DNA from: Coriobacteriia bacterium
GTDB taxonomy: Bacteria; Actinomycetota; Coriobacteriia; Anaerosomatales; PALSA-660
Assembly: GCA_030651905.1 (NCBI GenBank)
Contig: JAUSBS010000018.1
Location: 1-35,184, forward strand
Reading direction: 5' to 3'
DNA: 35,184 bases
A program made the position numbers and the translations under genes. Below the pieces are notes generated by a model, which was not told where the DNA came from, searched no databases, and saw nothing but the letters and a program-made list of their open reading frames with translations. How positions within the stretch are numbered: the stretch's first letter is position 1; each line of letters opens with the position of its first letter. Shown piece after piece: positions 1-35,184 of this stretch.

Positions 1-396
1 GCCCGCCTCCGGCGAGCCGATCGACTTCGCCGCCGTCACGACCGGCACGTCTTGCAGGCGCAGCAGCGACTCGGAATCCACCGGCACGATGCGGTCCTCG
101 ATCATCGAGCGCACGATCGTGTGGACCGTGTGCGCGTGCACGATCGCATGCGCGCCCGTGGCCGCGTAGATAGCGCGGTGTACCACGAGCTCCACGGAGC
201 AGCGCTCATCGCGGGGGTCGTCGCACTCCGCCAGCGACGTCTCCACGACGTCGCCCTCGCCGAGGTGACCGAGCATCGAGCCCGTGCGCGTGATGAAGAG
301 ACGGTCGCCGTCACGCACGGACATGTTGCCGCCATGGCTGCTGACCGCGCCGGAGAGCCACAGGTCACGCCCTATGCGTGCGAACTCCTCGTGCAT
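1..396 (-). CDS. class II aldolase / AraD-FucA family protein (3' part outside window)
   Basis: This is the N-terminal 132 residues of a zinc-dependent class II aldolase/epimerase-type protein (fuculose-phosphate aldolase, AraD, MtnB superfamily); the gene runs off the left edge without a stop. The start is ATG at 396, with GGAGGG about 10 nt upstream. The phosphate-binding segment SSHGGNMSVR is at residues 19-28. The catalytic-acid region SVEL...HRAIY has E69 in the position of the family's acid residue. The zinc motif HAH is at residues 87-89. The family cleaves or epimerises sugar phosphates through a zinc-bound enediolate. The substrate cannot be told from this half, because the specificity residues and the C-terminal third zinc histidine are missing. 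It lies 64 bp downstream of the copper cluster on the same strand, so it may be a separate unit; I saw no convincing promoter. Confidence 0.85.
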   Translation of the reverse strand, partial: MHEEFARIGRDLWLSGAVSSHGGNMSVRDGDRLFITRTGSMLGHLGEGDVVETSLAECDDPRDERCSVELVVHRAIYAATGAHAIVHAHTVHTIVRSMIEDRIVPVDSESLLRLQDVPVVTAAKSIGSPEAG

Positions 397-460
397 GGAA
401 GACGACCCTCCATCAATTGCCGGCGGACGACCACGAGCGTAGCACAGGGTCGGCAGCGAG

Positions 461-928
461 CTACTTCACCCGCACCGCCTTCGCCAACTCCATCCCATCG
501 ACGAAGTACGGCTTGTCGGGGCTGGCTTCGAACTTGTCCATGTCGAACTCGAACGCACCGGTCACGCCGCGGTCGGCGTGCAGTGCGACGAGCAGCTTCT
601 CGGTGAGCTCGATCGTCGGGTCGAGGACGACCGTCACGGTGCGGGTCTCACCGGCGCCGACGTGCGCAAGACCGACACGAGGCCCGGGCTTGCCGTCCAC
701 GTCGAGGTGTACGACCACCCACGAGGGGCCGGGGGCGAGGACGGGACCGACCGCGATCGTCGTGAACACGCCGGGCTGATCCTGCACGTCGAAGGCCGCG
801 TTCTTGGCCGCGACCACCACGCCGAGCATCTTGGTCTCGCTACGGGAGGCCGCGTACGCATATGTGGCCGCGCCGGCGATGGTGACTACCGCGAGCACGA
901 TGCCCGCGATCTTGAGGAGTCTGTTCAT
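461..928 (-). CDS. hypothetical exported protein of the copper cluster
   Basis: I do not recognise a named family with confidence. The 155-residue protein starts with a signal peptide or anchor: MNRLLK, then a hydrophobic stretch to about residue 24, with a possible cleavage after A-Y-A near residue 26. The rest is a compact beta-rich domain with two similar halves, containing VVVHLDVDGKPGPRVG and a V-x-V-x-L-D segment. This resembles small exported domains of unknown function seen beside redox and metal proteins. There are no cysteines in the mature part. An AAAGGA ribosome site precedes ATG 928, and the gene begins 25 nt after the copA stop, so it is probably the last gene of the copper transcript. 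A periplasmic or cell-surface accessory role is inferred only from position. Confidence 0.7.
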   Translation of the reverse strand: MNRLLKIAGIVLAVVTIAGAATYAYAASRSETKMLGVVVAAKNAAFDVQDQPGVFTTIAVGPVLAPGPSWVVVHLDVDGKPGPRVGLAHVGAGETRTVTVVLDPTIELTEKLLVALHADRGVTGAFEFDMDKFEASPDKPYFVDGMELAKAVRVK

Positions 929-953
929 GGGTATCGATGTCCTTTCGAAAGGG

Positions 954-3611
954 CTAGGCGACGGCCTTCGACAGGCTCGGCTTGAACCGGCGCAGCAGCA
1001 GCGAGCTCGTCACGACGCTCACCGAGGAGAGCGCCATCGCGGCGCCGGCGAGTTCGGGACGGAGCAGACCGAGAGCGGCGACCGGGATACCGAGCGCGTT
1101 GTAGCCGAGCGCCCAGAAGAAGTTCTGGTGGATCTTGCGCATCGTGCGCTTGGACAGCTCGATGGCAGTGACGACATCGCGTAGGTCGTTCTTGATGAGA
1201 ACGATGCCTCCGGTCTCCATCGCCACGTCCGTCCCCGCGCCCATCGCGATACCGACGTCGGCCTTCGCCAGCGCGGGAGTGTCGTTGATGCCATCGCCGA
1301 CCATGGCGACGATCAGGCCCTGGGCCTGGAGCTTGCCGACCTCCTCGGCCTTGTGCTCGGGGAGCACCTCGGCCAGCACGTGGTCGGGCAGGATCCCCGC
1401 TTGGGCCGCGATCGCCTCGGCGGTACGCCGGTTGTCTCCGGTGATCATGTAGACCGCGACGCCCATCTCGGTGAGGCGCGCCACGGCCTCCTTCGAGTTG
1501 TCCTTCAGCGTGTCGGCCACGGCGATCAGGCCTGCGGCACGGCCGTCGACGGCCACGAGCATGACCGTCTTGCCGTCGGCCTCGAGCCCTTCGACCCGCG
1601 AGGCGTGTGCGGAGATGTCGATGCCATCGCGCTCCATGAGGCGGCGGTTGCCGAGTGAGACACGCAGGCCGTCGACGTCGCCCTCGACGCCGTGTCCCGG
1701 GATCGCGGCGAAGCCTGTGACCGTGAGCCGCTCCGGGGCGATACCCGCGCCCTTCGCGCCAGCTACGATCGCCTCAGCCAACGGATGCTCGCTGCCGCGT
1801 TCGAGCGCGGCAGCCACAGCGTAGACGCCGTCCCCGCTCAGACCGCCGAACGCCTCGACCTCGGTCACCACCGGCTTGCCGTGCGTGAGCGTGCCGGTCT
1901 TGTCGAAGACGATCGCACGGATCTTGTAGGCGGTCTCGAGAGCGTCGCCGCTCTTGATGAGGATGCCGTTCTCGGCGCCCTTACCGGTGCCGACCATGAT
2001 GGCCGTGGGAGTGGCGAGCCCGAGTGCGCACGGGCACGCGATGACGATGACCGCGGTGCCGGCGAGCAGTGCTTTCACGAACGGCGTGGCGTACGCGTAG
2101 AACGACGCGTCGACGAAGTTCGGCACGGCGAAGAGCCACACGAAGAACGTGGCGACCGCGATCGCGACCACTGCGGGAACGAACACCGCGGAGATGCGGT
2201 CCGCGAACCGCTGCACAGGCGCCTTCGAGCCCTGCGCGTCTTCGACCAGCTTCACGATCTGAGCGAGCGCCGTGTCCTTGCCTACCTTCGTCGCCCGGAA
2301 CGAGAACGAGCCGAGCGTGTTCATCGTGGCACCGATGACGGTGTCGCCGACGTTCTTCTCCACCGGGATGGACTCCCCGGTCAGCATCGATTCGTCCACG
2401 CTGCTACGGCCGTCGACCACGAGGCCGTCGACCGGGACCTTCTCGCCGGGCCGCACCACGACGACGTCGCCGGCCACGACCTGCTCGATGGGGACGTCGA
2501 TCTCCTCGCCCCCACGCACGACGCGGGCGGTCTTGGCCGCCAGCCCCATGAGCTTCTTGATGGCGTCGGACGTCTTACCCTTCGCCCGGGCCTCGAGCAG
2601 CTTGCCGAGGATGACGAAGGTGATCAGCAACGCGGCGGTCTCGTAGAAGACCGGCTCTCCCTCGAGTGCCGGCACGAAGGTGGCGGCCACGCTGTAGAAG
2701 TATGCGGCCGACGTGCCGATCGCGATGAGGGTGTCCATGTTGCCCGTGCGCCGCTTGAGCGCGTGCCAGAAGCCTCGGTAGAACTGGGCTCCGGCGACGA
2801 ACTGGACCGGGGTCACCAACGCGAACGCGAGGTACTTCCCGACCATCATCGGATCCCACGCACCGCCGAACGTGTTCGCGAGCCACGTCGCGACCGCCGC
2901 GGGGACCTCCGTCATGAAGCCCGGCACCATCGAGATGAGCAGCGCCGGGATGGCGAACGCGAGAGAGAAGACGAAGAGGAACTGCTCGCGCTTCTGGTGC
3001 TTGAGTTGGGCATCGCGCTGGGCGTCGACCGCGCCGTCGCCCGCCGCAGTGGTCTCGACACGGAGCACCGCGTCGTACCCCGCGCCCTTGACGGAGCCGA
3101 TGAGCGCATCGAGCCCGACGACAGCGGGGTCGAAGAGAACGCTCGCGGTCTCGGCGGCGAGGTTCACGGTGGCGGAAGTCACTCCGGGGACGCGGTTGAG
3201 CGTCTTCTCGATCACGGCGGAGCACGACGAGCACGTCATGCCGATGAGCCCGAGCGTCACGCTGCTCGAGGCGACCGCAGTGGGGCCGCCCGTATCCGTC
3301 GGCGCGGCGCTTGCCGCGGCGTCCAGCGGGATGGCGCCGTATCCGGCCTTCTTCACGGCCTCCGCGATCGCCTCGCGGTCCGTGGCGGCGGGATCGAAGC
3401 GCGCCGTCAGCCTCTCGGTCGCGAGGTTCACGGTGGCCCGCTCGACTCCCGGCAGCCTGCCGACGACCTTTTCGACGACGGCCACGCAACTGGCGCACGT
3501 CATGCCGGTCACCGCGAAGGAGGCATCCTCGGACGCGTGCGCAGACGGCTGCGGCTCCTCGACGGAGACGCTATCGAGTTCTATGTCGCTCGGTACGGTC
3601 ATGGTTGTCAT
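954..3611 (-). CDS. copA: Cu(+)-exporting P1B-type ATPase (CopA)
   Basis: An 885-residue copper-transporting P-type ATPase that exports Cu(I) from the cytoplasm using ATP. Two N-terminal heavy-metal domains carry GMTCASC (residues 36-42) and GMTCSSC (124-130). The membrane copper site is C526-P-C528. The actuator TGES, phosphorylation site DKTGT with D570, the SEHPLAEA nucleotide-domain motif and GDGIND are all present. The last helices contain GYNALGIP and [12 protein letters not shown], matching the N/Y and M-x-x-S-S residues of the Cu(I) subclass (P1B-1). The frame is open to 3671, but ATG at 3611 is preferred: AGGAG lies 10 nt upstream, and a start at 3671 would overlap the previous gene by 43 nt. 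The spacing to the upstream DsbD/cupredoxin gene is 17 nt, so the two are probably co-transcribed. I saw no clear CsoR or CopY operator. Confidence 0.97.
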
Positions 3612-3628
3612 GGTACCAGCGCTCCTCT

Positions 3629-5050
3629 CTACTTCACGACGATAGAGCCGAAGACCATGCTCATACCGCACTCGAAACCATAGGTCCCGGCGCTCAGGCC
3701 GGGCAGTTTGACGGTCTTGGGACCACTTGTCAGGTCCTCGGAGAAGCCGAGGTCGGCCGACTGGACATAGCCCGTACAGCCGCTCGCTTGGCTGAAGGTG
3801 ATCTCGGTGGGAATACCGGTCTTGAGCTCGATCGTGCTCGGATCGTAGTAACCCTTCGAGACGTCCACGCTGATTCTCTGGATGCCACCGACCAACTCGG
3901 CGGCCTTCGGGGCCTGCGCCTCAGCCGGTACGGCCGCCCCACCACCACAGCAGGCGCAGGCGCCTCCACCCGCGCCTGTGGCCGCGGTAGCGACAGTTCT
4001 CGAAGCAGCGCCTCCGCCGACCGACAGCGTGCCGGCCATCATGCCCATGCCGCACGTGAGGGTGTATCTTCCGGCCTTGGAGGCGGGAAGGTCCACGACC
4101 GTCGTGCCGTTGTCTTTGAGGTCTACGAGCACCCCGAGGTGCGGGACCGCCAGTTGTGCGGAGCATGCGTTCGCCTCGCGACGGTCGACGATCAGCCGTA
4201 CGGGCTTGTCCGCAGGGATCGACAGGGTTTGGGGCTGGAACTGCACGTCCGCGATCACGAGCGGGACCTCGACGACGCCGTCGGCGCCGACCCTGTAGCC
4301 GCCCTCGGCGGGTCCGGCGGCCGCCGGAGTGCCGGCGAACGCGGTCTTGATCGAGGCCGATGTGACCGGCGAGCCCACGAGCATCGCCCCGCGGTCCAGC
4401 ATCACGAGGCCGAGCACCATCACGAAGACAGCGGCGACCACCATCATGTTCTTCTTGAATCTCGCGCCCAGCATGCCGGACACCGCCCCGAACCCGAGCA
4501 TGAGCGGCATCGTGCCCAGCCCGAAACCGAGCATCGCGACGGCGCCGCTGACGGGCGAGCCGGTAGCCGCGGCGGCGAGTTGTGCGGCCTGCAGCGGCCC
4601 GCACGGCATGAGTCCGGTGATCAGGCCGAATGTGATCGGCGTTGCCAGGGAGACCGTGCCCTGAGCAGAGTCCGCGTTCGCCTTGCGTCGGGTCTTCTGA
4701 AGGACGTCCATGAGGAACTTCGGTGGCTGCAGGGTGAGCCGGCGAAGCGCCGGCACCTTCCCGGTCATGTTCAGACCGAGCAGGATCATGAACGCTCCAG
4801 CGAAGACCGTCACCCAGCCGCGAACACCGGCGAGGTTGAGGGCCGAGCCGATGGCGCCCAGCAGGAGGCCCACCGCGACGTAGCTGAGCAGTTTGGCTCC
4901 GTGGTAGGCGAAGTGCGGGACCATCCGCTTGAGCAGCGGACCGCCCTCGTCGCCTCTGACCGCGTAGGTGAGCACCATCGGGCCGCACATGGCGACACAA
5001 TGCACGCTCGTGACGATGCCTACACCGAGCATCGGAAGGAAGAGATCCAC
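3629..5050 (-). CDS. DsbD/TauE-SafE-like membrane protein fused to two cupredoxin domains
   Basis: A 473-residue membrane protein. The N-terminal half (about residues 1-240) is a six-helix module with the opening motif [11 protein letters not shown] and later LMPCGPLQ, typical of the DsbD_2/UreH-like 'sulfite exporter TauE/SafE' family found with copper ATPases and cbb3 oxidase assembly. Then come two tandem cupredoxin-like domains. Each ends in a C-G-M-x-M segment ([10 protein letters not shown] and [10 protein letters not shown]), and each has an earlier cysteine ([16 protein letters not shown]) that could complete a copper site. A Gly/Ala-rich linker between them contains C365-A-C367-C368. 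The start is GTG 5050 with a weak GAGG. Placement directly before copA points to copper handling or delivery at the membrane. The family is known; the two-cupredoxin plus CxCC arrangement is what I see; the function is inferred. Confidence 0.88.
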
Positions 5051-5162
5051 GCGCTTGCCTCGTCTCTCGTCGGAGTGCCATCACCCGCGCACGGCGTACG
5101 CGGAGGGCCACCCACGGCGTGCGTCAGCACACCACGGAGCGGCATGGGTCAGATGGCGCGGA

Positions 5163-5528
5163 TCAGATCCGCAGACGAGAGGTGTCGAGGACCAAGCGGG
5201 GCGGGTCGCCGGGCGGCGCCACGCTCACCGTGCGCGCCCACGTGACGTCCGGAAGGCCGACGCCTTGACCGGTCATGGCGAGCAGGTCCGGGACGGACGG
5301 TGCCTTGGGAGCCGCGACGGCCGCCTCGGCAGTCGCCGTGCGCATGCCGCCGCACTTCGCGCTCAACGTGGGGCCGGTGTCGGTGGCACACGCGGTGTCG
5401 CCGATGGTCGAGGAGCGCTGCATCATCGCGGCGCACAGGGACGTCTGGCACCAGGGCGCCGCGACGGCCAGCACGCCCACGAGCAGCGCGAGCGCCACAC
5501 CGATCACCTGTGCGTTCCTGAGCTTCAC
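5163..5528 (-). CDS. small Cys-rich exported protein, function unknown
   Basis: A 121-residue protein with an N-terminal hydrophobic segment (about residues 7-24), followed by four widely spaced cysteines at about 27, 32, 47 and 59. These lie in the stretches WCQTSLCAAMMQ, TACATD and SAKCGGM, which also contain methionines. The C-terminal half is Pro/Ala-rich and has no recognisable domain. The start is GTG 5528 with AGGGG just upstream; the frame stays open further up, but that part overlaps pfp and is a shadow. It is first in the copper cluster, 112 nt before the DsbD/cupredoxin gene. A periplasmic metal-binding or redox role is a reasonable guess from the Cys/Met content and the neighbours, but nothing in the sequence proves it. 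Confidence 0.65.
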   Translation of the reverse strand: MKLRNAQVIGVALALLVGVLAVAAPWCQTSLCAAMMQRSSTIGDTACATDTGPTLSAKCGGMRTATAEAAVAAPKAPSVPDLLAMTGQGVGLPDVTWARTVSVAPPGDPPRLVLDTSRLRI

Positions 5529-5599
5529 GGATCCCCTGCTGCCGGATGGCCGACGGTTCCAGTCCGGCCTAGCGCAAGGCCCGTGCCATGTCGCGTGCT

Positions 5600-6841
5600 C
5601 TAATCCGCACAGCCTCCGGCGCTTTCGCACGCCTGATATTCCAGCGAGCGCGCCAGCTTGTAGAAGTCCGAGTCGCGCTCGATGAAGCGCACGCGTGTCC
5701 GCAGCGTCTCGGGGTCGATGAGGTCTCTGAACGGCACATAGACGAGCTGGAGCTGATCCTTCACGGACACCATGTGGCCGGAGAGCCCCTCGTCCACGAT
5801 GGCGCGATACGCGCCCACACCGAGCTGGCTGCCAAGCAAGACGTCGAACGCCACCGGCGAAGCGCACCTGGCCTCGTAGCCGATCTGCTTGCTGCGGATC
5901 TTGATGGTCGCCCCCGTGCGCCTCGCGTACGCCTTCTCCATCGCGCCCGCGAGGTGCTCGCCGATCTTGACCGAGCCGAGCATGGAGTTGCCGTGCGCGT
6001 CGATCTCGGCCGGCCGCTGGTCGTCGGGAAGCCGGTCGGCCAGGCCTTCGGCAACACAGATGACGCCGTACTCGCGGCGGTCGGCGGCGCGCGCGAGCAT
6101 CAGGTCGACCATCTCCTCGGCCGCATTCGCGAAGTCCCAGGTGCCCTCGACGTCTTCGACCGAGATCATCCGGGTCGCCTCGCCGGCGATCCCCGCCGCA
6201 TACGTCAGCCAACCGGCCTTGCGCCCCATGATCTCCAGCACGTACCAGCACTTGGTCGACTTCGCGTCCGCGCCGACGTTGGCGATCTCGAGCGCGGCGA
6301 AATGGGCGGCCGACGTGAATCCGAACGTCCAGTCGATGCCGTAGTAGTCGTTGTCGATCGTCTTGGGGAGATGCACCACGGAGATCGGGCGAAGGCCCGG
6401 GACCACGCGCTGGATCTCGTAGATGTAGTTCGCGGTCTTGAGGGTATCGTCGCCGCCGATGGAGACGAGCCCGTCTATCTTCATCGACTCGAGCCCGTGG
6501 TAGACCAACATGAGCTTGGCGTTCTTTGCCGGATCCTCGAGGTCTTCGAGTGAGTGGATCGCCTTGCCGGGGTTGGCGCGGGAGGTGCGCAGGATGATGT
6601 CCTTGCGGTTCCGGATCCCGGAGACGTCGTCGATCGTCAGACAGAGGTAGTGCTCGTTCTGCACGAGCGGCCGCTCGGGCGAGTACTGCTCGAGGTCCTC
6701 ATAGCCGTCGAGGAAGCCGACGACCTCGATGCCGCAGTTGAGGAAGTTCATCGCCGCAGCCGAGATGACCGCGTTCGCGGCCGGGGCCGGCCCGCCCGAG
6801 AAGAGCATCCCCACGCGCTTGATGACTCGTTCCTCGCCCAT
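5600..6841 (-). CDS. pfp: 6-phosphofructokinase, predicted pyrophosphate-dependent
   Basis: A 413-residue phosphofructokinase-family enzyme that phosphorylates fructose 6-phosphate to the 1,6-bisphosphate. The N-terminal donor loop reads FSGGPAPAANAVI. Two diagnostic positions point to PPi as donor rather than ATP: the donor site is GGDD (129-132) where ATP enzymes have GGDG, and the catalytic loop is PKTIDND (159-165) with K160 where ATP enzymes have glycine. D163 is the catalytic base. The MGRKAGWLT substrate motif is present. PPi use makes the step reversible, so it could act in both glycolysis and gluconeogenesis. The ATG at 6841 shares one base with the accA stop (TGATG), with GGAGGGGG upstream, showing translational coupling to accDA. 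The start is firm. The donor assignment is inferred from the motifs. Confidence 0.93.
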   Translation of the reverse strand: MGEERVIKRVGMLFSGGPAPAANAVISAAAMNFLNCGIEVVGFLDGYEDLEQYSPERPLVQNEHYLCLTIDDVSGIRNRKDIILRTSRANPGKAIHSLEDLEDPAKNAKLMLVYHGLESMKIDGLVSIGGDDTLKTANYIYEIQRVVPGLRPISVVHLPKTIDNDYYGIDWTFGFTSAAHFAALEIANVGADAKSTKCWYVLEIMGRKAGWLTYAAGIAGEATRMISVEDVEGTWDFANAAEEMVDLMLARAADRREYGVICVAEGLADRLPDDQRPAEIDAHGNSMLGSVKIGEHLAGAMEKAYARRTGATIKIRSKQIGYEARCASPVAFDVLLGSQLGVGAYRAIVDEGLSGHMVSVKDQLQLVYVPFRDLIDPETLRTRVRFIERDSDFYKLARSLEYQACESAGGCAD

Positions 6842-7815
6842 CAGTCCCCCTCCGTGTACACGCCGGTCTTCCGAAGCCGCTCGTAGCGGCGCGACACAAG
6901 TTCGTCGGCCGGCACATCGGCAAGCTCGTCCAGCGCCCGCGTCACCGCGTCCCGCACTCCCTCGAACACGACCTCCGGGTCGCGATGCGCCCCACCGGCG
7001 GGCTCGCGCACGATCTCGTCAGCGATCCCCAGACGGACCAGGTCGTCCGCCGTCGCCTGCAGGCACGCCGCGGCCTCCGATGCACGACCGGCGTCCTTGT
7101 GCAGGATCGTCGCGCACATCTCGGGGCTGATGACGGAGTAGTAGGCGTTCTCGAGCATGATGAGGCGGTCCCCGAATCCGATGGCGAGCGCACCGCCACT
7201 GCCGCCCTCGCCTATGCCGACGACCACGACCGGTGCTCGGACCCCGGCCAGCGTCGCGAGGCACTCCGCGATGGCCAGCGCCTGACCACGCTGCTCGTCC
7301 TCGATGCCCGGGTAGGCGCCCGCTGTGTCGAGCAGGCTCACGATCGGCAGCCCGAACCGGTCCGCCAACCGCATGACACGTCGCGCCTTGCGGAAGCCCT
7401 CGGGGTGCGGCGAGCCGAAGTTGCGCGCGATGTTCTCCTTGGTGTTGCGCCCCTTGCTGTGACCGAGAACGGCGACGCGGCGGCGGCCGATCGTAGCCAG
7501 TCCCGCGAACATCGCGCCGTCGTCACCGAAGAGCCGGTCGCCGTGGAGTTCGACGACGTCGGTGAAGAGGGCCTCTATGTAGTCCTGGGTCTTCGGGCGC
7601 TCCGGATGACGCGAGACCTGCACCTTCTCCCAGGCGGACAGCGAGGAATACAGCGTCTCGCGCAGCTTCTCGATCTCGAGTTCGAGCGCGACGATCTCCG
7701 CTGCGAGGTCGGGCTGGGCGGTGAGGTCGAGGCGCTTGAGAGACTCGAGCTTGTGCTCGAGCTCCGCGACAGGGCGCTCGAACTCCATGACGAACGTGCG
7801 CGCCACGTCACTCAC
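6841..7815 (-). CDS. accA: acetyl-CoA carboxylase carboxyltransferase subunit alpha
   Basis: A 324-residue carboxyltransferase alpha subunit, close to the usual AccA length. With AccD it transfers the carboxyl group from biotin-BCCP to acetyl-CoA, giving malonyl-CoA for fatty-acid synthesis. The N-terminus has the AccA helical region (ELEHKLESLKRL...ALELEIEKLRETLY). The crotonase-like core contains RHPERPKTQDYI, GHSKGRNTKENI, DTAGAYPG and the oxyanion-hole motif GEGGSGGALAIG. The start is GTG 7815, overlapping the accD stop by 8 nt, and the stop is coupled to pfp. A later in-frame ATG (MEFERP) would remove nine residues and cannot be excluded. The biotin carboxylase and BCCP genes are not in the window. 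Confidence 0.96.
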   Translation of the reverse strand: MSDVARTFVMEFERPVAELEHKLESLKRLDLTAQPDLAAEIVALELEIEKLRETLYSSLSAWEKVQVSRHPERPKTQDYIEALFTDVVELHGDRLFGDDGAMFAGLATIGRRRVAVLGHSKGRNTKENIARNFGSPHPEGFRKARRVMRLADRFGLPIVSLLDTAGAYPGIEDEQRGQALAIAECLATLAGVRAPVVVVGIGEGGSGGALAIGFGDRLIMLENAYYSVISPEMCATILHKDAGRASEAAACLQATADDLVRLGIADEIVREPAGGAHRDPEVVFEGVRDAVTRALDELADVPADELVSRRYERLRKTGVYTEGD

Positions 7816-8680
7816 CGCCCGATCCGAGATAGTCGAGCGTGAGGGCGACGCGCTCCGTCAGCTCGCGCCGGTCCACGACCGCGTCGACCATGCCGTGAGC
7901 CAGCAGGGATTCGGCGGACTGGAACCCCTTCGGAAGCCCCGTCCGGATCGTCTGCTCCACGAGGCGCGGACCGGCGAATCCGATCCGGGCATGCGGCTCG
8001 GCGTAGATGACGTCGGCGAGCGTGGCGAACGAGGCGGTGACGCCGCCCATGGTCGGATTCGTGAGCAGCGCGATGTAGGGCACGTGGGCCTCGGAGAGCC
8101 TCGCGGCCGCGGAGGCGGTCTTCGCCATCTGCATGAGCGAGAGCATGCCTTCCTGCATGCGCGCGCCGCCGGAGGCGACCGCGAGCACGAGGGGCGTGCG
8201 CTCGGTCAGCGCCAACTCGAAGGCGCGGGTGATACGCTCGCCCACCGCGGAGCCCATGGATGCGCCGATGAAGCGGAAGTCCATGGCGCCGACGACCACT
8301 GGGCGCTCGAGGATGGTGGCGCGTCCGGTCAGCACGGCCTCGCGCATGCCCGTGTTCTCCCGCGCAGCCTCGAGCGCGCCCGCGTACGGCTTGCCCGACG
8401 TGAACGACAGCGGGTCCACGGAACCGAGCGAACCGTCGGTCTCGACAAAGGAACCTTCATCGACGAGATATGCGATGCGATCGGCCGCGGTGAGGTCGCC
8501 GTGCGCGCCGCATCCCGGGCAGACCTGGAGGTTGCTCTCCATGTCGCCCTGGTAGACGGTGCGCCTGCACTCCTCGCACTTGATCCACACGCCGTCTGGA
8601 AGATCGGACGTGTCGACAGGGCCGTTCGGCGTGACGTACCGCTTGGCCTCGCGCGCCTTGAACCAGTCGGATATCGGCAT
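7808..8680 (-). CDS. accD: acetyl-CoA carboxylase carboxyltransferase subunit beta
   Basis: A 290-residue AccD, partner of AccA in the acetyl-CoA carboxyltransferase heterotetramer. It begins MPISDWFKAREAKRY and has the N-terminal zinc ribbon with C35, C38, C54 and C57 (C-x2-C...C-x2-C). The carboxyltransferase core contains FTSGKPYAG, MDFRFIGASMGSAVGERI and SGGARMQEGMLSLMQMAKT. The frame is open 61 codons further upstream, but that part is arginine-rich and runs through the intergenic hairpin, so ATG 8680 is chosen. The ribosome site is weak (GGAAG). An extended -10 candidate 43 nt upstream of the ATG would give a short leader. It is first in the accD-accA-pfp unit. Confidence 0.96.
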   Translation of the reverse strand: MPISDWFKAREAKRYVTPNGPVDTSDLPDGVWIKCEECRRTVYQGDMESNLQVCPGCGAHGDLTAADRIAYLVDEGSFVETDGSLGSVDPLSFTSGKPYAGALEAARENTGMREAVLTGRATILERPVVVGAMDFRFIGASMGSAVGERITRAFELALTERTPLVLAVASGGARMQEGMLSLMQMAKTASAAARLSEAHVPYIALLTNPTMGGVTASFATLADVIYAEPHARIGFAGPRLVEQTIRTGLPKGFQSAESLLAHGMVDAVVDRRELTERVALTLDYLGSGGE

Positions 8681-8722
8681 ACACGTGCTTCCGGTGTCGG
8701 CGATGGTCGGTGAGTTCGAAAG

Positions 8723-8728
8723 ATGATA
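8723..8728 (-). promoter_or_regulatory. candidate extended -10 promoter for accD-accA-pfp
   Basis: On the minus strand the sequence reads TGGTATCAT, a TGn element joined to TATCAT (five of six matches to TATAAT). It would start a transcript near 8716, about 36 nt before the accD ATG. No good -35 hexamer is visible, as is usual for extended -10 promoters. It lies between the hairpin at 8744-8773 and accD, which fits a new transcription unit starting here. Confidence 0.42.
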
Positions 8729-8743
8729 CCACCGAGACGGATC

Positions 8744-8773
8744 GCGGCCCCGCCGGGTGTCCGACGGGGCCGC
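8744..8773 (-). terminator. GC-rich hairpin downstream of the class I aldolase
   Basis: A perfect 9-bp inverted repeat (GCGGCCCCG / CGGGGCCGC) with a 12-nt loop starts 29 nt after the aldolase stop. No run of U follows on the minus strand, so it is not a textbook intrinsic terminator. Such U-less hairpins are common in high-GC actinobacteria. It closely resembles the hairpin after trpB at 14540-14573, which supports a terminator role. Confidence 0.6.
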
Positions 8774-8801
8774 TGTCTTCTCGCGATGCGTGCCGGGTCG
8801 C

Positions 8802-9740
8802 CTAGAGTGCGAAGTCCTTCGTGCCGTTGAAGACCGCGACGGCGTCCGCGACGCTGTAGTCACCGAGCGTGATCGCCGAGATCGCCTTGGTCAGCCGCAC
8901 AGCCTCATCCAGCGAGCGCTGGTGGATGTTGCGGCCGGTGGCGTTGCCCGTGGCGCCGCCCACGTGTATCTGCTCCCAGAGCTGGCTGAGGAACGTGTCG
9001 GCGTCGACCGTCGAGCCGCCCGCGCAGACCAGGCCGGTGCGTCCGGCCGCGGCCGCGGCTTCCTTGAGCTTGTCGGCAGAGCTGCCGGTGTCGTCGCCCT
9101 TCGGAGGGTTGACCTTCACGAAGTCGGAGCCGAGACAGCACGCCGCGCCGGCCGCGCCGGCGATGAGATGCGCGTCCTTCTCGTTGCCCACGGCCTTGCC
9201 GCGCGGATAGATCCACAACACGACGAGCATGCCGATGGAATGCGCGTCAGCGATGAGCTGGCCGGCCTCGGTCATCATGGACGCCTCGTACTCGCTGCCC
9301 AGGTAGATCGTGTAGCCGATGCCGACCACGTTGACGCCGTTGTCGCGCAAGTCGAGCACGGTCTGGATGTCGTAGAGCTGCGGGCTGTACGGGTCCTCCT
9401 GCGAAGTCGGCACGAGGTGCGTCTTCGAGTTCATCTTCACGAGGTAGTTGATGTCCGGGTAGTCAGCCGCATAGTGCGCGATGAGTCCGCGCTGACCGGC
9501 CAGGATGCCGATGACGCCCTGGTCGCCGATCTTGAACAGGTGCTCGGGCTCGGCGTCGTCCGCGGCGATGCCTTCGCCGTAGAAGTCGTCGTTGAGATGC
9601 TCGACCTTCTGGTCACAGGCGAACAGCATGAGCCGTCCGGTGCCCTGCGTGGCCTTCATGTAGTTGTCGATGTAGGTGTCGCGAACGGCGGCCGGAACGT
9701 CGGCCGGAACGCGGACCTGGTCACGGGTGAGCTTCGGCAT
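8802..9740 (-). CDS. class I fructose-bisphosphate aldolase (archaeal/DhnA type)
   Basis: A 312-residue DeoC/LacD/DhnA-superfamily aldolase of the archaeal class I type. It cleaves fructose 1,6-bisphosphate into dihydroxyacetone phosphate and glyceraldehyde 3-phosphate through a Schiff base. The lysine expected to form that base is K209 in DFVKVNPP. The phosphate-binding C-terminal barrel segments CAGGSTVDADTF and GGATGNATGRNIHQR are present. ATG 9740 has AGGAGGGA upstream, a strong ribosome site. It lies just upstream of accD-accA-pfp but is separated by a hairpin and a probable promoter. With the PPi-type phosphofructokinase it covers two successive steps of upper glycolysis. Close relatives include 2-amino-3,7-dideoxy-heptulosonate synthases, a less likely alternative given the context. 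Confidence 0.88.
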   Translation of the reverse strand: MPKLTRDQVRVPADVPAAVRDTYIDNYMKATQGTGRLMLFACDQKVEHLNDDFYGEGIAADDAEPEHLFKIGDQGVIGILAGQRGLIAHYAADYPDINYLVKMNSKTHLVPTSQEDPYSPQLYDIQTVLDLRDNGVNVVGIGYTIYLGSEYEASMMTEAGQLIADAHSIGMLVVLWIYPRGKAVGNEKDAHLIAGAAGAACCLGSDFVKVNPPKGDDTGSSADKLKEAAAAAGRTGLVCAGGSTVDADTFLSQLWEQIHVGGATGNATGRNIHQRSLDEAVRLTKAISAITLGDYSVADAVAVFNGTKDFAL

Positions 9741-9783
9741 GTGTACTGGTCCCTCCTCATGGGTCGCACGATGTCGCTGCTAC

Positions 9784-9812
9784 AGGGTAGGCGAAGCGCA
9801 GGTGCTTTTCTA
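9784..9812 (-). promoter_or_regulatory. weak candidate promoter for the class I aldolase
   Basis: On the minus strand TAGAAA (9807-9812) and TACCCT (9784-9789) are separated by exactly 17 nt, giving a predicted start near 9777 and a leader of about 37 nt containing the AGGAGGG site. The hexamers match consensus only partly (four and three of six), so this is a spacing-based suggestion. Confidence 0.28.
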
Positions 9813-9825
9813 GCGCGTCGGGGCG

Positions 9826-10302
9826 TCAGGGGCGCCCCGGGAGCTCACGTTCCATGCGGACGTGGGGCAGGAACGTGCGCGGCATCGGGAACGGCTCGAG
9901 GCTCACGACGCGGAAGCCCGCGCGCTCGTAGAGCGCCACGGCCGTCAGCCGCGCGTTGAGGTACACATGGGGCAGTCCCGATCCGATCGCGAGATCCAGA
10001 AGTTGCGAGACGAGCGCCGTCCCGACCCCGCGGTGCCGGAACTCCGGGTAGACGGCGACCTGACGCAGGTGGCCCCAGTCGCCTTCGATGAGCAGCCGCG
10101 CATACCCGATCACCAGGCCGTCGCTGAGCGCCACGAGGTGGTGCGAGCCCGGGTCCGCGTTGCCCCAGTCGTCGTTGCGGCTCACGTCGAACGGCCGGTG
10201 CAGCGTCTCGTAGCACAGGTCGGCGACCTCGCGCATCAGCGGATCGTCGCCAGCGACGTAGCGCAGGGTGATGCCCCCGGGAACCAGCGCATCCGCCGGC
10301 AC
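9826..10302 (-). CDS. GNAT family N-acetyltransferase
   Basis: A 158-residue single-domain GNAT acetyltransferase that would move an acetyl group from acetyl-CoA to an unknown amine. The core strand LRQVAVYPEFRHRGVGTALV carries the acetyl-CoA pyrophosphate loop R-x-x-G-V-G (R-H-R-G-V-G). The motif B region (VYLNARLTAVALYERAGFRVV) follows. The layout resembles ElaA-like and small general GNAT proteins. The start is GTG 10302, five nt after the nadE stop, with GGGG upstream, so it is probably co-transcribed with nadE. The substrate cannot be read from the sequence. Confidence 0.88.
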   Translation of the reverse strand: MPADALVPGGITLRYVAGDDPLMREVADLCYETLHRPFDVSRNDDWGNADPGSHHLVALSDGLVIGYARLLIEGDWGHLRQVAVYPEFRHRGVGTALVSQLLDLAIGSGLPHVYLNARLTAVALYERAGFRVVSLEPFPMPRTFLPHVRMERELPGRP

Positions 10303-10307
10303 GCTGA

Positions 10308-11924
10308 TCAGCCCCGGTACCGGTTCGTGACGGGCATCCGCCTGTCCTTGCCGAACGCCTTCGGCGTCACGCGGATCCCCATCGGCCCCTGGCGCCGCTT
10401 GTATTCGGCCGCGTCCACGAGCCGCGCGATGCGCGCCACGAGGTCCGCGTCGAATCCCTCAGCGACGATCTCGTCTCGCGACATGTCCTGCTCGATGTAG
10501 CGGCGCAGCACGGCGTCGAGGATGTCGTACGGCGGCAGCGAATCGGTGTCTTGCTGGCCGGGCCGCAGCTCCGCCGACGGAGGCTTCGTGATGCTCGCGG
10601 CGGGGATCACTTCCGCGCCGAGGTTCCGCCAGCGCGCGAGGTCGTAGACCCTCGTCTTGTAGAGGTCCTTGATCGGCGCGAAGCCGCCGACCATGTCGCC
10701 GTAGAGCGTCGAATAGCCGACCGAGAGCTCGGACTTGTTGCCCGTGGCCAGCACGATCCATCCGAACTTGTTCGACAGCGCCATGAGCAGCGTCCCGCGG
10801 ATGCGCGCCTGCAAGTTCTCCTCGGTGATGTCGGGCTCACGGCCCTCGAAGGAGCCCGCCAGCGTGTCGAGAAGCGCGGCGAAGGGCTCCTCGACCGGCA
10901 GGGTGCGGCATTCGATACCGAGGTTCGCGCACAGCGACGCCGCATCGGCGAGACTGCCCGGCGACGAGTAGCGAGACGGCATCATGACGCCGTGTACGTG
11001 CTCGGGTCCGAGCGCGTCGGCCGCCAGCACGGCGGTGAGCGCGGAGTCGATACCACCAGAGAGACCGACCACCACGTCGCGGAAGCCGTTCTTGCGGATG
11101 TAGTCGCGAAGGCCCGAACACAGCGCGCGGTAGACCTCCTCCTCGCCGTCGAGACGCCGCTCCACGCGCGAGCCCGCGCCCGCGGGCAGGAGCGCTCCCG
11201 CCTCGGGCACATCAACGACGAGCAGGTCCTCCTCAAAGGCGAGCGCCCGCGCTTGGACGCTGCCGTCGGGGCCGATCACGACCGACCGCCCGTCGAAGAC
11301 CAGCTCGTCCTGGCCGCCGACCAGATTGCAGTACGCGAGCCACACGCCGTTGTCCGCTGCCCGCTTCGCCAGCATGGCCTCGCGCTCCACGCCCTTGCCC
11401 GCATGGAACGGCGACGCCGAGATGTTGAGCAGCAGCCTCTCGCCGAGCCCCACCGCCTCCGCGGCCAGCTCCGGCAGCCACACGTCCTCGCAGATCGTGA
11501 GGGCCGTGCGAACACCCTCGATGTCGGCCGAGAGAGGGACGTCGCCGGGTGCGAAGTAGCGCGCCTCGTCGAAGACGCCGTAGTTCGGCAGCCTGTGCTT
11601 GCGGTACACGGCCTCGACCCGCCCCGCGCGGCACAACGCCGCCGCGTTGTAGAGCACGTCGCCGTCGCGGTCCACGAAGCCGACGAGGGCGGCGATCCCG
11701 GTGCAGGCCGCGGCCACGCGACCGAGCGCGTCGATCCCGTCGTCCACGAAGTGGTCCTTGGCGAGCAGGTCCTCGGGCGGATAGCCGCTGATCGCCAACT
11801 CGGGCAGCAGCACGAGATGGGCGCCCTGCGCGGCAGCGGCGCGGATGGCATCCACGATCGCGCGGGCGTTGGCGTCGATGTCGCCGACGGTCGTGTCGAT
11901 CTGTGCGAGCGCGATGCGCGGCAT
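10308..11924 (-). CDS. nadE: glutamine-dependent NAD(+) synthetase
   Basis: A 538-residue two-domain enzyme making NAD+ from deamido-NAD+, ATP and glutamine, releasing AMP and PPi. The N-terminal nitrilase-fold glutaminase has its Glu-Lys-Cys triad in LLPELAISGYP, YRKHRLPNYGVFDE and LTICEDVWLPE. The C-terminal synthetase domain has the ATP pyrophosphatase loop GLSGGIDSALTAV, then LATGNKSELSVGYSTLYGDM and the C-terminal GIRVTPKAFGKDRRMPVTNRY. The open frame continues far upstream to 12479, but that part is a shadow of the opposite-strand receiver gene. ATG 11924 (MPRIALAQ) matches where this family begins. The ribosome site is poor. It is followed by the GNAT gene. Confidence 0.96.
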   Translation of the reverse strand: MPRIALAQIDTTVGDIDANARAIVDAIRAAAAQGAHLVLLPELAISGYPPEDLLAKDHFVDDGIDALGRVAAACTGIAALVGFVDRDGDVLYNAAALCRAGRVEAVYRKHRLPNYGVFDEARYFAPGDVPLSADIEGVRTALTICEDVWLPELAAEAVGLGERLLLNISASPFHAGKGVEREAMLAKRAADNGVWLAYCNLVGGQDELVFDGRSVVIGPDGSVQARALAFEEDLLVVDVPEAGALLPAGAGSRVERRLDGEEEVYRALCSGLRDYIRKNGFRDVVVGLSGGIDSALTAVLAADALGPEHVHGVMMPSRYSSPGSLADAASLCANLGIECRTLPVEEPFAALLDTLAGSFEGREPDITEENLQARIRGTLLMALSNKFGWIVLATGNKSELSVGYSTLYGDMVGGFAPIKDLYKTRVYDLARWRNLGAEVIPAASITKPPSAELRPGQQDTDSLPPYDILDAVLRRYIEQDMSRDEIVAEGFDADLVARIARLVDAAEYKRRQGPMGIRVTPKAFGKDRRMPVTNRYRG

Positions 11925-11970
11925 CTTCTTGGCCAGCGACCTTCCCGTGAGTGCCAGGGTCCCCTTGGCG

Positions 11971-11976
11971 AATGTA
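11971..11976 (-). promoter_or_regulatory. candidate extended -10 promoter for nadE
   Basis: The minus strand reads TGGTACATT, a TGn element with TACATT (four of six matches). It would start RNA near 11964, about 40 nt before the nadE ATG, inside the 162-nt divergent gap between nadE and the receiver gene. No clear -35 is visible. I found no equally good promoter for the plus-strand gene in this gap. Confidence 0.33.
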
Positions 11977-12086
11977 CCACGACCGGCGGCGGCCCCCACA
12001 TCGCAGGAAACGTACTTCGTGTGTCGAATATCACAAAGGCACGCTTCCCTCGGAGTCGTGCGCGTGAGACAGCCAAGGAGGTCCCT

Positions 12087-12458
12087 ATGGCCGGCGAGAC
12101 GATACTGATCGCCGACGACAACCGCCAGATCCGCATGCTGGTGACCGCCAGCCTGCGCACGGGCGGCTATGTGCTCATCGAGGCCGAGAACGGCGAGATC
12201 GCTCTCGAGAAGGCGATCGCGAACCACCCCGACCTCGTGTTGCTGGACGTCACGATGCCGAAGCTCGACGGCTTCGAGGTGCTGCACTTCCTGCACAAGC
12301 GACCGGACACGGCCGACGTGAAGGTCGTCATGCTGACGACGGCGTCGACGAAGGAAGACATCCAGACGGGGTACTCCGAGGGTGCGGTCGACTACCTCGT
12401 CAAACCGTTCGAGCCCGCACGTCTGCGTGAGGCCGTCGACAAGGCCCTTCACGGCTGA
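12087..12458 (+). CDS. single-domain response regulator (CheY-like receiver)
   Basis: A 123-residue stand-alone receiver domain with no output domain. The acidic pair is D10-D11, the phosphoacceptor is D54 in LVLLDVTMP, the conserved Ser/Thr lies in MLTTAS, and the conserved lysine is in YLVKPFEP. All residues needed for phosphorylation are present. The start ATG 12087 has a perfect AAGGAGG six nt upstream. It is divergent from nadE and convergent with the cobalamin-binding protein gene, with only 13 bp between the two stops. No histidine kinase is in the window. As a CheY/Spo0F-type protein it must act by protein-protein contact; its partner is unknown. The opposing sensor-like gene is a possible functional neighbour, which is inference. 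Confidence 0.95.
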   Translation: MAGETILIADDNRQIRMLVTASLRTGGYVLIEAENGEIALEKAIANHPDLVLLDVTMPKLDGFEVLHFLHKRPDTADVKVVMLTTASTKEDIQTGYSEGAVDYLVKPFEPARLREAVDKALHG

Positions 12459-12471
12459 ACCGGCGTGCTCC

Positions 12472-13542
12472 TCACGCACCGCAGAGCGTTCGCGCTGTGC
12501 GAACCGCCCCGGTCGCCTCGGGAGCCCATCCGTCCGCGTCGAGCGCGCGCCACAGACTCGGGACCGTGTTGAACGGCCGCCCGCCCACGATGACCTTGGC
12601 GCCGCGCCCGGCCTCGGTCCTGCGGACCGCCTCGACGGCCATTCGCAGGTCGGTCAGGTGGGGTGCCATCGTGGCGGACAACGCGACGACGTCGGGTTTG
12701 AACTCCTCGACCGCCGAGACGATCGCACCGAGAGGCGTGTTGGCTCCCAGATAGTGCGTGTCCCAGCCGCCGAGATCGAAGTGGTCCGACACCATCCGGA
12801 CACCGATCTCGTGCAGTTCGGGACCGACCGCGGCGATCACGACGCTCCTGCCGATCCGTTCGGTGCGACCGATGCGCGGCGACAGCGCCCCGAGAACACT
12901 CTGCGTCACGCTCGTCGCGACATGCTCCTGGCCCACGGTCACGCGGCTGGTGAGCCATAGTCTTCCTACCTCGGCTTGCACGGGCGCGATCACCTGGAGG
13001 TAGAGATCCTGAATCGACAGCCCGTCGTCCAACGCGTGCAGGGCCATTTGCGTGGCGCTGGTCCGGTCTCCGGCGAGCGCGGCGTCAAGATAGCTGACGG
13101 CGAGCGCACCGGTGACGCCGTCAGCGATGACGAACGGAGGTGGCGTGAACCCACGATCGGGCATGGCCGATACGGCGTCACGCACGACGACGTCGACGAC
13201 ATCGGCCTGACCTGGCTCGAGAACGGTCCGGCAGCCCTGAGCGACGAACTCCAGGCTCTCGATCAGCCATTCCTCGGGCAGACCGAGTCCTCCGAAGAGG
13301 ACGGCGGCCCATCCCACGTAGTCGTCGAACAGGCTCGGCTCGCCCGTCGCCAGCGCCTGCACCAGGAAATCGAGGTGGTGTCGAACGTCCCGCTCGACCG
13401 CCGCCACGGCGACGACATCCAACTGCCGCATGAGATCCGGCCGGATCGTCCGATAGCGCTCGAGGACACCTGCGGTCACGCCGTCCGTCAGCGGAGCGAG
13501 CGCCTCGCCCGCTTCGCGCAGGGCAGCCTGGTCGGGAGCCAT
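12472..13542 (-). CDS. cobalamin-binding protein with CarH-type photoreceptor motifs, no DNA-binding domain
   Basis: A 356-residue protein in three parts. Residues 1 to about 125 are a helical domain, vaguely like the N-terminal helical bundles of Rsb-type co-antagonists. Residues about 137-222 are a four-helix B12 cap. Residues about 228-345 are a Rossmann-like B12-binding domain. The cap contains W196-x9-E206-H207, and the Rossmann part contains E242-L-H244-E-I-G247 (ExHxxG). These two motifs mark the adenosylcobalamin light-sensing module of CarH/LitR, with H244 as predicted lower cobalt ligand. Ordinary methyltransferase modules have DxHxxG and lack the W-x9-EH motif. No MerR-type helix-turn-helix and no methyltransferase domain is present. 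ATG 13542 (MAPDQ) follows AGGGACG, 13 nt after the stop of a membrane coiled-coil gene. B12 binding is well supported; light sensing is inference. Confidence 0.86.
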   Translation of the reverse strand: MAPDQAALREAGEALAPLTDGVTAGVLERYRTIRPDLMRQLDVVAVAAVERDVRHHLDFLVQALATGEPSLFDDYVGWAAVLFGGLGLPEEWLIESLEFVAQGCRTVLEPGQADVVDVVVRDAVSAMPDRGFTPPPFVIADGVTGALAVSYLDAALAGDRTSATQMALHALDDGLSIQDLYLQVIAPVQAEVGRLWLTSRVTVGQEHVATSVTQSVLGALSPRIGRTERIGRSVVIAAVGPELHEIGVRMVSDHFDLGGWDTHYLGANTPLGAIVSAVEEFKPDVVALSATMAPHLTDLRMAVEAVRRTEAGRGAKVIVGGRPFNTVPSLWRALDADGWAPEATGAVRTARTLCGA

Positions 13543-13555
13543 GATGGGCGCGTCC

Positions 13556-14395
13556 CTACTTGACCTCGAACGTCCACGCCGAGACACCGGGCATCTCGAA
13601 CTTGCTCGTGCCGATGTAGCCGGTGGCGTAGTAGCGATAGACGCCCTTCTTGGCGGGGGCCTTGACCGAACGCTTCCAGGTCGTGATGCCGCCTGTGGTG
13701 GTCGATTTGGTGAGGCTGTAGGTCGCGCTGTAGGAGGCGACCAGACCGGTGCCGATGATCTTCATCTGCACCTTGGTGGCACTACCCTGGACCTTGGCCT
13801 GAAGTGCGAGCGTGTGGCTCGCCTCGACGGATGTCGGGCTGACCGTACGCTCCGTGATGGTGAGGAGCGTGGTGGACTTGGCCGCGGTCAGGGCCGCGGT
13901 CGCGGAGGCGAGGTCGGACGTGAGCTGGGTGTTCTGGGCGGCGAGCGCCGCGATCGAACCCTCGGCAGACGCGAGCTGCGTCTGTGCCTGGGCCAGCTGG
14001 TCGGCGGTCGAAGTCATGCTCTGCTCGGCTGCGGTAAGGCGCGTCTCGAGCTTGCGGATGTCCGCGAGCAGCGTGGTGCGCTGCCACACGAGAACGCCGC
14101 CACCGATCGCAAGGCCGATGACCAGCGCCAGTGCAAGGAAGCCCCAGAACGCTCCCCGGGATATGCGCATACCGTCCATTGAATGGCTCCCTTGTCTGCG
14201 GACCGGTGCGGCTCCGCGCCGCCCGGCTGACGTGCCCCGCTCTTCGATCGGCTCGTCCAGCGCGAAGTCGGGTTCAGGCTCCGGCGCGGCCGCAGCGGCC
14301 GCGGGAGACCCCGACCAATCGACGTCCGAGAGAACGCCGTCGTCGACTCCGGCTCTGTCTTCGCCCGATGCGGGCGGATACCAGTCAGACACCAT
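13556..14395 (-). CDS. membrane-anchored coiled-coil protein with C-terminal beta domain
   Basis: A 279-residue protein I cannot assign to a named family. Residues 1-80 are hydrophilic, acidic and Ala/Pro-rich, with a small Gly/Arg patch. A single transmembrane helix follows at about 81-104 (GAFWGFLALALVIGLAIGGG). A coiled coil runs to about 185, with Q/A/T/L-rich heptads such as LAQAQTQLASAEGSIAAL. The C-terminal 90 residues are beta-rich with a Tyr-rich pattern (SYSATYSL...GVYRYYATGYIG) and look like an immunoglobulin-type extracellular domain. Topology is probably N-in, C-out. The start ATG 14395 has a modest GGAAAGG; the frame is open 60 codons upstream, but that part is Arg-rich shadow sequence. 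It is first in a two-gene unit with the cobalamin-binding protein, so an envelope partner is possible. Confidence 0.78.
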   Translation of the reverse strand: MVSDWYPPASGEDRAGVDDGVLSDVDWSGSPAAAAAAPEPEPDFALDEPIEERGTSAGRRGAAPVRRQGSHSMDGMRISRGAFWGFLALALVIGLAIGGGVLVWQRTTLLADIRKLETRLTAAEQSMTSTADQLAQAQTQLASAEGSIAALAAQNTQLTSDLASATAALTAAKSTTLLTITERTVSPTSVEASHTLALQAKVQGSATKVQMKIIGTGLVASYSATYSLTKSTTTGGITTWKRSVKAPAKKGVYRYYATGYIGTSKFEMPGVSAWTFEVK

Positions 14396-14539
14396 GTACC
14401 GCCTTTCCGATCTCGCGCGTGATTCCTCGAGCGGTGCTCCGACGGCAGTTCCCCCCGCTCGCCGGTCCCACCCATCGTAGAGACACAGTACACGAACCCG
14501 CGCGAGCCGACAGCACCTCACCGTGTCTCGCAGCGCGCT
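14396..14539. other. intergenic stretch with no recognisable feature
   Basis: This region lies between the trpB terminator hairpin and the start of the coiled-coil gene. It should hold that gene's promoter. I see TACGAT and TACTGT hexamers on the minus strand, but neither has an acceptable -35 partner, so no promoter is called. Confidence 0.5.
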
Positions 14540-14573
14540 GCGGCGGGGCCGTCCCGACGGACGGCCCCGCCGC
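14540..14573 (-). terminator. GC-rich hairpin downstream of trpB
   Basis: A perfect 13-bp inverted repeat (GCGGCGGGGCCGT / ACGGCCCCGCCGC) with an 8-nt loop lies 11 nt after the trpB stop. No U tract follows on the minus strand. The GGCCCCG core is shared with the hairpin at 8744-8773. It is the strongest simple hairpin in the window and probably ends the trpB transcript. Confidence 0.7.
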
Positions 14574-14584
14574 ATGCGGAAAGA

Positions 14585-15952
14585 CTACTCAGGCTGGCAG
14601 AGTGTGGCGCCTGCCGCGAAGTCGAAGTCCTTCAGCTCGCCCTTGTTGTACGCGGCGTACGCGGCCAGGTCGAAGTGCCCGTGGCCCGAAAGGTTGAACA
14701 GGACGACCTTGTCCTCGCCGGCGGCCTGGGCCGCCTTCGCCTCGATGATCGCCGCGAGGATCGCGTGGCTCGACTCCGGTGCGGGCAGGATGCCCTCTGC
14801 GCGCGCGAACTGTACAGCGGCAGCGAAGCACGCCGTCTGGTCGACGGCCACTGCCTCGGCCTCGCCCTCGTGGACGAGCTGGCTCACGAGCGGCGAGTCG
14901 CCATGATACCGCAGACCTCCTGCGTGGATGCCGGCGGGCACGAAGTCGTGTCCGAGCGTGTACATGAGCATCTGCGGCGTCATGCCGGCCTCGTCGCCGA
15001 GGTCGTAGCGGTACTCACCAGCGGTGAGCGTGGGACAGGCTTTCGGCTCGACCGCGAGCAGGCGCGCGTTGCTCTTGCCCTGGAGCTTGCGGTGGTAGTA
15101 CGGGAACGCCAGCCCTGCGAAGTTGCTGCCGCCGCCGACGCACGCGATGACGACGTCCGGCTCCTCGTCGGCGAGCGCCATCTGCTCGATGGCCTCAAGA
15201 CCGATGATGGACTGATGGATACACACGTGGTTGAGCACGCTTCCGAGGGCGTAGTGCGTTCCCGGGTCCTTGAGCGCGACTTCGACGGCCTCGGAGATCG
15301 CGATGCCGAGCGAGCCGGTGGAGTCCGGATCCATCGCGAGCACGTGCCGGCCGGCATCGGTCAGGTTCGTCGGCGACGCGTGCACTGTGGCGCCGTAGGT
15401 CTCCATGAGGATGCGGCGATAGGGCTTCTGCTCGTAGCTGACCTTGACCATGAAGACCTCGACCTCGATGCCGTAGAGCGCACCGGCGATCGAGAGCGCG
15501 CTGCCCCACTGGCCCGCGCCGGTCTCGGTCGAGATCTTCGTGATCCCCTCCTGCTTGTTGTAGTACGCCTGCGGTATGGCGGTGTTGGGCTTGTGCGAGC
15601 CGGCGGGGCTCACGCCCTCGTACTTGTAGAAGATCTTGACGCCGGCGGGCAGGCCCAGGTCCTTCTCGAGCTGCCGGGCGCGAAGCAGCGGGGAGGGACG
15701 GTACGCCTTGTACACGTCGATGACCGCGCCCGGGATGTCGATCCAGCGATCCGTGGACATCTCCTGCTTGAGGCACTCCATCGGGAAGATCGAGGCCAGC
15801 CGCTCGCCGACCTGGTCGGGCGTGAGCTCGGTTCCATCCGGCCCGAACGCCTTGGGCGGCGCCGGCGGGTTCTTCAGGTCCGGCATGACGTTGTACCAGG
15901 CTTCCGGGATCCTGGTCTCGTCGAGCCCGAACCTCGTCTTGTCGCTTCCCAT
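14585..15952 (-). CDS. trpB: tryptophan synthase beta-like protein TrpB2
   Basis: A 455-residue PLP enzyme of the TrpB2 branch, longer than ordinary TrpB (about 400). It condenses indole with serine (or O-phosphoserine in some TrpB2 proteins) to make tryptophan. K121 in AGSHKPNTA is the PLP lysine. The glycine-rich phosphate loop is in VGGGSNFAG, and STETGAGQWG is the active-site loop with the catalytic glutamate. The long N-terminal extension (about 90 residues before the SPLLRA core) is typical of TrpB2. The start is ATG 15952 with AAGGAGG upstream. No trpA or other trp gene is adjacent, so it may salvage indole or pair with a distant TrpA. A tRNA(Trp)-specific T-box leader precedes it, confirming a role tied to tryptophan supply. 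Confidence 0.96.
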   Translation of the reverse strand: MGSDKTRFGLDETRIPEAWYNVMPDLKNPPAPPKAFGPDGTELTPDQVGERLASIFPMECLKQEMSTDRWIDIPGAVIDVYKAYRPSPLLRARQLEKDLGLPAGVKIFYKYEGVSPAGSHKPNTAIPQAYYNKQEGITKISTETGAGQWGSALSIAGALYGIEVEVFMVKVSYEQKPYRRILMETYGATVHASPTNLTDAGRHVLAMDPDSTGSLGIAISEAVEVALKDPGTHYALGSVLNHVCIHQSIIGLEAIEQMALADEEPDVVIACVGGGSNFAGLAFPYYHRKLQGKSNARLLAVEPKACPTLTAGEYRYDLGDEAGMTPQMLMYTLGHDFVPAGIHAGGLRYHGDSPLVSQLVHEGEAEAVAVDQTACFAAAVQFARAEGILPAPESSHAILAAIIEAKAAQAAGEDKVVLFNLSGHGHFDLAAYAAYNKGELKDFDFAAGATLCQPE

Positions 15953-16056
15953 CGTTGTGCTCCTCCTTCGTCCGGGGCCTTGGCAGGCCGCCGTACCGGT
16001 ACGGGTCGATCCACGCCGCGCGTCGTGTACGCCACGGCCGAGGGGGCTGCGGGAGA

Positions 16057-16356
16057 ATACAAAGAGACCCCTCGTCCGTTTAGGGACGAGAGGCCTGCTC
16101 CCGTGGTGCCACCCTTATTGACCCGCACTACTGCGGATCCACTTGGTCCGAAGTACGTCGGTCGGCCCTGCCTTCGGCCACTTCCCGAGATACCCGGCCC
16201 CTTGTATCGGTGGGGATCCGCCGAGACTAGTAGGAAGTCGTCTTCCGTTGCCTCGGAGCCTCAGGGGTCCATTCTCGCCGGCCCTCCGCATCGGGTTTCC
16301 ACTGTCCCCGACTCTCTATAGCTTCGGTGCCGGGATACTACTCCCCGTCACAGGCG
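16057..16356 (-). promoter_or_regulatory. T-box riboswitch, tRNA(Trp)-specific, controlling trpB
   Basis: A complete class I T-box leader on the minus strand. From 5' to 3' it has the stem I start GACGGGGAGUAGUA (near 16349), an AGAGAG bulge (near 16315), the apical GUGGAAACCCG, and the specifier loop GAGAAUGGACC. The specifier codon is UGG at 16269-16271, meaning tryptophan. A CCGCAGUAGUGCGG hairpin and the linker GUCAAUAAGG lead to the T-box GGGUGGCACCACG (16102-16114) and the terminator. The four bases meant to pair with the tRNA end are UGGC (16108-16111). C pairs with discriminator base G73, which bacterial tRNA(Trp) carries, so specifier and T-box agree. Uncharged tRNA(Trp) should stabilise the antiterminator and switch trpB on. 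Confidence 0.94.
16068..16093 (-). terminator. T-box intrinsic terminator hairpin upstream of trpB
   Basis: On the minus strand CCUCUCGUCC and GGACGAGGGG form a 10-bp stem with one G-U pair and a six-nt loop. It is followed by a U-rich tail (UCUCUUUGUAU). Its 5' arm is the CGUCCCU segment that, in T-box leaders, pairs instead with the T-box region to form the antiterminator. It sits 115 nt before the trpB ATG. Confidence 0.88.
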
Positions 16357-16379
16357 CACGCGTGATTCGATTGGGGTGG

Positions 16380-16408
16380 AGGATACACGCCGAGGAAGCA
16401 CGATGCAA
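16380..16408 (-). promoter_or_regulatory. promoter of the T-box-trpB transcript
   Basis: On the minus strand TTGCAT (16403-16408) and TATCCT (16380-16385) are separated by exactly 17 nt, giving a predicted start near 16373. This is about 20-25 nt before the first T-box element. The gap up to the sdpI-like stop at 16448 holds nothing else that I can recognise. Confidence 0.66.
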
Positions 16409-16447
16409 CCAGGATGTCGCGGCGAAAGGCCGGGAGGGCTCGCGGGC

Positions 16448-17122
16448 TCACTCCTCGACAGGCTGCCCCATGTCATCGGGATGGCGCTGCTTGTAGAGCC
16501 GCCACGAGTACACATAGAGCACGGGCAGCATGCCGAGCAGCGGCACCATGAAGATGGCGATGTTGTACGGCGCGGGCAGGAACACTCCGAACAGCGATAG
16601 CGCACCCGCCCCCATGAACAGATAGCCGCCGAGCCGGTTCGTCCTGGCCCACACGACGTCGTCCATGACCGTCCACGAGAACCTCACACCCATGGTGAAG
16701 TTGCGCTTGACCGTCTTCATGTAGTTCCCGATGACGATGAACAGCAAGCCCGTCTCGATCGGCACGACCTTGTCCACAGGAAACGAGGGCTCGTACGCCG
16801 CGATCATGCTCGCCGCGAACGTGCCCGCCATGAGCGCCGTCAACGCGTCGAGGATGACCGCATACGCCCTCTTCGACCGGATGATGTTCGCGCGCTTCGG
16901 ATCGAAGTACGGCATGACGAGGAAGAGCACGTACAAGCCGAGCGCGATGAGCGGCTGCGAGAAGACCGACATGAACGACTTGGTGCTCCACGCGTCGGCC
17001 GCGCCGCTCGCTCCCCAGTGCGTGGGGATGACCTGAGGCAAGCTCGGGTACAGCACGGCCCCCGCGACGAACATCACCGCGATGAGCACAAGTGGCAACT
17101 TCGGCATGTCCTTCCAGTTCAC
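16448..17122 (-). CDS. SdpI-family membrane protein (DUF1648)
   Basis: A 224-residue integral membrane protein with about six helices. The N-terminal DUF1648 signature LPQVIPTHWGASGAADAW is at about residues 28-45. The C-terminal SdpI-type pair of helices includes IVIGNYMKTVKRNFTMGVRFSWT, with the typical N-Y/K and W-x-x-T region. In Bacillus subtilis SdpI is the immunity receptor for the SdpC toxin and controls the repressor SdpR by sequestering it. The start is GTG 17122, overlapping the stop of the ArsR-type gene by 4 nt (GTGA), so the pair is a translationally coupled operon. No sdpABC-like toxin genes are in the window, so here it may be immunity-only or have another membrane role. Confidence 0.9.
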   Translation of the reverse strand: MNWKDMPKLPLVLIAVMFVAGAVLYPSLPQVIPTHWGASGAADAWSTKSFMSVFSQPLIALGLYVLFLVMPYFDPKRANIIRSKRAYAVILDALTALMAGTFAASMIAAYEPSFPVDKVVPIETGLLFIVIGNYMKTVKRNFTMGVRFSWTVMDDVVWARTNRLGGYLFMGAGALSLFGVFLPAPYNIAIFMVPLLGMLPVLYVYSWRLYKQRHPDDMGQPVEE

Positions 17123-17394
17123 GAGCCTTTCCCCTCTCCGAATGTCTCGGCCAGATAGCCGAGGAACTCCTGGAACACGGTGGCCTGCAGCGAGTAGATG
17201 ATCTCCTGCCCCCGACGTTCGGCCCGCACAAGACCTGCGGACTTCAGAACGCCCAGGTGGTGCGAGATCGACGGCTTCGTCATCTCGAACCGGTCCGCTA
17301 TGGCACCGGCACCCATGTCGCTGTCCTGGAGCATGCGGACGATCTCCCGACGCGTCGGGTCGGAGAACGCTTGGAACACGTCCTGGACGGTCAT
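17119..17394 (-). CDS. ArsR/SdpR-type winged-helix autorepressor
   Basis: A 91-residue ArsR-family repressor. It opens with QDVFQAFSDPTRREIVRMLQ. The recognition helix lies in MTKPSISHHLGVLKSAGLV (about 38-56), and the wing in RAERRGQEIIYSL. There are no cysteines and no metal-binding histidine cluster, so it is not a metal sensor; this matches SdpR. The open frame continues 27 codons upstream, but ATG 17394 has GGAGGTGACC directly before it and begins at the usual family start. It is first in the two-gene unit with the SdpI-like gene. Inverted repeats 30-54 nt upstream of the start are a likely autoregulatory operator. Confidence 0.93.
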   Translation of the reverse strand: MTVQDVFQAFSDPTRREIVRMLQDSDMGAGAIADRFEMTKPSISHHLGVLKSAGLVRAERRGQEIIYSLQATVFQEFLGYLAETFGEGKGS

Positions 17395-17423
17395 GGTCAC
17401 CTCCGTCGCGCCTCGGTCGTTAC

Positions 17424-17448
17424 TTAGACTGTTAGCCGCGCGTCTAAC
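17424..17448 (-). promoter_or_regulatory. candidate operator of the SdpR-like repressor
   Basis: Two interleaved inverted repeats lie 30-54 nt upstream of the repressor start: TTAGAC-n12-GTCTAA (17424-17447) and GTTAG-n8-CTAAC (17431-17448). ArsR-type repressors bind such dyads in their own promoters. The AT-rich half-sites stand out in GC-rich sequence. Promoter hexamers are not clear enough to place a start site. Confidence 0.5.
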
Positions 17449-17487
17449 TGTAGCGAGTCGAACGGCCGGCCGCAAGAGCCGTCTCGG

Positions 17488-17973
17488 CTACTCGTCGACG
17501 TAGGCCTTCCCCGTCATCGACGAGATGTCGATGCGCAGCACTCCCACCCCGTGCGCGTTCTCGACCGGCACGGTCTCAGACTCGCCCGAGTACTGCGAGA
17601 TCAGGACTCCGAGGCCGTATGCCTTCTCCTCGGCGTCCCCCACCAGGATCGCCGTACCGAAGCCGACGACGCTGCGGAAGCGCGCGCCCCAGCCGCACTG
17701 CCTACCGGGAACGATGCGGACGTCGACGGACACCTCGAAGCAGACCCGCGGATCCGACGCGAGGAGATCGAGCTTGTGCCCGGCCTCGGCGCAGTGGATC
17801 CAGATGTGCACACCGTCGTAGCCGAAGTTGACGGGGACCACATACGGCCCGTCCGTACCGCTCATGCCGAGGTGGAGGACCTTCGCGCGACGCAGGATGC
17901 CGTCGATCGCCTCACGATCGACAACGAGACGGTCGGCGCGCAGCATCGGTGCGGACGCGTGCCCGTCGGTCAC
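17488..17973 (-). CDS. FMN-binding split-barrel protein (pyridoxamine 5'-phosphate oxidase-like)
   Basis: A 161-residue protein of the PPOX/NimA-like flavin split-barrel family. It opens with LVVDREAIDGILRRAKVLHLGMSGTDGPYVVPVNFGYDG, the usual first two strands. IWIHCAEAGHKLDLLASDPRVCFEV is the strand-helix containing the phosphate-binding G-x-K, and RSVVGFGTAILV follows. Members bind FMN or F420 and act in nitro-compound reduction or remain uncharacterised. The GTG start at 17973 overlaps the stop of the M48-like gene by 4 nt (GTGA). It is therefore the last gene of the histidine operon transcript. The ribosome site is weak, so translation probably depends on coupling. A later ATG at codon 10 is possible. 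The substrate is unknown. Confidence 0.88.
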   Translation of the reverse strand: MTDGHASAPMLRADRLVVDREAIDGILRRAKVLHLGMSGTDGPYVVPVNFGYDGVHIWIHCAEAGHKLDLLASDPRVCFEVSVDVRIVPGRQCGWGARFRSVVGFGTAILVGDAEEKAYGLGVLISQYSGESETVPVENAHGVGVLRIDISSMTGKAYVDE

Positions 17974-19103
17974 GACGGACCGCCTGTTCCGCGCTCGATG
18001 CGGGGTGCCGGAGGCTCGAGAAGTCCACCGGCACCGCTCCTCACCGGCGGCGCAGCCAGTCCCTCCGCCCCCAGGACCTCGCGAAGGCGCGACAAGCGCT
18101 CGAACTCGGGGTCGTCCTCGGGAGCGTAGCCGAAGCCCGCCCAGCAGTAGAAGAGGGCCGAGTGGGCCTCACCCGCGGTAGGCACGGTGTTATCAGCCTG
18201 CAGCACCGTCTCGAGTGCGCGCAGCATCTCACGCGGGTCCTTGAGCAGCAGCATGCCCTCGGCGTCGGCCTTCTCCGCGGTCAGCATCGTGGAGCGCTGG
18301 TGGCCCGCCAAGAGCAACTCCGTGATGACGATGACGAGAACGTACAGGAGGAAGTAGAGCAGCGCACCGACCATGGCGTCACCGCTCCGACGCAGTCGGG
18401 CATCTTCCTCCTCCGTCGTGTCCGACCCCTCGCGGGTCCCCGGCAGCTCGTCGGAATCCCTTCGCAGGTCACCTTCACGGAGCCTCCAGATCGGTCCTAC
18501 GAGCGAGGAGACCGCGGTCGCCCATCGCACGTCGCCGTTCGTGAGGCGGGCCATGAGGTTGGCGAACACCGCCCGCTGGTCCTCGGGGCTGAGCCTCTCG
18601 GCGAATCCCTGCGTGACGCCCATGACGGCGGTCCGGGGCGTGCGCCCGACCGCGAACGCGTTCACGCGGGCGCAGTCCGGGATGACCCACAGCGGCGGAG
18701 CGTGCGGGAAGCCGGCCGCGAGCGCCATGTCCTTGAGCGCGTACTTCGTCGTCGAGTAGGAACCGGTCGGCGTGAGGACCGCGCCCAGCTTGCCCAGAAG
18801 GCGCTTCTCGGACCGGACGAGGGCGACGGTGACCCACACGGCGCCGGCGAGAAGGGCCACGAGCGAGGATGCCCCAACGATGAGCCCGAGATCCGCCAGC
18901 GGTGCCACGGAACCAGCGGAACCGATGGCGAAAACGCCGAACAGTGAACCGACGGCGGCAGCGACGAGCGCTGCGGAGCCTGCGATGGATGCGAGATACG
19001 CGACGATGAACAGCGCGAACTTGACCCGGTTGCGGTCGACGCGCGCCCACAGCGGCTCGATGCGAGCGCGTCGGACGCCCTCGGGCAGCTCGACGGGGGT
19101 CAT
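17970..19103 (-). CDS. degenerate M48/HtpX-like membrane protein lacking the HExxH zinc site
   Basis: A 377-residue membrane protein with M48 protease architecture. Two N-terminal helices (about 28-60 and 68-96) are followed by the M48 core: NAFAVGRTPRTAVMGVTQGF (148-167), then SPEDQRAVFANLMARLTNGD. A further helix lies at about 244-267. In active HtpX-type enzymes the core reads A-H-E-x-x-H-x-x-N-x-D. Here the HExxH positions are N182-L-M-A-R186, so both zinc histidines and the catalytic glutamate are replaced, while the flanking fold residues remain. The third-ligand region (TAEKAD, 275-280) also lacks the glutamate in register. I infer a pseudoprotease. ATG 19103 lies 10 nt after the hisE stop, with AGGAAG rather far upstream. 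It is embedded in the his operon. Confidence 0.8.
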   Translation of the reverse strand: MTPVELPEGVRRARIEPLWARVDRNRVKFALFIVAYLASIAGSAALVAAAVGSLFGVFAIGSAGSVAPLADLGLIVGASSLVALLAGAVWVTVALVRSEKRLLGKLGAVLTPTGSYSTTKYALKDMALAAGFPHAPPLWVIPDCARVNAFAVGRTPRTAVMGVTQGFAERLSPEDQRAVFANLMARLTNGDVRWATAVSSLVGPIWRLREGDLRRDSDELPGTREGSDTTEEEDARLRRSGDAMVGALLYFLLYVLVIVITELLLAGHQRSTMLTAEKADAEGMLLLKDPREMLRALETVLQADNTVPTAGEAHSALFYCWAGFGYAPEDDPEFERLSRLREVLGAEGLAAPPVRSGAGGLLEPPAPRIERGTGGPS

Positions 19104-19113
19104 CGTCCGCGTG

Positions 19114-19452
19114 CTACTTCCTGCGCCGCGAGTAGAGCTCTGCAGCGAGGTCGTCGAGTTCCACGCCCTCGCGGACCATGACGACGAGCATGTGATAGAG
19201 CAGATCACCCAGCTCGTAGCGCAACTGCTTCGCATCGCCGTCGCGCGCCGCGATGATGAGTTCCGCGGACTCCTCGCCGATCTTCTTCAGGAGCTTGTCC
19301 TGCGGGCCCATGAGGAGCTTCGCGGTGTAGCTGTCTTCGGGCAGGTCGCGTTTGCGCTGCTCGAGCACGGTGTAGACCTCGGCGAGCACAGCCCCGATCT
19401 CCGGGGTCGGCGACGCGACTGGCGCGCCCAGCGGGTCGTTGCGATCGGTCAC
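19114..19452 (-). CDS. hisE: phosphoribosyl-ATP pyrophosphatase
   Basis: A 112-residue HisE, which removes PPi from phosphoribosyl-ATP to give phosphoribosyl-AMP, step two of histidine synthesis. It is an all-alpha MazG-like fold with the metal motif in [17 protein letters not shown] and [14 protein letters not shown] (the E-E-x-x-E and E-x-x-D residues). It is separate from HisI rather than fused. The GTG start at 19452 overlaps the hisI stop by 4 nt (GTGA), so translation is coupled. A 20-residue N-terminal extension precedes the usual start of the fold. Confidence 0.95.
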
Positions 19453-19847
19453 GAGAACTCACTCTCCTCAAGTTCGACGGCAGCCTCGGGAGTGCCCGGG
19501 GCCGGGAACAGTCTGCGGTAGAAGCACGTGCGTTCGCCCGTGTGACAGGCTCCCGGGCCGTGCTGATCGACGAGCACGAGGAGGCAGTCCGCGTCGCAAT
19601 CGTAGCGGACCTCCACGACATCCTGCACGGCGCCGGAGCTCTCGCCCTTCATCCAATACTGCATGCGCGAGCGGCTCCAGAACCACGTCCGGCCCGTCTC
19701 GATCGTCTTGGCCAGGGACTCCGCGTTCATGTAGGCGACCATGAGCACCTCGCCCGTATCGTGCTGCTGCACGACCGCCGGGACGAGGCCAGCGCCGTCG
19801 AACCGGATGTCTTCGACGCCCAGTGCGTCGCGTTCACGGTCTGTCAT
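19449..19847 (-). CDS. hisI: phosphoribosyl-AMP cyclohydrolase
   Basis: A 132-residue HisI, the zinc enzyme opening the adenine ring of phosphoribosyl-AMP, step three of histidine synthesis. Visible signatures are [64 protein letters not shown] with the zinc cysteines and the metal-binding aspartates. ATG 19847 overlaps the stop of the lipoprotein gene by 4 nt (ATGA). The open frame continues upstream but overlaps the lipoprotein gene and has no family similarity. It is followed by hisE with another 4-nt overlap. Confidence 0.95.
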
Positions 19848-20611
19848 GGCACGTCTTCCCACTCGATGTCGGACGGCAGGTCGGAGCGCTCGAGTCCTGT
19901 TCCGTACTCCTTGAGCTTCCACGTCGTGCCGGTGTAGTAGGCGAACCACTGTTCGTTCTCGTATGCCTTGCCGGCGTCCGTCCACGCCTGCACCCACCAC
20001 TGGCCCTTGGCATCGGACCCGATACCCTCTGCGGTGGCGCTCTTGATCGGGATCGAGGGGTAGGCCTTCTTCGCGAGCTTGAGCACCGCGGCCTCAGCCT
20101 CGGCGACTGTCGGCTTCGTGACGTCGATCTCAAGGTCGAGTGCCGTCAGGACGGCGTCGGCGAAGCGGGAGTCGGCGGCCTTGACCGCCTTACCAGCATC
20201 AGGCACGTCGCCGCTCCAGAAGGCGACCCAGCCGGCCGGGATCTCGTTGCGGAACGCGACCCACGACCCCTTGCCGCCATCGACGGTCCGCAGGGCCGCG
20301 AGCGCCCATGCGCCGTCGCTCGAGATGGCAAGAACGTAGAACTGCGAGGTCGTGGCAAGCCTGACGCGGGCGGCGTCCATGAGCGCCTTTCGCACGTCGC
20401 CGCCCTGCTTCGGCGAAACCACCGCCCCGGACGCTGCGACCGCGGGACCGGTCGTGGCGGGCGGCTCGGGCGCTTCGGTGGCGGTCACACTCGCGCCAGA
20501 CGACGACGTCGCGGGATCGGTGGCCGGTGATGAGCACCCGGCGACGAGCACGACGGTCGTCATCGCGATGAGAAGGATCCACGCGCGGTGGACTGTGGGC
20601 TTGATGTTCAT
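19844..20611 (-). CDS. predicted lipoprotein embedded in the his operon
   Basis: A 255-residue protein with a lipoprotein signal: residues 10-25 are hydrophobic, ending VLVAG before C26 (lipobox V-A-G-C). A Ser/Thr/Ala/Pro-rich linker (about 27-70) follows. The mature domain contains paired Trp/Tyr-rich segments ([35 protein letters not shown]) and ends with an acidic tail. I do not recognise the family. ATG 20611 has GAGGGGGAG just upstream. The stop overlaps hisI by 4 nt and the start is 39 nt after hisF, so it must share the his transcript. No link to histidine synthesis is visible in the protein; it would sit outside the membrane, unlike all its neighbours in the pathway. Confidence 0.85.
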
Positions 20612-20650
20612 GACTCCCCCTCGACTCGGCCGCATAGCGTCTCATCCACT

Positions 20651-21409
20651 CTACAGCCGGACCGGCACTCCCGCCGCCGACATGGCTTCCTTGACCTGCC
20701 GAACGCTCAGCTCACCGTAGTGGAAGACGCTCGCTGCGAGTACAGCGTCCGCGTCGGCCTCGACCACCACCTCAGCGAAGTGATCGAGCTGCCCCGCACC
20801 GCCCGAGGCGATGACGGGGATGCTCACCGCACGCGTCACCGCGCGGGTGAGCGGGATGTCGAACCCGTCCTTGGTGCCGTCGCGATCCATGCTCGTGAGC
20901 AGGATCTCGCCGGCGCCCAGACGCTGCGCCTCGGCAGCCCACTGGACCGCGTCCAGCCCGGTGCCGATGCGGCCGCCGTTGACGAACACCTCCCAGCGCT
21001 CGCGCGACCCCGCCACTCTTCTGGCGTCGATGGCGACGACGATGCACTGGGAACCGAAGACGCCGCTCGTGGTGGTGATGAGCGACGGGTCGCGCACCGC
21101 TGCGGAGTTGAGTGAGATCTTGTCGCAGCCGGCCTGCAGCATCGCACGGATGTCGGCTGAGGATCGCATCCCTCCGCCGACCGTGTATGGGATGAAGACC
21201 TGCTCCGCGGTCCGCCGGGCGACGTCCAGCATCGTCGGGCGGTCCTCGTGGGTGGCGGTGATATCGAGGAAGACGAGCTCGTCCGCGCCGGCGGCATCGT
21301 AGGCTGCGGCAAGCTCGACGGGATCGCCGGCGTCCCGCAACTCGACGAAGCGCACGCCCTTGACCACCCGCCCCTCAGCCACATCGAGGCACGGGATGAC
21401 GCGCTTCAT
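20651..21409 (-). CDS. hisF: imidazole glycerol phosphate synthase subunit HisF
   Basis: A 252-residue (beta-alpha)8-barrel cyclase subunit. With ammonia from HisH it makes imidazole glycerol phosphate and AICAR. The opening [18 protein letters not shown] carries catalytic D9. D128 in VVAIDARR is the second catalytic aspartate. The phosphate-binding [10 protein letters not shown] and [11 protein letters not shown] loops are present. The start ATG 21409 is set by the canonical N-terminus; the upstream open frame overlaps hisA and is a shadow. The spacing to hisA is 14 nt, and the ribosome site is poor. Confidence 0.97.
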
Positions 21410-21423
21410 GAGCACGTCGGCGA

Positions 21424-22152
21424 CTACTCCCCGGAACGGAGCCCGGCGGCGATGGCCTGCTCGAGCGTGAAGGTGCCCTCGTAGAGCGCACGGCCGATGA
21501 TGACTCCTTCGACCTGGCGGCCGATCGAACGAAGGTCGGTGATATCGAGGAGTGAGCTGACGCCTCCCGAGGCGATGACCGGGATATCGATCTGCGAGGC
21601 GAGGGCGCGATACGCGCCGTAGTTGACGCCGTGGCCGGTCCCGTCCAGCGCGATGTCGGTGTACGCGAGCCTGCGCACTCCGAGGAGCTGGAGTTCGAGG
21701 ACGAGCTCCAGAACGCCGTGATCGGTACCTTGTTCCCATCCCTCGATGGCGACCTTGCCATCGAGCGCGTCGATGCCCGCGACGACGCCCTCGAACTCGG
21801 TACACGCCTTGGCAACGAGCTCGGGCTGGGTGACGAGCGTGGTGCCCAGCACCGTTCTCGTCACGCCCGCGTCATAGAGCATGCGAAGCGTCTCCATGGA
21901 ACGGATGCCCCCGCCGACTTGGATGGGGACGTCGACCGCGGCGATGATCCGCTTCACGTGCTCGAGGTTGCGCGGCTCGCCCAAGACGGCGCCATCGAGG
22001 TCGACGACGTGGATCCACTCGGCACCGGAGGCTTCCCATCGCTTCGCCTGATCGACCGGGTCGTCGTTGTAGACGGTGACCGAGTCGAGTCGGCCCTGGC
22101 GCAGCCTGACGACCTTGCCGTCCAGGATGTCGATGGCCGGAAGGATCTTCAT
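21424..22152 (-). CDS. hisA: ProFAR isomerase HisA
   Basis: A 242-residue (beta-alpha)8-barrel isomerase converting ProFAR to PRFAR in histidine synthesis. D8 in [14 protein letters not shown] and D128 in [15 protein letters not shown] are the expected catalytic residues. Phosphate loops are [10 protein letters not shown] and [11 protein letters not shown]. In some actinobacteria this enzyme (PriA) also does the TrpF step; a second activity cannot be excluded from sequence alone. ATG 22152 directly abuts the hisH stop (TAG-ATG, zero gap). Confidence 0.95.
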
Positions 22153-22773
22153 CTAGCCTGCTGCCTCCTCGACGATCGTACCGAAGTTGCGGAGCAACCG
22201 AAGCCCCATATCGGACGACTTCTCCGGATGGAACTGAACGGCGAACACGCTCCCCTTCTGCACGGCGCTGGTGAACCTGATCCCGTACTCGGTGGTGCCG
22301 ATGATACAGGATGGTTCATGTGGCAGCACATGGAAAGAATGCACGAAGTAGAAGGCGCTCCCATCGGGAACGCCGGCGAACAGCGGACTCTCACGGGCCT
22401 GGTCCACGGTGTTCCACCCGATGTGCGGCACCTTCACCCCGGCCGGCAACCGTTCGCACGTGCCGCCGATGACGCCAAGGCCCCGCCATTCGCCGTCCTC
22501 GAGGCCGGTGTCGACGAGCAACTGCAGGCCGAGGCAGATGCCGAGGAAGGGCGTTCCTCCCTCGATGGCCGCGAGCAGTGCGTCGCGACAGCCCGACGCC
22601 TCCAGGTTCGACGCCGCGTCGCGGAACGCACCCACGCCGGGCAGCACCACGCCGTCCGCCGCGCCGATGACGTCCGGATCGTCCGTCACGCGAACGTCGC
22701 GCACGCCGGCAGCCTCGAAGCCCTTCTCGACGCTGCGCAGGTTGCCCATCTTGTAGTCGACGATCGCGATCAC
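22153..22773 (-). CDS. hisH: imidazole glycerol phosphate synthase subunit HisH (glutaminase)
   Basis: A 206-residue class I glutamine amidotransferase supplying ammonia to HisF. The nucleophile is C80 in FLGICLGLQLL. The His-Glu pair is H182 and E184 in QFHPEKSS. The opening IAIVDYKMGNLRSVEKG and PGVGAF are family signatures. The start is GTG 22773, overlapping the hisB stop by 4 nt (GTGA). Confidence 0.97.
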   Translation of the reverse strand: MIAIVDYKMGNLRSVEKGFEAAGVRDVRVTDDPDVIGAADGVVLPGVGAFRDAASNLEASGCRDALLAAIEGGTPFLGICLGLQLLVDTGLEDGEWRGLGVIGGTCERLPAGVKVPHIGWNTVDQARESPLFAGVPDGSAFYFVHSFHVLPHEPSCIIGTTEYGIRFTSAVQKGSVFAVQFHPEKSSDMGLRLLRNFGTIVEEAAG

Positions 22774-23357
22774 AGGGAGCCCTTCGTGGACGGCACACCG
22801 ACGACGCGCGCGTCCAGTTCGATCGCCTCGCGCAGGGCGCGCGCGGCCGCCTTGAACGCAGCTTCGATGATGTGATGCGCGTTGTCGCCGGCCACTTCGT
22901 GCAGGTGCAGCGTCAGTCCGGCGTTCGACGCGAGCGCGACGAAGAACTCCTTCGCGAGCGTGGTGTCGAAGCTTCCGATGAGCTCGATGGGGACATCGAC
23001 GTCGTACGTGAGCGACCCGCGACCGGAGACGTCCACGGCCGCCAGCACGAGCGCCTCGTCCATCGGCACCGAGGCCGAGCCGAATCTCCGGATGCCCGCC
23101 TTGTCGCCGAGCGCCGTCGCGATGGCCTGTCCGACACAGATCCCGACGTCCTCGACCGTGTGGTGCGCGTCGACCTCAAGATCGCCCTTGGCGCTGACCG
23201 AGAGATCGAGCAGGGCATGGCGCCCCAGCGCATCGAGCATGTGGTCGAAGAACGGCACGCCCGTGACGACGTCCGTGACGCCGCTGCCGTCCAGCACCAC
23301 GCGCACGACGATCGATGTCTCCTTCGTGGCGCGTTCCACGACCGCTTCGCGTGCCAT
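22770..23357 (-). CDS. hisB: imidazoleglycerol-phosphate dehydratase
   Basis: A 195-residue monofunctional HisB dehydratase. It carries the two metal-binding motifs of the family: DAHHTVEDVG (H65-H66) and DNAHHIIEAAFK (H161-H162), plus GVPFFDHMLDAL near the start. There is no N-terminal HAD phosphatase domain, so histidinol-phosphate phosphatase must be encoded elsewhere. ATG 23357 has AGGAGG upstream, 27 nt after the hisC stop. Confidence 0.97.
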   Translation of the reverse strand: MAREAVVERATKETSIVVRVVLDGSGVTDVVTGVPFFDHMLDALGRHALLDLSVSAKGDLEVDAHHTVEDVGICVGQAIATALGDKAGIRRFGSASVPMDEALVLAAVDVSGRGSLTYDVDVPIELIGSFDTTLAKEFFVALASNAGLTLHLHEVAGDNAHHIIEAAFKAAARALREAIELDARVVGVPSTKGSL

Positions 23358-23384
23358 TCGTCCTCCTATGCCGGGCCGACGTGT

Positions 23385-24515
23385 CTAGGAGCCACCGTGT
23401 CCGTTCAGCGACTCGCCGTTCGTGGTACCGAGCAGCCCCGACTTGCGGCGCGCGACCAGGATCTCCTCCATGGCGCGGAGGAACCGGGCGTTCTCCTCGG
23501 GCGAACCGACGCTCACGCGCAGGCAGTCCTCGAGGTACGGCGCGCGGGACAGGTCGCGCACGAGCACGCCGTGCCCGTGGAGCAGGTCCCGCCAGACGGC
23601 AGCGGCGTGCTCCACGCGGAACAGCACGAAGTTCGCCTCGGAGGGGTAGACGACCACACCCGAGAGCTGGTCGAGCCCGTGCTGGATGACGTCGCGCTGG
23701 CGGATGAGGTCGGAGATCTGTGACTCGAACACCACCCGCTCACGGAACACCATCGCCGCGACCCACTGGCTGAAGCGGTCGACCGAGTACGGCTGGCGTA
23801 CCTTCGTGAGCTCCGTGATGACGTCCTCGTGCGCCAGAAGGTAGCCCACGCGCAGGGCCGCCAGTGAGAACGCCTTCGAGAACGTCCGCAGGATGACGAG
23901 GTTGTGGTGCCGCTGCATGTGAGGCCGCATCGTGTGTCTCGAGAACTCGAAGTAGGCCTCGTCGACGAGAACGAGCGCATCGGTGGCGTTGAGCACGTCG
24001 ATGAGGAACGTCTCGTGCTGCAGGTTGCCGGTGGGATTGTTCGGGTGCGAGACGAACACGGCGTCGATGTCGCCGGCCTTGAGCCGCTCCAGGACCGCCG
24101 CCTCGTCCACCGAGAAGTCGGGGCGCCGCGGGATGCTCACAAGCTCCGTGCCGGTCACAGCCGCGTCTATCTCGTACATGGCGAAGGTGGGTGGCATGTT
24201 GAGCAGCTTGCGGCCCGGCCCTCCCCACGCGAGGAGCAGGTCGAAGATGAGCTCGTCTCCGCCGTTGCCGACGAGCACGTTGCCTGATTCGAGTCCGTTG
24301 GCGTCCGCGATGAGCTGGCGCAGCTTGCCCGACATCGGGTCGGGGTAGCGGTTGAAGGCGAACTCGGGCAGGAGTTCGGCGAGCTTGTCGACGACCTCGT
24401 GCGGCAGGTTGCCCGGGTTCTCGTTGGCCGAGAGGTTGACCTCGGCCTTGGGCTCCTTGGCGTCGTAGGGCGTCAGTCCATCCAGGTCCGGACGCGGCGG
24501 GCGGAGCTCCTTCAT
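23385..24515 (-). CDS. hisC: histidinol-phosphate aminotransferase
   Basis: A 376-residue fold-type I aminotransferase converting imidazole acetol phosphate to histidinol phosphate with glutamate. The PLP lysine is K214 in RTFSKAFSLAALRVGY. NLSANENP, the SHPNNPTGN loop, VDEAYFEF and the C-terminal LRVSVGSPEEN with its carboxylate-binding arginine are present. ATG 24515 overlaps the hisD stop by 4 nt (ATGA); an open frame seven codons longer is ignored because the overlap pattern and the family start favour MKELRPPRP. Confidence 0.96.
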   Translation of the reverse strand: MKELRPPRPDLDGLTPYDAKEPKAEVNLSANENPGNLPHEVVDKLAELLPEFAFNRYPDPMSGKLRQLIADANGLESGNVLVGNGGDELIFDLLLAWGGPGRKLLNMPPTFAMYEIDAAVTGTELVSIPRRPDFSVDEAAVLERLKAGDIDAVFVSHPNNPTGNLQHETFLIDVLNATDALVLVDEAYFEFSRHTMRPHMQRHHNLVILRTFSKAFSLAALRVGYLLAHEDVITELTKVRQPYSVDRFSQWVAAMVFRERVVFESQISDLIRQRDVIQHGLDQLSGVVVYPSEANFVLFRVEHAAAVWRDLLHGHGVLVRDLSRAPYLEDCLRVSVGSPEENARFLRAMEEILVARRKSGLLGTTNGESLNGHGGS

Positions 24516-25840
24516 AGTGCGGGCTCCCCATCGCATGCCACGTCGTCCTCGGCCGCGAGTTCGAGGCGCAGGGCCACGGCGTCAGCGTGGGCGTCGAGAC
24601 CCTCGGCTGTCGCGATGGCGATGATCGCCGCGGCATCGACCTCCAGCGCTTCGCGAGAGTACGAGATCACCGAGGAACGCTTCATGAAGTCGTCGACCGA
24701 CAGCGGCCCGGAGAAGCGGGCCGTGCCGCCCGTGGGAAGCACGTGGTTCGGACCGGCGACGTAGTCGCCGACGCTCTCGGGCGTCCAGGGCCCCAGGAAG
24801 ATCGCACCGGCGTTGCGGATCGCGCCGAGCAGCTCGAACGGCTCGGCCATCATCACCTCGAGGTGCTCCGGGGCGACCGCATTGGCCACATCGATGGCAG
24901 CCGCGGCGTCCGCGACGATGATGATGCGACCGTTGTCGGTGAGAGAGCGGCGGATGACGTCGGCCCGCGGGGCGTCGGCGAGCAGCAGTTCGAGCGCCTC
25001 CTCGACTTCGTCCGGCAGCGTCGGATCGTCCGTGACGAGGTAGGTGGCCGCACGCGGATCGTGCTCGGCCTGCGCCATGAGATCGATCGCCACAAAGGCG
25101 GGCTCGGCCGTCGCATCCGCGAGGATGAGTACCTCGCTCGGGCCGGCGAGCATGTCGATGCCCACGTCGCCCATGACGAGCTTCTTCGCCGCGGTCACGT
25201 ATGCGTTGCCGGGACCGACGACCTTGTCGACCCGCGGGATGGTGCGCGTGCCGTACGCCAGCGCGGCCACCGCCTGCGCTCCCCCGACCTTGTAGATCTC
25301 GGAGACGCCCACTTCGGCGGCCGCGGCCAGTGTGTGCGGGTCCACGGAGCCGTCGGCCGCGGGCGGCACGACCATCGCGATCTCCTCGACGCCTGCCACG
25401 AGGGCCGGGATCGCCGTCATGAGCACGCTGGAAGGATACGAAGCGCGTCCGCCGGGCACGTAGATGCCCACGCGGCGCAAGGGCGTGACCTTCTGTCCGA
25501 GGAAGATGCCGCCTTCGCCGGTCGTGAACCAGGACTGCGGGACCTGCCGCTCGTGGAACTCCTCGATCGACGCGGCGGCTGTGGCGATGGCATCCTTGAA
25601 CTCCTCGGAGACCGACGCCACGGCCGCCTCGATCTCAGCGTGGCTGACGCGCAGCTCGGACAGCTCGACCTTGTCGAACTGGGCGGTGTAGTCGCGCAGA
25701 GCCTCGTCACCGCGGGTCCGGACGTCATCGACGATACGGGCGGCCACGGACAGCACCTCCGCGTCGACTCCGCCGGTCCGCGCCAGCATGGCTTCCGTCA
25801 GCGTCTTGCCCCGAGCGAGCTCGATACGTCGCATCATCAT
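24512..25840 (-). CDS. hisD: histidinol dehydrogenase
   Basis: A 442-residue HisD, the zinc enzyme oxidising histidinol to histidine in two NAD+-dependent steps. Signatures are VGIYVPGGRASYPSSVLM, GGAQAVAALAYGT, VDKVVGPGNAYVTAAKK and DMLAGPSEVLILAD, and the C-terminal AGPNHVLPTGGTARFSGPLSV with the substrate/zinc residues. Three ATG codons in a row start the gene. The first, at 25840, overlaps the hisG stop (ATGA) and is chosen; either of the next two would change the protein by one or two residues only. Confidence 0.97.
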   Translation of the reverse strand: MMMRRIELARGKTLTEAMLARTGGVDAEVLSVAARIVDDVRTRGDEALRDYTAQFDKVELSELRVSHAEIEAAVASVSEEFKDAIATAAASIEEFHERQVPQSWFTTGEGGIFLGQKVTPLRRVGIYVPGGRASYPSSVLMTAIPALVAGVEEIAMVVPPAADGSVDPHTLAAAAEVGVSEIYKVGGAQAVAALAYGTRTIPRVDKVVGPGNAYVTAAKKLVMGDVGIDMLAGPSEVLILADATAEPAFVAIDLMAQAEHDPRAATYLVTDDPTLPDEVEEALELLLADAPRADVIRRSLTDNGRIIIVADAAAAIDVANAVAPEHLEVMMAEPFELLGAIRNAGAIFLGPWTPESVGDYVAGPNHVLPTGGTARFSGPLSVDDFMKRSSVISYSREALEVDAAAIIAIATAEGLDAHADAVALRLELAAEDDVACDGEPAL

Positions 25841-26511
25841 GCCTGTCCGCCCCGTCCTTCCATCCGCCGCGCCGCCGCTTCCAGGCGGTCGGCGAGCCCG
25901 AACACCCGCGCTGCGTCGGTCCGTGCCGACACCGGGTTCGCCACGAACCGTGCGGTCGAGGACATGACTTCCTCGACGACGCGCAGACCGTTCTCGGACA
26001 GCGTACGCCCGCTGGCCGTGATGTCCACGATGCGGTCCGCGAGTCCGAGCAGAGGTGCCAGTTCGATGTTGCCGTGGAGCTTCACGACCTCCACCTGGAC
26101 GCCTTGCGCCGCGAAGTGCGCCTCGGTCACGCGGGGGTACTTGGTGGCGACGCGAAGCACGCCGAGGTGCCGGTAACTCTCCTCGATCGTGCGTTCGTTC
26201 CCGATGGACTCGGCCACGATGAACCGGCATCCGCCGAAGGCGAGGTCGACGAGTTCGAGGGTGTCGAGCCCCGCCTCGACGAGCACGTCCGCGCCGCAGA
26301 TCGCGACATCGGCCACCCCATAGGCGACGTATGTCGGGATGTCGGTCGGACGCCCGATGATGAACTGCATGCCGGGCGCCTCAACGACGAGCTGACGACC
26401 GGGATCCGCGAGAGCGCCCACATCGACGCCCGCCTCGGCCAGCAGCGCGAGCGAACCGTCGAAGAGCGAGCCCTTGGGGACCGCCATCCGCAGCGGGGTG
26501 CTCTCACTCAC
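25837..26511 (-). CDS. hisG: ATP phosphoribosyltransferase, short form
   Basis: A 224-residue HisG of the short (HisG-S) type, lacking the C-terminal regulatory ACT-like domain. It joins ATP and PRPP, the first step of histidine synthesis. RMAVPKGSLFDGSL, GRPTDIPTYVAYGVADVAICGADVL and the PRPP-binding loop region ITASGRTLSENGL are visible. Short forms need HisZ for activity and feedback control, and hisZ is the gene immediately upstream. The start is GTG 26511 (GTGA overlap with hisZ) with GGGGAGGTGG upstream; a longer Arg-rich reading to 26580 overlaps hisZ and is rejected. Confidence 0.96.
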   Translation of the reverse strand: MSESTPLRMAVPKGSLFDGSLALLAEAGVDVGALADPGRQLVVEAPGMQFIIGRPTDIPTYVAYGVADVAICGADVLVEAGLDTLELVDLAFGGCRFIVAESIGNERTIEESYRHLGVLRVATKYPRVTEAHFAAQGVQVEVVKLHGNIELAPLLGLADRIVDITASGRTLSENGLRVVEEVMSSTARFVANPVSARTDAARVFGLADRLEAAARRMEGRGGQA

Positions 26512-27725
26512 GATGCCACCTCCCCGGTCTCGCATCCGTCGCCGTCCAGCGCGCTGAGCCCACTCCCGCGTGCGAACCATGCGCGCGCGGCGCCCTCGCG
26601 AGCCGCCTCAGCGGCGATCCCCGACGGGTCGGACACCGCGGCGATCCTCACTCGCAGACCGCGATCACGAAGCGTGGACGCTGCGAGCAGGACCTCGGCG
26701 GTGTCCTCGCCCCCGACGACCGCGTCGAGCCCCGGAAGGTCGACCTCGATCCCCTGCGCCCTCAGCGCGATGTGCACGCGTTCGAGCGTGAGCGCGAAAC
26801 CGGCGGCGGGCATCGGTGAGCCGAACGCGGCAAGAACGTCGTCGTAGCGGCCGCCGCCACCGAGTGGAAGTCCGACGCCGGGTGCGTAGGCCTCGATGAT
26901 CAGCCCGGTATAGTAGTCGAACGAACGCAGGATGCCGAAGTCGACGCGCACCCGCTCGCTCACACCGGTCGCCTCGAGCAGCGCCCACGTACGGGCGAGG
27001 GCCTCGAGCGAACCTTCGCACCCCACGGAGGCCACGGCCTCGCGGCACCGCGCGATGGCGTCGGCGCCTCCACCGATCCGGGGGACCGCGCGCAGGGCCT
27101 GGCCGGCCGCGGGATCGATCTCCGCGAGCCTCGTCAGCCCGTCGAGCCCCACGAGGTCTCCGCGGTGCGCGGCGGCCATGACCTGACCACGCCACTGCGC
27201 GTCTCCGCCGGCCGCGTCGAGCAGCGCCCGCAAGACCTCGACCGTTCCGATCCCGATGGTGAACTCGATGAGCCCGGCCGCCTCGAGCGATTCGACCAGG
27301 ACCGAGACGACCTCGGCGTCCGAGGCAGGACCGTTGACGCCGATGAGCTCGACGCCCGCCTGGGTGAACTGCCGTGCCTCGCCGCGCAGCGAAGCGTGCT
27401 CGCGATAGACGTCGGCCGCGTACCGGATCCGGAAGGGACCCTGCTGGCCGACGAGTCGCGTGGCCACGAGACGCGCGATGGGCAGTGTCATCTCCGGCCG
27501 CAGCGCCAAGAGTGTGCCGTCGAGGTCGAACAATCGGAACGCCGTCCCCTCGAGGGACGCTCCCGCGCCGGCCTCGAGCGTACGGTACTCCTCGACAGCC
27601 GGCGTCTCGACGGGCCCGTATCCCCAGCGATCGAAGACGTCGCCGATCGCGTCCGTCACGGCACGCCGCTCGGCCGCCTCCTGGAACAGGACGTCGCGAA
27701 AACCTCTCGGGGTGACTGGTCTCAT
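26508..27725 (-). CDS. hisZ: ATP phosphoribosyltransferase regulatory subunit HisZ
   Basis: A 405-residue paralogue of histidyl-tRNA synthetase that lacks the anticodon-binding function. It binds short HisG and provides histidine feedback control. The class II synthetase core is clear: the motif 2 region RIRYAADVYREHASLRGEARQFTQAG is too long to be chance, and the motif 3 region FDYYTGLIIEAYAPG plus LPLGGGGRYDDVLAAFG follows. It is first in the his operon. ATG 27725 (MRPVTPRGFRD) has AGGTGG eight nt upstream; a GTG three codons earlier is possible. The identity over HisS is supported by the direct linkage to hisG and the shortened C-terminus. Confidence 0.94.
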   Translation of the reverse strand: MRPVTPRGFRDVLFQEAAERRAVTDAIGDVFDRWGYGPVETPAVEEYRTLEAGAGASLEGTAFRLFDLDGTLLALRPEMTLPIARLVATRLVGQQGPFRIRYAADVYREHASLRGEARQFTQAGVELIGVNGPASDAEVVSVLVESLEAAGLIEFTIGIGTVEVLRALLDAAGGDAQWRGQVMAAAHRGDLVGLDGLTRLAEIDPAAGQALRAVPRIGGGADAIARCREAVASVGCEGSLEALARTWALLEATGVSERVRVDFGILRSFDYYTGLIIEAYAPGVGLPLGGGGRYDDVLAAFGSPMPAAGFALTLERVHIALRAQGIEVDLPGLDAVVGGEDTAEVLLAASTLRDRGLRVRIAAVSDPSGIAAEAAREGAARAWFARGSGLSALDGDGCETGEVAS

Positions 27726-27746
27726 GGCTCCCACCTGCTAGTCTTT

Positions 27747-27762
27747 AGCACAGTAGAGTGCT
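27747..27762. promoter_or_regulatory. inverted repeat in the his operon leader, candidate operator
   Basis: AGCAC-n6-GTGCT lies between the predicted -10 element and hisZ. A second dyad, GCTA-n5-TAGC, follows at about 27738-27750, and GTGG-n7-CCAC overlaps the -10 at about 27766-27780. Short dyads this close to a promoter suggest repressor binding. The YerC/TrpR-family protein encoded 3.6 kb away is an obvious candidate, but this is inference. Confidence 0.38.
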
Positions 27763-27770
27763 GTTGTGGC

Positions 27771-27799
27771 AAAGTACCACGGACCGTCGAGCCACGCAA
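27771..27799 (-). promoter_or_regulatory. promoter of the histidine operon
   Basis: On the minus strand TTGCGT (27794-27799) and TACTTT (27771-27776) are separated by exactly 17 nt. The predicted start is near 27764, giving a leader of about 39 nt before the hisZ ATG. There is no room for a T-box or an attenuator, so control is more likely by a protein repressor. The 107-nt gap to dnaE contains no U-tailed terminator. Confidence 0.58.
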
Positions 27800-27832
27800 C
27801 CCCCGTCGACGCGACCTCGCGGCGCGCTACCC

Positions 27833-30800
27833 CTACAGCTCTTTGATCGCGTCGTGGCCGAGCAGTTCGCGCAGCTCGGCGTGCAGTCGCGAAGCTGTCT
27901 TGTCGACCCGGTACGTGTCCGGCAGGCGCAGGACCTTGCGATTGCCGTTGCCGTTGACCTCGACCTGGACCGAGTCAGGTCCGGGGTGGCGCGACAGCGT
28001 CTCCTTGAAACGCGCGAGTACCGTCTCATCGGAGAGCGCGTGTCCCGCGACGACCATGAGCACGCCCGGAGCCCGGTTGAACGAGCCGTCGCCGTCGAGC
28101 AGCTGGACCTCGATAGTGGTGAGCTTCGTCCCCCGGTCCGAGGCCTCGACCTTCGCGCGGATCCGCACGATCGCGTCCTCCGTGAACAGGGACTCGTACT
28201 TCTGGTACACGTTGCCGAACAGCGCCCCGCTCATGAACCCGTCGAGGTCCTCGAGCGTGTAGTCGATCATGACCTTGCCCTTCTTGGTCACGACCCGATC
28301 AGCCTTCGTCAGGATGCCCGCGAACCACCCGGTGGTCCCGTCGGTGAACACCTCGGCGTCACCGAGGGACAGCGTTCGTGCGCCCTCGACGACTGCGGCG
28401 ATCTCGCGCAGAGGGTGGTCCGAGACGTAGATGCCGAGGAGCTCCTTCTCGAACGCCAGCTTCATGGCCTTGTCCCACTCGTCGTCGTTGGACGGGGGGG
28501 CCGCGTGGCTGAACGCACTGTCGGCAGCCGCGTCGTCGAACAGGCCGATCTGGCCGGCGTCACGGTCCCGCTGGCGCTTGATGGCCGAGTCGACCGCGTC
28601 GTCGATCATCGACATCAGGTGCTTGCGCGTGTACCCCGTGGAGTCGAAGGCCCCGGCCTTCACGAGTGACTCGACCGTGCGCTTGTTGAGCGCCTTCGCA
28701 TCCACGCGCAGACAGAAGTCCGTGAGCGAGGTGAAAGGCCCGCTCTCGCGGCGCTCGGCCACGATGGCGGCCACCACGCCCTCGCCGACGTTGCGGACGC
28801 CGGCCAGGCCGAAGCGGATGCCCTCCTCCACTGCGGTGAAGTCAGCACCCGACGAGTTGACGTCCGGTGGCAGGACCGGGATACCGCTGCGCTTGCACGC
28901 ACCGACGTACTTGACGATGCTCTCGGTCTTGCCCGAGTAGCTCGACAGCACCGCGGCCATATACTCGCGCGGGTAGTGCGCCTTGAGATACGCGGTCTGA
29001 TAGGCGATGAGCCCGTACGCGGCGGAGTGACTCTTGTTGAACCCGTACCCCGCGAACTTCTCGATGTCGTCGTAGACCTGTCCGGCCAGCCTGCGGTCGT
29101 AGCCGATCGCCACGGCGCCTTCCACGAAGTCCTCGCGCCATTTCGCCATCTCCGCGGGGTCCTTCTTGCCCATGGCCTTGCGGAGCTTGTCCGCCTTGGC
29201 TGCGGGAAAGCCGGCCATGTCCATGGAGATGCGCATGACCTGTTCCTGGTAGACCATCGTGCCGTGCGTCTCTTCCAGGATGTGCTTGATGCGCTCGTCG
29301 TAGTAGACGACCTTCTGGCGGCCGTGCTTGCGCTCGACGAAGTCCTTGACCATGCCGGACTGGAGCGGTCCGGGGCGATAGAGCGCCACCAGAACGGCCA
29401 CGTCCGAGAACTGCGTGGGCTTCAGGTCCTTGAGCAGCTGGCGCATGCCGCCGGACTCGACTTGGAAGACGCCGTCGACGTCGCCTCGGCGCAGGAGCTC
29501 GTAGGTCCGCTTGTCGTCCATCGGGATCGTCTCGATGTCGATCTCGACGCCGTGCGCTTCCTTGATGGCCGCCAGCGCCTTGGCGATGACGGTCAGCGTG
29601 CGAAGGCCGAGGAAGTCCATCTTGAGCAAGCCGAGTGCGGCGACGAGCTTGCCTTCGTACTGGGTGACGACGGACTCGCCCTTGGTATCGCGCTTGATCG
29701 GCATGTGGAAGTGCAGCGGGTCGCGGCAGATGACCACGCCGGCCGCATGCACCCCCTCGCCTCGCACGAAGCCTTCCAGCGCCAGCGCCGCGTCGATGAT
29801 CCGCTTCGTGTCCACGTCGGCGTTGTACGCGGTCTTCAGCTCGGGGTTCGCCTTGAGGGAGCCGTCGATCGTGGCCTCCGGGCCCTCCTGGATCATCTTG
29901 GCGATCTTGTCGGGCACGCCGAAGGGGTAGCCGAGGATCCGGCCTGCGTCACGGACGGCCGCGCGCGCCTTCATGGTGGAGAAGGTGATGACCTGCGCGA
30001 CCTTGTCCTCGCCGTACTTCTTGCGCACGTATTCGATGACCTCGCCCCGGCGCTCGTCATCGAAGTCGATGTCGATGTCGGGCATCTCGGTACGCTCCGG
30101 GTTGAGAAAGCGCTCGAACAGCAGACCGTGCTCGAGGGGATCGAGCGCGGTGATGCGCAGGGCGTAGGAGATGATCGAGCCGGCTGCGCTACCCCGGCCC
30201 GGCCCGACGCCGATGCCGGCCTCCCTCGCCCATGCGATGAAGTCCTGCACTACAAGGAAGTAGCCGGCGAAACCCTTGTCGCGGATCACGCCGAGCTCGT
30301 AGTAGAGACGCTCCAGCGGCTCTTGCGGGATCGGGTCGCCGTAGCGCTCGCGCATGCCGGCGAGGCACTGCTCCTCGAGGAACGCGTCGAGCGCTTCGTG
30401 CTCATCCATCCCGGCGAACCGCTCGGGCACGTCGAAGACCGGGAGCAGGATCTTGCCGAACTCGAGCTCGACCTCGCAGCGCTCGGCCAGCGCGCCGGTG
30501 TTGCTGATGGCCTCCGGGTAGTCGGAGAGCGCCTCGGTCATCTCCTCGACGGTCCGCATATAGAACTGATCGGAGGAGAACCGCATGCGGGACGTCTCAT
30601 CGAGCGTCTTGCCGGTCTGGATGCACAGGAGCATGTCCTGCGTCTTGGCGTCCTCGGCGCGGACGTAGTGGATGTCGTTCGTGCCCACGAGCGGCAACCC
30701 GACTTCGCGGGCGAGCGAGGCCAGCTCCGCGTTGAGCTGGTACTGGGTGATGCCGTTGTCGGCCACGATCCCCTGCTGCTGGAGCTCGACGTAGAAGTTG

Positions 30801-31300
30801 TCCGGCCCGAAGATCTCCGAGTAGCGCTCCGCCCAGATACGGGCCTGGTCCGCTTCACCGTTCTCGATGGACTTGCTCAGGATGCCGGACATGCACGCGC
30901 TGGTGCCGATGAGCCCCTTCGAGTAGTGCCGAAGCAGCTCCTCGTCGACCTGCGGGCGGTAGTGGAAGCCCGAGACCCAGGCGTCCGAGACGATGGCCAT
31001 TAGGTTGCGGTAGCCCTCGTCGTTGCGGGCGAGCAACAGCAGGTGATAGAGGTTCGGCTTGCCGCCCCGGTCGAAGCGCGAGCGCTTCGTGAAGTAGACC
31101 TCGCAGCCGAGCACCGGCTTGATCCCGGCCTTGCGCGCGACCTTGAAGAAGTCGACGGCGCCGTACATGGCGCCATGGTCGGTGAGCGCCAGAGCGGGCA
31201 TCCCGAGCTCGACCGCGCGCCCGACCAGTCCGCTGACGCTCGCAGCGCCGTCGAGTAGCGAGTACTCGGAGTGTGTGTGGAGGTGAACGAACTGGGCCAT
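27833..31300 (-). CDS. dnaE: DNA polymerase III subunit alpha (DnaE)
   Basis: A 1155-residue replicative polymerase alpha subunit of the DnaE1 type. The N-terminal PHP domain opens FVHLHTHSEYSLLDGA, with ALTDHGAMYGAV following, and keeps its histidine-rich metal motif. The palm has GPGRGSAAGSIISYAL and the catalytic aspartates D408 and D410 in PDIDIDF (407-413). The fingers/tandem HhH region (LEGFVRGEGVHAAGVVI, FNKSHSAAYGLIAY) and a C-terminal OB-fold (WFAGILTKADRVVTKKGKVMIDYTLEDLDG) are in order. No intein and no exonuclease insertion. ATG 31300 starts the canonical MAQFVHLHTH; the upstream 30 codons overlap the YerC-like gene. It begins 10 nt after that gene's stop, so the two are co-transcribed. 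Confidence 0.98.
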   Translation of the reverse strand: MAQFVHLHTHSEYSLLDGAASVSGLVGRAVELGMPALALTDHGAMYGAVDFFKVARKAGIKPVLGCEVYFTKRSRFDRGGKPNLYHLLLLARNDEGYRNLMAIVSDAWVSGFHYRPQVDEELLRHYSKGLIGTSACMSGILSKSIENGEADQARIWAERYSEIFGPDNFYVELQQQGIVADNGITQYQLNAELASLAREVGLPLVGTNDIHYVRAEDAKTQDMLLCIQTGKTLDETSRMRFSSDQFYMRTVEEMTEALSDYPEAISNTGALAERCEVELEFGKILLPVFDVPERFAGMDEHEALDAFLEEQCLAGMRERYGDPIPQEPLERLYYELGVIRDKGFAGYFLVVQDFIAWAREAGIGVGPGRGSAAGSIISYALRITALDPLEHGLLFERFLNPERTEMPDIDIDFDDERRGEVIEYVRKKYGEDKVAQVITFSTMKARAAVRDAGRILGYPFGVPDKIAKMIQEGPEATIDGSLKANPELKTAYNADVDTKRIIDAALALEGFVRGEGVHAAGVVICRDPLHFHMPIKRDTKGESVVTQYEGKLVAALGLLKMDFLGLRTLTVIAKALAAIKEAHGVEIDIETIPMDDKRTYELLRRGDVDGVFQVESGGMRQLLKDLKPTQFSDVAVLVALYRPGPLQSGMVKDFVERKHGRQKVVYYDERIKHILEETHGTMVYQEQVMRISMDMAGFPAAKADKLRKAMGKKDPAEMAKWREDFVEGAVAIGYDRRLAGQVYDDIEKFAGYGFNKSHSAAYGLIAYQTAYLKAHYPREYMAAVLSSYSGKTESIVKYVGACKRSGIPVLPPDVNSSGADFTAVEEGIRFGLAGVRNVGEGVVAAIVAERRESGPFTSLTDFCLRVDAKALNKRTVESLVKAGAFDSTGYTRKHLMSMIDDAVDSAIKRQRDRDAGQIGLFDDAAADSAFSHAAPPSNDDEWDKAMKLAFEKELLGIYVSDHPLREIAAVVEGARTLSLGDAEVFTDGTTGWFAGILTKADRVVTKKGKVMIDYTLEDLDGFMSGALFGNVYQKYESLFTEDAIVRIRAKVEASDRGTKLTTIEVQLLDGDGSFNRAPGVLMVVAGHALSDETVLARFKETLSRHPGPDSVQVEVNGNGNRKVLRLPDTYRVDKTASRLHAELRELLGHDAIKEL

Positions 31301-31310
31301 GGCGCTTTCG

Positions 31311-31634
31311 CTACTCGCCCGGCCTCTCGTCGTCGAGGCCGCCGGAGGCTTTCGTGGCATCGAGCACCACGCGGTAGCCGTCGGCGCCATAGTTGAGGGA
31401 ACGGCTCACGCGACTGATCGTCGTGGACGAGGCGCCGGTCACTTCGCTGATGCGGTCGTAGTGCTCCCCGGCATCGAGCATGCGCGCGACGGCGAGACGC
31501 TGGGCCAGGTCGTGGAGCTCACGGACGGTGGCGACGTCGAGGAGGAACGCGTAGAGATCGTCCGTCGTCTCAAGCGCCAGAAACGCCTCCAGGAGGCGTT
31601 CGACGTCGGGCGTTCGCAGCTTGTCGGCACTCAT
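31311..31634 (-). CDS. YerC/TrpR-family transcriptional regulator
   Basis: A 107-residue all-helical protein of the TrpR superfamily, YerC/YecD branch. The opening LRTPDVERLLEAFLALETTDDLYAFLLDVATVRELHDLAQRLAVARML is the family hallmark. The helix-turn-helix follows in YDRISEVTGASSTTISRVSRSLNYG (about 59-83). To my knowledge, YerC-type proteins have been proposed from comparative genomics as histidine-responsive repressors of his genes in Gram-positive bacteria. That would fit the his operon starting just beyond dnaE, though no experiment here shows it. ATG 31634 is preferred over the long upstream frame, which is Arg/Pro-rich and overlaps the divergent MFS gene. GGGAAG lies upstream. It precedes dnaE by 10 nt. 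Confidence 0.93.
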   Translation of the reverse strand: MSADKLRTPDVERLLEAFLALETTDDLYAFLLDVATVRELHDLAQRLAVARMLDAGEHYDRISEVTGASSTTISRVSRSLNYGADGYRVVLDATKASGGLDDERPGE

Positions 31635-31688
31635 CGTATGAAGGCTTCCCGGCTCTCGCAAGCGGATGCGCTCGTGCGCAAGATGATG

Positions 31689-31709
31689 TGCCGATGGTAG
31701 CACTCGGCA
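31689..31709. promoter_or_regulatory. inverted repeat in the yerC-MFS divergent region
   Basis: TGCCGA-n9-TCGGCA lies in the 193-nt region between the two divergent genes, immediately before a TATGAT hexamer on the plus strand. The spacer contains TAGCAC, which also occurs in the his operon leader dyad. It could be an operator for the YerC-like protein, but a chance dyad in GC-rich DNA is possible. Confidence 0.3.
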
Positions 31710-31787
31710 ACCGTATGATGGGGTCGTGTCGCCGAGCGGAACGGGGGGCGCGACAGGCGGGCGGGCAGACACGTCGGCCGCCACGGG

Positions 31788-31793
31788 TACAAT
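31788..31793 (+). promoter_or_regulatory. candidate -10 element for the MFS gene
   Basis: TACAAT (five of six matches to TATAAT) lies 35 nt before the chosen ATG 31828. RNA starting near 31800 would carry the GGAAGAG ribosome site at about 31818-31824. The -35 region is poor. A second -10-like hexamer, TATGAT at 31714-31719, would start RNA exactly at an in-frame GTG (31726), giving a leaderless alternative. Confidence 0.4.
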
Positions 31794-31827
31794 CCTCACG
31801 ACCGACGCGACCGACACGGAAGAGCGC

Positions 31828-33276
31828 ATGCCCGACGATCCCCGCCCACCAGACGACATCGACGAGAAAACCGAGCCTCACAGCGTCGCGGGGCTCGAAG
31901 CCGACGTCGAGGGGCCGACTCAGGCGATCGTGCGCAGAGGCGGGACGTTCGCGGCGTTCCGCCACCGCGACTACTCCCTTTTCTGGAGCGGTGCGCTCGT
32001 CTCCAACGTCGGCTCGTGGATGCAGATGTTCGCGCTGAGCGTCGTGGTCTACGCGCTACGGCACTCGGAGTCGGACCTCGGGATCATCAACGGACTGTCG
32101 AACCTGCCGGTCCTCTTCCTCGCCATCCCGGCGGGTCTGCTGGCCGACCGGGTCAACCGCCGGACACTGCTGATCTGGTCGCAGGTCGGCCTCGGCATCC
32201 AGGCCCTCGTGCTCGGCTGGCTCTATGCCAGCGGGAACCTCTCAGCGTCGCGGCCGGTGCTGTCACTCGCGATCATCTCCGCGCTCGGACTTCTGGCGGG
32301 CCTGCTCTCGGCGCTCACGTTCCCCGCATGGCAGTCGATGGTGCCCGACCTCGTCCCCCGAGACGTACTCCTCAACGGCATCGCGCTCAACGCCGCCCAG
32401 TTCCAAAGCGCCCGCCTCCTGGGTCCGCTCGCCGCCGCGGGAGTCCTGCTGATCGGCCTCGGGATGGCGGACATCTTCTACATCAACGCGGCGAGCTTCA
32501 TCTTCGTCATCGCTGCACTCGCGGTCATCCGTACGCGCCGTGTGACGCCGGAGCGCGCGGACCGGCCGCGCACGCGCGAGGGCGCGTGGCGTACGCTGAC
32601 GGCCGGTCTGGCCTACGCGCGCGAGAACCGTAACGTCGGCATGCTCATCATCTCGGTCGCCATGATGACGGTGTTCGGGATGCCGTACATGATGCTGTTG
32701 CCCGCCCTCGTGGATAAGGCGTTGATACCTGCCGCCATCATCGGCACCGCGCGCGACCCGCTCGTCAAGGCATGGACGAGCTACGTGATGTCGGCGAACG
32801 GGCTGGGGGCCCTTGCCGGAGCGCTCATCGTGGCGAGCCTGCCTCGCGGGATCCGGCGCGGACCACTCGTGCGCTACACACTCATGGCGATGGCGGTCCT
32901 GCTCGTGGCGTTCGCGCTCTCGCGCACGCTGTGGCTGACGGTGGTCATCTCCACGCTCACCGGTGCGGCGTTCCTGACCTCGACGTCGCTCATGAACACG
33001 TCGATCCAGGCGTGTGTCCCGCACGATCTGCGGGGCCGGGTCATGGCGCTGTTCGTCATGGCGTTCATGGGGCTCATGCCCGTGTCATCGCTCGTCTTCG
33101 GACCGCTCGGGTCTGTGATCGGACCGATGAACGCTGTGATCGTAGGTGCGGTGGTGCTCGCGGGGTACTCGCTGTTCCTCATCGCCAGACCGCGACTGCT
33201 CTCCGGCGACGGCGGGTGCGTGGATGGGGCGGGAGCCGACGGGCCTTCGGCAGGGGCGGCTACACCACGCGGTTGA
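31828..33276 (+). CDS. MFS transporter (DHA3 / MFS_3-like)
   Basis: A 482-residue major facilitator with about 12 transmembrane helices. After an acidic, Pro-rich cytoplasmic N-terminus comes FAAFRHRDYSLFWSGALVSNVGSWMQ, the start of the MFS_3/'transmembrane secretion effector' group. The first-loop motif is GLLADRVNRRTLL (motif A, G-x-x-x-D-R-x-x-R-R). A long loop between helices (RVTPERADRPRTREGAW) lies midway. The group contains many drug and siderophore exporters, but the substrate cannot be read. ATG 31828 with GGAAGAG is chosen; GTG 31726, 34 codons upstream in frame, is a real alternative. The gene is convergent with the FAH-family gene, and their 3' ends overlap by 17 nt. It is the only plus-strand gene besides the receiver. 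Confidence 0.93.
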   Translation: MPDDPRPPDDIDEKTEPHSVAGLEADVEGPTQAIVRRGGTFAAFRHRDYSLFWSGALVSNVGSWMQMFALSVVVYALRHSESDLGIINGLSNLPVLFLAIPAGLLADRVNRRTLLIWSQVGLGIQALVLGWLYASGNLSASRPVLSLAIISALGLLAGLLSALTFPAWQSMVPDLVPRDVLLNGIALNAAQFQSARLLGPLAAAGVLLIGLGMADIFYINAASFIFVIAALAVIRTRRVTPERADRPRTREGAWRTLTAGLAYARENRNVGMLIISVAMMTVFGMPYMMLLPALVDKALIPAAIIGTARDPLVKAWTSYVMSANGLGALAGALIVASLPRGIRRGPLVRYTLMAMAVLLVAFALSRTLWLTVVISTLTGAAFLTSTSLMNTSIQACVPHDLRGRVMALFVMAFMGLMPVSSLVFGPLGSVIGPMNAVIVGAVVLAGYSLFLIARPRLLSGDGGCVDGAGADGPSAGAATPRG

Positions 33277-34009
33277 TCAGCGAGCCGATGCCCTCGATCC
33301 GCACTTCGACCACGTCACCGGCGGCCATCGGGCCGATACCGGACGGAGTGCCTGTGAGCACCGCATCGCCGGGCAGCAGGGTCATGACGTGGCTGACGAA
33401 GCTCACGACCTCAGGGACCGAGAAGATCATGTCTGACGTGCGCGTGGTCTGGACGCACTCGCCGTTGAGGTAGGTCTCGAGCAGCAGATCGGACGGATCG
33501 ACGTCGGTCTCGGCCCACGGGCCGAGCGGGCAGAAACCGTCGAAACCCTTCGCCCGGGTCCACTGTCCGTCGAGTTTCTGCAAGTCGCGCGCGGTGACGT
33601 CGTTCGCGCAGGTGTATCCGAGCACGTGCGACAGCGCGTCGCCCACGGGCACGCGGTGCGCGCGACGGCCCATGATGACGGCCAGTTCGCCCTCGTAGTC
33701 CACACGGCCGACGCCCGGCGGCAGGTGTATCTCGCCGCCGGTGGCGTTCATCGTGGTGGGAGGCTTGAGGAAGATCACGGGCTCCTTGGGGAGCTTGTGG
33801 CCCATCTCCGCGGCATGCGCCTTGTAGTTGATGCCGACGCACACGATCTTGGTGGGCATCGAGGGCGGCATGAGCCGCGCGCCATGAAGCGCGATAGTCT
33901 CCTCGGTCTCCCATGCGGCGAACGGCTCGTCGGAGATCAGCGTGATGCTGCCCTCATCGGCCAGGCCGTAGCGCACATCGTCGCCGGTGAACACGCGAAC
34001 GACTCTCAC
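33260..34009 (-). CDS. fumarylacetoacetate hydrolase (FAH) family protein
   Basis: A 249-residue single FAH-fold protein. Members are acylpyruvases, oxaloacetate decarboxylases or hydroxyhepta-diene-dioate isomerases acting on beta-keto acids with Mg2+. Metal ligands are E107 and E109 in VDYEGELAVI and D137 in CANDVTARDLQ. VCVGINYKAHAAEMG, KGFDGFCPLGPW and TGTPSGIGPM are further family signatures. The substrate is not determined; in citramalate-pathway context an oxaloacetate or acylpyruvate clean-up role is possible. The start is GTG 34009 with GAGGAG seven nt upstream. It lies 100 nt after the citramalate synthase stop, with a possible small ORF between, and overlaps the MFS gene tail-to-tail. 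Confidence 0.93.
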   Translation of the reverse strand: MRVVRVFTGDDVRYGLADEGSITLISDEPFAAWETEETIALHGARLMPPSMPTKIVCVGINYKAHAAEMGHKLPKEPVIFLKPPTTMNATGGEIHLPPGVGRVDYEGELAVIMGRRAHRVPVGDALSHVLGYTCANDVTARDLQKLDGQWTRAKGFDGFCPLGPWAETDVDPSDLLLETYLNGECVQTTRTSDMIFSVPEVVSFVSHVMTLLPGDAVLTGTPSGIGPMAAGDVVEVRIEGIGSLINRVV

Positions 34010-34101
34010 GCCGACTCCTCGTCATCCTCGGGTCCGGGCGCGCTCGTGCCCGGAGTCGCCATCAACGCAAGGTTCGACGTGTGGCCGCGCGGTTCCTGCA
34101 C
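34006..34101 (-). CDS. possible 31-residue peptide between citramalate synthase and FAH-family genes
   Basis: A short open frame from GTG 34101 to TGA 34006. AGGGG, overlapping the previous gene's TAG stop, lies six nt before the GTG. Its stop overlaps the FAH gene start by 4 nt (GTGA), the same coupling used throughout this window. The peptide (VQEPRGHTSNLALMATPGTS, then an acidic tail APGPEDDEESA) has no recognisable domain. A 7-bp hairpin (34033-34054) lies inside it. It may be a real coupled leader peptide or chance; an in-frame ATG 13 codons in gives a shorter version. Confidence 0.33.
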   Translation of the reverse strand: MQEPRGHTSNLALMATPGTSAPGPEDDEESA

Positions 34102-34109
34102 GCGCGCCC

Positions 34110-35184
34110 CTACTCCGCGGGTGCGCCGCCCGAGGGCCCGTGCGAAAGTCCGTAGTCGATGGCGTCGACGAGCGCTTCCCACGACGCTTCGATGATGTTC
34201 TCGGAGACGCCCACCGTTCCCCACGACTCCGTGCCATCGTCGGAGACGATGAGCACGCGGGTGATGGCGCCCGTGCCCTTCTTCTCGTCGAGCACGCGGA
34301 CCTTGTAGTCGGTGAGCTCCATGTTGGCGAGGTCGGGGTAGAAGCGCCCGATGGCGATGCGGATCGCCTTGTCGAGCGCATTGACGGGGCCGTTGCCCTC
34401 GGCGGTGGCGATGTAGCGATGGCCGCCGACATGGACCTTGATGGTCGCCTCGGTCATGACGCGGCCGTCCTCGCGCTTCTCCATGATGCAGCGGAAGGAC
34501 TCCAGTGCGAAGAACGGCCGGTAACTGCCGGTCTTCTTCTTGAGCATGACCTCGAGGCTGGCGTCCGCGGCCTCGAAGCTGTAGCCGTGGTGCTCGAGGT
34601 CCTTGATCGAGTCGAGGAGCGTCGAGACCGTGGCGGGATCACCTTCGAGGTCGATACCGAGCTCCTTCGCCTTCATGACGAGGCTGGCGCGGCCGGCCAG
34701 CTCGCTCATGACGACGCGCGCCAGGTTGCCGACAGCGCCTGGATCGATGTGCTCGTAGGCGCCCGCGAGGCGGTCGGTGGCGCTGGCATGCAAGCCGCCC
34801 TTGTGCGCGAAGGCGCTGGCGCCCACGTAGGGCTGGTGCGGGTACGGCGAGAGGTTCGCGGTCTCGGCCACGAAGTGTGAGACCTCGGTGAGGAGACGGA
34901 GTTGGTCCGCGGTCACGCAGTCGTCGCCCATCTTGAGCACGAGCGCCGGGATGATCGAGGTGAGGTCGGCGTTCCCGGCACGCTCGCCGTAGCCGTTCAT
35001 CGTGCCCTGGACGTGTACGCAGCCCGCGTCGATCGCGACGAGCGAGTCGGCGACGGCGCACCCGGCGTCGTTGTGCGCGTGGATTCCGAGCGGTGCTGGG
35101 ATGAGCGGCGCGACCTCGCGGATGACGCGCGCGACGTCCTGCGGCAGCGTGCCGCCATTGGTGTCGCACAGGACCACGGCTGCC
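34110..35184 (-). CDS. cimA: (R)-citramalate synthase (5' part outside window)
   Basis: The C-terminal 358 residues of a LeuA/CimA-family acyltransferase; the 5' end lies beyond the right edge, and the frame is open there. It opens with VVLCDTNGGTLP and the metal-binding GIHAHNDAGCAVAD (HxHND), then NGYGERAGNADL, all DRE-TIM metallolyase motifs. GGLHASA follows, and the C-terminal LeuA dimer/allosteric domain (TEATIKVHVGGHRYIATAEGNGPVNALDKAIRIAIGRF) is complete. The LCDTNGGTLP and ELAGRASLVMKAKELGIDL segments match the long CimA-like group that condenses pyruvate and acetyl-CoA to citramalate for isoleucine synthesis, rather than LeuA. Homocitrate synthase is a less likely alternative. Confidence 0.92.
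   Translation of the reverse strand, partial: AAVVLCDTNGGTLPQDVARVIREVAPLIPAPLGIHAHNDAGCAVADSLVAIDAGCVHVQGTMNGYGERAGNADLTSIIPALVLKMGDDCVTADQLRLLTEVSHFVAETANLSPYPHQPYVGASAFAHKGGLHASATDRLAGAYEHIDPGAVGNLARVVMSELAGRASLVMKAKELGIDLEGDPATVSTLLDSIKDLEHHGYSFEAADASLEVMLKKKTGSYRPFFALESFRCIMEKREDGRVMTEATIKVHVGGHRYIATAEGNGPVNALDKAIRIAIGRFYPDLANMELTDYKVRVLDEKKGTGAITRVLIVSDDGTESWGTVGVSENIIEASWEALVDAIDYGLSHGPSGGAPAE

Follow-up and report, generated by a model that had tools for sequence, protein, structure and literature searches.

A predicted stand-alone photocobilin with its globin domain first and its B12 domain last in a Coriobacteriia bacterium

What does a protein perceive, and to whom does it report, if it carries the B12 module of the CarH/LitR photoreceptors but no DNA-binding domain? 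This question is raised by a gene in a 35,184-nucleotide stretch of DNA (the window) from a Coriobacteriia bacterium. The gene lies on the minus strand at 12472..13542 (ATG at 13542, stop at 12472, stop codon included) and encodes a protein of 356 amino acids. Immediately upstream, after a gap of 13 bp, it is preceded by the gene for a coiled-coil protein (13556..14344, minus strand), with which it is possibly co-transcribed. On its other side, a single-domain CheY-like response regulator (12087..12458, plus strand; Pfam Response_reg, E 1.4e-28) is encoded in convergent orientation, and 13 bp separate the two stop codons. Scanning the window with Rfam and for tRNAs gave no hits. Here, we establish the domains, motifs, predicted fold and phylogenetic class of the protein together with the gene linkage in its relatives, and we assign a probability of about 0.78 to the reading that it is a stand-alone light sensor of the photocobilin type in which a globin precedes the B12 domain.

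The Pfam search proposed in the preliminary description matched both B12 families. B12-binding_2 covers residues 151-220 (E 5.1e-13; 12883..13092, minus strand), a four-helix cap with G193-R-L-W196 and E206-H207 as predicted adenosyl pocket, which is further supported by conservation and a motif test. B12-binding covers residues 233-346 (E 5.6e-21; 12505..12846, minus strand), a conserved Rossmann domain with the putative lower axial ligand H244 (E242-L-H244-E-I-G247) and a G266xxxP270 motif. Translation of the reading frame placed W196, E206, H207, E242, H244 and G247 at the positions described before. Among 81 homologues, G193, W196, E206, H207, E242 and G247 are invariant (81/81), and H244 is present in 80/81. 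Both motifs had been said to mark CarH/LitR proteins. This holds for W-x9-EH, which we found in 7/7 CarH-like proteins and 4/4 photoreceptor references compared to 0/14 usable corrinoid/MetH sequences, but not for [DE]xHxxG (here ExHxxG), which also occurs in corrinoid proteins and is not diagnostic.

In a maximum-likelihood tree of 53 B12 modules (the mis-framed row L165 was left out), a split with 100/100 support has globin-B12 proteins, photocobilins, CtMerR, CarH and a group of stand-alone CarH-like modules on one side and MetH together with the corrinoid methyltransferase proteins on the other. This agrees with the earlier statement that the module is not of the methyltransferase type, and the placement among corrinoid methyltransferase proteins that had been named as counter-evidence was therefore not obtained. 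Within the photoreceptor side, where CarH and CtMerR sit on long branches, the tree gives no firm branching order. Judged by motif and phylogeny, the B12 module is of the CarH type. The AlphaFold2 (AF2) model of the whole protein (pLDDT 95, pTM 0.90) points in the same direction, with the B12 part matching CtMerR, SasPcob and CarH in Foldseek. Nine relatives from the same order share 34-44% identity with the 356-aa protein (E 1.6e-84 to 3.3e-37); eight of these alignments span most of the protein, and that of L018 is confined to residues 49-290. The host genome contains a gene for a cobalamin adenosyltransferase. The host also encodes a second, short stand-alone CarH-like B12 protein (G000:C113:489-971, L007) with W-x9-EH and ExHDLG and without HTH or globin, and such short proteins occur in many genomes of the order (loci L020-L036).

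The N-terminal part had been described as a helical domain of about 125 residues. Helicity was confirmed by AF2 (about 130 residues, all helical), but the nature of the domain had been missed: residues 1-135 (13138..13542, minus strand) are predicted to form a phycobiliprotein-like globin (photoglobin) domain, a fold known from the light-harvesting proteins of cyanobacteria. Pfam itself returned only a sub-threshold Phycobilisome match (E 0.021) in this region. By sequence, the nearest solved structures are SasPcob (8J2W/8J2X, E 3.1e-26), AbDPcob (8J2Y) and CtMerR, and a weak second alignment in this search placed the N-terminus of the query on the C-terminal globin of SasPcob. A family profile built from 45 full-length homologues hit both parts of SasPcob (B12 i-E 2.5e-35, globin i-E 4.3e-5) with the domains in swapped order, and it also found allophycocyanin/phycocyanin at about 3e-6. 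With a globin-only profile, phycobiliproteins (E 3e-8) and the SasPcob globin (E 5e-7) were recovered. Because the swapped globin was left unaligned by Foldseek of the whole model, the globin was modelled alone (pLDDT 94); the top 50 Foldseek matches were all phycobiliproteins or the phycobiliprotein-derived, biliverdin-binding smURFP, at a TM of about 0.7-0.8 by query length.

In the profile alignment, D52 and W78 correspond to Asp270 and Trp296, the residues with which SasPcob contacts biliverdin (numbering corrected for a chain-index offset of 6, for which Trp61 and Glu71-His72 served as anchors). Both are invariant in 81/81 homologues, and D52 also coincides with the Asp of CxRD, a motif of phycobiliproteins. 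Residue 49, the counterpart of the bilin-attachment Cys of phycobiliproteins, is Val in the window protein, Cys in 20/81 and Ser in 41/81 homologues. The Cys-bearing proteins include that of the culturable, kinase-coupled Azospirillum brasilense. The N-terminal domain is hence best described as a phycobiliprotein-like globin, by homology and model, that has kept the bilin-contact residues. No MerR-type HTH as in CarH/LitR is present, which bears out the claim that a DNA-binding domain is missing. Since a CarH-type B12 module is combined with a phycobiliprotein-like globin that keeps its bilin contacts, the protein belongs with the photocobilins and is not a CarH that lost its HTH. By sequence and predicted fold, it is a domain-swapped photocobilin, globin first and B12 last.

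Photocobilins, described in 2024, bind both B12 and biliverdin and work by contact with other proteins; the same paper already lists AdoCbl domains at either terminus, the C-terminal ones in predicted structures (PMC10979010). The closest likeness is to the stand-alone SasPcob of Saccharothrix syringae (8J2W, 8J2X), which also combines the two domains without an output domain and shares W-x9-EH, the lower-ligand His, Asp270 and Trp296. In contrast to the window protein, the order in SasPcob is B12 then globin, the B12 parts are only about 32% identical, and, as a further point of difference, no heme oxygenase was detected in the window host. In AbDPcob of an Acidimicrobiaceae bacterium (8J2Y), the photocobilin is tied to a signalling enzyme. 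Here the output is fused and Asp270 is replaced by His with weak biliverdin binding (PMC10979010), whereas the window protein keeps the Asp and its relatives have a separate GGDEF or kinase gene adjacent. CarH/LitR and CtMerR (5C8D, 8JBS) have the AdoCbl photoreceptor module in common with the window protein, with an N-terminal MerR DNA-binding domain instead of the globin. Photoglobins and the biliverdin-binding BBAG-2 globins are likewise non-heme bilin-type globins associated with B12-binding domains, and BBAG-2 binds biliverdin in E. coli (PMC10151467). In the BBAG-2 examples, the globin has a gene of its own next to genes for a B12-binding protein and a bilin reductase, whereas the window protein is a single polypeptide and 51/56 carrier genomes tested gave no heme oxygenase. 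Fused globin-B12 proteins are already known as photoglobins and photocobilins, and the window protein is a variant arrangement.

A scan of GTDB genomes returned 376 relatives, the best 80 of which were used for conservation and neighbourhood counts. Most of these 80 are stand-alone proteins of about 350-360 aa. They come from Actinomycetota, Chloroflexota, Bacteroidota, desulfobacterial and delta-type MAGs, Spirochaetota, Cloacimonadota, Poribacteria, Ignavibacteriota, Balneolota, Acidobacteriota, Bacillota, Pseudomonadota (Azospirillum, Thiomargarita), Lokiarchaeota, Bathyarchaeota and others; several are MAGs, in which binning errors are possible at single loci. The preliminary description had called a light sensor unexpected in an anaerobe. 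A search of the host genome found no heme-copper oxidase, which is consistent with an anaerobe, but close homologues are spread across many anaerobe lineages including Lokiarchaeota. With a heme-copper oxidase in 5/18 carrier genomes tested, carriers are not uniformly anaerobic.

At 74/80 of these loci we found a reading frame with a conserved N-terminal sensor domain that has no Pfam name (alignment A2). The domain starts less than 400 bp downstream on the same strand at 72/80 loci, and stop and start often overlap by 4 bases. The 74 partner frames consist of 60 histidine kinases, nine GGDEF proteins and five that are cut off or unclassified, and among the loci without the partner domain at least two stop at a contig end. 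In the partner kinases and cyclases, the N-terminus is made up of this domain, with about 120 aa, and a coiled coil (e.g., L077:8933-9427). The receiver in the relatives is most likely this adjacent sensor-domain kinase or diguanylate cyclase.

Bilin photoreceptors are generally considered to require heme oxygenase and hence oxygen. Canonical heme oxygenase was found in only 5/56 carrier genomes and in 0/10 carriers from the window's order; incomplete MAGs may account for individual absences, but hardly for the majority of the 51. What puzzles most about the family is that the bilin contacts are invariant without heme oxygenase: the pigment is made by another enzyme or taken up, or a different ligand occupies the pocket.

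About 20/80 loci have a candidate heme-opening enzyme close upstream, assigned by homology to one of three unrelated families. Directly upstream of the photocobilin gene, an ABM-fold protein (top family HmuQ/IsdG, E 2e-8) is encoded at nine loci with a strong and at two with a weak match. A divergent gene of the heme-oxygenase family (PF01126 above cut-off) is found at four loci. A ChuW/HutW-like radical SAM gene is present at five Bacteroidales loci, upstream on the same strand at four (L056, L058, L067, L106) and divergent, 0.8 kb away, in L072; two members scanned scored 292 and 241 bits with ChuW/HutW (below the equivalog cut-off of 400) versus 167 and 142 with HemW. A ChuW/HutW-like neighbour is also on record for the kinase-coupled photocobilin of Perlabentimonas gracilis. 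The heme-oxygenase and HutW sets are each lineage-restricted, and the ABM set extends across several phyla. A Cys at the attachment site is commoner beside ABM genes (7/11 vs 13/69, Fisher p 0.004 with relatedness ignored), and this Cys-bearing subset differs from photocobilins as described, which lack the phycobiliprotein attachment Cys (PMC10979010). In L055, L062, L082, L100, L107, L109, L114, L116 and L117, the ABM/HmuQ-like gene codes for about 100 aa and is separated from the photocobilin gene downstream of it by 11-35 bp. In L062, L100 and L117, a cluster of 102-161 aa reading frames located upstream of and opposite to the photocobilin gene apparently consists of antisense artefacts; the profile search identified ABM genes there instead. 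A divergent Rieske oxygenase neighbour in the spirochaete loci L048 and L087 was not counted as a bilin-forming enzyme, being classified as Rieske plus VanA_C by Pfam and as sterol monooxygenase by NCBIfam.

These observations allow a tentative proposal, which we consider possible but by no means probable: globin-first photocobilins might be widespread kinase-coupled light sensors of largely anaerobic bacteria and archaea whose antenna is a linear tetrapyrrole made without heme oxygenase, by the ChuW/HutW-like radical SAM enzyme in Bacteroidales (an anaerobilin-type bilin) and by IsdG/HmuQ-like enzymes elsewhere, and possibly attached to Cys in a quarter of the members. If true, the globin-first photocobilin would be a bilin photoreceptor working without oxygen. 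A bilin-globin/B12 family that is intact without heme oxygenase and linked to candidates for oxygen-independent heme opening would make oxygen-free light sensing and early bilin-globin history testable, and the recurrent kinase or cyclase neighbour also offers a ready input-output pair for green/red optogenetics. In the literature covered we found no account of the near-universal partner domain, the three heme-opening families including an anaerobic one, the KaiBC linkage detailed below, the Cys subset or carriage by Lokiarchaeota, with the 2022 photoglobin paper and the 2024 supplements lying outside this coverage and possibly describing part of it.

For the window protein, we infer AdoCbl binding, photochemistry, a bilin and an output by homology to SasPcob and AbDPcob (PMC10979010). 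In the dark, AdoCbl would be bound base-off, with H244 on its lower side and its adenosyl group resting against W196 and E206-H207. The dark-state dimer interface would run through W196/E206-H207; the counterpart of E206-H207 lies at the interface in photocobilin structures. Green light would break the Co-C bond, and red light would do so if a bilin is bound: a linear tetrapyrrole, if held in the globin pocket by D52 and W78, would serve as red-light antenna for B12. In photocobilins, the green-light response is reported to appear in the spectrum as a loss at about 570 nm and a gain at about 356/500 nm. The adenosine pocket would then rearrange, followed by a change of the contact surface. As there is no DNA-binding or catalytic domain, the signal must leave by protein contact, and the earlier proposal of a route through protein contacts is probably right; photocobilins act in this way (PMC10979010), and light activates the diguanylate cyclase attached to one of them (PMC10979010).

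The same architecture could instead report B12 status, with AdoCbl occupancy or redox state passed to a kinase or cyclase, a merely structural globin and a light sensitivity that is incidental in anaerobic, often dark habitats. AdoCbl binding alone lowers the diguanylate cyclase activity of AbDPcob (PMC10979010), many of the 80 homologues belong to anaerobe lineages, and searches of the host genome found neither a photolyase nor any of the bilin-forming families tested. Nevertheless, we regard this explanation as unlikely given that the biliverdin contacts D52 and W78 are unchanged throughout the homologues, that a candidate heme-opening enzyme lies close upstream in about a quarter of the 80 loci and that the adenosyl pocket known from light-responsive proteins is retained in full. 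If the protein instead served a methyltransferase system, as a corrinoid protein to which a helical domain was added, this would explain why MtgC, a model for corrinoid proteins, gives the top raw NCBIfam score (65.5 bits, well short of its cut-off of 370). We consider this reading extremely improbable in view of the split in the tree, the lack of W-x9-EH in the corrinoid/MetH set and the signalling kinase as recurrent neighbour in the relatives.

The photocobilin-type reading leaves the question of how this particular copy is connected. The host genome is 96.5% complete in 130 contigs, and its absences rest on genome searches. The A2 partner domain was found neither in the window nor elsewhere in the host genome, and searches of this genome detected no heme oxygenase, no ABM/IsdG-type enzyme and no radical SAM protein at the ChuW/HutW level, with matches only at the HemN/HemW level (139.8 bits). 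This leaves both the receiver and the bilin unexplained, although uptake or an enzyme of another kind might provide the latter, and nothing apart from the protein itself indicates that this host needs to sense light. With no partner found, either one of the other kinases acts in trans (24 HisKA matches in the host genome), or the gene is a detached single-gene acquisition. In a genome of the same family (G002), homologues of the response regulator (64% identity) and the coiled-coil protein lie next to each other, separated by about 60 bp that contain no photocobilin gene, and this empty site reflects either a gain in the window lineage or a loss in G002. The empty site, the lack of a full-length copy in the other sampled genome of the genus and the missing partner domain would fit an idle or decaying orphan, acquired without its kinase, kept for now and functionless here. 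We think this rather doubtful, since the frame is intact with all functional residues kept, the GC3 of 0.82 is that of a coding gene of the host genome, and the gene also occurs in three genomes of the order (G035, G036, G052) in which the partner domain is found nowhere. The neighbouring response regulator (12087-12458) could also take up the signal as part of a local two-gene sensory unit, for which the 13-bp distance in convergent orientation and its receiver domain could be cited. The convergent orientation precludes co-transcription, however, and the regulator failed as a conserved partner: in carrier relatives, the sequences most similar to it map to other parts of the genome, as in G042 (672 kb vs 722 kb for the photocobilin gene), and G002 has the regulator without a photocobilin beside it. 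As the adjacency is not conserved, membership of the regulator in the system is doubtful, and signalling through it is very improbable.

The coiled-coil protein (13556-14344) has a conserved C-terminal domain, and its homologue adjoins the response regulator gene in G002 too. Among the relatives, seven loci (L041, L050, L065, L072, L079, L086 and L099) have KaiB and KaiC genes no more than about 5.5 kb from the photocobilin-kinase pair, a linkage that suggests that light feeds into a Kai-type timer in organisms other than cyanobacteria.
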